Positions 1-64,000 of a stretch of DNA of 64,000 nt are shown one piece after another. The position numbers and the translations under genes were made by a program. The notes below the pieces were generated by a model, which saw nothing but the letters and a program-made list of their open reading frames with translations, had not been told where the DNA came from and searched no databases. The stretch is from an uncultured Pelagibacteraceae bacterium. GTDB taxonomy: Bacteria > Pseudomonadota > Alphaproteobacteria > Pelagibacterales > Pelagibacteraceae. Position 1 is the first letter of the stretch. The number at the start of each line of letters is the position of its first letter. The stretch covers positions 1-64,000 of the forward strand of contig CACALX010000002.1 of NCBI GenBank assembly GCA_902533445.1. The letters are read 5' to 3'.

Positions 1-9
1 AACAAAAAA

Positions 10-219
10 ATGAAAGGTTATATTAATTTGTTTCATTCTATGGTTTCGGAGATACATTTTTGGGATGATTTATCGAAATCAGATAAAATTGAAAAATTAT
101 CAATATTTTTAGAAGATTTTAATAATATTGATGATTTACTTGATTATTTTGATGAATTTAACTTAAATTTATCAAAAAAAACTTTGAATTATTATTTAAA
201 AAGTGTAAGTAACCCATAA
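10..219 (+). CDS. Small hypothetical protein upstream of rpmF
   Basis: A 69-residue open frame ends 2 bases before rpmF. It is acidic, rich in Asp, Asn, Leu and Phe, with no cysteines, signal peptide or membrane segment. I do not recognise a family. Many alphaproteobacteria have a DUF177 (YceD-like) gene at this position, but the sequence does not resemble the end of one. The ATG at 10 sits almost at the window edge, so a longer gene is possible if the true start lies upstream. Tight coupling to rpmF supports it being translated. Confidence 0.5.
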
Positions 220-221
220 TT

Positions 222-404
222 ATGGCTGTACCTAAGCGAAAACAAACCCCTTCCAGAACTGGAATGAGACGGGCACAAACAATGAAATTTTCAACAAAAA
301 ATATAGTTGAGGATAAAAAATCAGGTGAATACAGGCTTTCTCATCATCTGGATTTAAAAACTGGCATGTATAAGGGTAGACAAGTTTTAGACCCAAAAGA
401 ATAG
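222..404 (+). CDS. rpmF: 50S ribosomal protein L32
   Basis: This encodes a component of the large ribosomal subunit. The 60-residue length and the N-terminus [19 protein letters not shown] are diagnostic of bacterial L32. The zinc-binding cysteines of some L32 proteins are absent, so it is the C-minus form. The gene lies 13 bases before plsX, the widely conserved rpmF-plsX pairing that links ribosome and phospholipid synthesis. Confidence 0.97.
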
Positions 405-417
405 TATAATATTCTAA

Positions 418-1419
418 ATGTCCGAAAAAATTAAAATTGCAGTTGATGCAATGGGTGGTGATGGTTCACCAAGAAAAGTTGTTGATGGTATTATTTACAA
501 CCATCAATCAAATAAAAATAATTTTTATAAAATATTTGGAGACAAAAATAAAATTTCTCCATTGATAGAAAAAAAAATTAATAAAGAGTTCTATGAAATT
601 TTCCATACAGAGAATGCGATTAAAAGTACTGATAGTCCTTTAGAAGGCGCAAAAAGAGGAAAAGACACAAGCATGTGGCTTGCTATTCAAAGCGTTAAAG
701 AAAAGCAGGCTGATATAGTAATATCTGCTGGCAATACTGGTGCTCTATTAGTTGTATCAAAATTAAATCTTAAAATGATCGAAAATATAGACAAACCAGC
801 TTTGTCTGCCCTTTGGCCAAATAAAAAAGGTATGAGTGTTGTATTAGATCTTGGTGCTAATATAGAATGTAATGCAAAAAATCTAAGTGATTTTTCTTCG
901 ATGGGAGCTGCACTTTATAACTCGTTATATCCAAATGAAATGGCCAATGTTGCTTTATTGAATATTGGTTCAGAAGAATTAAAGGGTAATGAGGTAATAA
1001 AAGAAACATATCAAATTCTTAATGACAAAAAATCTGAAAATTTTAATTTCTCAGGATATATTGAGGGTAACCACATTATGGATGGTGAAGTTGATGTAAT
1101 TGTGTCAGATGGATTTACAGGAAATATAGCATTAAAAACAGCAGAGGGAACTGCAAATTTTATTACAAGTGAATTAAAAAAAGCGATGACCGGAAATTTG
1201 ATAGGTAAGTTTTCTTCCCTTTTAAATATTGTAAATTTAAGAAAATTTAAAAAAAGATTAGATCCAAGACTTTACAATGGTGCAATTTTTATAGGATTGG
1301 ACTCTCCAGTAGTAAAAAGTCATGGCGGCACCGATTCTGTTGGCTTTGCTAATTCATTAGATGTTTGCCATAGAATTGTTAAAGGTAATTTGATAGAAAA
1401 GATTAAACAGAATCTTTAA
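418..1419 (+). CDS. plsX: Phosphate acyltransferase PlsX
   Basis: PlsX converts acyl-ACP and phosphate to acyl-phosphate, the acyl donor for PlsY in the first step of phospholipid synthesis. The protein has 333 residues, normal for the family. It carries the N-terminal AVDAMGGDGSP motif (residues 7-17), the ISAGNTGALL segment near residue 102, and a C-terminal SHGGTDSVGF motif. Its stop codon directly abuts the ihfA start. In many Proteobacteria fabH follows plsX, and here it is missing. Confidence 0.97.
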   Translation: MSEKIKIAVDAMGGDGSPRKVVDGIIYNHQSNKNNFYKIFGDKNKISPLIEKKINKEFYEIFHTENAIKSTDSPLEGAKRGKDTSMWLAIQSVKEKQADIVISAGNTGALLVVSKLNLKMIENIDKPALSALWPNKKGMSVVLDLGANIECNAKNLSDFSSMGAALYNSLYPNEMANVALLNIGSEELKGNEVIKETYQILNDKKSENFNFSGYIEGNHIMDGEVDVIVSDGFTGNIALKTAEGTANFITSELKKAMTGNLIGKFSSLLNIVNLRKFKKRLDPRLYNGAIFIGLDSPVVKSHGGTDSVGFANSLDVCHRIVKGNLIEKIKQNL

Positions 1420-1719
1420 ATGAGAATAAATTTAACTAAAAAAGATTTAGTTAATTTAGTTTATATGCAACTAGGTTTTTCTAAACAGATTTCAGAAAAT
1501 TTAATTGATGATTTTTTATCAACAATTGTTTCCAACATTAAATCTGAGAAAAAGCTAAAATTATCTAAATTTGGAACTTTTTCTATTAGACAGAAAAAAA
1601 GTAGAATTGGTAGAAACCCAAAAACTAAGGAAACTAAAGTAATAACTAGTAGGGATGTTGTTTTATTTAAACCTTCAAAAGAATTTAAAGAGTTTATAAA
1701 TCTTAAAGATTATGGATAA
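1420..1719 (+). CDS. ihfA: Integration host factor alpha / HU-family DNA-binding protein
   Basis: This is a small DNA-bending, nucleoid-associated protein. The 99 residues form a complete HU/IHF domain. The DNA-intercalating arm signature GRNPKTKE is at residues 64-71, preceded by the KLSKFGTF motif (48-54). Position before a MerR-type regulator matches the usual ihfA locus of alphaproteobacteria and favours IhfA over HU. The ATG immediately follows the plsX TAA, and the 3' end overlaps merR by 8 bases. Confidence 0.92.
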   Translation: MRINLTKKDLVNLVYMQLGFSKQISENLIDDFLSTIVSNIKSEKKLKLSKFGTFSIRQKKSRIGRNPKTKETKVITSRDVVLFKPSKEFKEFINLKDYG

Positions 1720-2074
1720 AGCTGATCAGGCTTATAAAACTATTGGTGAAGTTGCTAAAATTTTAGACTTAAAAGTCAATAAGAAAGGTTCTTTGCCTAC
1801 TCACATAATAAGATTTTGGGAAACACAGTTTAAACAAATCAAACCAAAAATTCTTAATTCCAATAGAAGATATTATGATGAAAAAAATATTGATCTTCTT
1901 AAGAAGATTAAATATTTACTTAAAGATCAAGGAATGACAATTAATGGAGTTAAAAAGATCCTTGATAATGAAGATACTTTAAAGCTTGACGAAATGGCAG
2001 ATAAATCTATAAAAGCTGAAAAATTAATAAATAAGTTAACTAAAATATCAAATATTTTAAAAACATTAAAATAA
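1712..2074 (+). CDS. MerR-family transcriptional regulator
   Basis: This 120-residue protein has an N-terminal winged helix-turn-helix (TIGEVAKIL at residues 11-19) and the wing motif RRYYDEKNI (52-60), typical of MerR proteins. The segment after residue 85 is a short helix for dimerisation. There is no cysteine-containing effector pocket, so it is probably not metal-sensing. A MerR-like gene next to ihfA is a standing alphaproteobacterial arrangement, and its regulon is unknown. It overlaps ihfA by 8 bases and abuts rpmG. Confidence 0.88.
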   Translation: MDKADQAYKTIGEVAKILDLKVNKKGSLPTHIIRFWETQFKQIKPKILNSNRRYYDEKNIDLLKKIKYLLKDQGMTINGVKKILDNEDTLKLDEMADKSIKAEKLINKLTKISNILKTLK

Positions 2075-2266
2075 ATGGCAAAAAAAACACACGTAAAAGT
2101 TAGAATGGTACCTGAAGCTAAACCAGATAGTTCTTACTTTTATTATGTAAAAAAACCAGCAGGTGGAGAAAAAGCTAAAGTAAAATTATCTGCAAAAAAA
2201 TACAATCCAGATACTAGAAAACACGAAATGTTTGTAGAGAAAAAGCTTCCACCGCATAGTAAATAA
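2075..2266 (+). CDS. rpmG: 50S ribosomal protein L33
   Basis: The 63-residue basic protein begins MAKKTHVKVRMVPEA and contains the L33 core KKYNPDTRKHEMFVEKKL. It has no cysteines, so it is the zinc-independent form. The ATG follows the merR stop codon without a gap, implying translational coupling. The family match rests on the C-terminal half; the middle (residues 28-38) is unlike E. coli L33. Confidence 0.9.
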   Translation: MAKKTHVKVRMVPEAKPDSSYFYYVKKPAGGEKAKVKLSAKKYNPDTRKHEMFVEKKLPPHSK

Positions 2267-2267
2267 A

Positions 2268-2558
2268 TTATTTTTTTTTGAAATTTCTTCTTTCGTAATC
2301 AATATAAGACCAAATCATATTTTTCCAAATACGATCAGTTATCTTTGGATCAATGCTTTGTTTTAAGGATTTTGCTTTAATTTTTTTTAAAATAAAATTA
2401 ATTCTTTTCTTATCTACGATTTCTTTTTTAAATTCTTTAAGCTTTAAAACTTCTTCAACTAGTTTCGTTCTATATTTTATAAGTAATAACAGTTTATTAT
2501 CTAATTTATCTAGCTTAACTCTTATTAAATCTAGTTTTTTTTTATTATTTGGCGACAT
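2268..2558 (-). CDS. Chorismate mutase (AroQ class)
   Basis: The enzyme rearranges chorismate to prephenate, the branch to phenylalanine and tyrosine. The 96-residue, all-helical protein matches a monofunctional AroQ-type mutase. Candidate active-site residues in the expected order are Arg13, Arg30, Lys41 and Arg52. The gene is convergent with rpmG, whose stop codon is 1 base away, and divergent from ctaA. No prephenate dehydratase or dehydrogenase domain is attached. Confidence 0.85.
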   Translation of the reverse strand: MSPNNKKKLDLIRVKLDKLDNKLLLLIKYRTKLVEEVLKLKEFKKEIVDKKRINFILKKIKAKSLKQSIDPKITDRIWKNMIWSYIDYERRNFKKK

Positions 2559-2601
2559 TTAATTTATTGGAATACTTAATAATTATTATATTTATCTGAG
2601 C

Positions 2602-3627
2602 ATGTACAGTGAGAATAATCATTTAAATAATCAACTTAAATTGTGGATGCTGTCATTATTAGTTTTAATTTCTTTAATAATATTGGTTGGAGGCTTGACC
2701 AGATTAACTGACTCCGGTCTATCAATTACTACTTGGGAACTATTTGTTGGTTTTTTTCCTCCTTTTACAAATGAAAAATGGTTGGAATATTTTAGTTTAT
2801 ATAAAACAATTCCTGAATACAGCCAACAAAACTTCAATATGACTCTTGATGAATTCAAAATAATATTCTGGTGGGAGTGGGGACACAGGCAGTTAGGTAG
2901 AATAATTGGTTTAACCGTATTACTCCCAATGGTTTATTTTTCAGTAAAACAAGGAGTTTGGATTATAAAAAAATATGGACTTATTTTTTTGCTGGTTTGT
3001 TTTCAAGGATTTTTAGGTTGGTACATGGTATCAAGTGGATTAGTTGAAAGAATTGATGTTAGTCACTATAGACTAGCAATACATTTGGTAACAGCTTTTA
3101 TAATTTTATCAATTGTATATTGGGAATTTTTAAAGTTATCATCCTCTACAAATCAAACAATTTCTATTAATCTTTTTATAGTAAAAATTTTTCTAGTTTT
3201 ATTATTTTTGCAACTAATTATAGGTGCTTTTGTATCTGGTATGGATGCTGGTAAAATCTACAACACTTGGCCATTGATGGGAGTTAATTATTTTCCTGAT
3301 GATAGTAGTTTAAAAGAGTTTTTGAATTTAAAAGTTTTTGATAATCCCTCTATTGTTCAATTTATACATAGAAATTTAGCATATTTAATTATTATCTTTT
3401 ATGCCTTAATCCTCTTTAAGGTAATTAACACTGGAAACAATAAATTATACAAACCTATTTCTGTAATTGGTTTGACTTTGGCATTTCAAATTTTTCTTGG
3501 TGTGATAACTATTTTATCTGGAGTAAAAATGTTATTTGCATCTTTACACCAGATAAATTCTATTTTGATAATACTTTCAACTTTGTATTTTTTATTTATC
3601 TCAAAATACAAAAGACAGATTGATTAA
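2602..3627 (+). CDS. ctaA: Heme A synthase (COX15/CtaA family)
   Basis: This inner-membrane enzyme oxidises heme O to heme A for cytochrome aa3 oxidase. The 341-residue protein has about eight hydrophobic segments. Histidines sit in the characteristic settings EWGHRQLGR (near residue 94), HYRLAIHLV, VQFIHRNLAYL and SLHQIN, the heme ligands of the family. The long first periplasmic loop (residues 44-85) is typical of the alphaproteobacterial and mitochondrial COX15 branch. A shadow frame on the other strand was discarded. Confidence 0.95.
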   Translation: MYSENNHLNNQLKLWMLSLLVLISLIILVGGLTRLTDSGLSITTWELFVGFFPPFTNEKWLEYFSLYKTIPEYSQQNFNMTLDEFKIIFWWEWGHRQLGRIIGLTVLLPMVYFSVKQGVWIIKKYGLIFLLVCFQGFLGWYMVSSGLVERIDVSHYRLAIHLVTAFIILSIVYWEFLKLSSSTNQTISINLFIVKIFLVLLFLQLIIGAFVSGMDAGKIYNTWPLMGVNYFPDDSSLKEFLNLKVFDNPSIVQFIHRNLAYLIIIFYALILFKVINTGNNKLYKPISVIGLTLAFQIFLGVITILSGVKMLFASLHQINSILIILSTLYFLFISKYKRQID

Positions 3628-3654
3628 TTTCTATTTTTAGACATATAAATAAAA

Positions 3655-4983
3655 TTAACTAACTGCTTTTAAATTACCTTTTGACGATTTATCTAAAGCT
3701 TGATCTAGATCATCGATTATATCATCAATATGCTCTAAACCAATACAAAGTCTAACATATCCAGGGGTTACACCTGAGGCAGCTAATTCATCCTCATTTA
3801 ATTGACTGTGAGTAGTGGTTGCAGGGTGTATTGCTAAACTTCTAGCATCACCTATATTTGCAACGTGGTAAAACATTTTTAAAGCCTCAATGAACTTTTT
3901 GCCAGCTTCTATACCACCAGATAACTCAATACCAACTAAAGCACCATTACCATTTTTAAGATATTTTTTTGCTCGACTTGATATCTCTTCATTATGTTCA
4001 GTTGCATAAATAACTCTCTTAACTGCTTTATGATTTTTTAAGTACTCAACCACTTTTGCAGCATTATCACAGTGTTGTTTCATTCTTAAAGCAACTGTTT
4101 CAAGTCCTTGTATGACACCAAATGCATTATCTGGAGAAAGTGCCGATCCTAAATCTCTTAACAAGGTCACTCTCGCTCTCACTGCAAAAGCAACATTTGC
4201 GCCAGTTAATTCAGGCACAGCTTTACCCCAAACAACACCTCCATAACTTGCATCAGGTTCATTAAATAGTGGCTGTCTTTTTGGATCTGCTGTCCAATCA
4301 AAATTTCCACCATCTACTAGTGCACCTCCAACTACTGTTCCATGACCTGCTATATATTTTGTTAAAGAATAAACAACCACAGCAGCACCATGTTCAATTG
4401 GTTTACAAATTACAGGAGCAGCAGTGTTATCCAAGATTAATGGAATGTTATATTTTCTGCCAATATCTGAAACTTCTTTAATTGGAAAAACTCTTAAATA
4501 TGGGTTTGGTAATGTTTCTCCATAAAAAGCTCTAGTTTTATCGTCTATTGCTTTTTCAAAGTTTTTTGGATCAGACGGATCTGCATATCTTACTTCTATA
4601 CCAAGCTTACTTAAAGTATGTGTAAACAAAGAAACTGTTCCGCCATATAGATCTGTTGAACTTACTATATTGTCTCCAGCTTGAGCAACGTTTAATATTG
4701 CAAAAGTAGATGCAGTTTGACCAGAAGCTACAGTTAAACTTGCAAGACCATCTTCAAGAGCAGCTATTCTCTTTTCCAACACATCGTTAGTTGGATTCAT
4801 TATTCTTGTATAGATGTTTCCAAACTCTTTTAACGCAAATAAATTAGCTGCATGTTCAGTGTTATTAAATTGATACGAGGTTGTTCTATAAATTGGAACA
4901 GCTACTGAATTTGTAGCTGGATCACTTCTATAATCTCCACCGTGTATCGCAATAGTTTCTGGATTATTTCTTTTTGTACTCAT
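3655..4983 (-). CDS. metY: O-acetylhomoserine sulfhydrylase (PLP-dependent)
   Basis: This cytosolic enzyme of the Cys/Met metabolism PLP family makes homocysteine from O-acetylhomoserine and sulfide. The 442-residue protein is full length. The PLP lysine is Lys209 in SLTKYIAGHG, with the upstream YTRIMNPT motif (residues 58-65) and the phosphate-binding SGQT (87-90). The length and the insertion after residue 220 favour MetY over MetB or MetC. The leader carries a tandem SAM-II/SAM-V riboswitch, so expression should fall when S-adenosylmethionine is plentiful. The start is fixed by an AGGAG sequence 5 bases upstream. Confidence 0.95.
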   Translation of the reverse strand: MSTKRNNPETIAIHGGDYRSDPATNSVAVPIYRTTSYQFNNTEHAANLFALKEFGNIYTRIMNPTNDVLEKRIAALEDGLASLTVASGQTASTFAILNVAQAGDNIVSSTDLYGGTVSLFTHTLSKLGIEVRYADPSDPKNFEKAIDDKTRAFYGETLPNPYLRVFPIKEVSDIGRKYNIPLILDNTAAPVICKPIEHGAAVVVYSLTKYIAGHGTVVGGALVDGGNFDWTADPKRQPLFNEPDASYGGVVWGKAVPELTGANVAFAVRARVTLLRDLGSALSPDNAFGVIQGLETVALRMKQHCDNAAKVVEYLKNHKAVKRVIYATEHNEEISSRAKKYLKNGNGALVGIELSGGIEAGKKFIEALKMFYHVANIGDARSLAIHPATTTHSQLNEDELAASGVTPGYVRLCIGLEHIDDIIDDLDQALDKSSKGNLKAVS

Positions 4984-4988
4984 TTTTA

Positions 4989-5042
4989 CTCCTTTTTTAG
5001 TGCTTATGCTTTATGCAAGGCGCACAATACAGTTCAAATGCC
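4989..5042 (-). promoter_or_regulatory. SAM-V riboswitch before metY
   Basis: Reading the minus strand from 5042, the RNA starts GGCAUUUGAACUG and continues with UUGUGCGCC, CUUGCAUAA and finally GCACUAAAAAAGGAG. These blocks match my memory of the SAM-V aptamer from marine bacteria. UUGUGC can pair with GCAC to form the pseudoknot, whose 3' strand runs into the metY Shine-Dalgarno AGGAG at 4989-4993. Ligand binding should therefore hide the ribosome binding site and block translation. Confidence 0.87.
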
Positions 5043-5067
5043 TACCGATTTAAAATTATATGAAATT

Positions 5068-5110
5068 TCCATTTTAGCAGTTTTATGCCCGCAATAGGAT
5101 CAAATCGGCA
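5068..5110 (-). promoter_or_regulatory. SAM-II riboswitch upstream of the SAM-V element
   Basis: On the minus strand from 5110 the RNA has UGCC(G), then GAUUUGAUCCUAUUGC, then GGGCA, and ends GCUAAAAUGGA. UGCC pairs with GGCA (P1). UAUUGC and GCUAAA are the conserved SAM-II core, and UCC can pair with GGA to extend the pseudoknot. The predicted transcription start falls within a few bases of P1. This gives a SAM-II then SAM-V tandem for metY. An unambiguous terminator between the two was not seen. Confidence 0.78.
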
Positions 5111-5115
5111 ATTGA

Positions 5116-5143
5116 TAAATAGCATATTAGTTATATTTTACAA
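5116..5143 (-). promoter_or_regulatory. metY: Putative metY promoter
   Basis: On the minus strand, TTGTAA (5138-5143) and TATTTA (5116-5121) are separated by 16 bases and resemble sigma-70 -35 and -10 boxes. The predicted start near 5109 would place the SAM-II aptamer at the very 5' end of the transcript. The region is AT-rich throughout, so chance matches are easy. The agreement with the riboswitch boundary is the main support. Confidence 0.5.
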
Positions 5144-5156
5144 GCTAAATATAAAA

Positions 5157-5184
5157 TTGACTTTGAATTATTTAATAGTATTAA
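5157..5184 (+). promoter_or_regulatory. rplM: Putative rplM-rpsI promoter with a very short leader
   Basis: TTGACT (5157-5162) and TATTAA (5179-5184) are separated by 16 bases. The expected transcript start near 5191 lies only about 4 bases before the rplM ATG at 5195, and no Shine-Dalgarno sequence precedes that ATG. This suggests a leaderless or nearly leaderless ribosomal-protein mRNA, without space for an L13 autoregulatory leader. Confidence 0.5.
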
Positions 5185-5194
5185 TCCTCGCACA

Positions 5195-5653
5195 ATGACA
5201 AAATTCACAAAAAAAGATCAAGTTACATCATCTTGGTACGAGATAGACGCAAAAAATGCAGTTGTTGGAAGATTAGCAACTGTTGTATCCAAAATTATTA
5301 GAGGTAAGAATAAGACTACTTATACACCTCACATGGATGATGGAGATTTTGTTGTAGTAAAAAATATCGAACAAGCAAAATTTACTGGTAAGAAGTTTCA
5401 AAATAAAATGTACTATAGACATACAGGACATCCTGGTGGAATTAAAGTTAGTACACCAGAAAAACTTCATGAAAAAAAACCTGGAGAAACTTTAAAGCTA
5501 GCAGTTAAAAGAATGTTGCCCGGGGGTGTTTTGGGTAGAAAACAATTAACAAAATTAAAAATTTATTCTGGAAGTGAGCATCCTCATGCTGCACAAAATC
5601 CAAAAATTATTGAATTAGATAAACTAAATAATAAAAACATTGCACGAAATTAA
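5195..5653 (+). CDS. rplM: 50S ribosomal protein L13
   Basis: This large-subunit protein is made early in ribosome assembly. The 152-residue sequence shows the L13 features WYEIDAKNAVVGRLAT near residue 15, the YRHTGHPGG motif near residue 74, and KRMLPGGVLGR near residue 109. It is followed after 1 base by rpsI, the universal rplM-rpsI pair. The start at 5195 gives the normal N-terminus. Confidence 0.97.
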   Translation: MTKFTKKDQVTSSWYEIDAKNAVVGRLATVVSKIIRGKNKTTYTPHMDDGDFVVVKNIEQAKFTGKKFQNKMYYRHTGHPGGIKVSTPEKLHEKKPGETLKLAVKRMLPGGVLGRKQLTKLKIYSGSEHPHAAQNPKIIELDKLNNKNIARN

Positions 5654-5654
5654 T

Positions 5655-6092
5655 ATGGAAAACGTACAATCAAATACAAAAACTCCTAAATTAAAGTTAG
5701 ATTTTAAAGATAGTAAGTACGCTACAGGTAGAAGAAAAACTTCAATAGCAAAAGTTTGGTTAAAAAAAGGTTCTGGTAAAATTTATGTAAATGGTAAATT
5801 ATATAATGAATATTTTGCTGATGAAATTCACAAAATGCAAATTACAAGACCTTTTGAGATTATAAATCAAGCTACAGATTATGATGTTAGATGTAGTGTA
5901 AAAGGTGGTGGACCTACAGGCCAAGCTGGAGCAATGGTTCATGGTATTTCTAAAGCTTTGGTTCTTTTTGATGAAAATTTAAAAACAACATTGAAAACTG
6001 AAAAACTTACAACCAGAGATTCTAGAGCTGTTGAGAGAAAAAAACCTGGTAGAAGAAAAGCTAGAAGAAGCTTCCAGTTTTCTAAAAGATAA
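5655..6092 (+). CDS. rpsI: 30S ribosomal protein S9
   Basis: S9 lies in the small-subunit head, and its C-terminal tail contacts P-site tRNA. The start at ATG 5655 is preferred: an upstream TTG at 5640 would overlap rplM and adds five atypical residues. With this start the protein has 145 residues. It contains YATGRRKTSIAKVW, the conserved GGGPTGQAGA core, and the basic C-terminus ending QFSKR. It is cotranscribed with rplM. Confidence 0.96.
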   Translation: MENVQSNTKTPKLKLDFKDSKYATGRRKTSIAKVWLKKGSGKIYVNGKLYNEYFADEIHKMQITRPFEIINQATDYDVRCSVKGGGPTGQAGAMVHGISKALVLFDENLKTTLKTEKLTTRDSRAVERKKPGRRKARRSFQFSKR

Positions 6093-6125
6093 TTTTTTTT
6101 ACAATTTAAACTGCTATATTAAAAA

Positions 6126-7148
6126 ATGCCTAAGCTTAATGCATTAGTTGCCGGATCTACTGGATATATTGGTGTCCAATTAATCAAGTTATTAATTAAC
6201 CACAAATATATTAATATTAAATATCTATGTGGAAATTCGTCTGTTGGAAAAAATATTTCATATTATGATAAATCTTTATCAAAAAAAAAATTACCTAAAA
6301 TTGTAAAATTTAATCCTAAATTATTAAATGGTATTGATGTTGTTTTTACAGCTCTGCCAAATGGTGAGGCTCAAGATATAGCAAAAAAACTTAATGATAA
6401 TATTACTCTAATTGATTTAGCAGCAGATTTTAGATTAAAAAAAGCTAATGATTATTTAAAATGGTATAAACAAAAACATCGAGCTCCAAAATTACAGAAG
6501 AAAAGCATTTATTGTTTACCGGAGATAAATCGTGGTGAATTAAAAAATTACAATATAATTTCATGTCCAGGATGTTATCCAACATCAATATTATTACCTC
6601 TTGTTCCGCTAATTAAAAAAAAATTAGTTAAATTAGACAATATAATTATTGATTCAAAATCTGGTTATTCAGGTGCAGGTAGAGGAGTTCATAAAAAATA
6701 TAAAGATAAGAATTTATACGAGTCTTTAAGTGCTTATGGTGTTGGTTTTCATAGACATAATTCTGAAATTCATCAATTTTTAAGCAATTTTACAAATAAA
6801 AATTTTATATTTAGTTTTACTCCACATTTATCTCCAATGTTTAGAGGTATATTAAGTACAATTTATTTAGATTTAGAAAAAAATGTTAATCAATCAAAAA
6901 TAATCAAAACACTTGTGAAGTCTTATAAGGGAGAAAATTTTGTTAAAATATTAGACTCTGATAAACTCTTGAGCACAAATGATGTTATTAATACAAACAA
7001 TTGCTTTATCACAGTGTGTAAATCAAAATACAAAAACAAAATAATTATTATTTCAGCAATAGATAATTTAATTAAAGGTGGAGCAGGTCAGGCTGTTCAA
7101 AATTTAAATAATAAATTTAACTTTCCTGAAAGAACTGCTTTAAAATGA
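6126..7148 (+). CDS. argC: N-acetyl-gamma-glutamyl-phosphate reductase
   Basis: ArgC makes N-acetylglutamate semialdehyde in arginine synthesis using NADPH. The 340-residue protein has the nucleotide-binding GSTGYIG at residues 10-16 and the catalytic cysteine Cys150 within SCPGCYPT. It also has the GAGRGVHKKY segment and the C-terminal DNLIKGGAGQAVQN signature. It overlaps the following lipoprotein gene by 4 bases, so argC, the lipoprotein gene and hom form one transcription unit. Confidence 0.96.
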   Translation: MPKLNALVAGSTGYIGVQLIKLLINHKYINIKYLCGNSSVGKNISYYDKSLSKKKLPKIVKFNPKLLNGIDVVFTALPNGEAQDIAKKLNDNITLIDLAADFRLKKANDYLKWYKQKHRAPKLQKKSIYCLPEINRGELKNYNIISCPGCYPTSILLPLVPLIKKKLVKLDNIIIDSKSGYSGAGRGVHKKYKDKNLYESLSAYGVGFHRHNSEIHQFLSNFTNKNFIFSFTPHLSPMFRGILSTIYLDLEKNVNQSKIIKTLVKSYKGENFVKILDSDKLLSTNDVINTNNCFITVCKSKYKNKIIIISAIDNLIKGGAGQAVQNLNNKFNFPERTALK

Positions 7149-7369
7149 AATATTTGTTAATTATTTTTCTAATTTTTTTATGTAATTGCTCTTTAAATAA
7201 AGATTCTCAGTATTGGACAGAACATCCTGCTGAAAATAAAAAAAATCAAAAAAAAATTACTGAAATACTTAAAAAGTCAGACGATATAACAAAAATGACA
7301 TTAGAAGAATATGAGATTTATATAGATGACTATACTAAAAAAAGTAAATATCCAGATATAAGCAAATGA
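7145..7369 (+). CDS. Small predicted lipoprotein
   Basis: The 74-residue protein begins with a short hydrophobic signal and the lipobox LCNC, predicting lipidation at Cys15. The mature part is about 60 residues, charged and helical (KKITEILKKSDDITK, EEYEIYIDDYTKKSKY). I do not recognise a family. It overlaps argC and hom by 4 bases each. That operon position between two amino-acid synthesis genes gives no clear hint of its role. Confidence 0.7.
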   Translation: MKYLLIIFLIFLCNCSLNKDSQYWTEHPAENKKNQKKITEILKKSDDITKMTLEEYEIYIDDYTKKSKYPDISK

Positions 7370-8658
7370 AAAATATAGTGAATGTTGCAGTAGTTGGACT
7401 TGGTCAAGTAGGTAATTATTTATTTAATGAACTAATTGTTAAAAAAAAAGATATTGAACTTAAAACAGGCAAAAGAGTCAATGTAGTAGCTATTTCTGCT
7501 AAAAATATAAATAAAAAAAGAAAATATAAAATTAATAGAAAAATTTTTTATAAAAACCCTTTTGAAATTTTTAAAAAAGAAAAAGTTGATATATTATTTG
7601 AAGTAATTGGACAATCTGATGGGGTTTCTAAAAAATTAGTTGAAACTGCTTTAAAAAATAAAATTCATGTAATTACTCCAAATAAAGCTTTAATTTCAAA
7701 ACATGGAAACAATTTAGCAAAACTAGCTGAAAAAAATAACGTCAATTTAGAATTCGAAGCATCTGTTGCTGGTGGGATACCGATATTGAGATCTATTAAA
7801 GAAGGTTTAGCTACCAATAAATTATCTAAAGTTTATGGAATTTTAAATGGTACTTCAAATTATATATTATCAGAGATGGAAAATTCTGAGCAAAATTTTG
7901 CAGATGTTTTGAAAAAAGCTCAAATACTTGGATATGCTGAACCTGGAAATCCTAAATTAGATTTAAATGGTTTTGATGCATTTGCAAAAGTGAGAATTTT
8001 GTCTGCTTTGGCTTTTCATAGTAAAATATCAAATAAAAAATGTTTAATGGAAGGAATAGAAAAGATTGATTTAAAAGATATTAAAATTGCAAATCAATTA
8101 GATTTAAGAATTAAATTGTTGGGTATCTCTGAACTTAAAAATAATCAACTATTTGAAACTGTACATCCATGTCTTGTAAGTAAAAAATCATATATTGGTA
8201 ATGTAAATGGAGTGATGAATGCTGTGATCCTTAATGGCAAACCAGTAGGGGAAAGTGTATTGCAAGGGGAGGGTGCTGGACCAGGTCCTACTTCATCATC
8301 TTTATTATCAGACTTATTATCTATTTTAAGAGGAAATATCAAAAACCCATTTGGTGTAAGTGTAAATAATCTAAAAACATTGAAAACTTATAACGTAAAT
8401 AATTATGTTAATTCTCTATATTTAAGATTTGAAGTTAAAGACAAACCTGGTGTTTTGTCTCAAATAACCAATCGTTTAGCTAAATATAAAATTTCTGTAA
8501 AAAGATTAATTCAAACTCCAGATAAAAAAAATAATAAAGCTACAATTGTAATAGTTACACACAAAACTACAGAATTAAATTGTAAAACCTGTTTATCTAT
8601 ATTTAACAAAAATAAGAATATCATAAAATCACCTACATTAATTAGATTGCTTGATTAA
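7366..8658 (+). CDS. hom: Homoserine dehydrogenase
   Basis: This NAD(P)-dependent enzyme reduces aspartate semialdehyde to homoserine, the precursor of threonine and of methionine through MetY. The 430-residue protein has the Rossmann motif VGLGQVG at residues 10-16 and a TPNKALIS segment. The catalytic-domain signature GYAEPGNPKLDLNGFDA follows. A C-terminal ACT domain (about 345-430, starting LRFEVKDKPGVLSQI) suggests feedback by an amino acid, as in the monofunctional bacterial enzymes. Confidence 0.96.
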   Translation: MKNIVNVAVVGLGQVGNYLFNELIVKKKDIELKTGKRVNVVAISAKNINKKRKYKINRKIFYKNPFEIFKKEKVDILFEVIGQSDGVSKKLVETALKNKIHVITPNKALISKHGNNLAKLAEKNNVNLEFEASVAGGIPILRSIKEGLATNKLSKVYGILNGTSNYILSEMENSEQNFADVLKKAQILGYAEPGNPKLDLNGFDAFAKVRILSALAFHSKISNKKCLMEGIEKIDLKDIKIANQLDLRIKLLGISELKNNQLFETVHPCLVSKKSYIGNVNGVMNAVILNGKPVGESVLQGEGAGPGPTSSSLLSDLLSILRGNIKNPFGVSVNNLKTLKTYNVNNYVNSLYLRFEVKDKPGVLSQITNRLAKYKISVKRLIQTPDKKNNKATIVIVTHKTTELNCKTCLSIFNKNKNIIKSPTLIRLLD

Positions 8659-9557
8659 TGGAAATTTATTTCAAGCTTTTTGAAGTTCTATTTCCAGTAT
8701 TTTTTATTATTGCTATTGGCTATTATCTAGGAAAAAAAAACCCAAAGTTAGACACAGATTTTATAACTAACTTTGCTGGGAATATTGGTAGTCCAGCAAT
8801 GGTATTTTATGCAATAACAACTACAGGTATCTCTTTTAATATTTTTGTAGAATATTTTTGGTATTCGTTAATTCTTATAATTGGCTTTAGTTTTATAGGA
8901 ATAATTTTTTTAAAATTTCTTAAAAAAGACATTGTAACAGAACTACCTCCTTTCATTTTACCTAACACAGGTAATATGGGATTACCCTTGTGTTTATTTG
9001 CATATGGAAATCAAGGTTTAGGTATAGCTGCAACAATTTCCTCTTTAGTAATTCTTTTCCATTTTACTTTGGGTGTTTTTTTGGCAAGTAAAAAACTAGA
9101 GCTTAGTTTACTTTTAAAAAGCCCACCTGTTTATGCAATAATCATATCAGTCTTGTTTTTATTTTTTGAAATAGAAGTTCCTGTATTTTTGGTTAATACA
9201 ACCATGATGTTAACTTATGCAGCAATCTTTTTAATATTAATGTCTTTAGGTATAGCATTAACTAGATTTAAGGTTTTTTCATTCAAATCAGCTTTTATTT
9301 CATCAATTGGAAGAGTAATTATTGGTCCTGTAATTGGTTTTATATTAATCAAATATTTTAATTTATCTGGATTTGCTGCAGGTGTATTGTTAATTCAATG
9401 TTCAATGCCAAGTGCTGTTTTAACTTACTTGGTTGGCTCAATGTATTCTTCTAAAGAGGTTGTTGATAGCATAGCAAGTATGATTGTCGTATCAACTATA
9501 ATGTCATTTATAACAGTTCCTATAACAATATTCTTTGCTTTAAAATACTTCTATTAA
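8658..9557 (+). CDS. AEC-family transporter (auxin efflux carrier fold)
   Basis: The 299-residue membrane protein has about ten hydrophobic segments. It carries the family hallmarks LPNTGNMGLPL near residue 103 and the mirrored C-terminal segment with QCSMPSAVLTYLV. Bacterial members export or import organic acids such as malonate, but the substrate cannot be read from the sequence. The start overlaps the last base of hom. Confidence 0.88.
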   Translation: MEIYFKLFEVLFPVFFIIAIGYYLGKKNPKLDTDFITNFAGNIGSPAMVFYAITTTGISFNIFVEYFWYSLILIIGFSFIGIIFLKFLKKDIVTELPPFILPNTGNMGLPLCLFAYGNQGLGIAATISSLVILFHFTLGVFLASKKLELSLLLKSPPVYAIIISVLFLFFEIEVPVFLVNTTMMLTYAAIFLILMSLGIALTRFKVFSFKSAFISSIGRVIIGPVIGFILIKYFNLSGFAAGVLLIQCSMPSAVLTYLVGSMYSSKEVVDSIASMIVVSTIMSFITVPITIFFALKYFY

Positions 9558-9573
9558 GATATATCTTTTAGTT

Positions 9574-10425
9574 GTGAAGGCTATAATTTTAAATGCATCT
9601 GCTTGGATGATTGTCCCTGTAATGGATGCATTTGCTAAATATTTAAGCTCATCAATGGATGTTTTGCAAATAACATGGGCTAGATATTTTTTTACCGTAG
9701 TTTTTACTTTGTCTTTAATGCTTATATTTTATAGACAGTCATTGGTTTGGACAAAAAAACCGGCTCTTCAATTAATAAGAGGTTTGATATTTGTTTTTTC
9801 TACATATCTATTCTTTTATTCGATTTCTGAAATTTCACTCCCTAAAGCTTTAACTTTAGCTTTTGTAGCACCAATTTGTGTCACAGCTTTATCTCCATTT
9901 TTTTTAAATGAGAAAGTAGGGGTAAAAAGATGGACCGCTGTATCTTTAGGATTTGTAGGCACTTTGATTGTTATTAGACCAGGCTTTATTGAGCTAAATT
10001 TAGCTACTTTAGCTGCTTTAGGTAATGGAATTTGTTATGGATTTTACCTTATTATAACTAGAAAACTTAGCACTTCAGATAACCCTCTTTTAACGCTTTT
10101 GCTTTCAGGTTTAATAGGTACAGTAATTATTAGCTTATTTATGCCTTCTGTTTGGGTAAATCCTACTACAAATCAGTGGATTTTAATGGCTTTAATCGGT
10201 CTTATAGCCTCTGTGGCTCACCTTTTCTTAATTTTATCACTCAAATATGCTGATGCCTCCAAATTAGCTCCTTTGGGCTATACGGAAATCATAACCAATA
10301 TTTTAATTAGCTATTATTTCTTTCATGAATTACCTGATAGTTGGACTTACTTAGGTCTTTTTATAATTGTCTTAAGTGGTCTCTATATAACCAGAAGAGA
10401 GTACATTTTAAAAAGAAGTAATTAA
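9574..10425 (+). CDS. EamA/DMT-family permease
   Basis: The 283-residue protein has ten predicted membrane helices as two EamA repeats, with the first-repeat signature ITWARYFF and the second containing GYTEIITNILISYYFF. This drug/metabolite transporter superfamily exports small metabolites, and the substrate is unknown. The frame starts at GTG 9574. It is the last gene of the argC-hom run before a long non-coding stretch. Confidence 0.88.
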   Translation: MKAIILNASAWMIVPVMDAFAKYLSSSMDVLQITWARYFFTVVFTLSLMLIFYRQSLVWTKKPALQLIRGLIFVFSTYLFFYSISEISLPKALTLAFVAPICVTALSPFFLNEKVGVKRWTAVSLGFVGTLIVIRPGFIELNLATLAALGNGICYGFYLIITRKLSTSDNPLLTLLLSGLIGTVIISLFMPSVWVNPTTNQWILMALIGLIASVAHLFLILSLKYADASKLAPLGYTEIITNILISYYFFHELPDSWTYLGLFIIVLSGLYITRREYILKRSN

Positions 10426-10968
10426 TAGTAATTATTTTTATACTAAATATTAATGTTTTACATTATTATATGTGATTAAATTATTGTAATTATTGAATAA
10501 ATTATTTATGTATAAATATAATAAAAAGGCATTAATACTAGGTGAAGTAGAATAATATTTGTCTTTTCTAATTATATTTATTAATTTTAATAGCTTTTTT
10601 TGGATCACATTAATATATAAAAACATTAAATTTAATTAATAGCGTTTATAAATAATATAAATTGCTAGAAGTGTTTAATTTCAACATTTTATTAACAATA
10701 AAATTCTAAAGTATCTATTTTCATCAAAAATTTTAGGCAGGTGGCTTAAAAAACCTGTGAAATACAGCAAATTTAAGACATTAAAAAAGGGTTGATATCA
10801 TTGAAAAATAGAGCAATGCAGTAATAGAATATGGTCTTTAATCGCCCATAGAGGGTATTAATTTAACAATATTTCGATATATAGTACAACTAAAGGGTGA
10901 ATAGCGCTATTTGCTTGATTATTTGTGAAAATTGCCTAAAAACCATTATTTTCAACACTTTTTTAACC
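10426..10968 (+). other. 543-bp non-coding region at the edge of the accessory block
   Basis: No open frame with coding character was found on either strand. Visible structure is limited to a 12-bp perfect palindrome, AATAGCGCTATT, at 10900-10911 and a short CAGGT/ACCTG inverted repeat at about 10739-10758. The central 300 bases are extremely AT-rich. It is far larger than any other gap in the window and marks the boundary between core genes and the block with the recombinase and glycosyltransferases. I see no tRNA or known ncRNA in it. Confidence 0.6.
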
Positions 10969-11244
10969 TTAAATGTCTACTTTTTCAGATCTAAGTAAAC
11001 GCAGTTTAGTCTTAATTCCGCCTTTTCCTGAGTATCCTCCGAGTGATCCATCAGTCCTAATTACCCTATGACAAGGTATTTTCTGAGGATATGGGTTTTT
11101 CCCAACTGCATTTGCTACTGCTCTATGAGCTTTTGGCTTTCCAATAGCTTTTGCCACCTGGAGGTAAGTTCTGACTTCTCCTTTAGGTATTTTTTTCAAG
11201 TAATTCCAAACTTTTATCTGAAATTTAGTTCCTTTTAAGTTCAT
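10969..11244 (-). CDS. O6-alkylguanine-DNA alkyltransferase domain protein (Ogt/MGMT fold, one domain)
   Basis: The protein repairs O6-alkylguanine by transferring the alkyl group to its own cysteine. The start at 11244 gives 91 residues, beginning MNLKGTKFQIKVWNYL. It contains the DNA-binding helix RTYLQVAKAIGKPKAHRAVANAVGKN in part and the active-site PCHRVI. The first ATG at 11301 would add 19 residues that merely overlap the decayed acetyltransferase in another frame. The N-terminal domain of Ogt and Ada is absent. Because the cysteine is present it is not an ATL protein, where Trp replaces it. Confidence 0.87.
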   Translation of the reverse strand: MNLKGTKFQIKVWNYLKKIPKGEVRTYLQVAKAIGKPKAHRAVANAVGKNPYPQKIPCHRVIRTDGSLGGYSGKGGIKTKLRLLRSEKVDI

Positions 11245-11534
11245 ATAATTTAAATTCTTTATTTTTGGCAATTTTATCATATAATTTTTTTGCTGTCTCA
11301 TTGGAAGAGTGGGTTATCCAACGAATTATATCCCAATTATTTTCTTTAGAGATAGTCTCTAAGTATTTATAAGTTTTTGATATATTTTCTGGCCTCTAAA
11401 ATGTTCATCTACAAACAAATCATCTAAAAATTCAATATATTGACCTTTAATTGGTCTTGGCATTATTCTGTAATGTGCAATTCCAACAATTTTATCTAAT
11501 TTTCCTTATCTTTTCTTCTAATTTTTCTAATCAT
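11225..11534 (-). pseudogene. Decayed GNAT-family acetyltransferase
   Basis: On the minus strand an ATG at 11534 opens MIRKIRRKDKEN then TAG. In another frame follows GKLDKIVGIAHYRIMPRPIKG and IEFLDDLFVDEHFRG, the acetyl-CoA-binding core of GNAT enzymes. After a further frameshift near 11394 come NISKTYKYLETISKENNWD and a C-terminus with ETAKKLYDKIAKNKEF ending at TAA 11225-11227. About 45 codons seem to be missing between the first two pieces. The gene therefore carries an internal deletion plus at least one indel and should be non-functional. Its last 20 bases overlap the alkyltransferase start. Confidence 0.85.
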
Positions 11535-11577
11535 TTACATTAATAATATTAGATAAATTATTGTAATTGTTATTTTT

Positions 11578-12054
11578 TTAAATTGTAAACCATCTAAAAC
11601 CTTGATACATTGCTATCCCATAAATAGAATGCCTAATAAGAAAAATAAAAGATATTTCTATTGGTTTATCAGTATTTTTAGCAAAAATACCTTGTCCTGT
11701 AAAAGGCAAAAACACTAATAATGGAGCTAAAGTTGTTATTGCTCCAAAAATAAGCCCTGAAAAATAAGACATTTTAATTCCAACAAGAATAAAGATTATA
11801 TAGTAAATAACTGCCCAAGATATTGATACAAAGTAATGAAAAACCCATCCAAGCAATACTTCATATTTAAATTCAGGTTTTTCAATAATTGTTGGGTTAA
11901 AAAAAGTACCGTTATTTATCATATAATAGGTCCATCTACCTACAATGCCCCAGGAAGGTTCTGGAATACCTATTTTTTTTAATAAATAACCCAAAATATC
12001 TAAAATGATGCAAGAAAATATGCCTGCAACCAAAATGCTTAAAATATCAATCAA
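11578..12054 (-). CDS. DUF2938-type membrane protein
   Basis: The 158-residue protein has about four hydrophobic segments. It resembles the DUF2938 family, including the start DILSILVAGIFSCIILDI and the GIVGRWTYYM segment near residue 37. Its function is unknown. It is preceded after 7 bases by a 56-residue membrane protein on the same strand, and the two probably form a small operon. The downstream neighbour is the decayed acetyltransferase. Confidence 0.72.
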   Translation of the reverse strand: MIDILSILVAGIFSCIILDILGYLLKKIGIPEPSWGIVGRWTYYMINNGTFFNPTIIEKPEFKYEVLLGWVFHYFVSISWAVIYYIIFILVGIKMSYFSGLIFGAITTLAPLLVFLPFTGQGIFAKNTDKPIEISFIFLIRHSIYGIAMYQGFRWFTI

Positions 12055-12061
12055 TATTAAA

Positions 12062-12232
12062 TCAATAAAAATTTAAAATAATAAAGCAAACTATAAAGAA
12101 AACTGCTAAAATTGACAAATAAATCGTTTCTAGTGTTTTTCCAGTTTTTTTATAATGAATAAAGCTTAATATTATGAAACCGATTGAAGTTATTAAAAAA
12201 TATATTGGTTCAATTACTCCATCTATACCCAT
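12062..12232 (-). CDS. Small two-helix membrane protein
   Basis: A 56-residue frame starts at ATG 12232 with MGIDGVIEPIYFLITSIGFI and ends at TGA 12062-12064. It has two hydrophobic helices (about residues 9-25 and 38-55) joined by a basic turn HYKKTGKTLE. The gene lies 7 bases before the DUF2938 gene on the same strand. I do not recognise a family. Frame continuity and membrane character support a real gene. Confidence 0.62.
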   Translation of the reverse strand: MGIDGVIEPIYFLITSIGFIILSFIHYKKTGKTLETIYLSILAVFFIVCFIILNFY

Positions 12233-12305
12233 ATTTAATGCTTATTACATGCTTATTGAGATCACAATGTCATTAATTGTCCTTTGAAATAATAAATTAT
12301 TTCAT

Positions 12306-12334
12306 TTGACATATTAAAACTCTTGATATATTAC
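12306..12334 (+). promoter_or_regulatory. Putative promoter of the recombinase gene
   Basis: A perfect -35 box TTGACA (12306-12311) is followed after 17 bases by TATTAC (12329-12334). The expected transcript start is near 12341, giving a leader of about 27 bases to the ATG at 12368. This is one of the better sigma-70-like matches in the window. Confidence 0.5.
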
Positions 12335-12337
12335 TAA

Positions 12338-12356
12338 TGATAATTAATTGTTATCA
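12338..12356 (+). promoter_or_regulatory. Dyad over the recombinase transcription start (candidate operator)
   Basis: TGATAA and TTATCA form 6-bp inverted arms around TTAATTG. The dyad covers the expected start of transcription, a position suited to a repressor site. No regulator gene lies next to it, and AT-rich DNA yields such dyads by chance, so this is tentative. Confidence 0.3.
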
Positions 12357-12367
12357 ATAGTAATAAT

Positions 12368-13321
12368 ATGAATGATTTAACAACTGACTTAAAATCACTA
12401 CATGAAGCAACCTTAAATAATCTCAAAAGCTCCAAAGCCACGAACACTTTAAGAGCTTATAAATCAGATTTTAAGGATTTTGGAACTTTTTGTGCTAAGC
12501 ACGGTTTAAATTCTTTGCCATCAGAACCAAAAATAGTTTCTTTGTACCTAACTCATCTTTCAAAAAATTCTAAAATAAGCACTTTAAGAAGAAGGTTAGT
12601 TTCAATTAGTATGGTTCACAAGCTCAAAGGACATTATCTAGACACAAAACACCCAATCATAATAGAAAATTTAATGGGCATTAGAAGAGTTAAAGGCAGC
12701 ATTCAAAAAGGTAAAAAACCTATATTAATCAATCAATTAAAAAAAATAATTAATGTAATTAATGAAAAAAAAACTGATGATATAAAAAAGTTTAGAGATA
12801 AATCTATTATTTTGGTTGGCTTTGCAGGAGGCTTTAGACGAACAGAGCTCATTTCAATTGACCAGGAAGATTTAGAATTTGTACCAGAAGGACTTAAAAT
12901 TAGTATCAGAAGATCAAAAACTGATCAGTTTGGCGAAGGTACGATTAAAGGTCTACCCTACTTCGCTAACGAAAACTATTGTCCAGTAGTCAACCTTAAA
13001 AGATGGTTAGATATTTCGAAAATTAGCTCTGGGCCCGTTTTTAGAAGGTTTTCAAAAGGTTTGTCATTAACAGATAAAAGATTAACAGACCAGTCGGTAG
13101 CTTTATTAATAAAAGAATACTTAAAAATGGCAGGCATTGAAAATACTAATTATGCAGGTCACAGTCTTAGATCTGGCTTTGCAACAGTTGCAGCCGAATA
13201 TGGAGCAGACGAAAGAAGTATTATGGCTATGACAGGCCACAAGACAACACAGATGGTTAGGAGGTATATTCAAGAGGCGAATATATTCAAAAATAATGCT
13301 TTAAACAAAATTAAAATCTAA
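12368..13321 (+). CDS. Tyrosine recombinase / phage-type integrase
   Basis: A site-specific recombinase of 317 residues. The N-terminal SAM-like core-binding domain spans about residues 8-105 and the catalytic domain about 115-310. The active-site set is complete: Arg157 (GFRRTEL), Lys184, His265 and Arg268 (HSLRSGF), His291 (TGHKTTQ) and nucleophile Tyr300. It is closer to stand-alone integrases of genomic islands than to XerC/XerD. No tRNA gene lies nearby, and a glycosyltransferase gene starts 3 bases after its stop codon. Confidence 0.92.
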   Translation: MNDLTTDLKSLHEATLNNLKSSKATNTLRAYKSDFKDFGTFCAKHGLNSLPSEPKIVSLYLTHLSKNSKISTLRRRLVSISMVHKLKGHYLDTKHPIIIENLMGIRRVKGSIQKGKKPILINQLKKIINVINEKKTDDIKKFRDKSIILVGFAGGFRRTELISIDQEDLEFVPEGLKISIRRSKTDQFGEGTIKGLPYFANENYCPVVNLKRWLDISKISSGPVFRRFSKGLSLTDKRLTDQSVALLIKEYLKMAGIENTNYAGHSLRSGFATVAAEYGADERSIMAMTGHKTTQMVRRYIQEANIFKNNALNKIKI

Positions 13322-13324
13322 GAA

Positions 13325-14173
13325 ATGAATAAGTATATAACTGTTTTAATCTTAACACACAAAAGCAGGGAATTATTATTAAATTATATTAAAAATATTT
13401 ATAAAAAATTCAAAATAATAGTAATCGATAATTCTAATGATGTGGATTTAGAAAAATATCTAAAAAAAAATTATCCAGAAATAACTATTAAATTAATTGA
13501 AAATAATGGTTATGGAAATGCAATAAATTTTGGTTCTAAATTAGTTGAAACTAAATATTTTCTTGCCAGCAACCCAGATTTGCAAGGTATTGATGAAAAA
13601 AGTTTATTAAAATTTCTAAGTGTAGCTGACTCATTGAAAGACAAATTTTCAACAATAGGACCTCGATATAAAAATGTAAACCCAAAGTCACTAGTTCAAA
13701 GCGATGAAAGTAAAGAAATTTCTGAAATCAAAGTTATTAGTGGAGCATGTATGTTTTTTAATAAAAAAAATTTTGATGCTATTGGTGGCTTTGATGAAAA
13801 TTTTTTTTTATATTTTGAGGAGAATGATTTTTGTATTAGATCTTTTCCAATCAATAAAAATTATCAGATTAATACAATTATAGTAACACATGATGCAGGA
13901 AATTCTGTTACTGTTAAAAATATTGAAGAAAGAGTATTGCACGATAATTTTCGTACATGGCATTTTATGTGGTCAAAATTCTATTTTTTTAAAAAAAAAT
14001 TTAATTTTTTAATTGCAATTATATATTTTACTCCCATTTTAATTAGATTGTTTTTAAGAATAGCCATTCATACATTATTAAAAGATAAAAAAAGAACTGA
14101 CAAATATAAATCAAGACTTTCTGGACTTGTAAATTCTATGCTTGGAAATAAGTCAAGTTATCGTATTAGTTAA
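13325..14173 (+). CDS. Glycosyltransferase family 2 (rhamnosyltransferase-like)
   Basis: This likely adds a sugar to a surface glycan. The 282-residue protein begins with the GT2 Rossmann-like fold (ITVLILTHKSRELL, then IVIDNSN). It has NNGYGNAIN near residue 61 and ASNPDLQ as the DxD-equivalent region. GGFDENFFLYFEENDFC, the acceptor-side motif of WbbL-type enzymes, lies near residues 155-171. The C-terminus has a hydrophobic stretch (about 225-250) that may bind the membrane. It begins 3 bases after the recombinase stop. Confidence 0.86.
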   Translation: MNKYITVLILTHKSRELLLNYIKNIYKKFKIIVIDNSNDVDLEKYLKKNYPEITIKLIENNGYGNAINFGSKLVETKYFLASNPDLQGIDEKSLLKFLSVADSLKDKFSTIGPRYKNVNPKSLVQSDESKEISEIKVISGACMFFNKKNFDAIGGFDENFFLYFEENDFCIRSFPINKNYQINTIIVTHDAGNSVTVKNIEERVLHDNFRTWHFMWSKFYFFKKKFNFLIAIIYFTPILIRLFLRIAIHTLLKDKKRTDKYKSRLSGLVNSMLGNKSSYRIS

Positions 14174-14180
14174 TAAAAAA

Positions 14181-15179
14181 TTAATTTTTCCAATAATCAT
14201 ACAAACCTTTACTTAATTCATATTTAGGCCAAATAAATCTATCTCTGTTTGGCTGATTTTTCGCCCACTTCCACATTTTAGTTAATCCCTCATCAAGATC
14301 AACTTTGTGTTTGAAATCTAACATCTCAACAGATTTCTCCCATGTTGACCATGCATACTTTGTTTCATGTCTTTGCTCAAGGTATACAGGTTTAATATTT
14401 AAACCTGTAACATTCACTAAAATATCGCAAGCTTCTTTAATTGTGTATTCCTTAATTCCACCTAGATTAATAATCTCCCCAATACATTTAGAATTTTGAG
14501 AAGCATTCCATAATGGTATCATCGCATCATCAACATAACTAAATGCTCTTACCTGCAACCCATCTCCAAATATTGTTGGGTTAGTTCCATTAAGTATTTG
14601 ATACATCCAAATACCAAGAACGTTACGATATTTATCCCAAATATTTTGATTTATTCCATAAAAATTGTGAGGCCTTATGATTGTATAATTTAAACCATGT
14701 TGCTTAAACGCTATCTCAAGGTCCATTTCTACAGCATATTTAGCTACACCGTAAGGATCTGTAGGAGCTTGTTTTAAATTTTCATTAAAAGGTGGTTTAT
14801 ACTTATCACCATAAACAGCCATTGAACTTGCAAAGATAAATCTTTCTACTGAATATTCTATGCTACAGGTAATTAAATTAGAAGAAGTAATTAAATTATT
14901 TTCATAATTATATTTTCTTATAAAAGGACTCAATCCTTCTGCGGCGTATGCAGCAAAATGATAAACAATACTAATATTTTCCTTTTTAAAAACTCCCTCT
15001 AATGCATCTAAATCTTTTAAATTAAATTTGTAAAATTTTACTTTTTTATTTATATTTTCACTATAACCACCACTTAAATCATCAATACCAACTACATCAT
15101 AATTAGTATTGTCTATTATCCAATCTGCTAATCTTGATCCTAAAAGACCCGCAACACCAGTTATTAATATTTTTCCCAT
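14181..15179 (-). CDS. NAD-dependent sugar-nucleotide epimerase/dehydratase
   Basis: A short-chain dehydrogenase-like enzyme acting on a nucleotide sugar, similar to UDP-glucose 4-epimerases. With the start at 15179 (MGKILITG) it has 332 residues, because the glycine motif GVAGLLGS must lie near the N-terminus; the ATG at 15194 adds five residues. The catalytic pattern is Ser-Ser (FASSMAVYG) and YGVAKYAVE (YxxxK). The cofactor-binding DDLSGG follows strand 2. The exact substrate is not determined. It is convergent with the glycosyltransferase at 13325. Confidence 0.87.
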   Translation of the reverse strand: MGKILITGVAGLLGSRLADWIIDNTNYDVVGIDDLSGGYSENINKKVKFYKFNLKDLDALEGVFKKENISIVYHFAAYAAEGLSPFIRKYNYENNLITSSNLITCSIEYSVERFIFASSMAVYGDKYKPPFNENLKQAPTDPYGVAKYAVEMDLEIAFKQHGLNYTIIRPHNFYGINQNIWDKYRNVLGIWMYQILNGTNPTIFGDGLQVRAFSYVDDAMIPLWNASQNSKCIGEIINLGGIKEYTIKEACDILVNVTGLNIKPVYLEQRHETKYAWSTWEKSVEMLDFKHKVDLDEGLTKMWKWAKNQPNRDRFIWPKYELSKGLYDYWKN

Positions 15180-15207
15180 AATAATTTTTATCAATACTTA
15201 TATAAAA

Positions 15208-16065
15208 TTACTTTATAAAAAATTTTACGTAATAATAGTTTAATCTAGTAATAAGATAATTAATTGAATACGCAAAGTTAATTTTAGGTTTATCAAGAGG
15301 CTTTAAATATTTAGTATCCGATCTCATATAGAATTTTTTAAAAAATTTAATAGTAATCCCCCATTTTAATAAAAAAACTTTTGCACCCTTACTTCCATAA
15401 TTTTTTTTTGATATAGTGTTTTTTTTTTTTCTTAATACAGTTGAACCAAAATGATAAACTTTAAAATCATTCAACCCTTTGAATATTCTAATGCCTAAAT
15501 TCCATAATTTCATATTAAAATCAGGATCAGATCCTGTTCCTGGAAAATATTCTTGACTTAAACCACCCACTTTATTCCAAATATCACGGTGTACAACTGA
15601 TGGAGCCCAAGTAGATCCTTGAAAATCATAATAGTTAAAATTTTTATATTCTAATAAAAATTTTTTTTCATCAAATTCATTAGGTGTATTCCCACAATTA
15701 AACGAAATCTGACCTTCATTCATCATAGTGCCTGATAGATAAAAATTATTGTGACCTATTTTTTTTATTTCATTAAGTAATATAAAATCCCATTTTGGGC
15801 AAAAGTAAAAATCATCATGAGCATATAAGTAGTAGTCAAATTTACAAAGTTTAGAAGCCTTATTCATGCCCTCACATATACCAGAATTATATGATGTGTA
15901 AGAATAATCTAATTTGTTTTCTTCAAGAAATTTTGCTGTGCCGTCTTCTCCAATATTTACATGACAAATAATTTGATTGTTAAAATGAGAGTTTTTCTTT
16001 AAACTTTTTATGCAAAATCTTAGATATTCCAGATTATTATAAGTCGGTATTAAAATTGAAAACAT
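15208..16065 (-). CDS. Glycosyltransferase family 2
   Basis: The 285-residue protein opens with FSILIPTYNNLEYLR, the GT2 nucleotide-sugar fold. It has the DxD-type AHDDFYF near residues 83-89 and the acceptor region WNKVGGLSQEYFPGTGSDPDF. It probably works on the same surface polysaccharide as its neighbours. The gene lies 7 bases downstream of the large glycosyltransferase and 28 bases before the epimerase, all on the minus strand. Confidence 0.85.
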   Translation of the reverse strand: MFSILIPTYNNLEYLRFCIKSLKKNSHFNNQIICHVNIGEDGTAKFLEENKLDYSYTSYNSGICEGMNKASKLCKFDYYLYAHDDFYFCPKWDFILLNEIKKIGHNNFYLSGTMMNEGQISFNCGNTPNEFDEKKFLLEYKNFNYYDFQGSTWAPSVVHRDIWNKVGGLSQEYFPGTGSDPDFNMKLWNLGIRIFKGLNDFKVYHFGSTVLRKKKNTISKKNYGSKGAKVFLLKWGITIKFFKKFYMRSDTKYLKPLDKPKINFAYSINYLITRLNYYYVKFFIK

Positions 16066-16072
16066 TAAAAAT

Positions 16073-18154
16073 TTAAACTGAGTGCCAAAATGGTTTTTTA
16101 CTTATCTCCAAACCTATACAAGACATAATATATTTTGTTACAACAATATTGCTCATATGTTTATGATATTTATTATGACCTGACTTTGCAATTTTTTGCC
16201 TCTCCTTATCATTTTCTGAATAATATTTAATTTTTTTCATCAAATCAATGAGCCCAGAATAATAAACTACATCTTTTATTGAAAGAATGCTTTGAAAATT
16301 TGTTTTCTTATTAATAAAAACTAACAATCCATTACCAATTAATGAGGAGATCCTATCACTAGAGTATTTTTCTTGGTAACTACCTCTGCTTATATTTAAA
16401 CCCATTTTTGATTTTGATAAATAGTGATAATAATTTGATCCCCATATAGGTTCAAAATTGTTAATTCCAAATTGTGCAAATTTTTTCTGAGGCAGGTTTT
16501 CTATTAATTTGTTTATAAAATTTTCTCTTTCATCAATTTTACCTTTTTTTAATGTTCCTCTATTTTGTCCGTGACTGATAGCCACAAACATATCATATTC
16601 TAAATTCATGATTTTAAAATTAGTAAAATTATCGATAGATGAGTCTACTGGATTTGGAATAAATTTAAGTTTTTTATAAAATTTGTGTTTTTTAAATAAT
16701 TTTGGAGAAGATGTTATAAAACAGTAATCTACAAAATCTAAATTTTTGAAAAAATCATCTTTTTTTTTGCCGTTTAAAAACTCTTTAGATATTGAGTCAA
16801 TAAACCAGGATACAATTTTTATATTATTATTCTTACAGTAATCAATAACAGAAGGTTTAATATTAAAAACATGACCAATTATTACAACATTTGGGGAAAA
16901 ATTTTTTAAAGTATTTAAAATTTTTTCGTTAAATTTGTTTATAGAATTAAATGGTTGTAGAAAAGATCTATTTAATTTTATATAAAAACGATCACTAATA
17001 GATTGAACTATATAATTACTTTTAATTAATCCATTATTTAATTTATTTGCAAAGGAGTAGTATAGTCTACCGTCAGCACTTTCATTAAAATTTGCAATAT
17101 GTAAAATTTTTTTTTGCTCATATTCAATATTTTTTTTGTTTGTATTAAATAGTTCATCTCTTAAAACATCTAATTTCCTTGATATTTGTCTTAAGTTAAA
17201 ATTATTTTTATTATAAAATAAATTTTGTTTAGATCTTCTATACTTCTTGTTGCTTGTAACTTTTTTTAATATTTCAAATAAGATATTTTTTTCGTTTTTT
17301 TTTAAAACTAAGGCTATATTTTTTGACTCAGCTAAACCTCCTTTGTTAGAGATTATTGGTAAACATTTTCTGCTACTTGCTTCTATCGCCAATCTTCCTA
17401 GAGGTTCATCCCAAACTGAGTTTCCAACTGCAATTTCAGAATTTTTATAATAATTTAATACTTCAGAATTTTTTTTATATCCTACTTCTTTAACAATATT
17501 TTCATTGGGAAAGATTTTTTTTCTTGTTTCATTACCAATTGCAATAAAATTCCATGAAGAATCGTATTTTTTAAATTTTTCTGCCGCATCGCAAAAAATA
17601 TTATAACCTTTGGCATGATTTAATTTTGCAACAAATAAAATATTTTTTTTCTTTTTCTCCATTTTTATGTTATTAATTTTATCTACTCCATGTGGAATTA
17701 TTGTTGTATTTGATAAATTTGAATTTTTAAATTCTGTAAAAAATCTTTGCTGTATCCATCTACTTATGAAAATTACTTTGTTTGAGTCAGTTATTATTTT
17801 TTCTCTTTCACTTTTTTTAATCGATCCTCTTATAGTTAGTGGGTCATTATGAAAAATAATATTTATTTTTGCATTTGGAAAAAATTTTTTTAAATAATTT
17901 AGATATTCAGGTCTATTATGTATTTCAATTATTTTAATTTCACGTGAAGCATATTTATTACAAAAATTTTTTATATAATTTCTGTTTCTAAAAATTTTTG
18001 ATTTTCCTATAAAATCATCTGATGAAATTACTTGTATTTTTTTTCTATATTTAGAATATTTGATTGTATCTTTTACATATAAAGAAACAGCACCAGCTAA
18101 ATTTGGATCTAAACTTTCCTTAAATGGTAAAATAATAAATATGTCTTTCTTCAT
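16073..18154 (-). CDS. Two-domain glycosyltransferase (GT4 plus CgeB-like)
   Basis: A 693-residue fusion. Residues 1-330 resemble a GT4 (GT-B fold) enzyme: donor-site motif EPLGRLAIEAS near residues 251-261 and a typical FVAKLNHAKGYNIF segment near 174. Residues about 348-690 begin again with ILHIANFNESADGRLYYSF and end in a CgeB/Glyco_trans_1_2-like donor domain (SDRISSLIGNG, then DLMKKIKYYSEND). Two glycosyl transfers by one protein is the natural reading. The 5' end overlaps a GIY-YIG gene by 4 bases. Confidence 0.8.
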   Translation of the reverse strand: MKKDIFIILPFKESLDPNLAGAVSLYVKDTIKYSKYRKKIQVISSDDFIGKSKIFRNRNYIKNFCNKYASREIKIIEIHNRPEYLNYLKKFFPNAKINIIFHNDPLTIRGSIKKSEREKIITDSNKVIFISRWIQQRFFTEFKNSNLSNTTIIPHGVDKINNIKMEKKKKNILFVAKLNHAKGYNIFCDAAEKFKKYDSSWNFIAIGNETRKKIFPNENIVKEVGYKKNSEVLNYYKNSEIAVGNSVWDEPLGRLAIEASSRKCLPIISNKGGLAESKNIALVLKKNEKNILFEILKKVTSNKKYRRSKQNLFYNKNNFNLRQISRKLDVLRDELFNTNKKNIEYEQKKILHIANFNESADGRLYYSFANKLNNGLIKSNYIVQSISDRFYIKLNRSFLQPFNSINKFNEKILNTLKNFSPNVVIIGHVFNIKPSVIDYCKNNNIKIVSWFIDSISKEFLNGKKKDDFFKNLDFVDYCFITSSPKLFKKHKFYKKLKFIPNPVDSSIDNFTNFKIMNLEYDMFVAISHGQNRGTLKKGKIDERENFINKLIENLPQKKFAQFGINNFEPIWGSNYYHYLSKSKMGLNISRGSYQEKYSSDRISSLIGNGLLVFINKKTNFQSILSIKDVVYYSGLIDLMKKIKYYSENDKERQKIAKSGHNKYHKHMSNIVVTKYIMSCIGLEISKKPFWHSV

Positions 18155-18408
18155 TTATTTAAATATTTGGTTTTTAATTTACTTCTAAATTTATAATCTT
18201 TTTTTAATTTATATTCATTAACCATTGCCGTTTTTTTTATTTTGTATTTTTTATAAAAAATTAATTCCCAATTACTTCCTCTTGTAAATTTTGCACCTTT
18301 TGAATTATTGTGTTGTTTTAATCTGTTTGATAAATTAGATGTATATCCCACATAAGTTATGTATTTACTTTTTCTTAAAGTTAATAACATGTAGACATAG
18401 TAAGCCAT
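18151..18408 (-). CDS. GIY-YIG nuclease-domain protein (UPF0213/YhbQ-like)
   Basis: The 85-residue protein is a single GIY-YIG domain. YYVYML (3-8) and TYVGYTSNLSNRLKQH (18-33) give the GIY/YIG pair and the catalytic Arg, and Glu at about residue 65 (NEYKLKK) is the expected metal ligand. Family members of this size are nuclease-like proteins of poorly known role, related to the SLX1/UvrC domain. It is the first gene of the glycosyltransferase operon and overlaps it by 4 bases. Confidence 0.85.
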   Translation of the reverse strand: MAYYVYMLLTLRKSKYITYVGYTSNLSNRLKQHNNSKGAKFTRGSNWELIFYKKYKIKKTAMVNEYKLKKDYKFRSKLKTKYLNK

Positions 18409-18410
18409 AA

Positions 18411-18485
18411 TGGCGGTCCCTAGGGGAATCGAACCCCTCTTTCGAGGATGAAAACCACGTGTCCTAACCGATAGACGAAGGGACC
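18411..18485 (-). tRNA. tRNA-Glu (anticodon TTC)
   Basis: The minus strand folds into a cloverleaf with acceptor GGTCCCT/AGGGACC, a T-arm around GGTTCGATTCC and a genomically encoded CCA at 18411-18413. The anticodon loop TTTTCAT gives TTC for glutamate. The anticodon stem CGTGG/CCTCG contains a central T-T mismatch. Confidence 0.94.
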
Positions 18486-18526
18486 GAATTGCTGCTTTTT
18501 ATTGTAAAAAAGATGATTAATCAAGC

Positions 18527-19474
18527 TTATCGTATTATTTTTTGATTTAATTTTACAACCTTTTTAAGGGATGAATGTTTGTGTGTCACTAAAGTTTCTG
18601 AAATAAATTTATCTTCTTGAATTTTTATACCAGAAACTAAATCTCCAGAAGTAATTCCAGTTGCACAAAAAATTGAATCCCCTTTAATAATTTCATTTAA
18701 CTCATATTTTTTTGATAAATCATTTATACCCATTTCTTTAGCTCTTTGCTTATCTTTATCTGTTTCAAATAAAAATCTACCTTGAAAACTACAATCAAAA
18801 GCATCTAAAGCTGCAGCCGCCAAGACTCCTTCGGGACCTCCACCTGTACCCAAAAAAATATCAACAGAGTATTTGTCATCAGTTACCAATAGTGCTCCAG
18901 ATACATCTCCATCAGATATAAATTTAATTTTAACATTTAAATCTCTTAATTCGGAAACAATTTTATCATGTCTAGGTCTTTCCAAAATACAAGCAGTTAA
19001 ATTCTCTGGTTTTTTGTTTAAGTATTCACTTAAATTAAAAATATTTTTTTTAACTGAATAATCTAAATCAACAACGTTTCCCTCTCTTGCTTTGGTTGAG
19101 ATTTTTTCCATATAAGTTTCAGGAGCTTTAAACAGTTTATTTTTTTCTCCAATTGCAATTACCGATAAGGCTCCTGGAAGATTGTTTGCAGCAAAATTAG
19201 TTCCCTCTAGTGGGTCAACAGCTATATCAAACTCAGGACCATTATTGGTTCCTAGTTTTTCTCCAATGTATAACATTGGAGCTTCATCCAACTCACCTTC
19301 ACCTATAACTATTTTGCCTTTTATTTCCATATTATTTAATTCAGTTCTCATTGAATCTACAGCTGCTTTATCAGCTGCTATTTTATCTTTTTTTCCAACC
19401 AAATATGATGAGGCTATTGCTGCTTTTGAAGTTACATTAACAAATTGATCTATAAATTTTTTATCAATAGCCAT
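18527..19474 (-). CDS. glpX: Fructose-1,6-bisphosphatase class II
   Basis: This gluconeogenic enzyme removes the 1-phosphate of fructose 1,6-bisphosphate. The 315-residue protein shows the GlpX metal-binding stretch GEGELDEAPMLYIGE (residues 59-73) and VDPLEGTNFAA, plus GTGGGPEGVLAAAAL. Some class II enzymes also act on sedoheptulose bisphosphate. The gene overlaps sbmA by 1 base and lies upstream of tRNA-Glu on the same strand. Confidence 0.95.
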   Translation of the reverse strand: MAIDKKFIDQFVNVTSKAAIASSYLVGKKDKIAADKAAVDSMRTELNNMEIKGKIVIGEGELDEAPMLYIGEKLGTNNGPEFDIAVDPLEGTNFAANNLPGALSVIAIGEKNKLFKAPETYMEKISTKAREGNVVDLDYSVKKNIFNLSEYLNKKPENLTACILERPRHDKIVSELRDLNVKIKFISDGDVSGALLVTDDKYSVDIFLGTGGGPEGVLAAAALDAFDCSFQGRFLFETDKDKQRAKEMGINDLSKKYELNEIIKGDSIFCATGITSGDLVSGIKIQEDKFISETLVTHKHSSLKKVVKLNQKIIR

Positions 19475-20466
19475 TAAGCTCTTTTATCAACTAATTCTTC
19501 TTGTATAATTTTGGACTCAAATTCTCTTAAACGTTTATATACACTTGCAAGCTCAATTATAGTTGGCCAAGCTTTTAATATATATTGCATAGAACCTTCA
19601 ACTCTTCCAAATGCTCTAATTATTTGCTGCATTACACCAAGTGTTACAGCCCCAGCTACAATCGCTGGTGCTAAAAAGACATATGCTGATAATACATTTG
19701 CTTGCAAATAAGCTATCCTTCCAATATTAAAATATAAGTATCTAGTATAACTTAAGAAGTGAATATTTCTTACACCGTCAAACAATTCCTCTATAGTTTT
19801 TGGACGAATAGTTCCATCATCCTCAGCAATAACAAGAATTTTTCTATAAGCCGCTTCTTTTTTTTGAAGATCATACTCAATACCTACCAATCTTAAAATT
19901 AAACCAAGAATTATTAAAAATATAGTCCCTCCTACTGACCAAATTAAAGCACCAACTATCAATCCATAATCCCAATCACCAAAGAAAAATATTGGAATAC
20001 CAACACTTAAACCAAATAAAATAGGCATAAATTCAATCAGTATCATTAAAGCCTCAATTAAACTTGTTCCAAGTGATTCCATTATTCTTGAAAATTTAAT
20101 TGTATCTTCTTGAACTCTTTGTGCAGCTCCTTCTATTTTTCGAGCTTTATCATAGACGCTATGATACCATTCAACCATAGCAGTTCTCCATCTGAACAAA
20201 TAGTGTGAAGTAAAAAAACTAACAACTACTGCTACTCCAACGTACATAGCGGCTAAAATTATAAAAGATAATAAACTTGCCCAATACTCTTCTATTGTTA
20301 TAGAGTTTGGTGCACCTAAGGCTTTTTGAATCATGTCGTAGAATTGCCCAAACCATTCATTAATTTTTACATCAATTTTTACCTGTATCCAAAGTGATGA
20401 TAAAATTATAGCTGAACCAAACCATGACCATAGTAACCAATGTTTTTGAGTGAAAAATCTAAACAT
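19474..20466 (-). CDS. sbmA: SbmA/BacA-family inner-membrane peptide transporter
   Basis: SbmA/BacA proteins are proton-driven importers of peptides and related molecules that lack an ATPase domain. The 330-residue protein aligns over the core: SHYLFRWRTAM near residue 88, then EGAAQRVQEDTIKFSR near residue 112. Further on are YRKILVIAEDDGTIRP, YFNIGRIAYLQ and the C-terminal SVYKRLREFE. It lacks the roughly 70-residue N-terminal extension of E. coli SbmA. In SAR11 the substrate is unknown. Confidence 0.9.
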   Translation of the reverse strand: MFRFFTQKHWLLWSWFGSAIILSSLWIQVKIDVKINEWFGQFYDMIQKALGAPNSITIEEYWASLLSFIILAAMYVGVAVVVSFFTSHYLFRWRTAMVEWYHSVYDKARKIEGAAQRVQEDTIKFSRIMESLGTSLIEALMILIEFMPILFGLSVGIPIFFFGDWDYGLIVGALIWSVGGTIFLIILGLILRLVGIEYDLQKKEAAYRKILVIAEDDGTIRPKTIEELFDGVRNIHFLSYTRYLYFNIGRIAYLQANVLSAYVFLAPAIVAGAVTLGVMQQIIRAFGRVEGSMQYILKAWPTIIELASVYKRLREFESKIIQEELVDKRA

Positions 20467-20469
20467 TTT

Positions 20470-20751
20470 TTATTTTAAAAAATTATCAGCGTATGATTTT
20501 TTTACTGTTTTTCTTTTTTTTGGTTCAACTAATTCAAATTCTATTTTCTTTTTTTTTGCATAATTGATTGCAAGTTCTTTTGAAGAGAATTCTAATTTTA
20601 ATTCTGAATAAGTATCCGATGAACTTTCCCAACCCATCAATGGATTTTTTGTTGGATCTTTAGTTTTAAATTCTAATATCCATTTGTCATTTTTTGCTAA
20701 TCCTGATTGCATTGGGTTTTTGTTTGGAATGTAAATAATTGCTTTTTTCAT
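20470..20751 (-). CDS. NDUFS4-like accessory subunit of respiratory complex I
   Basis: The start at ATG 20751 gives 93 residues; the upstream 16 codons come from the duplicated tRNA fragment and are discarded. The sequence matches the ETC complex I (NDUFS4, 18-kDa) family: MQSGLAKNDKWILEF, then PLMGWESSSDTYSELKLEF, then EPKKRKTVKKSYADNF. This subunit is found in alphaproteobacteria and mitochondria at the N-module of NADH dehydrogenase. It lies 3 bases before sbmA. Its own 5' flank has been replaced by the island edge. Confidence 0.92.
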   Translation of the reverse strand: MKKAIIYIPNKNPMQSGLAKNDKWILEFKTKDPTKNPLMGWESSSDTYSELKLEFSSKELAINYAKKKKIEFELVEPKKRKTVKKSYADNFLK

Positions 20752-20756
20752 ATTAG

Positions 20757-20780
20757 TGGTCGGAGTGGCAGGATTCGAAC
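20757..20780 (-). repeat. Exact 24-bp copy of the tRNA-Pro 3' end (candidate att site)
   Basis: The 24 bases are identical to 22159-22182, the CCA, acceptor 3' strand and T-loop of tRNA-Pro, in the same orientation. Identity stops abruptly after the T-loop. A 3' tRNA fragment downstream of the intact gene is the classic footprint of tyrosine-recombinase integration at a tRNA. It lies only 5 bases upstream of the complex I subunit start codon. Confidence 0.85.
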
Positions 20781-20974
20781 TTCTAATCTTGAACTCCAAT
20801 TTGTTAAGTGTTTATACCAATTCATCTAATAATTGAATTAGAAAAATTGACATTTTCCTCATAAAATAATCGTTGATTAACGAGTGATATATCAAATTGA
20901 CTTATCGTTTACCCTCTCAAAATCCTCTCATTGAAACTTAAGGGGGTTGCAGGATTGTACCCTGTCACCTCGAA
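20781..20974. other. Non-coding island edge with degraded tRNA-like segment
   Basis: No open frame is convincing. One copy of the 13-bp repeat CGTTTACCCTCTC is at 20906-20918. At about 20946-20972 the bases GTTGCAGGATTGTACCCTG resemble the 3' T-arm of tRNA-Pro (18 of 27 positions by eye), possibly a second, older att remnant. The rest is AT-rich without recognisable structure. Confidence 0.4.
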
Positions 20975-21373
20975 TTATTTTAATTTTATTAACTCAGCAA
21001 AAGGAGATCCATCAAATAAACCTTTGAAGTTGAAATGATTTGTAAGAACTTTTCTTATTGCCATTTCTGCCTGTAAAGAAGCTATAAATGCGTTAGATTT
21101 TGCAAAATAAAGTTTTTTAAAGTCATTTTTACTTTAAACTTTTTTTCTTCTTTCAACTTCCTCCAGAAAATCCTTTTCATTTTTATACAAAGAACAAGTG
21201 AATATTCCTGATCTAACTGTTTTTGAACCTTCATTTAAAGAACCTTCTTTAAAAAAGAAATTACCATTATATATATTTTCTGTTACCCAATGAACTTTAA
21301 GTTTTGCATCAGGTGGTACTTTTTTTGGAACGTCATCAGGATTAATTGAAACTATTATATACTTTGCCATCAA
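20975..21373 (-). CDS. Unknown island protein, interrupted by an in-frame stop
   Basis: A 79-residue frame starts MMAKYIIVSINPDDVPKK at 21373 and stops at TAA 21134-21136. The same frame then continues open for 52 more codons (SKNDFKKLYFAKSNAF onward, through AEMAIRKVLTNHF) to a TAA at 20975-20977. The natural gene may be about 132 codons, broken by one stop codon. No family is recognised. The N-terminus may form a small beta-rich domain (KLKVHWVTENIYNGNFFF). It overlaps the nuclease gene by 4 bases and is probably its cotranscribed partner. Confidence 0.55.
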
Positions 21374-22056
21374 ATTATTTTGTCACTTTTACTTAAATTA
21401 TGTCTAGCACAAAGCAATTGAATATTGTTTGAGTTTATTGAGGTTCCCCCTTTTGAATAAGGTAAAATATGATCAAAGTGTAAATGATCTTTGCTTCCAC
21501 ATTCAACACATTGACCTTTATCTCTTTTCCATACCTCAGCTTTGACTTTAGATGGTATTAATCTTGCATGCTCTTTAATTTCAACATTCTCTTTTAATTC
21601 GTCAATTTCTTCATCAGTAAGTAATAAAATAAATTTAAAAACTGTTCTATCATTGATATTTTTTTCATAAGCATCAACTAGTTTAAAAATTCCATTAAAC
21701 GACCAAATACCATCTTTAATTTTTTCATATACTCTAACAATCTCTGCTTCTCTTTCGTTATTTTTAAAACCTAAAGCTGCTTTTTCAAACTTTCCATTAT
21801 CAGTAAGAGTTCCTTTGGGTGTATTTCTTGGTTGATTAACTTTATAAGGATCTTTATCTGTATATTGTTTATAAATATTATGACCTTCGTATATTAAAAC
21901 TCTACCATCTGCAGCAATTTCATCTTCAAAAGGTGCACCATCTCTTGTTGACATTAAAAGAACAGAATAATTTGGATTACATCTAAAGTTCATACCTTTT
22001 TGTAAATTCATTTTTTCGATTTGAACAATTTGATTGTAATGAATTATTGAAGTCAT
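21370..22056 (-). CDS. SRA-like/HNH endonuclease (probable modification-dependent restriction enzyme)
   Basis: The 228-residue protein has a C-terminal HNH nuclease (about 168-225). Cys183 and Cys186 form a CxxC pair, LHFDHILPYSKGG carries the catalytic Asp195-His196, and Cys216 and His219 lie in LLCARHN. Residues about 28-146 resemble an SRA/YDG modified-base-binding domain: FEDEIAADGRVLIYEGHN, then a charged loop, then NGIFKLVDAYEK and VFKFILL. SRA-HNH enzymes cut DNA containing 5-methyl- or hydroxymethylcytosine, often phage DNA. The nuclease part is clear; the SRA part is a pattern match by eye. Confidence 0.75.
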   Translation of the reverse strand: MTSIIHYNQIVQIEKMNLQKGMNFRCNPNYSVLLMSTRDGAPFEDEIAADGRVLIYEGHNIYKQYTDKDPYKVNQPRNTPKGTLTDNGKFEKAALGFKNNEREAEIVRVYEKIKDGIWSFNGIFKLVDAYEKNINDRTVFKFILLLTDEEIDELKENVEIKEHARLIPSKVKAEVWKRDKGQCVECGSKDHLHFDHILPYSKGGTSINSNNIQLLCARHNLSKSDKII

Positions 22057-22100
22057 AATTTAAAACTATATCAAATAAAAAATAACTTCAAAGATCCTCC

Positions 22101-22113
22101 CGTTTACCCTCTC
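22101..22113 (+). repeat. Inner 13-bp direct repeat of the island (right copy)
   Basis: CGTTTACCCTCTC is identical to 20906-20918. The two copies flank the two-gene cassette at 1.2 kb spacing, inside the tRNA-derived repeats. They could be an older insertion scar or a recombinase arm site. At 13 bases a chance repeat is unlikely in such AT-rich DNA but not excluded. Confidence 0.5.
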
Positions 22114-22158
22114 GTTTAAAGTTATGAAGAAAAAAGTATTGATAAATATATATAATAA

Positions 22159-22235
<77 letters not shown>

Positions 22236-22329
22236 ATCGAATTACTAATACAGTAGTTATTGATAATTTCAATCTATAAACTTAGCAAAATAAAAAGAAA
22301 TTTGATTAAAATTTGGTATATAACGAAGC

Positions 22330-22815
22330 ATGATAATTACCTGTCCTTGTGAAAAGAAACAATTCAAAATTGATGACTCATTAATTCCACAAGAAGGACG
22401 AGAGCTACAATGTGGGTTCTGTGAAAGAATTTGGTTTTACAAACCAAAAAATGAAAGCAAAGATCCATTAACATTAAATGAAAATATTTCTGTAAACAAA
22501 ATAGAACCAGTTATCGAAACAAAAGATATTGATCTAGAATATAGCAAAAAGTTGCAGAAAGAAAAAATAGTTGAACCTGAAAATAAAAAAGAAATATCAA
22601 AAGAAATTCCTAAGACTGTTAAAAAATTGGAAAATAAAGGATCCAAATTTTTTTCTTATTTGATTGTATTAATTATATCATTCGTAGCATTAATTATTTT
22701 ACTTGATACTCTAAAAACCCCACTAATTAATGTGTTTCCTGGATTAGAAATTATTTTATTTAACCTTTTTGAAACATTGCAAGATATAAAACTATTTATT
22801 ATAGACCTAACTTAA
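22330..22815 (+). CDS. Zinc-ribbon membrane protein (MJ0042/zinc_ribbon_5 type)
   Basis: The 161-residue protein begins with a short zinc ribbon made of CPC (residues 5-7) and CGFC (28-31), as in the alphaproteobacterial MJ0042-domain proteins. A charged Glu/Lys-rich linker (about 45-100) follows. A hydrophobic helix is at about 107-128 (FFSYLIVLIISFVALIILL), and a second amphipathic helix lies near the end. The role is unknown. It lies 6 bases before nhaA on the same strand. Confidence 0.78.
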   Translation: MIITCPCEKKQFKIDDSLIPQEGRELQCGFCERIWFYKPKNESKDPLTLNENISVNKIEPVIETKDIDLEYSKKLQKEKIVEPENKKEISKEIPKTVKKLENKGSKFFSYLIVLIISFVALIILLDTLKTPLINVFPGLEIILFNLFETLQDIKLFIIDLT

Positions 22816-22821
22816 TTTTTT

Positions 22822-24003
22822 ATGATTAATTATATATCTAAGCCTTTTAGATGGTTCTTTAAATTAGAAGCTGCAAGTGGTCTTGTACTATTATTTGCTG
22901 CAATAATTGCATTATTTATAAGTAACTCTGGACTTGCAGATTTATATTTTGCTACATTAAACAAATATTTGTTTATAGGTATAAATAATTTTGGATTAAA
23001 ATTATCAGTACTGCATTGGATTAATGATGCCTTGATGGCAATTTTCTTTTTCTTTGTCACCTTAGAAATAAAAAGAGAATTTTTACAAGGCGAACTTTCT
23101 AATATTAAACAAGCGTTATTACCAATCATAGCAGCCGTTGGAGGAATGTTAGTTCCTGCATTATTCTATGTTTTTATTAATTTAGGGGACAGTGAAACTT
23201 TAAATGGATGGGCAATTCCATCAGCTACAGATATTGCTTTTTCTTTAGGTGTTTTATCATTGCTTGGAAAAAGAGTTCCTTTATCTTTAAAAGTATTTTT
23301 AACAGCTTTAGCAATAATCGATGATTTGGGAGCGATCGTAATTATTGCCCTATTCTATTCTGGAGATTTAAGCATAAAGTATCTAACCTTAATGCTGTTA
23401 GCTTTTATTGTTTTGTTATTAATAAATAAATTTAATATTAAAAAATTTTTACCATACTTGGTTGTTGGACTTTTTCTTTGGGATTTTACTCACAATTCAG
23501 GTATCCACGCTACAATAGCTGGTGTTTTGTTGGCTATGACAATACCTCATAGAAAAAAAAACAAAGATTTTTCTTTATTGATAAAAATAGAACATGCAAT
23601 TAGTCCATATGTTGCCTTTGGTATAATGCCTTTATTTGCATTTGCAAATGCGGGTGTATCTCTTGAAGGTTTATCTTTCGCTTCATTATTGGATAAGGTT
23701 CCGTTAGGTATTGTGCTTGGTCTATTCTTAGGCAAACAACTCGGTGTTTTTGCATTCTCTTATATATCTATTAAATTAAAAGTAGCCCAAATGCCTAATG
23801 ATACAAGTTGGTATAATTTCTATGGTGTTGGAGTGCTTACCGGTATTGGTTTTACGATGAGTTTATTTGTAGGAAATTTAGCTTTTGTTGAAAATATGCA
23901 ATATATGGATGGTGTAAAAATAGGTGTATTAACTGGGTCATTGTTATCCACTTTATTTGGTTATTTTTTGATATTACTTACTCCCAATAAACCGAGTAAA
24001 TGA
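22822..24003 (+). CDS. nhaA: Na+/H+ antiporter NhaA
   Basis: This inner-membrane antiporter exchanges sodium for protons in pH and salt homeostasis. The 393-residue length is that of NhaA, with about twelve helices. The key motifs are present: SATDIAFSLGVL in helix IV, and the paired aspartates of helix V in ALAIIDDLGAI (near residues 170-176). GIGFTMSLFVG near the C-terminus includes the helix X lysine-equivalent region. It overlaps the glutathione peroxidase gene by 4 bases. Confidence 0.96.
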   Translation: MINYISKPFRWFFKLEAASGLVLLFAAIIALFISNSGLADLYFATLNKYLFIGINNFGLKLSVLHWINDALMAIFFFFVTLEIKREFLQGELSNIKQALLPIIAAVGGMLVPALFYVFINLGDSETLNGWAIPSATDIAFSLGVLSLLGKRVPLSLKVFLTALAIIDDLGAIVIIALFYSGDLSIKYLTLMLLAFIVLLLINKFNIKKFLPYLVVGLFLWDFTHNSGIHATIAGVLLAMTIPHRKKNKDFSLLIKIEHAISPYVAFGIMPLFAFANAGVSLEGLSFASLLDKVPLGIVLGLFLGKQLGVFAFSYISIKLKVAQMPNDTSWYNFYGVGVLTGIGFTMSLFVGNLAFVENMQYMDGVKIGVLTGSLLSTLFGYFLILLTPNKPSK

Positions 24004-24542
24004 AAAAAGTAATATTACTGTTATCTATAATTATGTTTTTTTTTAAAACTTCAACTAGTGCAAACTATGAAAAAAAAATTTATGACTTCAGCATAGAGAG
24101 TATAACTGGTGAGACAATTAATTTTAAAGATTACAAAAATAAAGTTATTTTAGTTGTAAATACAGCAAGTTATTGTGGGTTTACTAAACAATATGATGAA
24201 TTACAGGAATTGTGGGACTTATATAAAGAAAAAGGTTTGATTGTTCTTGGTGTTCCATCTAATTCATTTAATCAAGAAAAAAGTAATAATGCAGATGTAA
24301 AAGAGTTTTGCGAAGTAAATTTTAATATTAACTTTCCTCTTACAACTATTACAGAGGTAAAAGGCAAAAATTCACATGAAATTTTTAAATGGGCAAAAGA
24401 AAATCATGGAAAATCTGCTGTCCCTAAATGGAATTTTCATAAAATTTTAATTAATAAAGAAGGTAAAGTTCAAGATACTTTTGCATCAATGACAAAACCA
24501 ATGTCAAAAAAAATAATTAAAGCTATAGAAAATATCTTATAA
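24000..24542 (+). CDS. Glutathione peroxidase-family protein, exported
   Basis: A thiol peroxidase of 180 residues with an N-terminal signal peptide (about 1-20, ending TSA), so probably periplasmic. The redox cysteine is in NTASYCGFTKQY (Cys about residue 59), with the catalytic Gln in the family pattern and the tryptophan of KWNFHKILI near residue 140. It uses Cys rather than selenocysteine. Bacterial members often prefer thioredoxin to glutathione. Its 3' end overlaps the convergent MBL-fold gene by 6 bases. Confidence 0.92.
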   Translation: MKKVILLLSIIMFFFKTSTSANYEKKIYDFSIESITGETINFKDYKNKVILVVNTASYCGFTKQYDELQELWDLYKEKGLIVLGVPSNSFNQEKSNNADVKEFCEVNFNINFPLTTITEVKGKNSHEIFKWAKENHGKSAVPKWNFHKILINKEGKVQDTFASMTKPMSKKIIKAIENIL

Positions 24543-25307
24543 GTTTATAGTTAATCCATCATGCGCTGGAATAATATTTTTAGGAAGCTTTTTTTTGAGC
24601 ACCTTATAATCTAATACTGGTGACAAGTTTGTAAGAATAGCTTTTTTTGGTTTAAATTTCTTGATTACACCTAGTGAAGTTTCTAAATTAAAGTGTGAAG
24701 GATGAAAATTGTACCACAAGCAATCAATGACTAAATATTTTAGATTTTTAAAATACTTATAATCTTTGTTATAAATTTTACTTACATCACTTATATACGC
24801 TAATTTTTTATCAATTATAAAGCAATTTGATTTAACCTTACCATGTTCAACCATAATTGATTGAATACTAATCTTTTTATTATTATTTTTTGTAAATATT
24901 TTTTTTGGTAGTTTATTTAGTTTAAGAGTCGCAGGATATTCTTTTGAATAACTTTTAAAAATATAAGAAAATGTAAAATTAAGGTATTTTGAAGTATATT
25001 TATCAGCATAAACATTAAGCTGTTTTCTGCTGTTTATATAAAAAGATCTCAGATCATTTATTCCATGTGTCTGATCACCATGCATATGTGAATATAATAC
25101 TTTATTAATTTTTTTTATTTTATGTTTTAAAAGTTGTTGTCGTAGGTCAGGAGATGTATCTATAAGAATATTTTCATCTGTGGTTTTTATTAAAGCTGAA
25201 CATCTTGTTCTATAATTTTTTTTATTATTAGGATCACAATTTCCAAAGAAACCATCTGGTCTTGGTACACCCATTGAACTACCACATCCTAAAATAATAA
25301 ATTTCAT
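24537..25307 (-). CDS. Metallo-beta-lactamase-fold hydrolase (PhnP-like subfamily)
   Basis: The 256-residue protein has an MBL fold starting FIILGCGSSMGVPRP. The metal motif reads SHMHGDQTHG, with His74, His76 and Asp78 but Gln79 where PhnP has His. Further ligands His155 and Asp174 are present, while the last expected His is Asn227 (AILTNLSP). One metal site may therefore be altered, or this is a subfamily trait; I partly recall similar Gln and Asn variants in other alphaproteobacteria. The gene follows tatD, its usual neighbour. Confidence 0.85.
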   Translation of the reverse strand: MKFIILGCGSSMGVPRPDGFFGNCDPNNKKNYRTRCSALIKTTDENILIDTSPDLRQQLLKHKIKKINKVLYSHMHGDQTHGINDLRSFYINSRKQLNVYADKYTSKYLNFTFSYIFKSYSKEYPATLKLNKLPKKIFTKNNNKKISIQSIMVEHGKVKSNCFIIDKKLAYISDVSKIYNKDYKYFKNLKYLVIDCLWYNFHPSHFNLETSLGVIKKFKPKKAILTNLSPVLDYKVLKKKLPKNIIPAHDGLTINL

Positions 25308-25316
25308 ATCTTTTAT

Positions 25317-26075
25317 TTAAAAAAAAAGTTTATTAAAATTATTAGTAGTTATTTCTATCAGTTCTTTTTTAGAAATATTTTTTATTTCAGCTAATTTTGC
25401 AGCAGTAAAATCGATAAATGATGGTTCATTTTTTTTTCCTCTATTTGGCACTGGAGCCAAAAAGGGACTATCGGTTTCAATTAAAATATTTTTAGTTGGA
25501 ATTGATTTAAATGTTTCTTGTAAATCAACCGAATTTTTAAAAGTAATAATTCCACTCGCAGAAAAGTAAGAATTTAACGATAATAATTTTTCTGAAAATT
25601 CTTTTGAACCAGTAAAACAATGCATTAAAATTTTAATATTCTCATTTTTATATTCATTCAAAATTTCAAATGTTTCATTTTCAGCATTTCTTGAATGAAC
25701 AATTAGAGGAATATTAGTTTTTATTGATGCCTCTATATGCTCTTTAAAGCTTGAAATTTGTTTATCTTTTTCACTGTTATTGTAATAAAAATCTAATCCA
25801 GTTTCACCAATACCTATAATTTTCTGATTATCATTTAAATTATCAATAATTTCTTTAGCAGTAATTATGTTAGTAGAACTTTCATGAGGATGAATACCAA
25901 TTGTGCCATAAATCATTTCATCTTTCTTGACTAGTTCTTTAACTCTAGAGAAACTTTCAAAAGAGGTTGATATTGTTAATAGTTTTTCAATACCCACATT
26001 TTTTGATCTTTGTAATACATTTGGTAAGTCACTTAATAAAGGTTCGTGATCTAGATGACAGTGTGAATCAATCAT
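25317..26075 (-). CDS. tatD: TatD-family deoxyribonuclease
   Basis: This metal-dependent DNase acts in DNA repair and degradation. The 252-residue protein has the signatures MIDSHCHLDHEPL (HxH), GIGETGLDFYY with the metal-binding Glu, HSRNA, MHCFTGS, and ETDSPFLAPVPNRGK. The start overlaps metG by 8 bases. The cluster metG-tatD-MBL is conserved in alphaproteobacteria. This is not a Tat translocase component; the tat genes of this window are near 50.2-51.4 kb. Confidence 0.94.
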   Translation of the reverse strand: MIDSHCHLDHEPLLSDLPNVLQRSKNVGIEKLLTISTSFESFSRVKELVKKDEMIYGTIGIHPHESSTNIITAKEIIDNLNDNQKIIGIGETGLDFYYNNSEKDKQISSFKEHIEASIKTNIPLIVHSRNAENETFEILNEYKNENIKILMHCFTGSKEFSEKLLSLNSYFSASGIITFKNSVDLQETFKSIPTKNILIETDSPFLAPVPNRGKKNEPSFIDFTAAKLAEIKNISKKELIEITTNNFNKLFF

Positions 26076-27609
26076 TATTTTTTTCTATTTTTTTAAATAG
26101 TATATCAATTTTATTTATATTATTTCCTTTAGTTAAATACTCATTATCTGAAAGGGAATTTAATTTTATTTGAGTTTCATTGATATTAAAAATTTTTAAT
26201 GCCTTTAAAGAAGACTCTGGAATAATTGGATATAATAAGAAACTTATTTTTCGAACAATTTCTAATGTAGTATAGACAATTGTATTTAATCTAATTTGGT
26301 CATCTTTTTTTTTCCATGGTTCTTGATCATTAAAATATTTATTAGCCTCAAAAAGAGAATTTACAATGTAGTCTATATAAAAGTTGATATTTTGATAATC
26401 AATTTTAGATCTAATATTATCTAGATTATTTTTATATTTATCTAAAATTAATAAATCCTCATCTAAAAATTTAATTTCAGAAGGAACTTTCCCATCACAA
26501 TTTTTGATCGCAAATGCAGTAACCCTTTGACATAAATTTCCATAATTATTTGCTAAATCACTGTTTATACAATCTTCCAATCTATCTTGAGAAATATTAC
26601 CATCATTACCAAATGAAACTTCCTTAATTAGATAATATCTTAATGGATCTAAACCATACTCTTCTATTATTTCTAAAGGATCCAAAATATTCCCTTTAGA
26701 TTTCGACATTTTTTCCTCTCCAGACAAAATCCAACCATGACCATAAACTCTTTTTGGCACTTCAATTTTGGCTGCTAGTAAAAATGCAGGCCAATAAACA
26801 GCATGAAATCTTAGTATATCTTTGCCAATTAAATGTATTGATGCAGGCCAAAATTTTTTGAAGAATTCATCATCTTTATTAGGGTAATTTAGTGCACTTA
26901 TATAATTTGTAAGTGCATCTAACCAAACATATATTACATGACTTGTATTGCTCGGAACTGGTATACCCCATGAAAAACTTTTCCTACTAACAGAAAGATC
27001 TTTTAAACCACTTTTTACAAAACTAATAACTTCATTTCGTCTAGATTCTGGATAAATAAAATCTGGGTTCTCTTCATAATATTTTAATAATGGTTTTTCC
27101 CATTTTGAAAGTCTAAAAAAATAAGATTCTTCTTCAATCCATTCAACTGGAGATTTTGATGATATAGCTATTTTTTTACCATCTCTTTCTTCAATCTCAT
27201 CTTCGCCATAAAAAGCTTCATCCGATACTGAATACCAACCAGAATAATTTGACAAATAAATATTGTCATTCTTCTCAAGTTCAGACCAAAGATATTGGAC
27301 TGTTTTTTTATGCCTATCTTCGGTTGTTCTAATAAAATCAGTGTTGCATAAATTTAGAGTATCTGAAAGGTCTCGAAAAGTTTTGCTTATTTGGTCACAA
27401 AATTTTTGTGGTGTCTCCCCTGCTCGTTCAGCAGATCTTTGAATTTTTAAACCATGCTCATCTGTACCGGTTAAAAAATGTACCTTATAATCATCAATAA
27501 TTTTAAATCTTGCAAAAAAATCTGCAGCTATGCTTGAATAGGCGTGTCCCATATGAGGTTTAGCTGATGGATAATAAATAGGAGTTGTAATATAAAAATT
27601 TTTATCCAT
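26068..27609 (-). CDS. metG: Methionyl-tRNA synthetase
   Basis: The enzyme charges tRNA-Met, including the initiator. The 513-residue protein has the HIGH-type motif PHMGHAYSS near residue 18 and KMSKSKGN near residue 302. The knuckle region YSGWYSVSDEAFY has no zinc cysteines, as usual for the alphaproteobacterial and mitochondrial type. There is no C-terminal tRNA-binding (Trbp111) domain. It overlaps holB and tatD by 8 bases each. Confidence 0.96.
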   Translation of the reverse strand: MDKNFYITTPIYYPSAKPHMGHAYSSIAADFFARFKIIDDYKVHFLTGTDEHGLKIQRSAERAGETPQKFCDQISKTFRDLSDTLNLCNTDFIRTTEDRHKKTVQYLWSELEKNDNIYLSNYSGWYSVSDEAFYGEDEIEERDGKKIAISSKSPVEWIEEESYFFRLSKWEKPLLKYYEENPDFIYPESRRNEVISFVKSGLKDLSVSRKSFSWGIPVPSNTSHVIYVWLDALTNYISALNYPNKDDEFFKKFWPASIHLIGKDILRFHAVYWPAFLLAAKIEVPKRVYGHGWILSGEEKMSKSKGNILDPLEIIEEYGLDPLRYYLIKEVSFGNDGNISQDRLEDCINSDLANNYGNLCQRVTAFAIKNCDGKVPSEIKFLDEDLLILDKYKNNLDNIRSKIDYQNINFYIDYIVNSLFEANKYFNDQEPWKKKDDQIRLNTIVYTTLEIVRKISFLLYPIIPESSLKALKIFNINETQIKLNSLSDNEYLTKGNNINKIDILFKKIEKNND

Positions 27610-28531
27610 TTAAAACTTTATCTTCAAATTCCATAAACAATGCCTCTTCATCTAAATTATAAATTTTAGTATCATTAATTTTCTTTAAAAAATAATGATA
27701 AAGGTGAAATAATTTAATATTTTTTGTAGATATATTGTTTCTAAAATAAACTTCAATAAAAGAATATATTAATTGAATAATTGGTTTGTTTTTTTTATAA
27801 GTCTTACTTGATATTAAACTTTTCAAAAAAGTTTCTAAATTATAATCCTTAAGATCTAAATCAAAATTTTCTGTAAGTTTTAATAATTCATATAATTTAC
27901 CTGGCGTTGTAAAGTAATTTACTAAATCTTGATTTATAAAATTATAAACATCGTCATTTATTAATTTATTAATAATTTCAATAGATTGATCATTTGTTAA
28001 AAAGATTTTGAAATTTAAACATCTTGATTTAAGCGTTGGTAAAACTCTTTTATTATTATTAATTAAGATAAAATTAATATTTTCATTAGGTTCTTCTAAA
28101 ACTTTTAGTAATGCATTAATAGAATTCAAATTTAACAATTCTATATTGTCTATTAAAACAAATCTTTTTTTATTATTAAATGAGGATTTATTTAAATTAA
28201 CTATTAGTTCTCTTATTTGATTAATATCAATATTTTTTTTATCTTCAGCAACATCTATAAGATTAAAATTTGGATTAGATTTATTTTGTATAAGCTTGAA
28301 TGATTTATTTTCTAAATTAATTTTATTATTTTTAAAATCATAAGAATGCTCTTCATCTTCTGATAATACAAAGTTTATTAGATGATAACCTAATGTTGCT
28401 TTGCCTATACCTTTTTCACCAGATAAAAGTATTTTATTTGGCAATTTTTTATTTAAATATAATTTGGATAAATGGTTAAAAATCACATGATGTTCGTACA
28501 AATTCTGTTGTGTAGATGAATCTAGATTCAT
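27602..28531 (-). CDS. holB: DNA polymerase III subunit delta-prime
   Basis: HolB is the clamp-loader subunit that helps place the beta sliding clamp on DNA. The 309-residue AAA+ protein has a degenerate P-loop SGEKGIGKATL (near residues 37-47), a sensor-like NALLKVLEEPNENINFIL and the arginine-finger motif LKSRCLNF. The zinc module cysteines of E. coli delta-prime are missing. Its place between tmk and metG is the standard alphaproteobacterial order. Confidence 0.9.
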   Translation of the reverse strand: MNLDSSTQQNLYEHHVIFNHLSKLYLNKKLPNKILLSGEKGIGKATLGYHLINFVLSEDEEHSYDFKNNKINLENKSFKLIQNKSNPNFNLIDVAEDKKNIDINQIRELIVNLNKSSFNNKKRFVLIDNIELLNLNSINALLKVLEEPNENINFILINNNKRVLPTLKSRCLNFKIFLTNDQSIEIINKLINDDVYNFINQDLVNYFTTPGKLYELLKLTENFDLDLKDYNLETFLKSLISSKTYKKNKPIIQLIYSFIEVYFRNNISTKNIKLFHLYHYFLKKINDTKIYNLDEEALFMEFEDKVLNG

Positions 28532-29142
28532 TTAATTAACTTTTTAACTTGATTAATAATTAATTCTTCATTTTTCTTAATATCTAAATTTGAGTCAATT
28601 ATCTTGTATTTTTTTTTATTTAGTTTTGACAACTTAAGAAATCCATTTTGAACTTTGTTATAAAAGCTGTTGTTAAATTGATCATATCTATTCAAAGATT
28701 TTCGTATTTTTAATCTTAAGAAAAGATTTTTTTTATTTACAACATTAAGAAATGTAAAATTAACCTTAATATTTTTTAATAAATATTTATTAATTATATT
28801 TATAATTTTAATATCAACACCCATGCCATAATGCTGGTAAGCAATTGTAGAGTCTATAAATCTATCAATTAAGATAATTCTTTTTTTATAATATTTTTTA
28901 ATAAGATTAATATTTTCACTTCTAGCAGCTAGGTATAAAAGTAAATCAGTTTTTACATTAAAATTAGATTTCTTGTTTAAAATTAAATTTCTGATTTTTT
29001 CAGAATTTAAACTTCCTCCAGGTTCTCTGATTTTTAAATATTTAACTTTATTTTTTTCTAAAAACCTTGAAATAACTTTAATATGATGACTTTTACCACT
29101 GCCTTCTATACCTTCAAAAACAATTATGGGCTTTTTAGACAT
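28528..29142 (-). CDS. tmk: Thymidylate kinase
   Basis: It phosphorylates dTMP to dTDP. The 204-residue protein has the P-loop FEGIEGSGKSHH (residues 9-20), the substrate-binding REPGGSLNSEKIR and the DRFIDSTIAYQHYG motif (DRY/DRF class) near residue 93. A lid segment near residue 150 is Lys/Arg-rich. It overlaps holB by 4 bases and the carboxypeptidase gene by 8 bases. Confidence 0.95.
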   Translation of the reverse strand: MSKKPIIVFEGIEGSGKSHHIKVISRFLEKNKVKYLKIREPGGSLNSEKIRNLILNKKSNFNVKTDLLLYLAARSENINLIKKYYKKRIILIDRFIDSTIAYQHYGMGVDIKIINIINKYLLKNIKVNFTFLNVVNKKNLFLRLKIRKSLNRYDQFNNSFYNKVQNGFLKLSKLNKKKYKIIDSNLDIKKNEELIINQVKKLIK

Positions 29143-30286
29143 CGCCCCAAATTAAGTAGCTTAATGATTTAAGCAATCTAGAAAAGAAATTTACTTTTTT
29201 AATTTCTTTTGAAGCAAGCAAATCATACTCACCTACTAATTCTTGGTCATAAACTACTTTTAATGTTGCTACTTTTTGATCTTTATTTATTGGTGCTTCT
29301 ACAGGACCATCATAATTTACAGAAATCTTTAATAATTTTTTTTTGGCTTTTTTAATAGTTTTGTAAATGTCTTCATTTGTATAAACATCAACTGTGTCTT
29401 CTTTTCCCAACCATACGTCTATTTTTTGAAAAGGTTTATTGGCTTCAGTGATTTTAACTAAATCAAAATTTGTAAGTCCATAAGTTAACATTTTGGTACT
29501 TTCTTTTGATCTAGAATTTTTTGAGTTAAAACCACTACCAACAGCAATTAATCTTCTTCCATTTCTCTCTATAGATGAAGCTAATGAATATTTTTCTACA
29601 GCTAAATAACCAGTTTTTATCCCATCAGCACCAAGATTTTTATATAATAAAGGATTTCTATTCCCTTGTGTTATTGGATCCCCTCCTGTTCTATCCCATG
29701 TAAATTCTTTTTCTGCAAACATTTTATAAAATTCTGGATGTTCTTTAATTAAGTATCTAGACATGATCATTATGTCTCTAACTGTTGAATAATTATCTGG
29801 ATGATTAATTCCTGATGAGTTAGAGAAGTTTGTATTATCCATACCCAACTCTTTTGCTTTAGCCGTCATTAAGATTGCAAATTCTTCTTCGGTACCTGCG
29901 ATACCCTCTGCTAATGCAATACAAGCATCATTACCAGATGCTATGATTATACCTTTAAGTAAATTTTCGACCGAAACCTCATCCCCTACCATTATAAACA
30001 TTGAGGAATATCCTGATGTAGATAATCGCCAAGCTTTTTCAGAAATAATAAATTTTTCATCCATACTTAAATCTCCTGACTTAATTAAGTCAAAAGCAAT
30101 AATGGAAGTCATAATCTTTGTCATGGATGCAGGATAAATTGATAAATCTGCTTCTTTCTCAAAAAGAATTTCTCCAGAATGATAATCTTGAATTATTGCA
30201 GTTTTTGCTTTCACATCAAAATACGCAAATGATTTAGATGTAAATAAAATGAATATTAAAATAATTAAATGTAATTTTTTAAACAT
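29135..30286 (-). CDS. D-alanyl-D-alanine carboxypeptidase (PBP5/6 type)
   Basis: This periplasmic enzyme trims the terminal D-Ala of peptidoglycan stem peptides. The 383-residue protein has a signal peptide (1-21). The penicillin-binding motifs are PASMTKIMT (SxxK), SGNDACIALAE (SxN) and DGIKTGY (KTG). A C-terminal PBP5-like domain from about residue 275 and a final amphipathic membrane anchor (LLKSLSYLIWGDV) complete it. It sits between rlpA and tmk, as in relatives. Confidence 0.93.
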   Translation of the reverse strand: MFKKLHLIILIFILFTSKSFAYFDVKAKTAIIQDYHSGEILFEKEADLSIYPASMTKIMTSIIAFDLIKSGDLSMDEKFIISEKAWRLSTSGYSSMFIMVGDEVSVENLLKGIIIASGNDACIALAEGIAGTEEEFAILMTAKAKELGMDNTNFSNSSGINHPDNYSTVRDIMIMSRYLIKEHPEFYKMFAEKEFTWDRTGGDPITQGNRNPLLYKNLGADGIKTGYLAVEKYSLASSIERNGRRLIAVGSGFNSKNSRSKESTKMLTYGLTNFDLVKITEANKPFQKIDVWLGKEDTVDVYTNEDIYKTIKKAKKKLLKISVNYDGPVEAPINKDQKVATLKVVYDQELVGEYDLLASKEIKKVNFFSRLLKSLSYLIWGDV

Positions 30287-31145
30287 CTTTAATAATTTTT
30301 AGGTTTTCAAAATTTAGTTTTTCTATTTCGTCAAAAGACTCTTGAATTTTTTTTATATCACTAAATGGACCTAATAATACCCTATATTTTGTTTGAGATA
30401 ATTTTTTTATTACAGGGTTGGTTATCTTTGTTTCATCCTTAATTCTTTGGATCATGTTTTCAGCTGAATCTTTATAATAAAAATCTGCAATTTTAATTGA
30501 ATATAGAAAATTACTTTGAGTGTTCTTAGGCAATTCCTTCTTCTCTTCAGTTCCTAAATTATCTATAGTTATTCCATCAACAGGAGCTTTTTGAGCTACT
30601 TTTTTTTCTTCATCAAATGTTTTGGCTTTTTTGGCTACAAAAGTTGATTCATTAGAAATTAGAGATAGTTCAACATAAGGCTCATTTTCATCAAGCAACA
30701 ATTCATCAACAATTCTTTTGGTGATTACTGAATTATAAAAATTGGAAAAAATTGCCTTATTAGATATCACTTGTGCAATAATTGTTTTTGTATTTTCAGG
30801 GTTAGTAATTTTCACAAAAGAATTTTTTCTAATTTTGGTATGAAAAATAAACAAACCCCTATTATCTAATTTTTTTGAAATACTTTTTTTTTTAAAGAGA
30901 TCTTCGTCATAAATTAAAGCAAAACCTTGATTGGTGTAATCTCTATTATAAATATATTTTGAGCTATCTTCCTCAATTTCATCTAATGATTTTGTATCTA
31001 CCTTCTCTTTTATTTTTTTAGGTTCTGTTTTGATTATTTTTTTTTTTGGTTCTGTTTTGATTATTTTTTTTTTTGGTTCTTCTAATTGTTTACAACCCAT
31101 AAGGAAAAGAAGTAAAAATAATGAAAGAATTATTTTAAAGTTCAT
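30279..31145 (-). CDS. rlpA: RlpA-like lipoprotein with SPOR domain
   Basis: The 288-residue protein has a lipoprotein signal with lipobox LMGC (Cys about 18). A Lys-rich linker with two copies of EPKKKIIKT follows, then a divergent RlpA-like double-psi beta-barrel (about 65-170). A C-terminal SPOR domain (about 212-285; SIKIADFYYKDSAENMI, then YRVLLGPFSD) binds denuded septal glycan. RlpA proteins are septal factors, in some species lytic transglycosylases. Barrel conservation is weak, so activity is uncertain. Gene order mltB-rlpA-dac supports the call. Confidence 0.78.
   Translation of the reverse strand: MNFKIILSLFLLLFLMGCKQLEEPKKKIIKTEPKKKIIKTEPKKIKEKVDTKSLDEIEEDSSKYIYNRDYTNQGFALIYDEDLFKKKSISKKLDNRGLFIFHTKIRKNSFVKITNPENTKTIIAQVISNKAIFSNFYNSVITKRIVDELLLDENEPYVELSLISNESTFVAKKAKTFDEEKKVAQKAPVDGITIDNLGTEEKKELPKNTQSNFLYSIKIADFYYKDSAENMIQRIKDETKITNPVIKKLSQTKYRVLLGPFSDIKKIQESFDEIEKLNFENLKIIKDV
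31021..31080 (-). repeat. 27-bp tandem repeat in the rlpA linker
   Basis: Two complete 27-bp units (31021-31047 and 31048-31074) and the start of a third encode the nine-residue repeat EPKKKIIKT just after the lipobox. Each unit holds a run of eleven T on the plus strand, so the stretch is prone to slippage. A change by whole units would lengthen the linker, and a change in the T run would break the frame. Confidence 0.85.
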
Positions 31146-32136
31146 TTTTAAATTTATCCTTTAATGTACAGACAGCTAAAGCAAATCTTAAAGATCTATT
31201 CCATTGTAAAATTATTTCATAATTATTAAATACCACATATGCTGGATTTAAAGTTTCAGCATCAGGAATTATATCTTTATCTGGTGTTATTATTGCAACT
31301 TCTAACTCATCATAATTATTTGAAATAATAGAATTATTCTCAATATATTTTCTAAAGAACTTTAGTTGTTTCTTATCATGCAATTTTTTTGCAGAAATAT
31401 TTAAATATTTTTTTGGAATTTCATTATCTAAATCAATTCTATAAAAACATGGTTGATTGGATTTCCAACCTATTTTTTTTAAATAATTACTTGCCGAGGC
31501 ATACGCATCAGGGTTACTTTTTAAATTTATAGATCCATTACCATCATAGTCAGTTGCATAATTTTTCATAGTGGATGGCATAAATTGAAAGTAACCAAAA
31601 GCACCTGCCCAAGATCCATATAATGTTTTGTAATTAATTTGATTTTTCTCAATTAAGTTTAAAAGTATTAAAAGTTCTTCAGTAAAAAATTCTGACCTTC
31701 TTTTGTCAAAGCTTAATGTAGCAAGTGAAGAAAGAATATCCATTTTACCCACATAGGTACCAAAATTAGTTTCTATTCCCATTAATGATAAAAGAAGCTC
31801 TTTTTCTATATCAAATTCATTTTCAACAGAATTAATTAAACTTAAATTATCAATATATAGTTTTTTTCCTTTTTTTACTTTTTGGTCAGAGGTCCTTTTT
31901 GAAATGTAAGTTTTTGTATCTTCATAAAACTCTGGTTGGTATCTATCATATTTAATTACATCAGGTAAAAACTTAGTATTAGACATAGCTAGGTCAAATG
32001 TTGATTCGGAAATATTATTTTCTAGAGCAATTTTTTTGAAATTTTTTTTCCATTTTTCGAATTCTAAATTGATATCTGCTAATATGTTTGAATGAAAAAA
32101 AAGAGATAAAATAAGTATAATTTTAATTAGTTTCAT
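31135..32136 (-). CDS. mltB: Membrane-bound lytic murein transglycosylase (MltB family)
   Basis: The enzyme cleaves peptidoglycan glycan strands to form anhydromuramic ends. The 333-residue protein has a signal peptide (1-21), no lipobox, and the catalytic glutamate in LLSLMGIETNFGTYVG (near residue 118). The family motifs WAGAFGYFQFMPSTM and YDGNGSINLKSNPDAYASASNYL follow, and a C-terminal peptidoglycan-binding domain is absent. It overlaps rarD by 14 bases and rlpA by 11. Confidence 0.93.
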   Translation of the reverse strand: MKLIKIILILSLFFHSNILADINLEFEKWKKNFKKIALENNISESTFDLAMSNTKFLPDVIKYDRYQPEFYEDTKTYISKRTSDQKVKKGKKLYIDNLSLINSVENEFDIEKELLLSLMGIETNFGTYVGKMDILSSLATLSFDKRRSEFFTEELLILLNLIEKNQINYKTLYGSWAGAFGYFQFMPSTMKNYATDYDGNGSINLKSNPDAYASASNYLKKIGWKSNQPCFYRIDLDNEIPKKYLNISAKKLHDKKQLKFFRKYIENNSIISNNYDELEVAIITPDKDIIPDAETLNPAYVVFNNYEIILQWNRSLRFALAVCTLKDKFKNEL

Positions 32137-33001
32137 ATAAATCTCTTAAATATATTATTACAGCAATCCAGATTAAAATGAAACTTACTAGTTTATTAAA
32201 TGAGAAAACTTCATCGTAATAAAAAAAACCTAATAAAAATTGAAGTGTTGGCGTGATATAGAAAATCATACCAGTCGGACCTAATCCACATAATTCAACT
32301 CCTCTTACATATAGAAATAAAGGTATTACTGTCATTGGACCTGCCAACAATATTATTAACATCATTGGAGGGTTGGATAACGAGAAATCATTGTAACCAT
32401 TAACTGCAATGAGATAGAATGCTACAATTGCAATTGGTAATATAAATAAACTTTCTATTAAAAGTCCAATATCAGTATCAACATTAATCTTTTTTCTTAC
32501 TAAATTATAAAAGCTCCAACTTAGTGCTACAAGTATACCGACCCAAGGAAGCGATTTTAGACTTACAAAAATTAAATATAAAATTGACAAAATAACTAAG
32601 GTAATTGAAAAAATTCTTTTATTATTTAATTTTTCTTTAAAAAAAATATAACCAAGAAGAACACTTAATATTGGCATTATAAAATAACCAAAACTCGCAT
32701 CTATTATTCTGTTGGTAGCAATCGCATAAATCCATACACCCCAATTTATAAAAATCAAAAGACCTGAAATAAAAAGATAAATAAGATTTTGTTTACTTTT
32801 AATTATCTTAAAAAAAATATCCCACTTTGAAAAAAAGAAAGTTGTTAATATTAAAGTCAAAGTTGTCCATAAACATCTGTGTACTACTAACTCAATATAA
32901 CCAATAAAAGTAATATATTTAAAATACAAAACTCCAAAAAAACCCCACCAAAAAGATCCAAATCCAGCAAGTAAAAGGCCTTTATTAAATTCTTTGTTCA
33001 T
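32123..33001 (-). CDS. rarD: RarD-type EamA transporter
   Basis: The 292-residue protein has ten predicted helices. Its start, GSFWWGFFGVLYFKYI, followed by the ELVVHRCLWT segment, is the RarD subgroup pattern of the drug/metabolite transporter superfamily. The substrate is unknown. It is the first gene of the leftward mltB-rlpA-dac-tmk-holB-metG-tatD run and is divergent from tRNA-Ser. Confidence 0.88.
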   Translation of the reverse strand: MNKEFNKGLLLAGFGSFWWGFFGVLYFKYITFIGYIELVVHRCLWTTLTLILTTFFFSKWDIFFKIIKSKQNLIYLFISGLLIFINWGVWIYAIATNRIIDASFGYFIMPILSVLLGYIFFKEKLNNKRIFSITLVILSILYLIFVSLKSLPWVGILVALSWSFYNLVRKKINVDTDIGLLIESLFILPIAIVAFYLIAVNGYNDFSLSNPPMMLIILLAGPMTVIPLFLYVRGVELCGLGPTGMIFYITPTLQFLLGFFYYDEVFSFNKLVSFILIWIAVIIYLRDLYETN

Positions 33002-33086
33002 GGAGCTTTGATATTAGTCGTTAATGAGTTTTTTTCGACTATTTTATGGTTGAATTAAATAATTATAATTATAAAACCTTGCTCAC

Positions 33087-33176
33087 GGAGAGATGGCTGA
33101 GCGGTTGAAAGCACCGGTCTTGAAAACCGGCAAAGGGGCAACTCTTTCCTGGGTTCGAATCCCAGTCTCTCCGCCA
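33087..33176 (+). tRNA. tRNA-Ser (anticodon TGA)
   Basis: The 90-base gene has acceptor GGAGAGA/TCTCTCC, anticodon loop CTTGAAA giving TGA, and a long class II variable arm (about GCAAAGGGGCAACTCTTTCC). The T-arm is CTGGGTTCGAATCCCAG, and CCA is encoded at 33174-33176. The long variable arm confirms serine. Confidence 0.96.
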
Positions 33177-33181
33177 TCATC

Positions 33182-33439
33182 TTAATATTTAAAATTTTTA
33201 AACAACAAGCTAATATTGTTTTTTTCTATTTTAAATTCAGTATCGAAGCCATTATAGAAATTATATAAATTTGTATCGTCAATATTAAGTAATTTATCTA
33301 GATCAATTAAATCTTCTTCAGGTAATTCATTAATGTATTTTTTAACAAATTTACCTAACAGCTTATCCATTTCCTTGGTACCACGATAATTAGAACGGTA
33401 AATAATTTTTTTTTTTAAATCATCTATATTGAGGCTCAT
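33182..33439 (-). CDS. sdhE: FAD assembly factor SdhE
   Basis: SdhE promotes covalent flavinylation of the succinate dehydrogenase SdhA subunit. The 85-residue, all-helical protein has the family RGxxE motif in YRGTKEMDKLLGKF (near residues 18-31) and the ELPEEDLIDLDKLLNIDD segment. It is divergent from recG, its usual alphaproteobacterial neighbour. Confidence 0.9.
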   Translation of the reverse strand: MSLNIDDLKKKIIYRSNYRGTKEMDKLLGKFVKKYINELPEEDLIDLDKLLNIDDTNLYNFYNGFDTEFKIEKNNISLLFKNFKY

Positions 33440-33462
33440 TATTAGAATATAATTAATTTATC

Positions 33463-35514
33463 ATGGATAATAAAACTAATTTTCAATATTTATTATCTGA
33501 TCTAACAGCCTTAAATGGTGTTGGTATAAAAACAACAAATTTACTTAAGAAAAAGAATATAAATAATATTTTTGATTTAATTTGGAAACTTCCAAAGGCT
33601 TATACAGATAGAAGTTTATCAACAAAAGTAAAAGATTTAAAGATCGGTGAAAATCAAACTGTTACTGTGGTAGCAAATAAATATTTGTTTCCAAGAATTA
33701 GAAAATTACCAAATAGAGTTAAATGTTCAGATGAAACAGGTGAGTTAGATTGTGTCTTTTTTAATAGCTATGAGGGATATATTAAAAAAATATTACCTTT
33801 AGGAAAAGAAATAACGGTAAGTGGCAAAATTGGCTACTTTAAAAATAAATATCAAATTACCAATCCCAAGTATGTATCTGAGGACTCAAGTTTAATTAAA
33901 CAAGTTCATAATAAATATTCATTAACTGAGGGAATATCAGAGAAAATTTATAATAAAATCATAAAACAAATAATAAATAAATTGCCTTACCTAAAAGAAT
34001 GGCATTCGAGTAGAATTTTAAATAAATTCAATAATATCACTTGGAATGATGCAATTAAAGAATTACACAAACATGAAAATATAGGAAAATACAAACATGA
34101 TTTTTATCAAAGACTTGCATACGATGAAATATTTGCAACATTTTTAGTTAATTCAGAAATAAGAAAAAAAATTAAGAAAGTTAAGAAAAAAAATAAAATT
34201 ATTAATTTAAATAAACAAAAACAACTTATTAATAAATTAGATTTTTCATTAACTGATGATCAAATTAAATCGATTAACGAAATTAATGAGGATTTATCAT
34301 CATCAACTAAAATGTTTAGATTATTACAAGGAGATGTTGGAAGTGGAAAAACAATAGTTTCATTATTAGCAGCATTTAATACTATCAATTCTGGTTTCCA
34401 AGTAGCTGTTATGGCCCCTACTGAAATACTAGCAAGACAACATTATAATTTAGCAAAAAAAATTTTTCCATCAAACATATCAACAGAGTTAATTTCTGGT
34501 AAATCTAGCTACAAAGAAAAAAAATTAATCCTCAATGAACTAATAAATAATAAGATCAATATAATTTTTGGTACTCATGCTATTTTTCAAAAAACAGTTA
34601 AATTTAAAAAATTAGGATTAATTATTATTGACGAACAACATAAGTTTGGCGTGAATCAAAGAAAAAGATTATCTGATAAAGGTGGGAATGATTGTGATGT
34701 TCTATTGATGACAGCCACACCTATTCCACGAACTTTAACAATGACAATTTATGGTGATATGGATTTGTCAATTATTAGAGAAAAACCTAAAAACCGTAAA
34801 ATAATAAAAACATACAGTAAATTAGAAAGTAAAATTGATGATGTTATAAAATTTATTAAAAAAGAAATTAATTCAGGAAATCAAATATTTTGGGTCTGTC
34901 CATTAATTGAGGAGTCTAAAAAATTAGATCATACTTCTGCAATTCAAAAATTTGAATACCTAAAAAAATTATTCCCAAAACAAGTCTCTATTCTTCATGG
35001 AAAAACAGATATAAATGAAAAAGATGAAATTTTAAAAAAATTTTTAAATAAAGAATTTAAAATATTAGTATCTACAACTATTATCGAGGTTGGAATTGAT
35101 TTTCCAAATGCCAATGTCATTATAATTGAAAATGCAAATAAGTTTGGCCTATCTCAACTACACCAATTAAGAGGTAGAGTTGGTCGTGGAGAGAATGAAG
35201 CGACTTGTATTTTGATGTTTAAATCAAATTTGAGCGAAAATGCTAAAAAAAGAATAAATATATTAAAAGAGAACAATGATGGATTTGTTATTTCTGAGGA
35301 AGATATGAAGATAAGGGGTTTTGGTGATATTTTGGGTTTTAAACAAAGTGGTGTTAAAAATTTCAAATTAGCAGACCCAATTCAAAATAGTGACTTATTT
35401 GAATTAGCTGAAAAAGAAATAAAAAGAATTGAACTTGAAAATGAAAATTTAAGTAGATTTAAACCATTAATTAAATTGTACGATAGAGCAGATATAATTA
35501 ACGATATAGCTTAA
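33463..35514 (+). CDS. recG: ATP-dependent DNA helicase RecG
   Basis: RecG remodels stalled replication forks and Holliday junctions. The 683-residue protein has an N-terminal wedge/OB domain (about 55-150) and Walker A GDVGSGKT near residue 290. DEQH is the DEAH-box equivalent, TATPIPRTL is motif III, and LRGRVGRGENEATC lies in the C-terminal helicase lobe with the TRG region after it. It overlaps the DUF502 gene tail-to-tail by 4 bases. Confidence 0.96.
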   Translation: MDNKTNFQYLLSDLTALNGVGIKTTNLLKKKNINNIFDLIWKLPKAYTDRSLSTKVKDLKIGENQTVTVVANKYLFPRIRKLPNRVKCSDETGELDCVFFNSYEGYIKKILPLGKEITVSGKIGYFKNKYQITNPKYVSEDSSLIKQVHNKYSLTEGISEKIYNKIIKQIINKLPYLKEWHSSRILNKFNNITWNDAIKELHKHENIGKYKHDFYQRLAYDEIFATFLVNSEIRKKIKKVKKKNKIINLNKQKQLINKLDFSLTDDQIKSINEINEDLSSSTKMFRLLQGDVGSGKTIVSLLAAFNTINSGFQVAVMAPTEILARQHYNLAKKIFPSNISTELISGKSSYKEKKLILNELINNKINIIFGTHAIFQKTVKFKKLGLIIIDEQHKFGVNQRKRLSDKGGNDCDVLLMTATPIPRTLTMTIYGDMDLSIIREKPKNRKIIKTYSKLESKIDDVIKFIKKEINSGNQIFWVCPLIEESKKLDHTSAIQKFEYLKKLFPKQVSILHGKTDINEKDEILKKFLNKEFKILVSTTIIEVGIDFPNANVIIIENANKFGLSQLHQLRGRVGRGENEATCILMFKSNLSENAKKRINILKENNDGFVISEEDMKIRGFGDILGFKQSGVKNFKLADPIQNSDLFELAEKEIKRIELENENLSRFKPLIKLYDRADIINDIA

Positions 35515-36125
35515 GATTTGTTAGAAGTTCCGGCAGAAACTATAAACTTGGAAGCTTCTTCAAAGGACATGTTTAGATATATGACATCCTCAACTGGAAA
35601 CATTAACAAAAAACCACTTGTTGGATTGGGTGTTGTGGGTACAAAAACATTTACTAATTTTTTATTTGTTTTCTCTGCCATTTCACCAGTATTTTCTTTT
35701 GTAGCAAAACCAACTGCCCAAACACCTTTCCTAGGGTATTCAATTAACACTACACTTTTTTTACCATCATCTTTTTTAGAAAAAGTTTCTGTCATCTGTA
35801 CGATTGCAGAATAAACAGTTCTTAAAAAAGGAATCCTTTTAAATAGATCGTCTATTAATTTTAAAATTCTTTTACCAAAAAATGATAAAGATAAACCACC
35901 AACTAAAGTAATAAATATGATAGTTACAACAATTTCTACACCTGGAATATTAAACGGAAGGTAGCTGTTTGGATTTACGTTTTTAGGTATTAAATTTGAT
36001 GATATTCCAATTAAAATTTTACTTAAATAAAGTGTAAAACCAATAGGAATTAATACAACTACACCAGCAATAAAGTAATTCCTTAAAGTTAAAGAGAAAG
36101 ATTTTTTAGACCCTTTTTTAGACAT
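35511..36125 (-). CDS. DUF502 family membrane protein
   Basis: The 204-residue protein has two transmembrane helices (about 15-33 and 55-78) and the DUF502 signatures RIPFLRTVYSAIVQM and a PTTPNPTSGFLLMFP segment near the C-terminus. Members are widespread in bacteria and of unknown function; a plant relative is a membrane protein. It often lies beside recG in alphaproteobacteria, as here. Confidence 0.88.
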   Translation of the reverse strand: MSKKGSKKSFSLTLRNYFIAGVVVLIPIGFTLYLSKILIGISSNLIPKNVNPNSYLPFNIPGVEIVVTIIFITLVGGLSLSFFGKRILKLIDDLFKRIPFLRTVYSAIVQMTETFSKKDDGKKSVVLIEYPRKGVWAVGFATKENTGEMAEKTNKKLVNVFVPTTPNPTSGFLLMFPVEDVIYLNMSFEEASKFIVSAGTSNKS

Positions 36126-36133
36126 ATTTTTTT

Positions 36134-36211
36134 TTAACTATAACTAGCATAAACGACAAAAATTATTGCAATGATAAATAATACAACTAAAATTTTATTA
36201 TTAAGATTCAT
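36134..36211 (-). CDS. Possible 25-residue membrane peptide
   Basis: A short frame begins ATG 36211 with MNLNNKILVVLFIIAII and ends at TAA 36134-36136. It is a single hydrophobic helix with a positive N-terminus. It sits 8 bases upstream of the DUF502 gene on the same strand. So short a frame could arise by chance in AT-rich DNA, where hydrophobic codons are common. Location and composition are the only support. Confidence 0.35.
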   Translation of the reverse strand: MNLNNKILVVLFIIAIIFVVYASYS

Positions 36212-36242
36212 TATAATAAATTATTACCAATTTTAGAATGAA

Positions 36243-37070
36243 ATGAATAGAAGAAAATTTTTAACATATGTTGGTTGTGGTTGCGGAAGCTTACTTCTTC
36301 ATTCATGCGCAAGTGCTCCAATCACTGATAGAAAACAATTAAAATTAATACCAGAAGCTAAATTAAATGCTCAAGCTGCTCAAATTTATGAAAAAGTTAA
36401 AAAAAAAGAGAAAATGAGCGAAGACACAAAAACTTTAAATGAAATAAAAGAAATTGGAAAAAAAATGGAAGATTCAATAAGTGAATATTTCTATAGATCT
36501 AATTTAAATGACCCAACAGCAAACTTTGATTGGGAATATATACTAATAGATAATAATAAAGTTAGAAATGCATGGTGCATGCCAGGTGGAAAAATTGCAG
36601 TTTATACAGGTATACTAGATGTTACAAAAAATACTAATGGTCTGGCTGCAGTGATGGGACATGAGGTTGCTCATGCTGTTGCAAAACATTCAGTTGAAAG
36701 AGCAAGTAGAGGAGTATTACTTAATACTGGTACCAGAATTATTGATATTGCAAGTGGTGGTATATTATCAGATATAAACAGAACAACTGGAATGGATACC
36801 GTTGGCCTACTATCTCAAATTGGATTAATGAATCCATTTAACAGAAAACAAGAAAGCGAAGCTGATTATCTTGGAATGATTTTTTCGTCTTTATCAGGAT
36901 ATGATATTAGAGAGACAGTTAAAATTTGGGAAAGAATGAAAGAATTTAATAAAGGTAAAGAACCTCCTCAATTTATGAGTACTCATCCTTCATCTGATAC
37001 AAGAATTAAACAGTTAAATGATTGGATGAATGAGGTAATTCTTGATTATCCACCGATCGAAATAAGTTAA
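36243..37070 (+). CDS. M48-family metalloprotease, lipoprotein
   Basis: A zinc endopeptidase of the Ste24/Oma1-like M48 family, 275 residues. A twin-arginine-like start (NRRKFLTYVG) and a lipobox LLHSC suggest export and lipidation near Cys22. The zinc site is MGHEVAHAVAKHSVER (HExxH near residues 140-144), and the third ligand Glu lies in ESEADYLGMI. It probably takes part in envelope protein quality control, like LoiP/YcaL. It stands alone upstream of tRNA-Lys. Confidence 0.92.
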   Translation: MNRRKFLTYVGCGCGSLLLHSCASAPITDRKQLKLIPEAKLNAQAAQIYEKVKKKEKMSEDTKTLNEIKEIGKKMEDSISEYFYRSNLNDPTANFDWEYILIDNNKVRNAWCMPGGKIAVYTGILDVTKNTNGLAAVMGHEVAHAVAKHSVERASRGVLLNTGTRIIDIASGGILSDINRTTGMDTVGLLSQIGLMNPFNRKQESEADYLGMIFSSLSGYDIRETVKIWERMKEFNKGKEPPQFMSTHPSSDTRIKQLNDWMNEVILDYPPIEIS

Positions 37071-37080
37071 ATTGAAATAG

Positions 37081-37156
<76 letters not shown>

Positions 37157-37191
37157 ACAAAGATTCATTTTTTATGAAAATGAATATGGTT

Positions 37192-37219
37192 TGTATATAG
37201 ATAAATTTTAATATTTCAA
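37192..37219 (-). promoter_or_regulatory. Putative tRNA-Lys promoter
   Basis: TTGAAA (37214-37219) and TATACA (37192-37197) are 16 bases apart on the minus strand, giving a transcript start near 37185 and a leader of about 30 bases before the tRNA. A 9-bp hairpin (ATTCATTTT/AAAATGAAT, 37163-37185) covers most of that leader. The match is moderate, and read-through from tgt is also possible. Confidence 0.4.
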
Positions 37220-37309
37220 TTCGTTCAATGTAATTTTTATAAAAAGAATTCGTTATAAATGAGGGGTTTTTATTACAAAATTCTACACATAATAGCACAG
37301 ATAATAAAA

Positions 37310-38422
37310 CTACAACTTATCAATGTATTTATCGTGAAATTCATCGAAGGTATTATTCATAATATTTTTTCTGATTTCAGACATTAATTCTTGATAAAAA
37401 TTTATATTATGAAGTGTTAATAGCATTGATGCTAGTATTTCATTGGTATTAAACAAATGATTTAAATAGTTTTTTGAATATTTGTTTAAATTTAAATTTT
37501 CACAATTCGGATCTAACGGTGTGTTATCATGTTGATATTTGTTATTTTTAATATTTACTCTTCCATCCCAAGTAAAAGCAAGACCTGTTCTACCTGATCT
37601 AGTTGGAAGAACGCAATCAAACATATCTATACCTCTTTTTACAGATCCTAAAATATCCGTAGGTGTACCAACTCCCATTAAATAATGAGGTTTTTCCCCT
37701 GGCAAATGTTCTTTAATACCATCTAAAGTAGCAAACATTTCATTTTGAGTTTCGCCTACAGCTAATCCTCCGACTGCATAGCCATCAAATCCAATATTTG
37801 TAAGTCCTTCAAGTGATTTTAATCTTAAATCTTTAAATAATCCTCCTTGAATAATTCCAAATAAAGCTTTGTGAGGATTTTTTCCAAATGCCTTTTTAGA
37901 TCTTTCAGCCCAATACAAAGATAGATCCATAGATTTTTTTATAAAATTATAATCTTCAGTTTTTTTTGGACACTCATCCATTATCATTACAATATCTGAG
38001 TTTAAGCCCAACTGAATTCTAATACTTTCTTCAGGGCTTAAATAAAATTTTTTTCCATCAACGTGTGAATTAAATATTGCTCCTTTTTCCCGATCTATTT
38101 TATTTAATTTTGATAAAGACATTACTTGAAATCCACCCGAGTCTGTAAGTATTGGTAAATCACAATTCATGAACTCATGCAAACCACCTGCTGACTTAAT
38201 TCTTCCCACTCCAGGACGGATCATTAAATGATATGTATTAGATAGTATTATTTCTGATCCAGTTTTCTTTATATCGTCGATTGTACAAGCTTTAACTGTT
38301 GCTTGTGTGCCAACAGGCATAAAAGCTGGTGTATTAATCACACCCCTATGGGTTTCTATAACACCTCGTCTAGCAAATTTATCTTTGTTTAAAACTTTAA
38401 AGGCAAACTTTTTTAATGCCAT
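37310..38422 (-). CDS. tgt: tRNA-guanine transglycosylase with altered zinc site
   Basis: TGT exchanges guanine 34 for preQ1 in tRNAs for Asp, Asn, His and Tyr. The 370-residue protein is full length, with active-site Asp94 (TDSGGF), the nucleophile region DMFDCVLPTRSGR (264-276) and GGLAVGE. The zinc site is unusual. Where E. coli has C302-x-C304-x2-C307 and H333, this protein has Cys307, Asn309, Leu312 and His338, so two of four ligands are replaced. It follows the peptidyl-prolyl isomerase gene by 8 bases. Confidence 0.95.
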   Translation of the reverse strand: MALKKFAFKVLNKDKFARRGVIETHRGVINTPAFMPVGTQATVKACTIDDIKKTGSEIILSNTYHLMIRPGVGRIKSAGGLHEFMNCDLPILTDSGGFQVMSLSKLNKIDREKGAIFNSHVDGKKFYLSPEESIRIQLGLNSDIVMIMDECPKKTEDYNFIKKSMDLSLYWAERSKKAFGKNPHKALFGIIQGGLFKDLRLKSLEGLTNIGFDGYAVGGLAVGETQNEMFATLDGIKEHLPGEKPHYLMGVGTPTDILGSVKRGIDMFDCVLPTRSGRTGLAFTWDGRVNIKNNKYQHDNTPLDPNCENLNLNKYSKNYLNHLFNTNEILASMLLTLHNINFYQELMSEIRKNIMNNTFDEFHDKYIDKL

Positions 38423-38430
38423 TTAATATT

Positions 38431-38991
38431 TTACAAAGATTTAAAACTTATAATTTTATCAGGATCTGTTACAGCACCATTGTTATTTTGGTCACCTCTT
38501 TTAATTTTATCTACGAACTCCATTCCCTCAATAACTTTACCAAAAACAGTATACTGTCTGTCTAAAAAAGGGGCTGGTTGAAAACAAATGAAAAACTGAC
38601 TGTTTGCACTATTTGGATCTTGAGCTCTAGCCATAGATAATGTGCCCCTGTCATGAGGCAAACTATTAAACTCCTGCTCTAAGTCTGGCATATCAGATCC
38701 ACCCATGCCTGCTCTTCTTAAATCAAATTCTTTAGAATCTGAATTTCCAAATTTAACATCACCTGTTTGAGCCATGAAACCATCGATTACTCTATGAAAT
38801 ACAACGTTGTCATATTTTCCGCTGTTAGCTAATTCTTTAATTCTTTTGACATGGTTTGGTGCCACATCTTCATATAATTCAATTTTTACATCACCATCTT
38901 TTAGTTTTAAAATCATTATATTCTCCTCAGCTATTAATTGATTTACACTAATAAAAAATAAAATAAATATGTACGATAAAATTCTATTCAT
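38431..38991 (-). CDS. Cyclophilin-type peptidyl-prolyl isomerase, exported
   Basis: It isomerises Xaa-Pro bonds, here in the periplasm. The 186-residue protein has a signal peptide (1-21, ending IAEE) and the cyclophilin core: FHRVIDGFMAQTGD, GTLSMARAQDPNSANSQFFI, and FLDRQYTVFGKVIEGME. Cyclosporin-site Arg and Phe positions are kept (FHRV, QFFI). It overlaps coaD by 8 bases, and tgt follows. Confidence 0.94.
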   Translation of the reverse strand: MNRILSYIFILFFISVNQLIAEENIMILKLKDGDVKIELYEDVAPNHVKRIKELANSGKYDNVVFHRVIDGFMAQTGDVKFGNSDSKEFDLRRAGMGGSDMPDLEQEFNSLPHDRGTLSMARAQDPNSANSQFFICFQPAPFLDRQYTVFGKVIEGMEFVDKIKRGDQNNNGAVTDPDKIISFKSL

Positions 38992-39478
38992 ATTTTTCTT
39001 TTAAAGATTTTATTGTGCTTTTGGTAGTAAATTTTTTAATATTTCCATTTAATTTGACAATTTCTTTAACAAATCTAGAAGATATAATTTGATTTTCTAC
39101 ATCTGACATTAAAAAAATTGTTTCGATATTTTGGTTAAGCTTTCTATTCATTCCTGCGAGTTGAAATTCATATTCGAAATCAGATACAGCTCTTAAGCCT
39201 CGCAATATGATGTTTGATTTATATTTTTTGCACAAGTCAGTGGTTAGTGACTCAAATGATACAACAATAATTTTTTTTTTATCTAATTTTAAATCTTTGA
39301 ATAAAGCTTTATTTACAATTTCTATTCTTTCCTCTGATGAAAATAAATAATTTTTATTACTCACATCTGAAACACCAACTACTATTTTATCAAAAAGTTT
39401 TAGTGCCTTTTTAATAACATCTATATGACCATATGTAATTGGATCAAAAGTTCCAGGATATATTGCAATTTTACTCAT
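38984..39478 (-). CDS. coaD: Phosphopantetheine adenylyltransferase
   Basis: It makes dephospho-CoA from ATP and 4'-phosphopantetheine. The 164-residue protein has the nucleotidyltransferase motifs YPGTFDPITYGHIDVI (TxGH at the start), RGLRAVSDFEYE and the C-terminal ISSRFVKEI. It overlaps the gyrA stop by 1 base. The ssb-gyrA-coaD-ppi-tgt run is one leftward unit. Confidence 0.96.
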   Translation of the reverse strand: MSKIAIYPGTFDPITYGHIDVIKKALKLFDKIVVGVSDVSNKNYLFSSEERIEIVNKALFKDLKLDKKKIIVVSFESLTTDLCKKYKSNIILRGLRAVSDFEYEFQLAGMNRKLNQNIETIFLMSDVENQIISSRFVKEIVKLNGNIKKFTTKSTIKSLKEKYE

Positions 39479-42057
39479 TAAATTAAATTATCATCAATTT
39501 TAATTGCAGAAACAACTTTTTCATCACCAGATAATTTAATAATTCTTACACCTTGGGTATTTCTACTAGCAGTTCTTATTTCTTTTACCGCAACTCTAAT
39601 AACTCTTCCTTTGTTTGTAGATATTAAAATTTCATCGCCTTCAAAGACTGGGAAAGAGGATGTTATATTTCCATTTCTTGGAGAATTTATAATTCCAATA
39701 ATACCCTTGCCTCCTCTATTGGTAACTCTATAGTCTATATGAGAAGTCTTTTTACCATAACCGTTTTCACTTATTGATAATACAAATTTTTCTTTTGCTT
39801 TTAATTCAGATTTTTCATCTTTTGATTTTTTTCCATTTTTATTTAATTTATCATTGTCAATTACAGACAATGAAACAATTTGATCACCAGATGCTAGTTC
39901 AATACCTTTTATTCCTTTAGAAGATCTTCCTTTGAATACTCTTAGTTTTCTAGCCTCAAAACGTATACATTTTCCAAATCTAGTACTTAGAATTATATCT
40001 TGATCATCTTTACAAATTTTAACTCCAACAATTTTATCATTATTATCAAGCTTCATTGCAATTTTTCCTGAAGCATTAATGGAAGAAAAATCCTCTAAAC
40101 TATTTTTTCTAACTTTACCTTGGGCTGTTGCAAAAATTATTTGATAATTTTTTGAATCTGTATCTTCATCAGGCATTGGCATAATTGAACTGATAGATTG
40201 ATGACTTTTTAACGGAAGAATATTGAATAAGGATTTACCTTTTGAGGCCGATGATCCTTCCGGTATTTTCCAAGCTTTAATTTTGTAAACAAGTCCTTCT
40301 GTAGAAAAAAATAAAACTGATGTATGCGTATTCACTGAAAGCGTTTGTATTACAGAGTCTTGATCTCTGGTAGTAATACCCGATTTACCTTTTCCACCTC
40401 TTTTTTGTTGTTTCACATTATTTAATGAGCCTCTTTTAATATAACCTTGTAAAGTTACTGTAATAATTACAGATTGTTTTTGGATTGTTTCTTCGATGTC
40501 GTAATTTAAGACCGCATCAATGATTTTGGTTCTTCTAGGAACAGCAAATTTTTCTTTAATATTTTTTAATTCTTCACTTATTACTCTCAAAAGCTCTTTT
40601 TTAGACGATATAATTTTTTTATATTTTGCAATTAATTCAGATAATTTTTTAATCTCAACTTCAATTTCGTTGATGCCAAGAGCTGTTAATTTTTGTAATC
40701 TTAATTCTAAGATAGCTAATACTTGTGGTTCAGATAAAGAATAAACATTTTTACCTTTTTTTCCTTCTACCAAAGAAATTAATTTTTGTGATTTGTTTAT
40801 TTTCCACTTAGTTTTAAGAATAGCATTTTTCGCATCTTCAGGTGTTTTAGAAGATCTAATAATTTTTATAATTTTATCTAAATTTTCTACTGCTACAGAT
40901 AGACCAATTAAGATATGAGCTCTTTCCTCTGATTTTTGAAGATCAAATTTTGTTTTTTTGATTACTACATCTTCTCTAAATGATAAAAAATTAGAGAGAA
41001 ATTCTTTTAATGTGCATGTTTTTGGTTTGCCTTCTACTATCGCTAAAGTGTTAAAACCAAAAGAACTCTCTATTTGAGTGTTTTTATAAAGTTGTCTTTT
41101 AATTGTTTCTGGTTCAACACCATTTCTTAAATCAATAGCAACTCTTATACCTTCTCTATTAGATTCGTCTCTTATATCTTTAATACCTTCAATTTTCTTT
41201 TCTCTAACTAATTGTGCAATTCTTTCATTTAGTACAGCTTTGTTAACTTGGTATGGAATTGAGGTAATTACCAATCTATCTCTACCATTCTTTAAGCTTT
41301 CAACTGATACTTCACCTCTAATTTTAAATGAGCCTCTTCCATTATTGTAACCTTGTTTAATTATATCTTTACCGATTATTACTCCTCCAGTTGGAAAATC
41401 TGGTCCTGGAATGTGTTTCATTAGTTCTTTTATTTTAATATCTTTATTGTCTATTAAGGCTAAAGTACCATCAATTATCTCACCTAGATTGTGTGGAGGA
41501 ATACTGGTTGCCATTCCAACAGCAATACCACCAGCACCATTAACTAATAGATTTGGAAATTGCGCAGGTAAGACGCTAGGTTCTTTCTCTGTTTCATCAT
41601 AATTACTTTTAAAACTAATCGTATTTTTTTCGATATCATCAATCAAATATTGTGAAACCTTTGATAATCTTGTTTCGGTATACCTCATAGCAGCCGCTGG
41701 ATCACCGTCAATAGATCCAAAATTACCCTGACCTTGAACCAAAGGTAAGCTCATTGAAAAATCTTGAACCATTCTAACCAAAGCATCGTATACAGATTGA
41801 TCGCCATGAGGGTGGTATTTACCAATTACATCTCCGACTATTCTTGCTGATTTTCTAAATTGTTTAGACCAATCATAACCACCTTTGTACATTGCATAAA
41901 GAATTCTTCTGTGAACTGGTTTTAATCCATCTCTTACATCAGGTAATGCACGACTTACAATTACACTCATTGCATAAGACAAATAAGACGAGCTCATCTC
42001 GTCATGCATAGAGATTAGATTAATATTTTTATCTTTTGTTTCTTCAGTTTTTTGCAT
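39478..42057 (-). CDS. gyrA: DNA gyrase subunit A
   Basis: GyrA is the DNA-cleaving subunit of gyrase. The 859-residue protein has catalytic Tyr126 (AAMRYTE) and the DNA-binding [18 protein letters not shown] region. A C-terminal beta-pinwheel follows, with the GyrA box QQKRGGKG near residue 548. At the position of E. coli Ser83, a quinolone contact, it has Gln87; the Asp87 equivalent, Asp91, is kept. It lies 5 bases after ssb. Confidence 0.97.
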
Positions 42058-42062
42058 AGAAA

Positions 42063-42515
42063 TTAAAATGGAATTTCGTCATCCATGTCATTTGACACTT
42101 GAGAAGAATCCTCAATATTATTTTGTTGAGTTGTGTCATTCTGAATTCCACCACCTGAATTTCCTCCGCCTAACATTGTAAGTGAAGAATTGTAACCTTG
42201 TATGACAATTTCTGTTGAATACTTATCTTGGCCAGATTGTTCATCTTTCCATTTACGTGTTGTGAGTTGTCCCTCTACATAAACTTGAGCACCTTTTTTT
42301 AAATATTGTTGAACAACATTTAACAGTCCTTCATTGAATACAACTATACGGTGCCATTCAGTTTTTTCTTTTCTTTCACCAGTATTTTTATCTTTCCATG
42401 TTTGGCTGGTTGCAAGACTTAGTCTAGCTACACTCTTGCCATTTACCATTTGTTTAATTTCAGGGTCTGCGCCCAAACGACCAATTAATAATACTTTATT
42501 TAAACTTCCAGCCAT
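42063..42515 (-). CDS. ssb: Single-stranded DNA-binding protein
   Basis: SSB coats single-stranded DNA in replication and repair. The 150-residue protein has an OB fold ([19 protein letters not shown] to about residue 108) with WHRIVVF and [12 protein letters not shown] Gly/Asn/Gln-rich linker leads to the acidic protein-interaction tail DMDDEIPF. It is divergent from uvrA across 88 bases, a gene pair common in bacteria. Confidence 0.97.
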
Positions 42516-42603
42516 AATATTTACTATTTGTTAAATTAATTAATAAGATTTATATCACAATTCTTCTGAATATTAATTTTATTGACTCAAAGCAACTAAA
42601 AAT

Positions 42604-45456
42604 ATGATGAAAAAGATAGTTATTAAGGGCGCTAAAGAACACAATTTGAAGAATGTGACTGTAGAGATTCCAAAAGATAAATTTGTAGTCATAACAGGTT
42701 TGTCTGGGTCAGGAAAATCTTCATTAGCTTTTGATACCATCTATGCTGAAGGTCAAAGAAGATATGTCGAAAGTTTATCAGCTTATGCTCGTCAGTTTTT
42801 AGATAAAATGAAAAAGCCAAATGTTGATTTAATTGAAGGCTTAAGTCCTGCTATAGCAATTGAGCAAAAAAATACTTCAAAAAATCCAAGATCAACTGTT
42901 GCAACTGTTACAGAAATATATGACTATATGAGGGTACTCTATGCAAGAGCAGGTATTCCCTACTCTCCTTTTACAGGCAAGCCAATAACCTCACAAACAA
43001 TTACTCAAATTGTTGATTTAATTAAAAAATTACCAAAAAAATCTACAATTTATATTTATGCTCCAGTAGTAAGAGGTCGTAAGGGTGAATATAAAAAAGA
43101 TATTTTAAGCTATAAGAGACGTGGATTTAGAAAAATAAAAATTGATAACGTATTATATGATATAGAAAAATCTCCTAACCTTGATAAAAAATTAAAGCAC
43201 GATATTTCAATTCTAGTTGATAGAATTGTACTTAATTCAAAACTTGGAAACAGATTAGCTGAAAGCGTAGAAACAGCAGTAAATTTAGCTAATGGATTAG
43301 TTTTTGTTGAGTACGAAGATGAAACTCTTCCTCAAAAATTTAGAAAAATTGAAAAACTAATTTACTCCACAAAGTTTGCTTGTCCAGAAAGTGGTTTTAC
43401 TATTGAAGAAATAGAACCAAGATTGTTTTCATTTAATAGTCCCTATGGTGCTTGTGAAGAATGTGAAGGTATAGGAATGAAATTAAACGTAGATCCAAAT
43501 TTAGTAGTGCCAGATGAGCGAAAAAGTTTAGCAGATGGCGCAATTGAACCATGGGCTAAATCGACAACTTTATATTATGCACAAACTTTAGCTTCTCTTG
43601 CAAAACATTATGAATTTTCTCTTGATGAAAAATGGAAAAAGCTTCCAAAAAAAATAAAAGATATAATTTTATATGGTTCAGATGAAGACGAAATTAAATT
43701 TAATTATGATGATGGATATGAAAAATATTCATATAAAAAAACTTTTGAAGGTGTAATTAATAATCTTGAAAGACGTTTCTTGGAGTCTGATAGTGAATGG
43801 AAAAGAGAAGCAATAGCTGAATATCAATCTGATACTGCATGTGAAGCTTGTAATGGGGACAGACTTAAAGAAGAAGCATTATGTGTTAAGATTAATGATT
43901 TAAATATTAGTGAGGTTACTAAAAAATCAATTCATGATGCCGCTGAATGGTTTAAAAGCTTGGAAAATAATTTAGATAAAAGGCAATTCAAAATTGCAGA
44001 ACATGTACTAAAAGAAATAAATGAAAGATTAAATTTCTTACTTAATGTTGGTTTGGATTATTTAACACTCTCAAGAGAGTCTGGTACCTTATCGGGAGGT
44101 GAAGCTCAAAGAATTAGATTAGCATCACAAATTGGGTCTGGTTTAACAGGAGTATTATATGTTTTAGATGAACCATCAATTGGTTTACATCAAAAAGATA
44201 ATGTTAAATTAATAAATGCATTAAAAAGATTAAGAGATCTTGGAAATACAGTAATTGTTGTTGAACATGATACTGAAACGATGGAAAATGCAGATCATAT
44301 TATTGACCTTGGACCTGAAGCAGGAACGAATGGTGGTCAAATAACAGCTCAAGGAACTTACGAAGAACTTAAAAAGGATAAGAAGAGTATAACTGGACAG
44401 TATCTTGCAAATAAACAAAAAATTGAAATTCCTAAAACTAGACGATTAGCAAAGAATGGTAGATTTGTAGAAATAAATGGTGCTAGTGGAAATAATTTAA
44501 ATAATGTTAACCTTAAAATTCCTACAGGAACATTCACTTGTGTAACTGGTGTTTCGGGTAGTGGTAAATCTACATTAGTATTACAAACGTTATTTCATGC
44601 ATTAAACTTAACACTTAATAATAAAGCTAGAAAAACTCCAAAAGCATTTAAAGGTTATAAAGGTGTAGAATTAATTGATAAGATTATTGATATAGATCAA
44701 TCCCCTATTGGTAGAACCCCAAGATCTAACCCAGCTACATATACTGGAGCTTTTGGTCCCATAAGAGATTGGTTTACTAGTTTACCAGAGTCTAAAACTA
44801 GAGGTTATAAGCCAGGAAGATTTTCATTTAATGTTAAGGGTGGTAGATGTGAAGCTTGTGAAGGAGATGGTGTTATTACCTATGAGATGCACTTTTTACC
44901 AGATGTTTATATTCAGTGTGATGAGTGTAAAGGAACGAGATACAACAGAGAAACTTTAGAGATTAAGTTTAAAGGAAAAAGTATAGCCGATGTTTTAGAT
45001 ATGTCTGTTGATGAAGGTTGTGAATATTTTGAAAACATTTCAAATATTAAATCTAAATTATTAACCTTAAAAAAAGTTGGACTTGGTTACATTAAAATTG
45101 GGCAGCAAGCTACTACACTATCAGGTGGTGAGGCACAAAGGATTAAACTAGCTAAAGAATTATCAAAAAGATCAACTGGTAGAACCATGTACATATTAGA
45201 CGAACCAACAACTGGTCTACATCAGCACGATATTAAGAAATTACTGGAAATTCTTCATACTTTTGTCAAATTAGGCAACACCGTTGTTGTCATAGAACAT
45301 AACTTGGATGTTATTAAAACCGCTGATCATATAGTTGATATGGGTCCTGAGGGCGGTGTAAAAGGTGGTAAAATTGTTGCAGAAGGTAAACCTGAAGAAG
45401 TTTGCAAAGTAAAAGAAAGCTACACAGGCCAGTTTTTAAAACCTCTCTTGTATTAA
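42604..45456 (+). CDS. uvrA: Excinuclease ABC subunit A
   Basis: UvrA is the damage-sensing ATPase of nucleotide excision repair. The 950-residue protein has two ABC modules, with Walker [13 protein letters not shown] near residue 32 and [12 protein letters not shown] near 650, and signatures [12 protein letters not shown] and [12 protein letters not shown]. Zinc modules include ACEECEGIG and CEACEGDG with CDECKGTRY. The first zinc-finger start reads CPESG, lacking one Cys of E. coli UvrA; CP-x-SG variants are common in alphaproteobacteria as I recall. Confidence 0.97.
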
Positions 45457-45522
45457 CTAATGAATTAAAAAAGTAAATTTTGTATATAAATAATAAATTT
45501 TTAATGTTATAAATAAAAAATA

Positions 45523-46125
45523 ATGTCAAATATACTTTCATCATTATCTAAAACAGTTCATGCATCATTAGCGTTGGTTATTGTGCTTTTTTTGGGTTTG
45601 TTTCTTCAAAATGACGGTTTTGATTTTGATGTTATTTTTTATAGCTGGTTTGCAAGATACGTTCATGTAGTTGTAGGTATAATGTGGATTGGTTTATTAT
45701 GGTATTTTAATTTTGTTCAAATACCTAACATGGCTAAAATTCCTGACGAACAAAAACCTGCAATTGGCAAAGTTATAGCTCCAGCTGCATTATTTTACTT
45801 TAGATGGGGAGCTGCCTTAACTGTTTTATCAGGATTAATTCTAGCATATCTAAATGGATACCTTCATGATGCTATGATATTGAGTATTGGATCAGGCGTT
45901 CCAAAACACACTGCTATTGGTATTGGGATGTGGTTAGCTATTATCATGGCAATAAATGTATGGTTTGTAATTTGGCCAAACCAAAAAAGAGCATTAGGAA
46001 TAGTTGAAGCTGATCCAGAGACAAAAGCTAAGTCAGCCAAAACTGCTATGTTATTCTCAAGAACAAATACATTATTATCTCTACCAATGTTACTAACAAT
46101 GGTAGCTGCTCAAAACCTATATTAA
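45523..46125 (+). CDS. PuuD-like membrane protein (urate oxidase N-terminal domain only)
   Basis: The 200-residue protein has five or six hydrophobic helices and matches the urate hydroxylase PuuD N-terminal domain (DUF989): ARYVHVVVGIMWIGLLWYFNF, then APAALFYFRWGAALTVLSG. Histidines in HVVVG and the helices may bind heme. Full PuuD proteins are about 400 residues and carry a C-terminal cytochrome c domain, which is absent here. The protein ends NLY with no CxxCH. Its function in purine use is therefore not certain. Confidence 0.78.
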   Translation: MSNILSSLSKTVHASLALVIVLFLGLFLQNDGFDFDVIFYSWFARYVHVVVGIMWIGLLWYFNFVQIPNMAKIPDEQKPAIGKVIAPAALFYFRWGAALTVLSGLILAYLNGYLHDAMILSIGSGVPKHTAIGIGMWLAIIMAINVWFVIWPNQKRALGIVEADPETKAKSAKTAMLFSRTNTLLSLPMLLTMVAAQNLY

Positions 46126-46136
46126 GTACTAATTTA

Positions 46137-47033
46137 TTAAACTGTTTTATTATCGTCTTCTCTCAAGACTGTTTTTTGTGAAACTCTCAATCTTACTAAA
46201 ACTGTGTTAGCAATATATATCGAAGAATAAGTTCCAAATACAACACCAAGTATCATCGCTAAAGAAAAACCTTTTAAAATTTCGCCACCAAAAAAGAATA
46301 TTGCCAACAAAGCTAACAACGTCGTAGCCGAAGTTATTATTGTTCTAGATAAAGTTTCATTGATTGAAATGTTTGTTAATTCAAAAATTTTAATATCTGA
46401 ATATTTTCTTAAATTTTCTCTAACACGATCAAAAATTACAACTGTGTCGTTCATAGAATAACCAACAATTGTTAGCACAGCTGCAATAATTGACAAATTA
46501 ATCTCAAGGCTAAACAATGAGAAAATTCCTAATGTCACTATTACATCATGAAATAAAGCCAAAATAGCTCCTAAACTAAATTGCCACTCGAAACGGATCC
46601 AAATATAAATAAGCATCACAGCTAAAGATAAAGAGATTGCTATCACGCCAGCTTTAAGCAACTCAGCACTAACTTTAGGACCTACGTTTTCAACTCTTCT
46701 AAAGTCATAATTACTCCCAAAAGAGCTATCTAAATTCTCTTTGATTTCTTCAATTATATTTTTTTTATTATCTTTGTTTTCAAATTTAATTAGAAAGTCA
46801 GTATCATTTCCAAATTTTTTAACTGAAACATCCCCTAAATCCATTTGATTAAATTTATCTCTTAAGGAACTTACGCTAATTTTGCTATCTGATGACCTTA
46901 ATTCAATTAATGTTCCACCTTTAAAGTCTATACCATAATTTAAACCTTTAAATATTAATAATAAAAGCGACGCTGTAATTAAAAATATAGATAATATGTT
47001 AAACTGATTGTAGTATTTGTTAAAAGCTATCAT
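46137..47033 (-). CDS. secF: Protein translocase subunit SecF
   Basis: SecF uses the proton gradient with SecD to pull exported proteins across the inner membrane. The 298-residue protein has six helices, the GIDFKGGTLIELR motif near residue 33, and VGYSMNDTVVIFDRVREN (near 190) with the conserved Asp. The gene overlaps secD by 1 base and ends the long leftward operon. Confidence 0.96.
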   Translation of the reverse strand: MIAFNKYYNQFNILSIFLITASLLLLIFKGLNYGIDFKGGTLIELRSSDSKISVSSLRDKFNQMDLGDVSVKKFGNDTDFLIKFENKDNKKNIIEEIKENLDSSFGSNYDFRRVENVGPKVSAELLKAGVIAISLSLAVMLIYIWIRFEWQFSLGAILALFHDVIVTLGIFSLFSLEINLSIIAAVLTIVGYSMNDTVVIFDRVRENLRKYSDIKIFELTNISINETLSRTIITSATTLLALLAIFFFGGEILKGFSLAMILGVVFGTYSSIYIANTVLVRLRVSQKTVLREDDNKTV

Positions 47034-48586
47034 TAGATTAGTTTTTCCTTATTTTTATTTCTTATCACATAAAGACTAGTGAACAATCTTGCTATAAAAT
47101 AAACTGAAAATAGAGTTGTAAATATTCCAACTCCTAGAGTAACAGCAAATCCTTTCACGGGACCAGATCCCATAAAAAATAAAATTATAGCAGCTAATAA
47201 AGTAGTAATATTTGCATCAATAATTGCCGTTCTTGACTTTGTATAACCTCCATCAAAAGCTAAAATATTATTACTCTCACCTTTTAACTCTTCTTTAATT
47301 CTTTCAAAAATTAAAACATTTGCATCAACTGCCATTCCAACAGTTAAAATTATACCCGCTATACCAGGAAGAGTTAGTGTTGCTTCAAATAAAGTTAAAA
47401 TACCAAGCAATAAAAATAAATTAATTATTAATGTTACGTTAGTGATTAGTCCAAAAATTTTGTATTTAGCAAACATAAAAATAATAACTAATAAAAAACC
47501 TATAGCTAAAGCAATCATTCCTGCATTAATCGAATCTTGTCCAAGATCAGGACCTACAGTTCTTTCCTCTATTATTTCTAATGGAGCAGGTAGAGCTCCA
47601 GATCTTAACAATAAAGCTAAATCCGTAGCAGTTTGGAAAGTAAATCCACCACTGATCTGTCCAGATCCACTTGCTATTGTATCTCTAACAACAGGTGCAC
47701 TAATTATTTTTCCATCTAAAACAATGGCCAATTGTTTTCCAATACCAGTAGATGTTGCTTTACCAAATCTTTTGGCACCTACTCTATCTAATGTAAATGA
47801 CACAATAGTTTGATTGTTTTGAGTGTCCATTTTTGGTTGTGCATCTAATAGATTTTCACCACTGATGATTATTCTTTTGCTTACTATTACCTCTTCTAAG
47901 CCATCTTCAAATTTTAACTTCTCAACACCAAATCTGTCACTTTCATCATTAGTTACAAATCTAAATGTAAGATTTGCTGTTTTTCCTAATAGTGATTTAA
48001 TTCTTTGAGGATCATCTAAACCAGGAAGTTCAACAAGGATTCTATCATTACCTCTTTTTAAAATATTTGGTTCATTAGTACCGACTTCATCTACCCTTCT
48101 TCTTACAATTTCTATAGCTTGATCTTGTGATGAGGTTTTAAGATTGATTATACCTTGTCTTGAAAAACTTACTTTTAAGTTGATACCATTATCTTCGATA
48201 TCAAGTTGATGTGATTTAAATCTTGGATAGTAAGGATTTAGGTCACTATTTTCATCTTGAAAAACATCTAGTACTGCTTGTTTATCTAAATCAGCAACAT
48301 TAAAAAAAATATTTTGATTATCAATTTTAATATTATTAACTTTTATGTTTTTCTCTTTAAAATAATTTCTTATAGTTGTTGTTAAATTTTGTAATTTTTG
48401 CTCAATTACAGGCTCATTATCAATTTCAAGTAGAAGATAAGAACCACCTTGTAAATCTAAACCAAGATTTATTTTCTTATTAAAAAAGCTATCATCGAAC
48501 TTAAATAAATTTGACGACGCAATTAAAATAAATAATAAAGAAAATAAAGTTACAAATAAGATTCTTAGTTTAGAAAAATAAAGCAC
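47033..48586 (-). CDS. secD: Protein translocase subunit SecD
   Basis: SecD is the partner of SecF in Sec-dependent export. The 517-residue protein has helix 1 at about 8-28, the GLDLQGGSYLLLEID motif and a large periplasmic P1 domain (about 60-320). The C-terminal five-helix domain contains AVDANVLIFERIKEEL. The length is on the short side of the family but all conserved blocks are present. It lies 13 bases after yajC. Confidence 0.97.
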   Translation of the reverse strand: MLYFSKLRILFVTLFSLLFILIASSNLFKFDDSFFNKKINLGLDLQGGSYLLLEIDNEPVIEQKLQNLTTTIRNYFKEKNIKVNNIKIDNQNIFFNVADLDKQAVLDVFQDENSDLNPYYPRFKSHQLDIEDNGINLKVSFSRQGIINLKTSSQDQAIEIVRRRVDEVGTNEPNILKRGNDRILVELPGLDDPQRIKSLLGKTANLTFRFVTNDESDRFGVEKLKFEDGLEEVIVSKRIIISGENLLDAQPKMDTQNNQTIVSFTLDRVGAKRFGKATSTGIGKQLAIVLDGKIISAPVVRDTIASGSGQISGGFTFQTATDLALLLRSGALPAPLEIIEERTVGPDLGQDSINAGMIALAIGFLLVIIFMFAKYKIFGLITNVTLIINLFLLLGILTLFEATLTLPGIAGIILTVGMAVDANVLIFERIKEELKGESNNILAFDGGYTKSRTAIIDANITTLLAAIILFFMGSGPVKGFAVTLGVGIFTTLFSVYFIARLFTSLYVIRNKNKEKLI

Positions 48587-48599
48587 TTATCTTAATTGA

Positions 48600-48890
48600 T
48601 TATTTTTTAACTTCTGGAGTATTGTTTAAAAGACTTTGAATACCTGTAGATTTAACAATTTCTACTTTAACATTTTCAGCTATTTCAACTTCTACTTTGT
48701 CGTTATCAATTAATCTTTCTACTCTTCCTGTTATACCACCTGAAGTGACTACTTTATCACCTCTCTTTAAACCTTCGACCATTGCTTTATGCTCTTTAAC
48801 TTTTTTTTGCTGTGGTCTGATTAAGAAAAAATAAAAAATAACAAAAATTAAAATTAGCGGTATAAATTGACCTATTCCTGAACCTTCCAT
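48600..48890 (-). CDS. yajC: Sec translocon accessory protein YajC
   Basis: YajC is a small single-helix inner-membrane protein of the SecDF-YajC complex. The 96-residue protein has one helix (about 7-25, FIPLILIFVIFYFFLIRPQ) followed by QKKVKEHKAMVEGLKRGDKVVTSGG. This is the diagnostic YajC pattern. The order yajC-secD-secF is conserved. Confidence 0.95.
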   Translation of the reverse strand: MEGSGIGQFIPLILIFVIFYFFLIRPQQKKVKEHKAMVEGLKRGDKVVTSGGITGRVERLIDNDKVEVEIAENVKVEIVKSTGIQSLLNNTPEVKK

Positions 48891-48943
48891 AAATCTCCTT
48901 TAAATTATGGCATTCTTATACCATCTAACTAATTAAAACAACT

Positions 48944-50203
48944 TTAATTGTTAGAAATCAATTCCATATTGTTCATATAAGGTCTTAGAACTTTAGGAAT
49001 TATAATAGAACCATCTTTTTGCTGATAGTTTTCCATAATTGCAATCAGAGTTCTTCCAACAGCTAAACCACTTCCATTCAAAGTACCTGCAAAAACATTT
49101 TCCTTATTATTATTTTTATATCTTGCCTTCATACGCTGTGCTTGAAACGTTGAGCAAGATGAACATGATGATATTTCTCTATATTTATTTTCTGATGGTA
49201 ACCATACCTCTATATCATAGGTTTTCTCTGCGCTAAATCCCATATCACCAGAACACAAAATTACTTTTCGATAAGGTAATTCTAATTTATCTAGTATGTC
49301 AGTAGCACAATTTGTCATTCTGTCTAATTCTTCTAAACATTTTTCATTCTCAACAATGCTTACCATTTCAACTTTGTAAAATTGATGCTGTCTAATCATG
49401 CCCCTTGTATCTTTTCCATAACTTCCAGCTTCTTTTCTAAAACAAGGGGTTGAAGCAACAAATCTCATTGGTAAATTATTAAGATCAATCATTTTGTCTT
49501 TTACAATGTTGGTTAAAATCACCTCAGCTGTTGGTATCAAAAATTTTCTATCTGATCCTTCATCAAATTTAATTTCAAACTGGTCATTTTCAAATTTTGG
49601 TAACTGTCCAGTTCCATACATCGTGCTTTCAGATGCCATTAATGGTGGTGATATCTCCTGATAACCATTTTGATGAATATGCGTATCAAGCATAAAATTT
49701 GATATTGCCCTTTCTAAAAGAGCCAATTTATCTTTAACAAATACAAATCTTGAACCAGTAGTTTTTGTAGCTAAATCAAAATCAAGCATATTTAGTTTTT
49801 CACCTAATTCGTAATGTGTTTTAGGTTTAAATTCTAAATTAGGTATCTCTCCTGATTTTAATATTTCTTTGTTATCATTTTCGTCTTTACCATTTGGAAC
49901 ATCTTCATGCGGTATATTAGGTATGCTAGAAAGCATACTATCAAGATCAAACTTGATTTGTTTTTGATCATCTACAATTTTGTCTAGTTCTTTACTTATT
50001 TCTTTAGATTTCTTAAATAAGCTTTCATCTTTTGATTTAGAAATATCTTTTTTTTCTTTTTCTAAACTTTCTTTTTTTTGAATTAAATCTCTATTTTGTT
50101 CATCTAATTTTTGAATTTTTTCAAGATCTACATCTAAGTTTCTTTTCTCAAGAGATTTTTGAAATTTAGAAAAATCTTTTCGTATTTCTTTAATGTTATG
50201 CAT
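48944..50203 (-). CDS. serS: Seryl-tRNA synthetase
   Basis: It charges tRNA-Ser, including the tRNA gene at 33087. The 419-residue class II enzyme has an N-terminal coiled-coil arm (about 28-110, Lys/Glu-rich) that grips the long variable arm. Motif 2 is RFVASTPCFRKEAGSYGKDTRG in part, and motif 3 is GSGLAVGRTLIAI. It overlaps tatC by 8 bases. Confidence 0.97.
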   Translation of the reverse strand: MHNIKEIRKDFSKFQKSLEKRNLDVDLEKIQKLDEQNRDLIQKKESLEKEKKDISKSKDESLFKKSKEISKELDKIVDDQKQIKFDLDSMLSSIPNIPHEDVPNGKDENDNKEILKSGEIPNLEFKPKTHYELGEKLNMLDFDLATKTTGSRFVFVKDKLALLERAISNFMLDTHIHQNGYQEISPPLMASESTMYGTGQLPKFENDQFEIKFDEGSDRKFLIPTAEVILTNIVKDKMIDLNNLPMRFVASTPCFRKEAGSYGKDTRGMIRQHQFYKVEMVSIVENEKCLEELDRMTNCATDILDKLELPYRKVILCSGDMGFSAEKTYDIEVWLPSENKYREISSCSSCSTFQAQRMKARYKNNNKENVFAGTLNGSGLAVGRTLIAIMENYQQKDGSIIIPKVLRPYMNNMELISNN

Positions 50204-50966
50204 CTTCTTTTTGTAAATTTTTGTTTTCTATAAATTTTACTGAAAATATTGACAATTCATACAGAATTAACAAAGGTATTGCTAAACCTATTTGAGTTAT
50301 TGGATCGGGTGGTGTTAATAATGCAGCTGCTGCAAATATAATAACAACTACATATTTTCTTCTCTCTTTTAAAAATTGACTATCAACTATTCCGATTCTT
50401 GCTAACAAACTTAAAACTACTGGTAACTGAAAACTGATACCAAAAGCAAAAATTAATTTCATAACTAGTGATAAATATTCATTAACTTTAGCCTCTAATT
50501 GAATTGGTAAATTTGTGGAAAGACCTGTGCTTTCAAATGAAAGAAAAAATTTAATCGCAAGTGGCATTATCAAATAATAAACGAGCATGCCTCCTAAAAA
50601 AAATAATATTGGTGTTAATATAAGGTAAGGAAGAATTGCTACCTTTTCATGTTTGTACAAACCAGGTGCAATAAATTTCCAAATTTGCATCAAGATAAAT
50701 GGACATGTAACAAAAAAAGCAGTGAAGAAAGATACTTTAAGATATGTTAAAAAGGTCTCTTGTAAAGCTGTAAATATCAATCTTCTATCAGAGCCATCTT
50801 CTTTTACAGCTCTTGCAAATGGATCAACAAGAAAACCGTAAATATGTTCTGCAAATAAGTAACAAATTACAAAAAAGATAAATAAAAAGATAAAGCTATT
50901 TATTAACCTTTTTCTTAGTTCTGTTAGGTGACTTACAAATCCACCTTCCTGATCTTCATTACTCAT
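50196..50966 (-). CDS. tatC: Sec-independent protein translocase TatC
   Basis: TatC is the polytopic receptor of the twin-arginine pathway for folded proteins. The 256-residue protein has six helices, the N-terminal FVSHLTELRKRLINS motif and the conserved KFIAPGLYKHEK loop. It overlaps tatB by 8 bases and serS by 8. Confidence 0.96.
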   Translation of the reverse strand: MSNEDQEGGFVSHLTELRKRLINSFIFLFIFFVICYLFAEHIYGFLVDPFARAVKEDGSDRRLIFTALQETFLTYLKVSFFTAFFVTCPFILMQIWKFIAPGLYKHEKVAILPYLILTPILFFLGGMLVYYLIMPLAIKFFLSFESTGLSTNLPIQLEAKVNEYLSLVMKLIFAFGISFQLPVVLSLLARIGIVDSQFLKERRKYVVVIIFAAAALLTPPDPITQIGLAIPLLILYELSIFSVKFIENKNLQKEDA

Positions 50967-51177
50967 CTTTTTTAATTTCTTTTTTTATTTCGTTGTCAAT
51001 TTTTTCTTCATCAATCTCTAGATTTGAAACTTCATTTTGAATGTTATTTACGTACCTTTTGGCTGATCCAATCCAAGACCCTGCTTTCTTTAACATTATT
51101 GGAAAATCTTTTGGCCCAAGAACTATTATAGCAATAGCAACAACTATTAAAATTTCAAACCAACCGATAGTAGGCAT
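50959..51177 (-). CDS. tatB: Sec-independent protein translocase TatB
   Basis: TatB binds twin-arginine signal peptides with TatC. The 72-residue protein has an N-terminal helix ending in the LGPKDFPIMLKKAGSWIG hinge and amphipathic helix, the TatB pattern. It is much shorter than typical TatB proteins (about 120-170), having lost most of the C-terminal tail, consistent with genome streamlining. Confidence 0.9.
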   Translation of the reverse strand: MPTIGWFEILIVVAIAIIVLGPKDFPIMLKKAGSWIGSAKRYVNNIQNEVSNLEIDEEKIDNEIKKEIKKDE

Positions 51178-51182
51178 TTAAA

Positions 51183-51383
51183 TTAATTTTTGTTATCCGA
51201 GTCTTTGTTATCGTCAGATATATTTTTTGGCTCTGTATCGTCAGTTACATCTGACGCCATTCCTTTTTTGAAACTTTTAATACCTTTAGCTACATCACCC
51301 ATTAAGCTTGAAATTTTTCCTCTTCCAAACAATAAAACAACTAATATAACTACAATAGCTATTTGCCAAATTCCTATACTCAT
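51183..51383 (-). CDS. tatA: Sec-independent protein translocase TatA
   Basis: TatA forms the membrane-weakening oligomer of the Tat system. The 66-residue protein has a short helix ([19 protein letters not shown]) and the [23 protein letters not shown] amphipathic region, partly quoted. An acidic tail rich in Asp follows. It lies 5 bases before tatB; the order is tatA-tatB-tatC. Confidence 0.95.
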
Positions 51384-51430
51384 GAAAAACTTATAACCTT
51401 TTTAAGGTTATTTTGAAAGTTACTTTTTTA

Positions 51431-52132
51431 TCAATCTTTCTCTTCGGGATCTAGAGTGCTATTCAGCATTTCATCTATATTGGAATAAATATCCTCTTTT
51501 TTCTCTTCTTGCTTTTCTTTGTAAAATTTTCCAGTTCCAAAAATAGCATTATCAACACTTGAACTATCGATTAAACCAGCAGCTCCTAATTCATCAATTG
51601 TCGGAAGATCAGATATTTTTTGTATGTTGAAATGACTTAAAAAATCATCGGTAGTTATGTATTGAATAGGTCTACCTGGGACATCTTTTCGACCACCAGG
51701 TTTTACCCAATTTAGTTCCATTAATATCTCTAGAGTGTTAGTACCAAAAGCAACTCCCCTTATTTCCTCTATTTCAGCTCTCGTAACTGGTTGATGATAA
51801 ACAATTATAGCCAATGTTTCTACTGCAGCTCTAGACAGTTTCTTTTCAACAGTTTTTTCTTGGGACATCAAACTTGATAAATTTGGTGTTGTTCTAAAAG
51901 ACCACTTATCTTTTATACAGATTAAATTAATTCCCCTATTTGAATATTCTTGTTTTAATTTTTCTAAAGACTCTGGAACGTTACCTTTTTTAGAAACTTT
52001 ACTTTCTATAGTATCTACATCTAGAGGCTCAGCTGCCGCAAAAATAATTGCTTCTATTTCTTTATCTAGATCAGATAATTTTGATGGAAATTTTAAAACA
52101 TTATTTTTAGAAACTTTTGCTTTTTTAATCAT
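51431..52132 (-). CDS. scpB: Segregation and condensation protein B
   Basis: ScpB forms a chromosome-organising complex with ScpA and SMC. The 233-residue protein has two winged-helix domains; the conserved AAVETLAIIVYHQPVTRAEI segment is near residue 106, and PGRPIQYITTDDFLSHF near 158. It overlaps scpA by 8 bases. Confidence 0.94.
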   Translation of the reverse strand: MIKKAKVSKNNVLKFPSKLSDLDKEIEAIIFAAAEPLDVDTIESKVSKKGNVPESLEKLKQEYSNRGINLICIKDKWSFRTTPNLSSLMSQEKTVEKKLSRAAVETLAIIVYHQPVTRAEIEEIRGVAFGTNTLEILMELNWVKPGGRKDVPGRPIQYITTDDFLSHFNIQKISDLPTIDELGAAGLIDSSSVDNAIFGTGKFYKEKQEEKKEDIYSNIDEMLNSTLDPEEKD

Positions 52133-52868
52133 TTATTTCCTTTATATATATTTCATCAAACAATTTATCTTGTTTAATTGATAAATTTCCTTCTTTAACT
52201 AATTCTAATGATCCAGCAAATATTCCAGCCTTACCAGTTCTTTTGTATTTTGAACTACTTTTGAAATTACTTGGTATTAATTCATCAAGTTTTTTCCATT
52301 CAAATAGTTTACCAAAAAATTCCTTAATAGTTTTGATACCATCTTCTGTTGTAAATACAGGAAGTTTTGGAATATTCATTTTTTGAAAATCTTTAGTCAT
52401 TATTATTGTTGAGTAAGCTTTCATTAATTCATATAAACTTAAGTTATATTCGGTACTATAAATAGATCTAATATTTCCTTTCATACCCCTAGTTCTTATT
52501 TCTCTACCTAATCTTTTTCTCTTAAGCATTTGTTCGGATAATAATCTAATTAATTCTAATTTTTTTAGCTGTAATTTTAACTTTTCTGCAACTTCTTGAA
52601 CTTTAAATTCTTCTTCTGGAGTTCCAGGTAAAAGCAATTTTGATTTTAAATAGGCTAACCATGTTGCCATTAAAAGATATTCAGAAGCAATTTCTAAATT
52701 TAAGTTTTTTTCATTAGTAATATACTCATGAAATTGATCTGCTAACTTAGTTATAGATATTTCTTCTAAATCAACTTTTTGAGCTTTTGCTAAATCTAAA
52801 AGTACATCCAATGGTCCATTATAATTATTTATATCGACATTAAATAATTCAGAATCAGCAGCAGACAT
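52125..52868 (-). CDS. scpA: Segregation and condensation protein A
   Basis: ScpA is the kleisin subunit that bridges SMC heads. The 247-residue protein opens with NNYNGPLDVLLDLAKAQKVDL, the N-terminal SMC-binding helix, and continues with ASEYLLMATWLAYLKSKLLLP. The C-terminal winged helix is near 170-245. It lies 9 bases after nagZ. Confidence 0.94.
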   Translation of the reverse strand: MSAADSELFNVDINNYNGPLDVLLDLAKAQKVDLEEISITKLADQFHEYITNEKNLNLEIASEYLLMATWLAYLKSKLLLPGTPEEEFKVQEVAEKLKLQLKKLELIRLLSEQMLKRKRLGREIRTRGMKGNIRSIYSTEYNLSLYELMKAYSTIIMTKDFQKMNIPKLPVFTTEDGIKTIKEFFGKLFEWKKLDELIPSNFKSSSKYKRTGKAGIFAGSLELVKEGNLSIKQDKLFDEIYIKEIND

Positions 52869-52877
52869 GAAAAGATA

Positions 52878-53828
52878 TTAACTTAAAATTTTATAAAATT
52901 GAGATGTTTTTTTAACAATAAAACTATTCAATTGAGGTGAATTTTCTGCAACTATCTTCATTTCTTTGATATTTCCATTGCAATGAAGTGCTATATTACA
53001 ACCTGCGCTGAATAAATTAATTGTATTAAGTTTTAAATCATTGCTTAAACTCTTCATTGATAAGTCATCTGAAATTAAAATATTCTTAAATCCTATATTT
53101 TTCCTAATAATATTAATTATTTTTTTAGAGTGAGTGGCAGTGTTATTTTTATCAATTTTTGAATAAACAACATGACCTGTCATTGCAAATAAACATTTCT
53201 TCTTTTTGAATGTCCAAAAATCATTTTTGAGAAGATATCCATATGTTTTATTAATAATCGGTGTTGAGTAATGACTGTCGACTTTTGCTAAACCATGACC
53301 AGGTATATGCTTCATTACAGTTCCTATTGAGTTATTTTGAAATAATTCAATACAAATATTACCTAATTTAGAGACAATTTTTTTATTTTTTGAATAAGAT
53401 CGATCACCAATTACTTTGCTTGCACCATTAACTCTAAGATCTAGAACTGGGACAGTATTGATATTCACACCAATTAAATTTAATAAATAAGAAGTTTTAT
53501 CTACAAATAACCTATAAACAATTTCAAATTTTTTTTTATCCTTGCTAAACAAATCGCCAAAATATTCAGATGTCATATTATCAAAGGAAATTAAATTTCT
53601 TAATCTGTTTACCCTTCCTCCTTCCTGATCAATCATGATTGGATATTTTTTATCCTTAAAAATTTTTCTAATACTAGAGGTTAATTTTTTAACTTGATCA
53701 AAAGATTTAATATTTCTAGTAAATAAGATAATTCCCCAAGGTTTATATTTTTTTAGAAATAAAATTTCGTTATTAGATAACTTTGTTGATTTTAAACCAA
53801 CTATGAAAGATTTTCTTTTACTTATCAT
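52878..53828 (-). CDS. nagZ: Beta-N-acetylhexosaminidase (family GH3)
   Basis: NagZ removes GlcNAc from anhydro-muropeptides during cell wall recycling. The 316-residue protein has the family MIDQEGGRVNRL motif near residue 63 and MKHIPGHGLAKVDSH (Asp-His dyad loop) near 165. The nucleophile is Asp in ISDDLSMKSL near residue 246. It overlaps the upstream 87-residue gene by 11 bases. Confidence 0.93.
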   Translation of the reverse strand: MISKRKSFIVGLKSTKLSNNEILFLKKYKPWGIILFTRNIKSFDQVKKLTSSIRKIFKDKKYPIMIDQEGGRVNRLRNLISFDNMTSEYFGDLFSKDKKKFEIVYRLFVDKTSYLLNLIGVNINTVPVLDLRVNGASKVIGDRSYSKNKKIVSKLGNICIELFQNNSIGTVMKHIPGHGLAKVDSHYSTPIINKTYGYLLKNDFWTFKKKKCLFAMTGHVVYSKIDKNNTATHSKKIINIIRKNIGFKNILISDDLSMKSLSNDLKLNTINLFSAGCNIALHCNGNIKEMKIVAENSPQLNSFIVKKTSQFYKILS

Positions 53829-54081
53829 TATCTAATAATTTCCAAAAATTAAATTTTTTCTTTTTCTTTTTGTTTGTTTGCTTAACATACTCAATTACAT
53901 TTTGAGTATCGTTCTCTAAAACTGGTAAATTTTTTGAATATAATTTTATTTTCTCATCAATATTTTGATGAGATCTATATGATTTCTTTTTGTGTTCATC
54001 TGAAAAATAATATTTGCCTGTAAAAAAAATAAACAAAAATATTACTAAAACAAATATTAAGTACTTTATTTCCTTAAGCAT
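53818..54081 (-). CDS. Small membrane-anchored protein in the SPOR-gene position
   Basis: The 87-residue protein has one N-terminal helix (about 5-24, IKYLIFVLVIFLFIFFTG) and a short, basic periplasmic tail ending FNFWKLLDNDK. In many alphaproteobacteria a SPOR-domain protein lies between argS and nagZ. This protein keeps the position and anchor but has no SPOR domain. It may be a reduced homologue or unrelated. It overlaps argS by 1 base. Confidence 0.62.
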   Translation of the reverse strand: MLKEIKYLIFVLVIFLFIFFTGKYYFSDEHKKKSYRSHQNIDEKIKLYSKNLPVLENDTQNVIEYVKQTNKKKKKKFNFWKLLDNDK

Positions 54082-55814
54082 TACATTTGATTAGGTGTAT
54101 CAACACCAACAATATCCATACCTGTTTTAATAACATTAGAGATAGCCTTCAAAAATATCAATTTATCTGGTGATACTGTTTTTTGATCAATAATGAACCT
54201 TTTTCCTGGAAATTGTTTTCCTAAATTCCAATAAGAGTGAAACTCTGATGCAAGATCGTATAAATAAACTGGTATTCTATGTGGCTCTAATTTTGTACTA
54301 GCTGAGTCAATACATTTAGGCCATTCAGATAATTTTTTTAAAATTTTAATTTCATCGTTAGAATATTCAAAATTAAAATTATTTATTTCAACTTTTGAAT
54401 TTAAGTCTTTGTCTATATGTCTAAATACAGATGAAATTCTAGCATAACAATATTGAACATAATATAATGGATTGTCTTTAGATTTTTCTTTGACAGCATC
54501 AAAATCAAAATCTAATTCAACATCACTACTTCTATTTAACATAATAAATCTTGTTGCATCTTTACCAACTTCTTCAATCAAGTCATCAACGGTAATATAA
54601 TCCCCTTTTCTTTTTGACATTTTAAAAGGTTTGTTATCTTTTATAAGTTTTACTAACTGACTGATTTTACAAATTAATTTACCTTTCCTTCCTGATAGAG
54701 CTTCAACAGATGAGATAATACGTTTTATATAACCTGCATGATCTGCACCTAGAATATTGATTAAATAATCAAATTTTCTATCAACTTTATTTTTATGATA
54801 GGCAACGTCACTTGCAAAATAAGTCCATGTACCATCTGATTTTTGAAGTGCACGATCTTTATCGTCACCAAAGTCTGTAGATTTAAATAATAATTGCTCC
54901 CTTTCAATCCAATTTTTGTTATCTTCACCGGCAGGGGCTTTAATTTTTCCTTTATAAATAAAGTTATTTTTTTCTAAAAAATCTATTACACTTTCAACTT
55001 CACTGTTTAACACAATACTTTTTTCACTAACAAAATTATCATGTTTTATGCCCAAGCTTTTGAGATTGTTTTTTATAAGTAAAAGCGCCTGCTCTATTGA
55101 TAAGGCAGTTAATTTATCACTAATTTCATCAAAATTATCAAAGTTAAGATCTGAATTATTTGAAATTATATTTTTTGCAAAATCAATTAGATAATCTCCA
55201 GGATATAAATCAGGATTATCTTCAGGAAATGTCTCTTTAAAATGAATTTCTCTAATTCTAAAATATACTGATTTAGTAAAATTTATAATTTGGTTACCAT
55301 AATCATTTACATAATATTCTTTTGTAACTTTATGTTTATTAAAAATTAAAACATTGGAGATAACATCGCCTAAAATAGCACCTCTGCAATGTCCGACATG
55401 TAAAGGACCTGTTGGGTTTGCCGAAACAAACTCAACCAAATAATTATTTTTTTTCTCTTTTTCATTTATTCCAAAACTATCTGCATTTTCTGTGATATTT
55501 TTAATAAAATTGGACCAATAAGATGGTCTAAATTTAATATTGATAAATCCTGGTTTAGCTACAGATATTGATTCAATTTCGCTATCTTTATTTTTAATTT
55601 CAGAAGCAAGTTTTTCTGCTAGCTGTAATGGTGAAGTTTTATTGATTTTTGATAAAACCATTGCAACATTTGTTGAAATATCACAATCAAATTTCGGTGG
55701 GGGTATTTCTGCATTGATACCATTAAAACTTTCAGGAACTTCTAGTTGATTATTTTTATTTAAATCAATGATAATAGATTTAATTTTATCTAAATATAAT
55801 TCAAAAATATTCAT
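54081..55814 (-). CDS. argS: Arginyl-tRNA synthetase
   Basis: It charges tRNA-Arg. The 577-residue class I enzyme has an N-terminal Add-1 domain and the HIGH motif in SANPTGPLHVGHCRGAILGD (near residues 130-149). KMSKRKGD is near residue 394, and a C-terminal DALR anticodon-binding domain contains YVQYCYARISSVFRH. It overlaps dgt by 4 bases. Confidence 0.96.
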   Translation of the reverse strand: MNIFELYLDKIKSIIIDLNKNNQLEVPESFNGINAEIPPPKFDCDISTNVAMVLSKINKTSPLQLAEKLASEIKNKDSEIESISVAKPGFINIKFRPSYWSNFIKNITENADSFGINEKEKKNNYLVEFVSANPTGPLHVGHCRGAILGDVISNVLIFNKHKVTKEYYVNDYGNQIINFTKSVYFRIREIHFKETFPEDNPDLYPGDYLIDFAKNIISNNSDLNFDNFDEISDKLTALSIEQALLLIKNNLKSLGIKHDNFVSEKSIVLNSEVESVIDFLEKNNFIYKGKIKAPAGEDNKNWIEREQLLFKSTDFGDDKDRALQKSDGTWTYFASDVAYHKNKVDRKFDYLINILGADHAGYIKRIISSVEALSGRKGKLICKISQLVKLIKDNKPFKMSKRKGDYITVDDLIEEVGKDATRFIMLNRSSDVELDFDFDAVKEKSKDNPLYYVQYCYARISSVFRHIDKDLNSKVEINNFNFEYSNDEIKILKKLSEWPKCIDSASTKLEPHRIPVYLYDLASEFHSYWNLGKQFPGKRFIIDQKTVSPDKLIFLKAISNVIKTGMDIVGVDTPNQM

Positions 55815-56929
55815 TTATTATCATTATAAAGGTTAATAGCATATCTATCAGTCATTCCAGATATAAAATCTGAAATAGCTCTATATTTGTCTTTAGTCAA
55901 TTGATCTTTAGACAAAAATTTTCTTGGATTTGATTTAATTATTTTAAATAATTTGTTAATTATTAATTTACCTTTATTGTTTTTTTTTAATACTGACTTG
56001 TTATCGTACATTTTGTGTCTTAAGAAAAATTTAACTTCTTTTTCCGCTTTCTTAATTTGATCAGAAAAACAAACTATTAACTCATTAGATTTAGCTACAT
56101 CTCTTGAAGATTTTACATTAAGCTTTTGAATATTTTTTTTGGTATTATTCAATAAATCTCTAACCATGAGGTCAATTGAGTCTCTTATAATTTGATTAAT
56201 TGCAATTTTATAATTTTTATTAGTAATTTTTTTTTTATATTTTTTATGAATATTTTTAAAAAAATCTATTTCTATCAATTCTTCCATTTTAAACAGGTTT
56301 GCTTTTATTCCATCTTGAATGTCATGATTGTTATAGGCAATATCATCTGAAATTGCTGAAATTTGAGCTTCAAGAGAGGGAAATGAGTTATATTTAATTT
56401 TACCTTTAAAAACTTTTAATCCTATTAATTTATTAACTAAAGCAATATCCTCAACAGGTCCGTTATGTTTAAGAAGACCTTCTAATGTTTCTATAGTTAA
56501 GTTTAATCCATTAAACTTAAAATATTTATTTTCTAAAAACATAACTATTCTTAAAGTTTGAAGGTTGTGATCAAATCCACCATATTTCTCCATACATTCA
56601 TGTAAGGCATCTTCCCCGGCATGACCGAACGGTGTGTGGCCTAAATCATGTGCTAAACTTAATGTTTCAGCTAAATCCTCATTTAATTTTAAATATTTTG
56701 CTATCGATCTTGCTATCTGAGCAACTTCTATTGAGTGAGTAATCCTGGTTCTAAAATGATCTCCTTCAGTATTAACAAATACTTGGGTTTTATGTTTTAA
56801 CCTTCTAAATGATGCGCTATGAATAATACGATCTCTGTCTCTTTGAAAAGGAGATCGATATTTTGAATTAGCTTCCTTAATTAGTCTGCCTTTACTTTTG
56901 TATATCCCTAACAAAGCGTCTTTTTTCAT
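55811..56929 (-). CDS. dgt: Deoxyguanosine triphosphate triphosphohydrolase-like protein
   Basis: This HD-domain enzyme hydrolyses dNTPs to nucleosides and triphosphate. The 372-residue protein has the signature SPFQRDRDRIIHSASFRRLKHKTQVF (partly quoted), the first metal His in THSIEVAQIAR, HD in SLAHDLGHTPFGHAGE, and a later Asp in ISDDIAYNNHDI. It starts the 10.8-kb leftward operon ending in secF and is divergent from the A-type iron-sulfur carrier gene. Confidence 0.92.
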   Translation of the reverse strand: MKKDALLGIYKSKGRLIKEANSKYRSPFQRDRDRIIHSASFRRLKHKTQVFVNTEGDHFRTRITHSIEVAQIARSIAKYLKLNEDLAETLSLAHDLGHTPFGHAGEDALHECMEKYGGFDHNLQTLRIVMFLENKYFKFNGLNLTIETLEGLLKHNGPVEDIALVNKLIGLKVFKGKIKYNSFPSLEAQISAISDDIAYNNHDIQDGIKANLFKMEELIEIDFFKNIHKKYKKKITNKNYKIAINQIIRDSIDLMVRDLLNNTKKNIQKLNVKSSRDVAKSNELIVCFSDQIKKAEKEVKFFLRHKMYDNKSVLKKNNKGKLIINKLFKIIKSNPRKFLSKDQLTKDKYRAISDFISGMTDRYAINLYNDNK

Positions 56930-56979
56930 CCTTTAATTAAAATAATTAAGTATTATATTAGTAATATCAGTGTTGAGAC

Positions 56980-57297
56980 ATGATTAAAGAAATTAAATTT
57001 ACAGATAATGCGTTAAAACAAATAGAAAGTTTGTTAGCAAAAAAAGACAAAGGTTCTTTTTTTAGAATCGCAATTAAAGGTGGAGGTTGTTCAGGATTTC
57101 AATACGAATTTACTTTTGATAAATCAAAGCAAGATGACGATCTAAATTATCAAAATATTTTAATTGATAAAACCTCTGCAGATTTACTTAAAGGTTCTGA
57201 AATTGATTATGTTTCTGAATTAATAGGTGAACAATTTAAAATATCTAATCCGCAAACAAAGTCCTCTTGTGGTTGTGGTGTTTCTTTTTCACTTTAA
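56980..57297 (+). CDS. A-type iron-sulfur carrier (ErpA/IscA/HesB family)
   Basis: The protein receives and delivers Fe-S clusters. The 105-residue protein has the three ligand cysteines: Cys37 in GGGCSGFQYEF and the C-terminal pair in SSCGCGVSF. It stands alone rather than in an isc or suf cluster, and whether it is ErpA or IscA cannot be decided from sequence alone. It overlaps xth by 1 base. Confidence 0.92.
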   Translation: MIKEIKFTDNALKQIESLLAKKDKGSFFRIAIKGGGCSGFQYEFTFDKSKQDDDLNYQNILIDKTSADLLKGSEIDYVSELIGEQFKISNPQTKSSCGCGVSFSL

Positions 57298-58073
57298 TGA
57301 TAATTTCATCCTGGAATGTCAATTCTGTAAGAGCAAGAATTGAAAATATCAAAAGTTATTTATTAAAATATAAACCAGATATTTTAATGATGCAGGAAAT
57401 CAAAACCGAAGATATCAATTTTCCTTACGATGATTTTTCTTCAATGGATTATGAAAGCCACATATTTGGTCAAAAAAGTTACAATGGTGTAGCAATTATT
57501 TCTAAAAATAAATTAAAAAATATTAAAACTGATTTAATTAAAGATAAATTAAAACAATCAAGAATAATTTCTGCTGAATTTGAATATAAGAAAAAAACTA
57601 TTCAATTAATTAATATATACACTCCAAATGGTAATCCTGTTGATACTGAAAAATATGACTACAAAAAAAATTGGCTAGATCAATTAATCAAACAACTAAA
57701 AACTTTATCTAAAAAAAATCCAAATTTAATTCTTGCAGGTGATTTTAATATAATTCCATCAGCAGAAGATGTTTATAATGTAAAAAGTTTTGAAGATGAT
57801 GCTTTATATAGATTAGAAATCAGAAAAAAATTTAGAGAGATGATAAATCTAGGTTTCAATGATGTGTATAGATATTTTAATGAAGAGAAAGAAGGATATA
57901 CGTTTTGGGATTATATGAGGGGTGCCTGGCAAAAAAATAATGGCATGAGAATTGATCATTTTTTAGTTTCAAATTCACTAATTGATCAAATTAAAGATAT
58001 AAATATCAACAAAGATCCTCGTGGAAGAGAAAAACCCTCTGACCACACTCCTATTGAAATTACTTTAGCTTAA
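57297..58073 (+). CDS. xth: Exodeoxyribonuclease III / AP endonuclease
   Basis: It cleaves DNA at abasic sites in base excision repair. The start at ATG 57297, giving 258 residues and SSWNVNSVRARI near the N-terminus, is preferred over an in-frame start 30 bases upstream that would lie inside the Fe-S carrier gene. The active site includes MQEIKTED (Glu), LILAGDFNIIP (Asp-x-Asn) and KPSDHTPIEI (Asp-His). Pairing of this gene with the Fe-S carrier gene is common in alphaproteobacteria. Confidence 0.95.
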   Translation: MIISSWNVNSVRARIENIKSYLLKYKPDILMMQEIKTEDINFPYDDFSSMDYESHIFGQKSYNGVAIISKNKLKNIKTDLIKDKLKQSRIISAEFEYKKKTIQLINIYTPNGNPVDTEKYDYKKNWLDQLIKQLKTLSKKNPNLILAGDFNIIPSAEDVYNVKSFEDDALYRLEIRKKFREMINLGFNDVYRYFNEEKEGYTFWDYMRGAWQKNNGMRIDHFLVSNSLIDQIKDININKDPRGREKPSDHTPIEITLA

Positions 58074-59063
58074 AGATTTAATTTTATTAACTAACTCTTC
58101 GTTTATATTTCTTGGACCAGTGTCCAATCTATTTTTATGACGTCTTTCTCCTGGCAATCTTACTTCACCCAATGATTTCATCTTCTCAAAGAATTCTTCC
58201 GCGTGTTTTTGCCAGTTAGTTCCTGAAGTTTTATCTGGACTTATTGCTAGTATAAATTCACCACCACTTGGAGGACCACCATCATTATTATCTTTTGCAG
58301 CTGTTTCATAACTAAAATTATCACCTACTAAAGCGCCCGCTAATAATTCAACCATCATTGCAATTGCAGAACCTTTGTAACCACCAAAAGGTAACAAAAC
58401 TCCACCATCAGCAATTTCACCTGGATCAGTTGTTTCTTTACCTTCTTTAGTCAAACCAGTTCCAAGTGGAACTTTGTGCCCTTCTCTTTTAGCAACTTGA
58501 ACTTCACCCATCGCCATTGAAGCTGTTGCCATATCATAAACAACTGGTGTTTTACCTGGACGTGGCCAAGCGAATGAAATTGGATTTGTTCCAAATAATG
58601 GCTTTATAGCACCAGCAGGTGCAACAGCAGGCTTATAAGATGTACAAGCAAATGCTACCAAACCTTCCTCTGCTAATTTTTCTGTTTCAGGCCACATAGC
58701 AGCCATATGATGTGAGTTATTTATTGCTAACACAGCTACACCATTTTCTTTTGCAGCTTTAGCTAGTTCTGGTAATCCTTTATTTAATACAACAGGTGCT
58801 AAACAATTATTTCCTTCAACTTTAATTACTGATGGAGATATTTTTTTAACTTCGGGTTTACCTTTTCCATTAATTTTTTCGCTTTTAAGACCAATAACGT
58901 ATGCTGGCAATCTAAATAAACCATGTGATACTGAGCCATCTCTTTCTGCATTTCTTATTAAATCTGATAAAATTGATGCTGATTCATCATCGCATCCATT
59001 AGCCAAAAGAGTTTTTTTGGCAAGTTCAAATATTTCATCTAAAGTTAAAGATACCGTGCTCAT
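58065..59063 (-). CDS. Malate/L-lactate dehydrogenase-family oxidoreductase (Ldh2)
   Basis: The 332-residue protein belongs to the NAD(P)-dependent Ldh2 family, which includes malate, lactate, ureidoglycolate and piperideine-2-carboxylate reductases. It has RNAERDGSVSHGLFRLP, AINNSHHMAAMWPE (the catalytic-His region) and FGTNPISFAWPRPG. The C-terminal PFGGYKGSAIAMMVE follows. The substrate is not determined. Its start overlaps the zur stop codon, so it is translated in the zinc operon, an unusual partner. Confidence 0.86.
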   Translation of the reverse strand: MSTVSLTLDEIFELAKKTLLANGCDDESASILSDLIRNAERDGSVSHGLFRLPAYVIGLKSEKINGKGKPEVKKISPSVIKVEGNNCLAPVVLNKGLPELAKAAKENGVAVLAINNSHHMAAMWPETEKLAEEGLVAFACTSYKPAVAPAGAIKPLFGTNPISFAWPRPGKTPVVYDMATASMAMGEVQVAKREGHKVPLGTGLTKEGKETTDPGEIADGGVLLPFGGYKGSAIAMMVELLAGALVGDNFSYETAAKDNNDGGPPSGGEFILAISPDKTSGTNWQKHAEEFFEKMKSLGEVRLPGERRHKNRLDTGPRNINEELVNKIKSLS

Positions 59064-59461
59064 TACTTCGATTTACACTTTTTACATAAACCAAAAAATT
59101 CTAAATTATATTTGTTATATCTCATTCCTGAGTCATCTTCAAAATTTGATAAATATTTTGAAAGTTTTAAATTATTTATCTCTGAAACTTTTTCACAGCT
59201 TTCACAAATAGAAAAAGCTGTTGCTTTCGAAATTTGGCAACTAGAATTTTGACATGCAATAAAAGCATTTCTACTTTCAATTTTATGGATTTTTCCTATT
59301 TCAACTAATTTATCTAATGCTCTATAAACTTGTAGAGGTGCATTGATACCTTTTTTCTGTACGTTAAAAAGAATTGAATATGCTTTTAACGGCTCAGGAG
59401 ATTTATCAATCAAATCAAAAATAATTTTTTGGTTTTTTGAGAGATTGTGTTGTTTTTCCAT
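59063..59461 (-). CDS. zur: Zinc uptake regulator Zur (Fur family)
   Basis: This metal-responsive repressor has 132 residues. An N-terminal winged helix (about 8-62, containing APLQVYRALDKLVEIGKI) leads to a dimerisation domain. Cys86-x2-Cys89 and Cys126-x2-Cys129 form the structural zinc site. Cys70 and Cys75 give additional thiols. Adjacency to znuB and znuC, and Zur-box-like palindromes before both znu units, favour Zur over Fur or PerR. Confidence 0.92.
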   Translation of the reverse strand: MEKQHNLSKNQKIIFDLIDKSPEPLKAYSILFNVQKKGINAPLQVYRALDKLVEIGKIHKIESRNAFIACQNSSCQISKATAFSICESCEKVSEINNLKLSKYLSNFEDDSGMRYNKYNLEFFGLCKKCKSK

Positions 59462-59475
59462 TTTTAAATTTCCAC

Positions 59476-60279
59476 TTAGTTTTTTAATTTAATCGATTGT
59501 TTAATTTTAAACAAAGATAATATGAACAATATCAACGCCGCTGCAATAATTGAGGGTCCAGAAGATGTATTAAATTCTAATGAAGAGTATAGTCCTAAGA
59601 TAACTGATAATAAGCCACCAATTATAGAAAATAGAACCATTTTCTGAGGACTATCGGAGACATTTCTCGCCATTGCAGCAGGGATAATTAACATTCCTGT
59701 AATCAATAATAATCCAACCATTTTGATAGAAATAGCAATTACCGCTGCCATTAATATTGTAAAAATAGCTTTTGCTTTATCAGGGTTTAATCCCTCTGCC
59801 TCAGCTAATTCATAATTAACAGTCGACGCAAATAAAGGTTTCCATATCAATTTTAAAATCAGCAATATAATAGCGCCACCTATCCAAATTATTAGTATGT
59901 CATTTGTAGTTACAGCTAATATGTCACCAAACAACAGACCCATTATATCAAATCTAATGAATGTTAAAAATCCTATCACAACCAAGCCTACTGCTAGAGA
60001 AGAATGGGCTAACAAACCCAGCAAAGCATCGCCAGGTAGATTAGTTTTTTTCTGAAGCTGAATTAATATTAGTGCAATAAGTGATGAAATTAAAAATACT
60101 GAAATAGCAATGTTTAAATCAAATGTATAAGCCATTGTAACTCCAAGTAGAGCTGAGTGAGCAAGAGTGTCTCCAAAATAAGACAATCTTCTCCACACAA
60201 CAAAACATCCAAGTGGACCAGTTACAAATGCAATTCCAATACCTGCAACTAGTGCTCTTATAAAAAAATCATCAAACAT
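59476..60279 (-). CDS. znuB: Zinc ABC transporter permease ZnuB
   Basis: The 267-residue protein is an ABC-3-type metal permease with about eight helices. It carries the characteristic GDTLAHSALLGVTMAY near residue 36 and LLITGMLIIPAAMARN near residue 192. It forms the membrane channel of the zinc importer with ZnuC and ZnuA. It starts immediately after znuC. Confidence 0.94.
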   Translation of the reverse strand: MFDDFFIRALVAGIGIAFVTGPLGCFVVWRRLSYFGDTLAHSALLGVTMAYTFDLNIAISVFLISSLIALILIQLQKKTNLPGDALLGLLAHSSLAVGLVVIGFLTFIRFDIMGLLFGDILAVTTNDILIIWIGGAIILLILKLIWKPLFASTVNYELAEAEGLNPDKAKAIFTILMAAVIAISIKMVGLLLITGMLIIPAAMARNVSDSPQKMVLFSIIGGLLSVILGLYSSLEFNTSSGPSIIAAALILFILSLFKIKQSIKLKN

Positions 60280-61026
60280 TTAATTTTTCTTTATTTCTCC
60301 TTCATCAGAATGAACATGATCATGTTTATGTTCGTATGTTGTTAAAATTTGAGAAGCTTTTTCACCAAACAAAGCTTTATATTCATTATTTTTTGCTACA
60401 TCTATTGGTGACCCTGAACAACAAACATGACCATTTAGACAAACTACATGATCAGTTGCAGTCATAACCATATGCAGATCATGAGAAATTAATAATATCC
60501 CGCAATTTAAAGTATCAGATATTTTTTTTATTAATTCATACAAAGCAATCTCACCTGTATAATCAACTCCTTGTACTGGTTCATCTAACACTAATAATTC
60601 TGGTTTTTTAGAAATTGCTCTTGCAATTAAAACTCTTTGAAATTCTCCACCAGATAAACTGCCTAAATTTTTATTTTTAAGATGAATTACGCCTGTTAAT
60701 GATAATGCTTCATCAATAGCACTATCTTCTATAGTTTCTGTTAAAAGCATAAAATCATAAACTCTAATAGGTAAAGTCCAATCAATTGAAATTTTTTGGG
60801 GAACATAACCAACTTTGGTTGTATATTTTTCAACAGTCCCCTCAATATTTTTATAAATTCCTAAAGCAATTTTAGCAGTGGTACTTTTACCAGAACCATT
60901 TGGTCCGATGAGAGTTACAATTTTACCTTTTTCAACCGTAAGAGAAACACCTTCCACTAACCATTTTTCGCTTTGACGAAAACCAGCATTATTTAATTTA
61001 ACTAAAATATTATTATTAGAATTCAT
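60280..61026 (-). CDS. znuC: Zinc ABC transporter ATPase ZnuC
   Basis: The 248-residue ABC ATPase has Walker A GPNGSGKSTTAK near residue 40, signature LSGGEFQRVLIARA near 122 and Walker B LLVLDEPVQGVD near 145. The C-terminal tail is His-rich (HKHDHVHSDE), fitting a zinc system. The first gene of znuC-znuB-zur-ldh2, it is divergent from znuA with Zur-box-like sites between. Confidence 0.94.
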   Translation of the reverse strand: MNSNNNILVKLNNAGFRQSEKWLVEGVSLTVEKGKIVTLIGPNGSGKSTTAKIALGIYKNIEGTVEKYTTKVGYVPQKISIDWTLPIRVYDFMLLTETIEDSAIDEALSLTGVIHLKNKNLGSLSGGEFQRVLIARAISKKPELLVLDEPVQGVDYTGEIALYELIKKISDTLNCGILLISHDLHMVMTATDHVVCLNGHVCCSGSPIDVAKNNEYKALFGEKASQILTTYEHKHDHVHSDEGEIKKN

Positions 61027-61046
61027 TTAACCCTTGACTTACAAAT

Positions 61047-61059
61047 GTTATATTATTAC
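61047..61059. promoter_or_regulatory. Zur-box-like site 1
   Basis: GTTATATTATTAC is a near-palindrome differing from site 2 by two bases. It lies 18 bp from site 2, centre to centre, in the intergenic space of the divergent znuC and znuA units, suiting cooperative binding by Zur dimers. A possible znuA -35 box TTGACT (61034-61039) lies just upstream. Confidence 0.65.
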
Positions 61060-61064
61060 ATAAT

Positions 61065-61077
61065 GTTATATTATAAC
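61065..61077. promoter_or_regulatory. Zur-box-like site 2
   Basis: GTTATATTATAAC is a perfect 13-bp dyad (GTTATA, T, TATAAC). It resembles proteobacterial Zur boxes. On the minus strand it contains TATAAT, a perfect -10 hexamer for znuC, so bound Zur would directly cover the znuC promoter. Confidence 0.8.
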
Positions 61078-61097
61078 AACCAATTAATAGTGTATTT

Positions 61098-62057
61098 ATG
61101 AAAATTTTAAATAAACTCCCAATAATCATATCCATTTTATCTTTATTTACTTTTTTTGTACCAGCTAATGCTGATATTAAAGTAGTTGCCTCAATTAAAC
61201 CAATACATTCGTTAGCTAGTTACCTTATGAACGGAGTGGCTAAACCTGACTTGATCGTAGATGGATATGCATCTCCACACGGATTTGCGATGAAGCCATC
61301 TCATGCAAAGATGTTACAAAATGCTGATTTAATTTTTTGGGTTGGTGAAGATGTGGAAAATTTTCTAGAAAAGCCATTAGGATCAATTGCTAAAAAAGCA
61401 GAAAAAATTGAATTAATGCAAATAAAGGGACTTCAAGTTTTAAAGTTTAGAGAAAGAAATATTTTTGATGATCACGATGATCATGATAAAAAGGAAGATC
61501 ACGATGATCATGGTAAAAAAGAAGATCACGATGATCATGAAGGACATGCACAAGGTGAATTTGATCCACACATTTGGTTAGATCCAATTAATGCAAAGGT
61601 AATATTAAATGAAATGGTTGAGCATTTAATTGAAAATGATCCAAAAAATGAGGCTAAATACAAAAGTAATTTAGATGAAGCTTTAAAGGATATAGATAAG
61701 CTTACAATTGATGTAATGACTGAATTAAGTAACAGTGTTTCCTCGATTGTATTTCATGATGCTTATCAATATTTTGAAAAGAGATTTAACGTAAATATTT
61801 TAGGTGCTTTTACAGTTAATACTGATGTAATGCCTGGAGCTGAGCAATTAGCGGAAATTAGAGAAATAATCGAACACGATAAAGTTGCATGTGTATTTTC
61901 AGAACCACAATTTAATCCTGATATAATTAAAGCTGTAGCAAAAGATATGAATATAAAAACTGGTGTAATTGATCCATTAGGAGCAACTTTAGACCCAGGA
62001 AAAGACTTATATTTCAATTTAATTAGAAATATGTCTACGTCGTTTAAAGGCTGTTAA
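61098..62057 (+). CDS. znuA: Zinc ABC transporter substrate-binding protein ZnuA
   Basis: This periplasmic zinc-binding protein has 319 residues. A signal peptide (1-26, ending PANA) precedes the cluster A-I metal-binding fold. Conserved His sits in SIKPIHSLA, and further ligands in FDPHIWLDP and VFHDAYQYF. A His/Asp-rich loop at about 124-152 has three imperfect copies of KKEDHDDH, the charged flexible loop typical of zinc ZnuA proteins. It is transcribed divergently from znuC. Confidence 0.95.
   Translation: MKILNKLPIIISILSLFTFFVPANADIKVVASIKPIHSLASYLMNGVAKPDLIVDGYASPHGFAMKPSHAKMLQNADLIFWVGEDVENFLEKPLGSIAKKAEKIELMQIKGLQVLKFRERNIFDDHDDHDKKEDHDDHGKKEDHDDHEGHAQGEFDPHIWLDPINAKVILNEMVEHLIENDPKNEAKYKSNLDEALKDIDKLTIDVMTELSNSVSSIVFHDAYQYFEKRFNVNILGAFTVNTDVMPGAEQLAEIREIIEHDKVACVFSEPQFNPDIIKAVAKDMNIKTGVIDPLGATLDPGKDLYFNLIRNMSTSFKGC
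61467..61551 (+). repeat. Tandem repeat encoding the ZnuA His/Asp-rich loop
   Basis: About three 24-bp units, each encoding a version of KKEDHDDH followed by Asp, Gly or Glu. They lie between the first and second metal-ligand segments of ZnuA. Copy-number change would alter the number of loop histidines without shifting the frame. Confidence 0.8.
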
Positions 62058-62089
62058 CATAGCGTTCATATTTCTATATAATGTAGAAT

Positions 62090-62629
62090 ATGAAAATTAG
62101 CACTGGAGATAAATTAGAGGAAATTACTCTTCCAGATCAGAATGGTAACTCATTTAATTTATCTCAGACCTTGGGAAAAAAAGTTTTATTAACTTTTTAT
62201 AGAATCGCAGGTTGTAGCTTCTGCAATCTAAGACTTAATGAAATTAATAAAAGATTTGGTGAGCTAGGAAATAACTTTACGCATGTTGGAATATTTCATT
62301 CACCAGTAGATAATTTAAAATCATATATGGATAAACATAAAAATTTACCATTCACAGTGTTAGCAGATGAAAATTTTGAATATTTTCAAAAATATGAAAT
62401 TGAAAGATCAGTGAGTAAAACACTAAACGCAATGTTGTTTAAGGCGCATAAAATTATTCCTGCTATGATGAAAGGATATATTCCTACAAGAATAAAAGGT
62501 CATTTAGATATAGCTGTGACTGATGTTCTAATTAATGAAGACGGTGTGGTTCAAAATGTTTATTATGCTAAAAAGGATATAGCAGATCACTTTGAGTTCA
62601 ATAAAATCAAAGATTTTGCTTTAAATTAA
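62090..62629 (+). CDS. Peroxiredoxin-like (AhpC/TSA) protein
   Basis: The 179-residue protein has a thioredoxin fold: GDKLEEITLPDQNGNSF, then the CxxC motif in FYRIAGCSFCNLRLNE (near residues 42-45), then VGIFHSPVDNLKSYM. The C-terminal half includes an IPTRIKGHLDIAVTD segment. Typical peroxiredoxins have Pro-x3-Thr-x2-Cys, which is not seen; the CSFC pair suggests a thioredoxin-like or AhpC-like reductase. No signal peptide is visible. The electron donor is unknown. Confidence 0.77.
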   Translation: MKISTGDKLEEITLPDQNGNSFNLSQTLGKKVLLTFYRIAGCSFCNLRLNEINKRFGELGNNFTHVGIFHSPVDNLKSYMDKHKNLPFTVLADENFEYFQKYEIERSVSKTLNAMLFKAHKIIPAMMKGYIPTRIKGHLDIAVTDVLINEDGVVQNVYYAKKDIADHFEFNKIKDFALN

Positions 62630-62671
62630 TTGATATAGAGAATTTTTTTTTATTTCATATAATAAAACTTA

Positions 62672-63553
62672 ATGAACGATTTAAATTTATTTAAAAAAAA
62701 TGGCTTTCTTGTTAAAGAAAATCTAATATCTCAGACAAAAATAAATAAAATTAATAAAATTGTTAATGAAGTAATTTCAAAAGAAAAAAAAAGAAAAAAA
62801 GGTAATGGTACAAATAGAACTCAGTCCTATGATAATTACCATTTTGTCTACAATTCAAGTTCTTCAAAAAATAAAGAAATTCTAAGACTAAACAATCCTC
62901 AAAATAGGCATAAAATATTCTATCAATTATCTAGAGATAAAAAGATTATATCCATAGCTAAAAAATTATTAGGTGGGACAGTTAGATTTCATCTTGGTAA
63001 GTTAAATTTTAAGCTTCCGAATAAGAAAAAAGGCAGTGAAATTGGATGGCACCAAGATTGGGCTTTTTACCCTCATACAAACGATGATTTAATTACAGTT
63101 GGTATATATTTAGATGATTGCTATGAAAAAAATGGGCCTCTTAAAATAATAAAAAATTCACACAAAAAGAAATTATACAGTCACCACAATAAAGAAAATT
63201 ATTTTGTTGGGAAGATAGATACTAAGAAAGATAAAATAGGAACTAAAGATAGTGTTTCTATAACTGGGACAGCAGGAACAGTAGTATTTTTTCATTGTAG
63301 ATCAGTTCATGGCTCTGGACACAATCAAATGAATAACTCGAGACCCCTAATTTTATTTGGTTATAGAGCTTGTGATGCGTGGCCATTAATTAATGATGGA
63401 AACCCTCATCCTGAAGTAAATTTAGAGAATTATGATAAAAATATTATTGTGGGAAATAAATCAATAAAACCAAGATTAACTAAAGTTCCAACCATAATCC
63501 CACTTCCTAAGAAGAAACATTACGTTTCTATCTATGAGCTTCAAAAAAATTAA
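62672..63553 (+). CDS. PhyH-family Fe(II)/2-oxoglutarate dioxygenase
   Basis: The 293-residue protein is a phytanoyl-CoA dioxygenase-type oxygenase. Its iron facial triad is His-x-Asp in GWHQDWAFYP (near residues 128-130) and His in FFHCRSVHGSG (near 210-214). The 2-oxoglutarate arginine follows in NSRPLILFGYR. Family members hydroxylate small molecules including ectoine, phosphonates (PhnY) and halogenated or lipid substrates. The nearby phnM-like 3' end makes a phosphonate substrate worth testing, but sequence alone does not show it. Confidence 0.85.
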   Translation: MNDLNLFKKNGFLVKENLISQTKINKINKIVNEVISKEKKRKKGNGTNRTQSYDNYHFVYNSSSSKNKEILRLNNPQNRHKIFYQLSRDKKIISIAKKLLGGTVRFHLGKLNFKLPNKKKGSEIGWHQDWAFYPHTNDDLITVGIYLDDCYEKNGPLKIIKNSHKKKLYSHHNKENYFVGKIDTKKDKIGTKDSVSITGTAGTVVFFHCRSVHGSGHNQMNNSRPLILFGYRACDAWPLINDGNPHPEVNLENYDKNIIVGNKSIKPRLTKVPTIIPLPKKKHYVSIYELQKN

Positions 63554-63630
63554 GCATTATTACAAATTAATTTTAACAAATCTTTAATATAATATTATCG
63601 TAATTTAAAATGATAATAGAATTAAAAAAT

Positions 63631-63636
63631 AAGGAG
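63631..63636 (+). promoter_or_regulatory. Strong Shine-Dalgarno before the small membrane protein
   Basis: AAGGAG lies 5 bases before the ATG at 63642. Most genes in the window lack such a site; metY is the other clear case. It fixes the start and suggests high translation. A TATAAT hexamer at 63588-63593 may be the -10 box of a separate promoter. Confidence 0.6.
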
Positions 63637-63641
63637 AGAAA

Positions 63642-63881
63642 ATGACTGCAAATATAAGAATTTTAAAATGGACAAGCACAGTGTTAACACTTTTAGGAAT
63701 ATTAACTTTTTATTTAGATTACTATCCTTATAGCATGATACCTCACAGTTTAGGTATAGTTGGTTGGACAATTGTTGGTACCATTACAAAAGACAAACCA
63801 TTATTAACAAATTTTTCATTACAAATACCGATAATGATAGCAGGTATAATTAAATACTCTTATACAACAGGAATATTTTAG
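63642..63881 (+). CDS. Small hypothetical membrane protein
   Basis: The 79-residue protein has three short hydrophobic segments (about 8-27, 32-47 and 58-77) and begins MTANIRILKWTSTVLTLLGI. I do not recognise a family. A strong ribosome-binding site precedes it. Its last bases overlap the stop codon of the convergent phnM-like gene by 3 bases. Confidence 0.65.
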   Translation: MTANIRILKWTSTVLTLLGILTFYLDYYPYSMIPHSLGIVGWTIVGTITKDKPLLTNFSLQIPIMIAGIIKYSYTTGIF

Positions 63882-64000
63882 CTTACTTGGATTCCGTTTG
63901 ACCAAACGTTTTTCACAACAGGTGAATTTTGATAAATTTTAAACCTTACTAAATCTGCTCTTTTATTGTTGTCAATTAAACCCCTATCATTTAAATTTGT
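63878..64000 (-). CDS. phnM: Partial PhnM-like amidohydrolase, C-terminal 40 residues
   Basis: The window edge cuts the gene; the visible frame reads NDRGLIDNNKRADLVRF, then SPVVKNVWSNGIQVS and TAA. This resembles the end of PhnM, the alpha-D-ribose 1-methylphosphonate 5-triphosphate diphosphatase of the C-P lyase pathway. Related amidohydrolases end similarly (GxIxxGxxADLV), so another member is possible. A C-P lyase operon would lie beyond the window. Confidence 0.6.
   Translation of the reverse strand, partial: TNLNDRGLIDNNKRADLVRFKIYQNSPVVKNVWSNGIQVS

Follow-up and report, generated by a model that had tools for sequence, protein, structure and literature searches.

Within the window, that is, the whole 64 kb stretch of DNA that was analysed, metY is encoded on the minus strand and is separated from the divergent gene rplM by a conserved intergenic region of 211 bases, which contains the metY leader (minus strand, 5110-4984). 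The features of the locus are as follows:

3655..4983, minus strand: metY, O-acetylhomoserine sulfhydrylase, 442 aa, start codon at 4983 (TIGR01326, 580 bits against a cut-off of 495)
4986..5052, minus strand: SAM-V aptamer, including at its 3' edge the Shine-Dalgarno sequence AAGGAG (4994-4989) of metY (Rfam RF01826, 82 bits)
5043..5051, minus strand: linker strand AAAUCGGUA, candidate anti-SAM-II strand, complementary to UGCCGAUUU at 5110-5102 (nine pairs, one of them G-U)
5052..5067, minus strand: variable AU-rich part of the linker, terminator-free (leader comparison and terminator scans)
5068..5110, minus strand: SAM-II aptamer (custom covariance model R1, E 6e-5; sub-threshold in Rfam)
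5116..5143, minus strand: candidate metY promoter (-35 TTGTAA at 5143-5138; extended -10 TGC-TATTTA at 5124-5116)
5195..5653, plus strand: rplM (ribosomal protein L13), the divergent upstream neighbour (TIGR01066, 178 bits)

Across 100 leaders, two elements upstream of the GCC of SAM-II were conserved: TTG at -34 and, at -15 to -7, an extended -10 of the form TGnTAnAAA. From this promoter, transcription is predicted to begin at the first base of SAM-II P1, which in the window would lie at about 5110. The metY promoter was not reported by a scan for strict consensus promoters.

The downstream part of the leader matched the Rfam model of SAM-V (RF01826) at 4986-5052(-), with 82 bits against a gathering score of 41 and an E-value of 5.7e-12. 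The match ends on AAGGAG at 4994-4989, which bears out the proposal of the initial annotation that SAM-V overlaps the ribosome binding site of metY. The 5' strand of its P1, AGGC (5043-5040), lies immediately 3' of the linker strand, and its helices were paired in 99.3% (P1), 100% (P2) and 99.3% (P3) of cases, with changes on both sides of P1, P2 and P3. The metY SAM-V of strain HTCC1062 binds SAM selectively and hides the ribosome binding site when SAM is bound (PMC6061858). By homology to HTCC1062, the SAM-V of the window is likely to bind SAM and mask the ribosome binding site in the same way.

Further upstream, the strand reads UGCCGAUUUGAUCCUAUUGCGGGC...CUGCUAAAAUGGA at 5110-5068(-) and carries all the conserved blocks of SAM-II in order, with GAUUU, UAUUGC and GCUAAA of the core following one another at 5106-5073(-). 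P1 is made up of GCC (5109-5107) and GGC (5089-5087), the loop GAUUUGAUCCUAUUGC spans 5106-5091, GCUAAA lies at 5078-5073, and P2a pairs UCC (5099-5097) with GGA (5070-5068). The initial annotation had proposed that this leader carries SAM aptamers of two classes, one after the other, and had named the Rfam models as the check; the check succeeded for SAM-V and failed for SAM-II, which stayed below threshold with both RF01726 (19.3 bits, cut-off 44) and RF00521 (14.9 bits, cut-off 36). The RF00521 cut-off was reached by no SAR11 match in the 147 SAR11-family genomes sampled, and the published metX SAM-II of HTCC1062 itself scored only 26.7 bits with this model, so the Rfam cut-off is not diagnostic in the SAR11 order. 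Rfam was therefore dropped as the sole judge of SAM-II, no SAR11 match, metX included, having passed RF00521, and for the same reason a SAR11-specific covariance model, R1, was built from 30 terminator-linked SAM-II elements of SAR11, none of them of the terminator-less type found at metY.

In the scan of the 64 kb window, the top match of R1 fell on the metY leader at 5065-5113(-) with 25.0 bits (E 6e-5), the next match reaching 12.2 bits, and genome-wide the metY element ranked second behind the metX leader. The model matched the same place in nearly all of the 24 terminator-less-type leaders tested (15-28 bits) and found nothing in the SAM-II-less metY leaders L120 and L127. The element recurs near-invariant and at the same position in about 100 non-redundant SAR11 metY leaders, including that of HTCC1062; in 72 clustered leaders its core was invariant, and the pairings of its H-type pseudoknot were formed in 100% (P1 and P2) and 95.8% (P2a). 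One compensatory change in P1 was found, in the mmuM leader L157. On these comparative grounds the upstream element is confirmed as a SAM-II aptamer with predicted SAM binding, and the tandem initially proposed is recovered, with SAM-V identified by Rfam and SAM-II by R1. The genome of the window also has a metX leader (L228, G000:C4:88346-88403), the SAM-II of which scored 42 bits with the SAR11 model and was not reported by the RF00521 search. No SAM-II core pattern was found in viral contigs.

To place this leader among its relatives, leaders were taken from the SAM-V and MetY searches and sorted into types. Type A, to which the window belongs, consists of SAM-II, a linker of 23-33 nt and SAM-V, and comprises 106 non-redundant leaders of metY and mmuM in Pelagibacter. 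Type B consists of SAM-II, an intrinsic terminator and SAM-V, and is represented by bhmT of HTCC1062 and, in other SAR11 genera, by metY along with further genes, while type C carries SAM-V without SAM-II (osmC of HTCC1062 and a few metY). The genome G026 is that of HTCC1062, and its SAM-V coordinates fall within the intergenic regions of that strain in PMC2704228; SAM-V alone has been listed for its metY and mmuM leaders (PMC2704228, PMC5069961). Both of these leaders (L156 and L157) were of type A. A hairpin with a U-run between the aptamers was present in 58/58 leaders of type B and in 0/106 of type A, pattern scans giving the same result; thus no intrinsic terminator separates the metY aptamers in the window or in its 105 related leaders. 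The suggestion made earlier for this DNA, that SAM-II may control completion of the transcript, is not supported in view of this absence, all the terminator-type leaders having a terminator.

Other leaders depart from these layouts. The metY leaders L120, L127 and L128 (genomes G093, G266 and G164) have no SAM-II and a degenerate SAM-V of 52-57 bits in which CACAAAA replaces CACUAAA, preceded by an ACCC...GGGU hairpin, and they possibly represent a decayed or altered switch. In genera g3 and g6, the metY leaders L116, L119, L216, L223 and L114 combine a short SAM-II P1 with a terminator, most of them also having a linker strand complementary to SAM-II, and may be intermediate between types A and B. 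Neither SAM-II nor SAM-V was recognisable upstream of the SAR11 metY genes at L098-L108, L110 and L111 (MetY 80-83% identical), so that these genes have either lost their control by SAM or had it replaced.

The type A linkers are AU-rich, with a median longest T-run of 3, and variable, but they end in AUCGGYA directly 5' of SAM-V P1. This motif is the reverse complement of UGCCGAU, which comprises the 5' strand of SAM-II P1 and the start of the ligand-binding loop. Counted back from SAM-V P1, linker positions -3 to -6 hold 1.6-1.8 bits of conservation and position -2 holds 1.3, against 0.2-1.3 at most other positions; almost all leaders have U or C at position -2, either of which pairs with G. 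The core GCCGA:UCGGY comprises five pairs, each of which forms in 70-71 of the 72 clustered leaders. In the window, the duplex of AAAUCGGUA with UGCCGAUUU has an energy of about -11.6 kcal/mol, forms in pseudoknot-free folding once the linker is transcribed, and is mutually exclusive with SAM-II. Folding of the full leaders, again without pseudoknots, predicted the linker helix at a probability above 0.5 in 62/72. The mean duplex energy was -9.6 kcal/mol in metY leaders as compared to -3.2 with mononucleotide-shuffled linkers and -2.6 in type B leaders with a long SAM-II P1. After dinucleotide shuffling, 27% of linkers reached seven pairs with three G-C against 69% observed, which is a weak control since UCGG readily reappears when linkers this short and AU-rich are shuffled.

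The linker motif was absent from those terminator-type tandems in which SAM-II P1 is long, and the strand was absent from the SAM-II-less leaders L120, L127 and L128 and the second site of L018. The linker also tracks changes in the SAM-II strand, as seen in the mmuM leader of HTCC1062 (L157, UUUACCGAUU/AAUUGGUAAA), in L216 (UGCCAAU/GUUGGCA) and in L223 (UAGCCGAUU/GAUUGGCUA), the latter two looking intermediate because they also carry a terminator. Within the 72-row alignment, no changes on both sides of the linker helix were found and the covariation score was not above that of shuffles, a test which is uninformative within metY because the SAM-II strand is invariant. The sister family (f2) gave no additional compensatory examples, since SAM-V was found there in two genomes and both leaders are of the terminator type. 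One or two mismatches to SAM-II occur in several mmuM leaders (L174, L201, L196, L197, L251 and L252). The mmuM tandems L174, L201, L251 and L252 share the conserved linker AAUCUGYA with a single SAM-II mismatch and differ in their Shine-Dalgarno context (AAGUGAGGA). Between the P1 strands, all distances from 59 to 70 nt occur, which fits RNA pairing and does not fit a helically phased DNA site. Sequence comparison thus establishes a conserved complementarity alongside two aptamers and a missing terminator, and sequestration of the SAM-II strand by the linker, as predicted from its conservation, is well supported.

We lean, with modest confidence, towards the reading that the linker of metY serves as an anti-aptamer expression platform of SAM-II and that SAM-II and SAM-V both repress at high SAM. 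SAM-II, at the predicted extreme 5' end of the mRNA, would be the first to emerge during transcription. With SAM bound, its P1 and binding loop would be locked and the linker strand AAAUCGGUA, which touches SAM-V, would be left free, while without SAM this strand would pair with UGCCGAUUU and dismantle SAM-II. The linker helix would abut SAM-V P1 and compete for its first base, A5043, for which reason the simplest interpretation is that SAM-II influences how SAM-V folds on the same molecule, at the level of translation. SAM-II would then act on the same step as SAM-V (the folding of SAM-V and translation, with a consequent effect on mRNA stability) and not on termination. From this arrangement we infer that the strands exchange, in which direction they do so and how SAM-V is affected; the route from the linker helix to a change in SAM-V is not evident from the structure, and in the bhmT tandem the linker left SAM-V binding unaltered (PMC11508383). 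We propose more tentatively that SAM-II, having neither a terminator nor a ribosome binding site of its own, may signal to SAM-V through the linker strand, with a joint effect on translation, and that this may be the usual control of metY in Pelagibacter.

The main rival is an effect on mRNA decay, in which the 5' end would be held at low SAM in a stable terminal helix, shielded from 5'-end-dependent decay, and would not be so shielded at high SAM. The conserved promoter, from which transcription would begin at the first base of SAM-II P1, agrees with it, as does the rise of both metY mRNA and protein of HTCC1062 in sulfur limitation (PMC5069961) despite the lack of a terminator. However, P1 of SAM-bound SAM-II pairs the 5' end too, and a change in mRNA could follow from translation, so we regard this explanation as unlikely. 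Slightly less likely still is that SAM-II senses SAM without a platform of its own, SAM-V alone represses and the linker complementarity is a by-product. Such a by-product would be consistent with a metY helix that shows no both-side changes and is weak in several mmuM leaders, and with the silence of SAM-II in vitro in the bhmT tandem (PMC11508383). It accounts poorly for a UCGG block that is far more conserved than the surrounding linker and is missing where SAM-II is missing or is terminator-linked with a long P1, and a functionless aptamer kept near-identical across about 100 species is unlikely in a streamlined genome.

An ordinary tandem of two mechanisms, in which SAM-II terminates transcription intrinsically and SAM-V blocks translation, is very improbable at metY of the window. 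Known SAM-II/SAM-V tandems are predicted to work in this manner (PMC9481103), and terminators are present in the bhmT tandem of HTCC1062 and in metY leaders of other SAR11 genera, but the short AU-rich linkers of 23-33 nt in the window and its 105 relatives hold no hairpin with a U-run. Most improbable of all is that the conserved strand acts as a DNA element, either an internal promoter or a protein site, and not as RNA. The AU-rich stretch upstream of it resembles a -10 box in some leaders, yet no -10 hexamer is conserved there, for which reason an internal promoter between the aptamers was rejected; moreover, the spacing to the other half varies over 59-70 nt, and the block follows the SAM-II strand at other loci.

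In the textbook view, SAM-II/SAM-V tandems control transcription first and translation second. This cannot hold at metY and mmuM of Pelagibacter, HTCC1062 included, since SAM-II is present there and the terminator is absent. The cut-offs of Rfam hide SAM-II aptamers throughout SAR11. Pelagibacter is among the most abundant marine bacteria. If linker exchange couples the aptamers, it would constitute an aptamer-to-aptamer relay between two classes that sense one ligand, in one of the most abundant genera of the sea and in the very strain for which a crystal structure of the metY SAM-V is available.

Tandems of SAM-II and SAM-V have been reported in SAR11, as the initial annotation stated, at bhmT of 'Ca. 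P. ubique' (PMC11508383, PMC9481103). The original 120 tandems were all said to carry a terminator after SAM-II, and 149 have been counted (PMC9481103). Our literature search, which did not cover the founding paper (Poiata 2009, PMC2764483), returned no account of the terminator-less layout of metY. The bhmT tandem resembles that of metY in its aptamers and their order, in the position of SAM-V over the ribosome binding site and in a linker able to pair with SAM-II, but, in contrast to metY, this linker contains an intrinsic terminator and SAM-II P1 is long. In bhmT, SAM-II is masked by the linker and responds to SAM again when antisense oligonucleotides are directed against the linker (PMC11508383). 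The anti-SAM-II segment of bhmT is located within the terminator and matches the 3' strand of SAM-II (CUAAAGCG), whereas that of metY lies in the linker and matches the 5' strand. The linker strand of metY offers a directly testable answer to the puzzle raised in PMC11508383, namely the silence of SAM-II in the full-length tandem.

The metY SAM-V of HTCC1062, known from its crystal structure (PMC6061858), concerns the same gene and aptamer, and its leader L156 has the same layout as that of the window; it was, however, studied as SAM-V alone, in 53 nt, and the available part of the report makes no mention of the upstream SAM-II and linker strand. The translational SAM-II riboswitches of Sinorhizobium metA (PMC9373788) and of metX (2QWY) likewise do without transcription termination, but unlike the proposed action at metY they work directly on the ribosome binding site, not by way of another SAM aptamer. 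Tandems for glycine and other ligands (PMC9481103) also combine a pair of aptamers for the same ligand in a single mRNA, coupled by a linker; these usually employ one aptamer class and a shared platform, whereas metY combines two classes with a mutually exclusive linker pairing.
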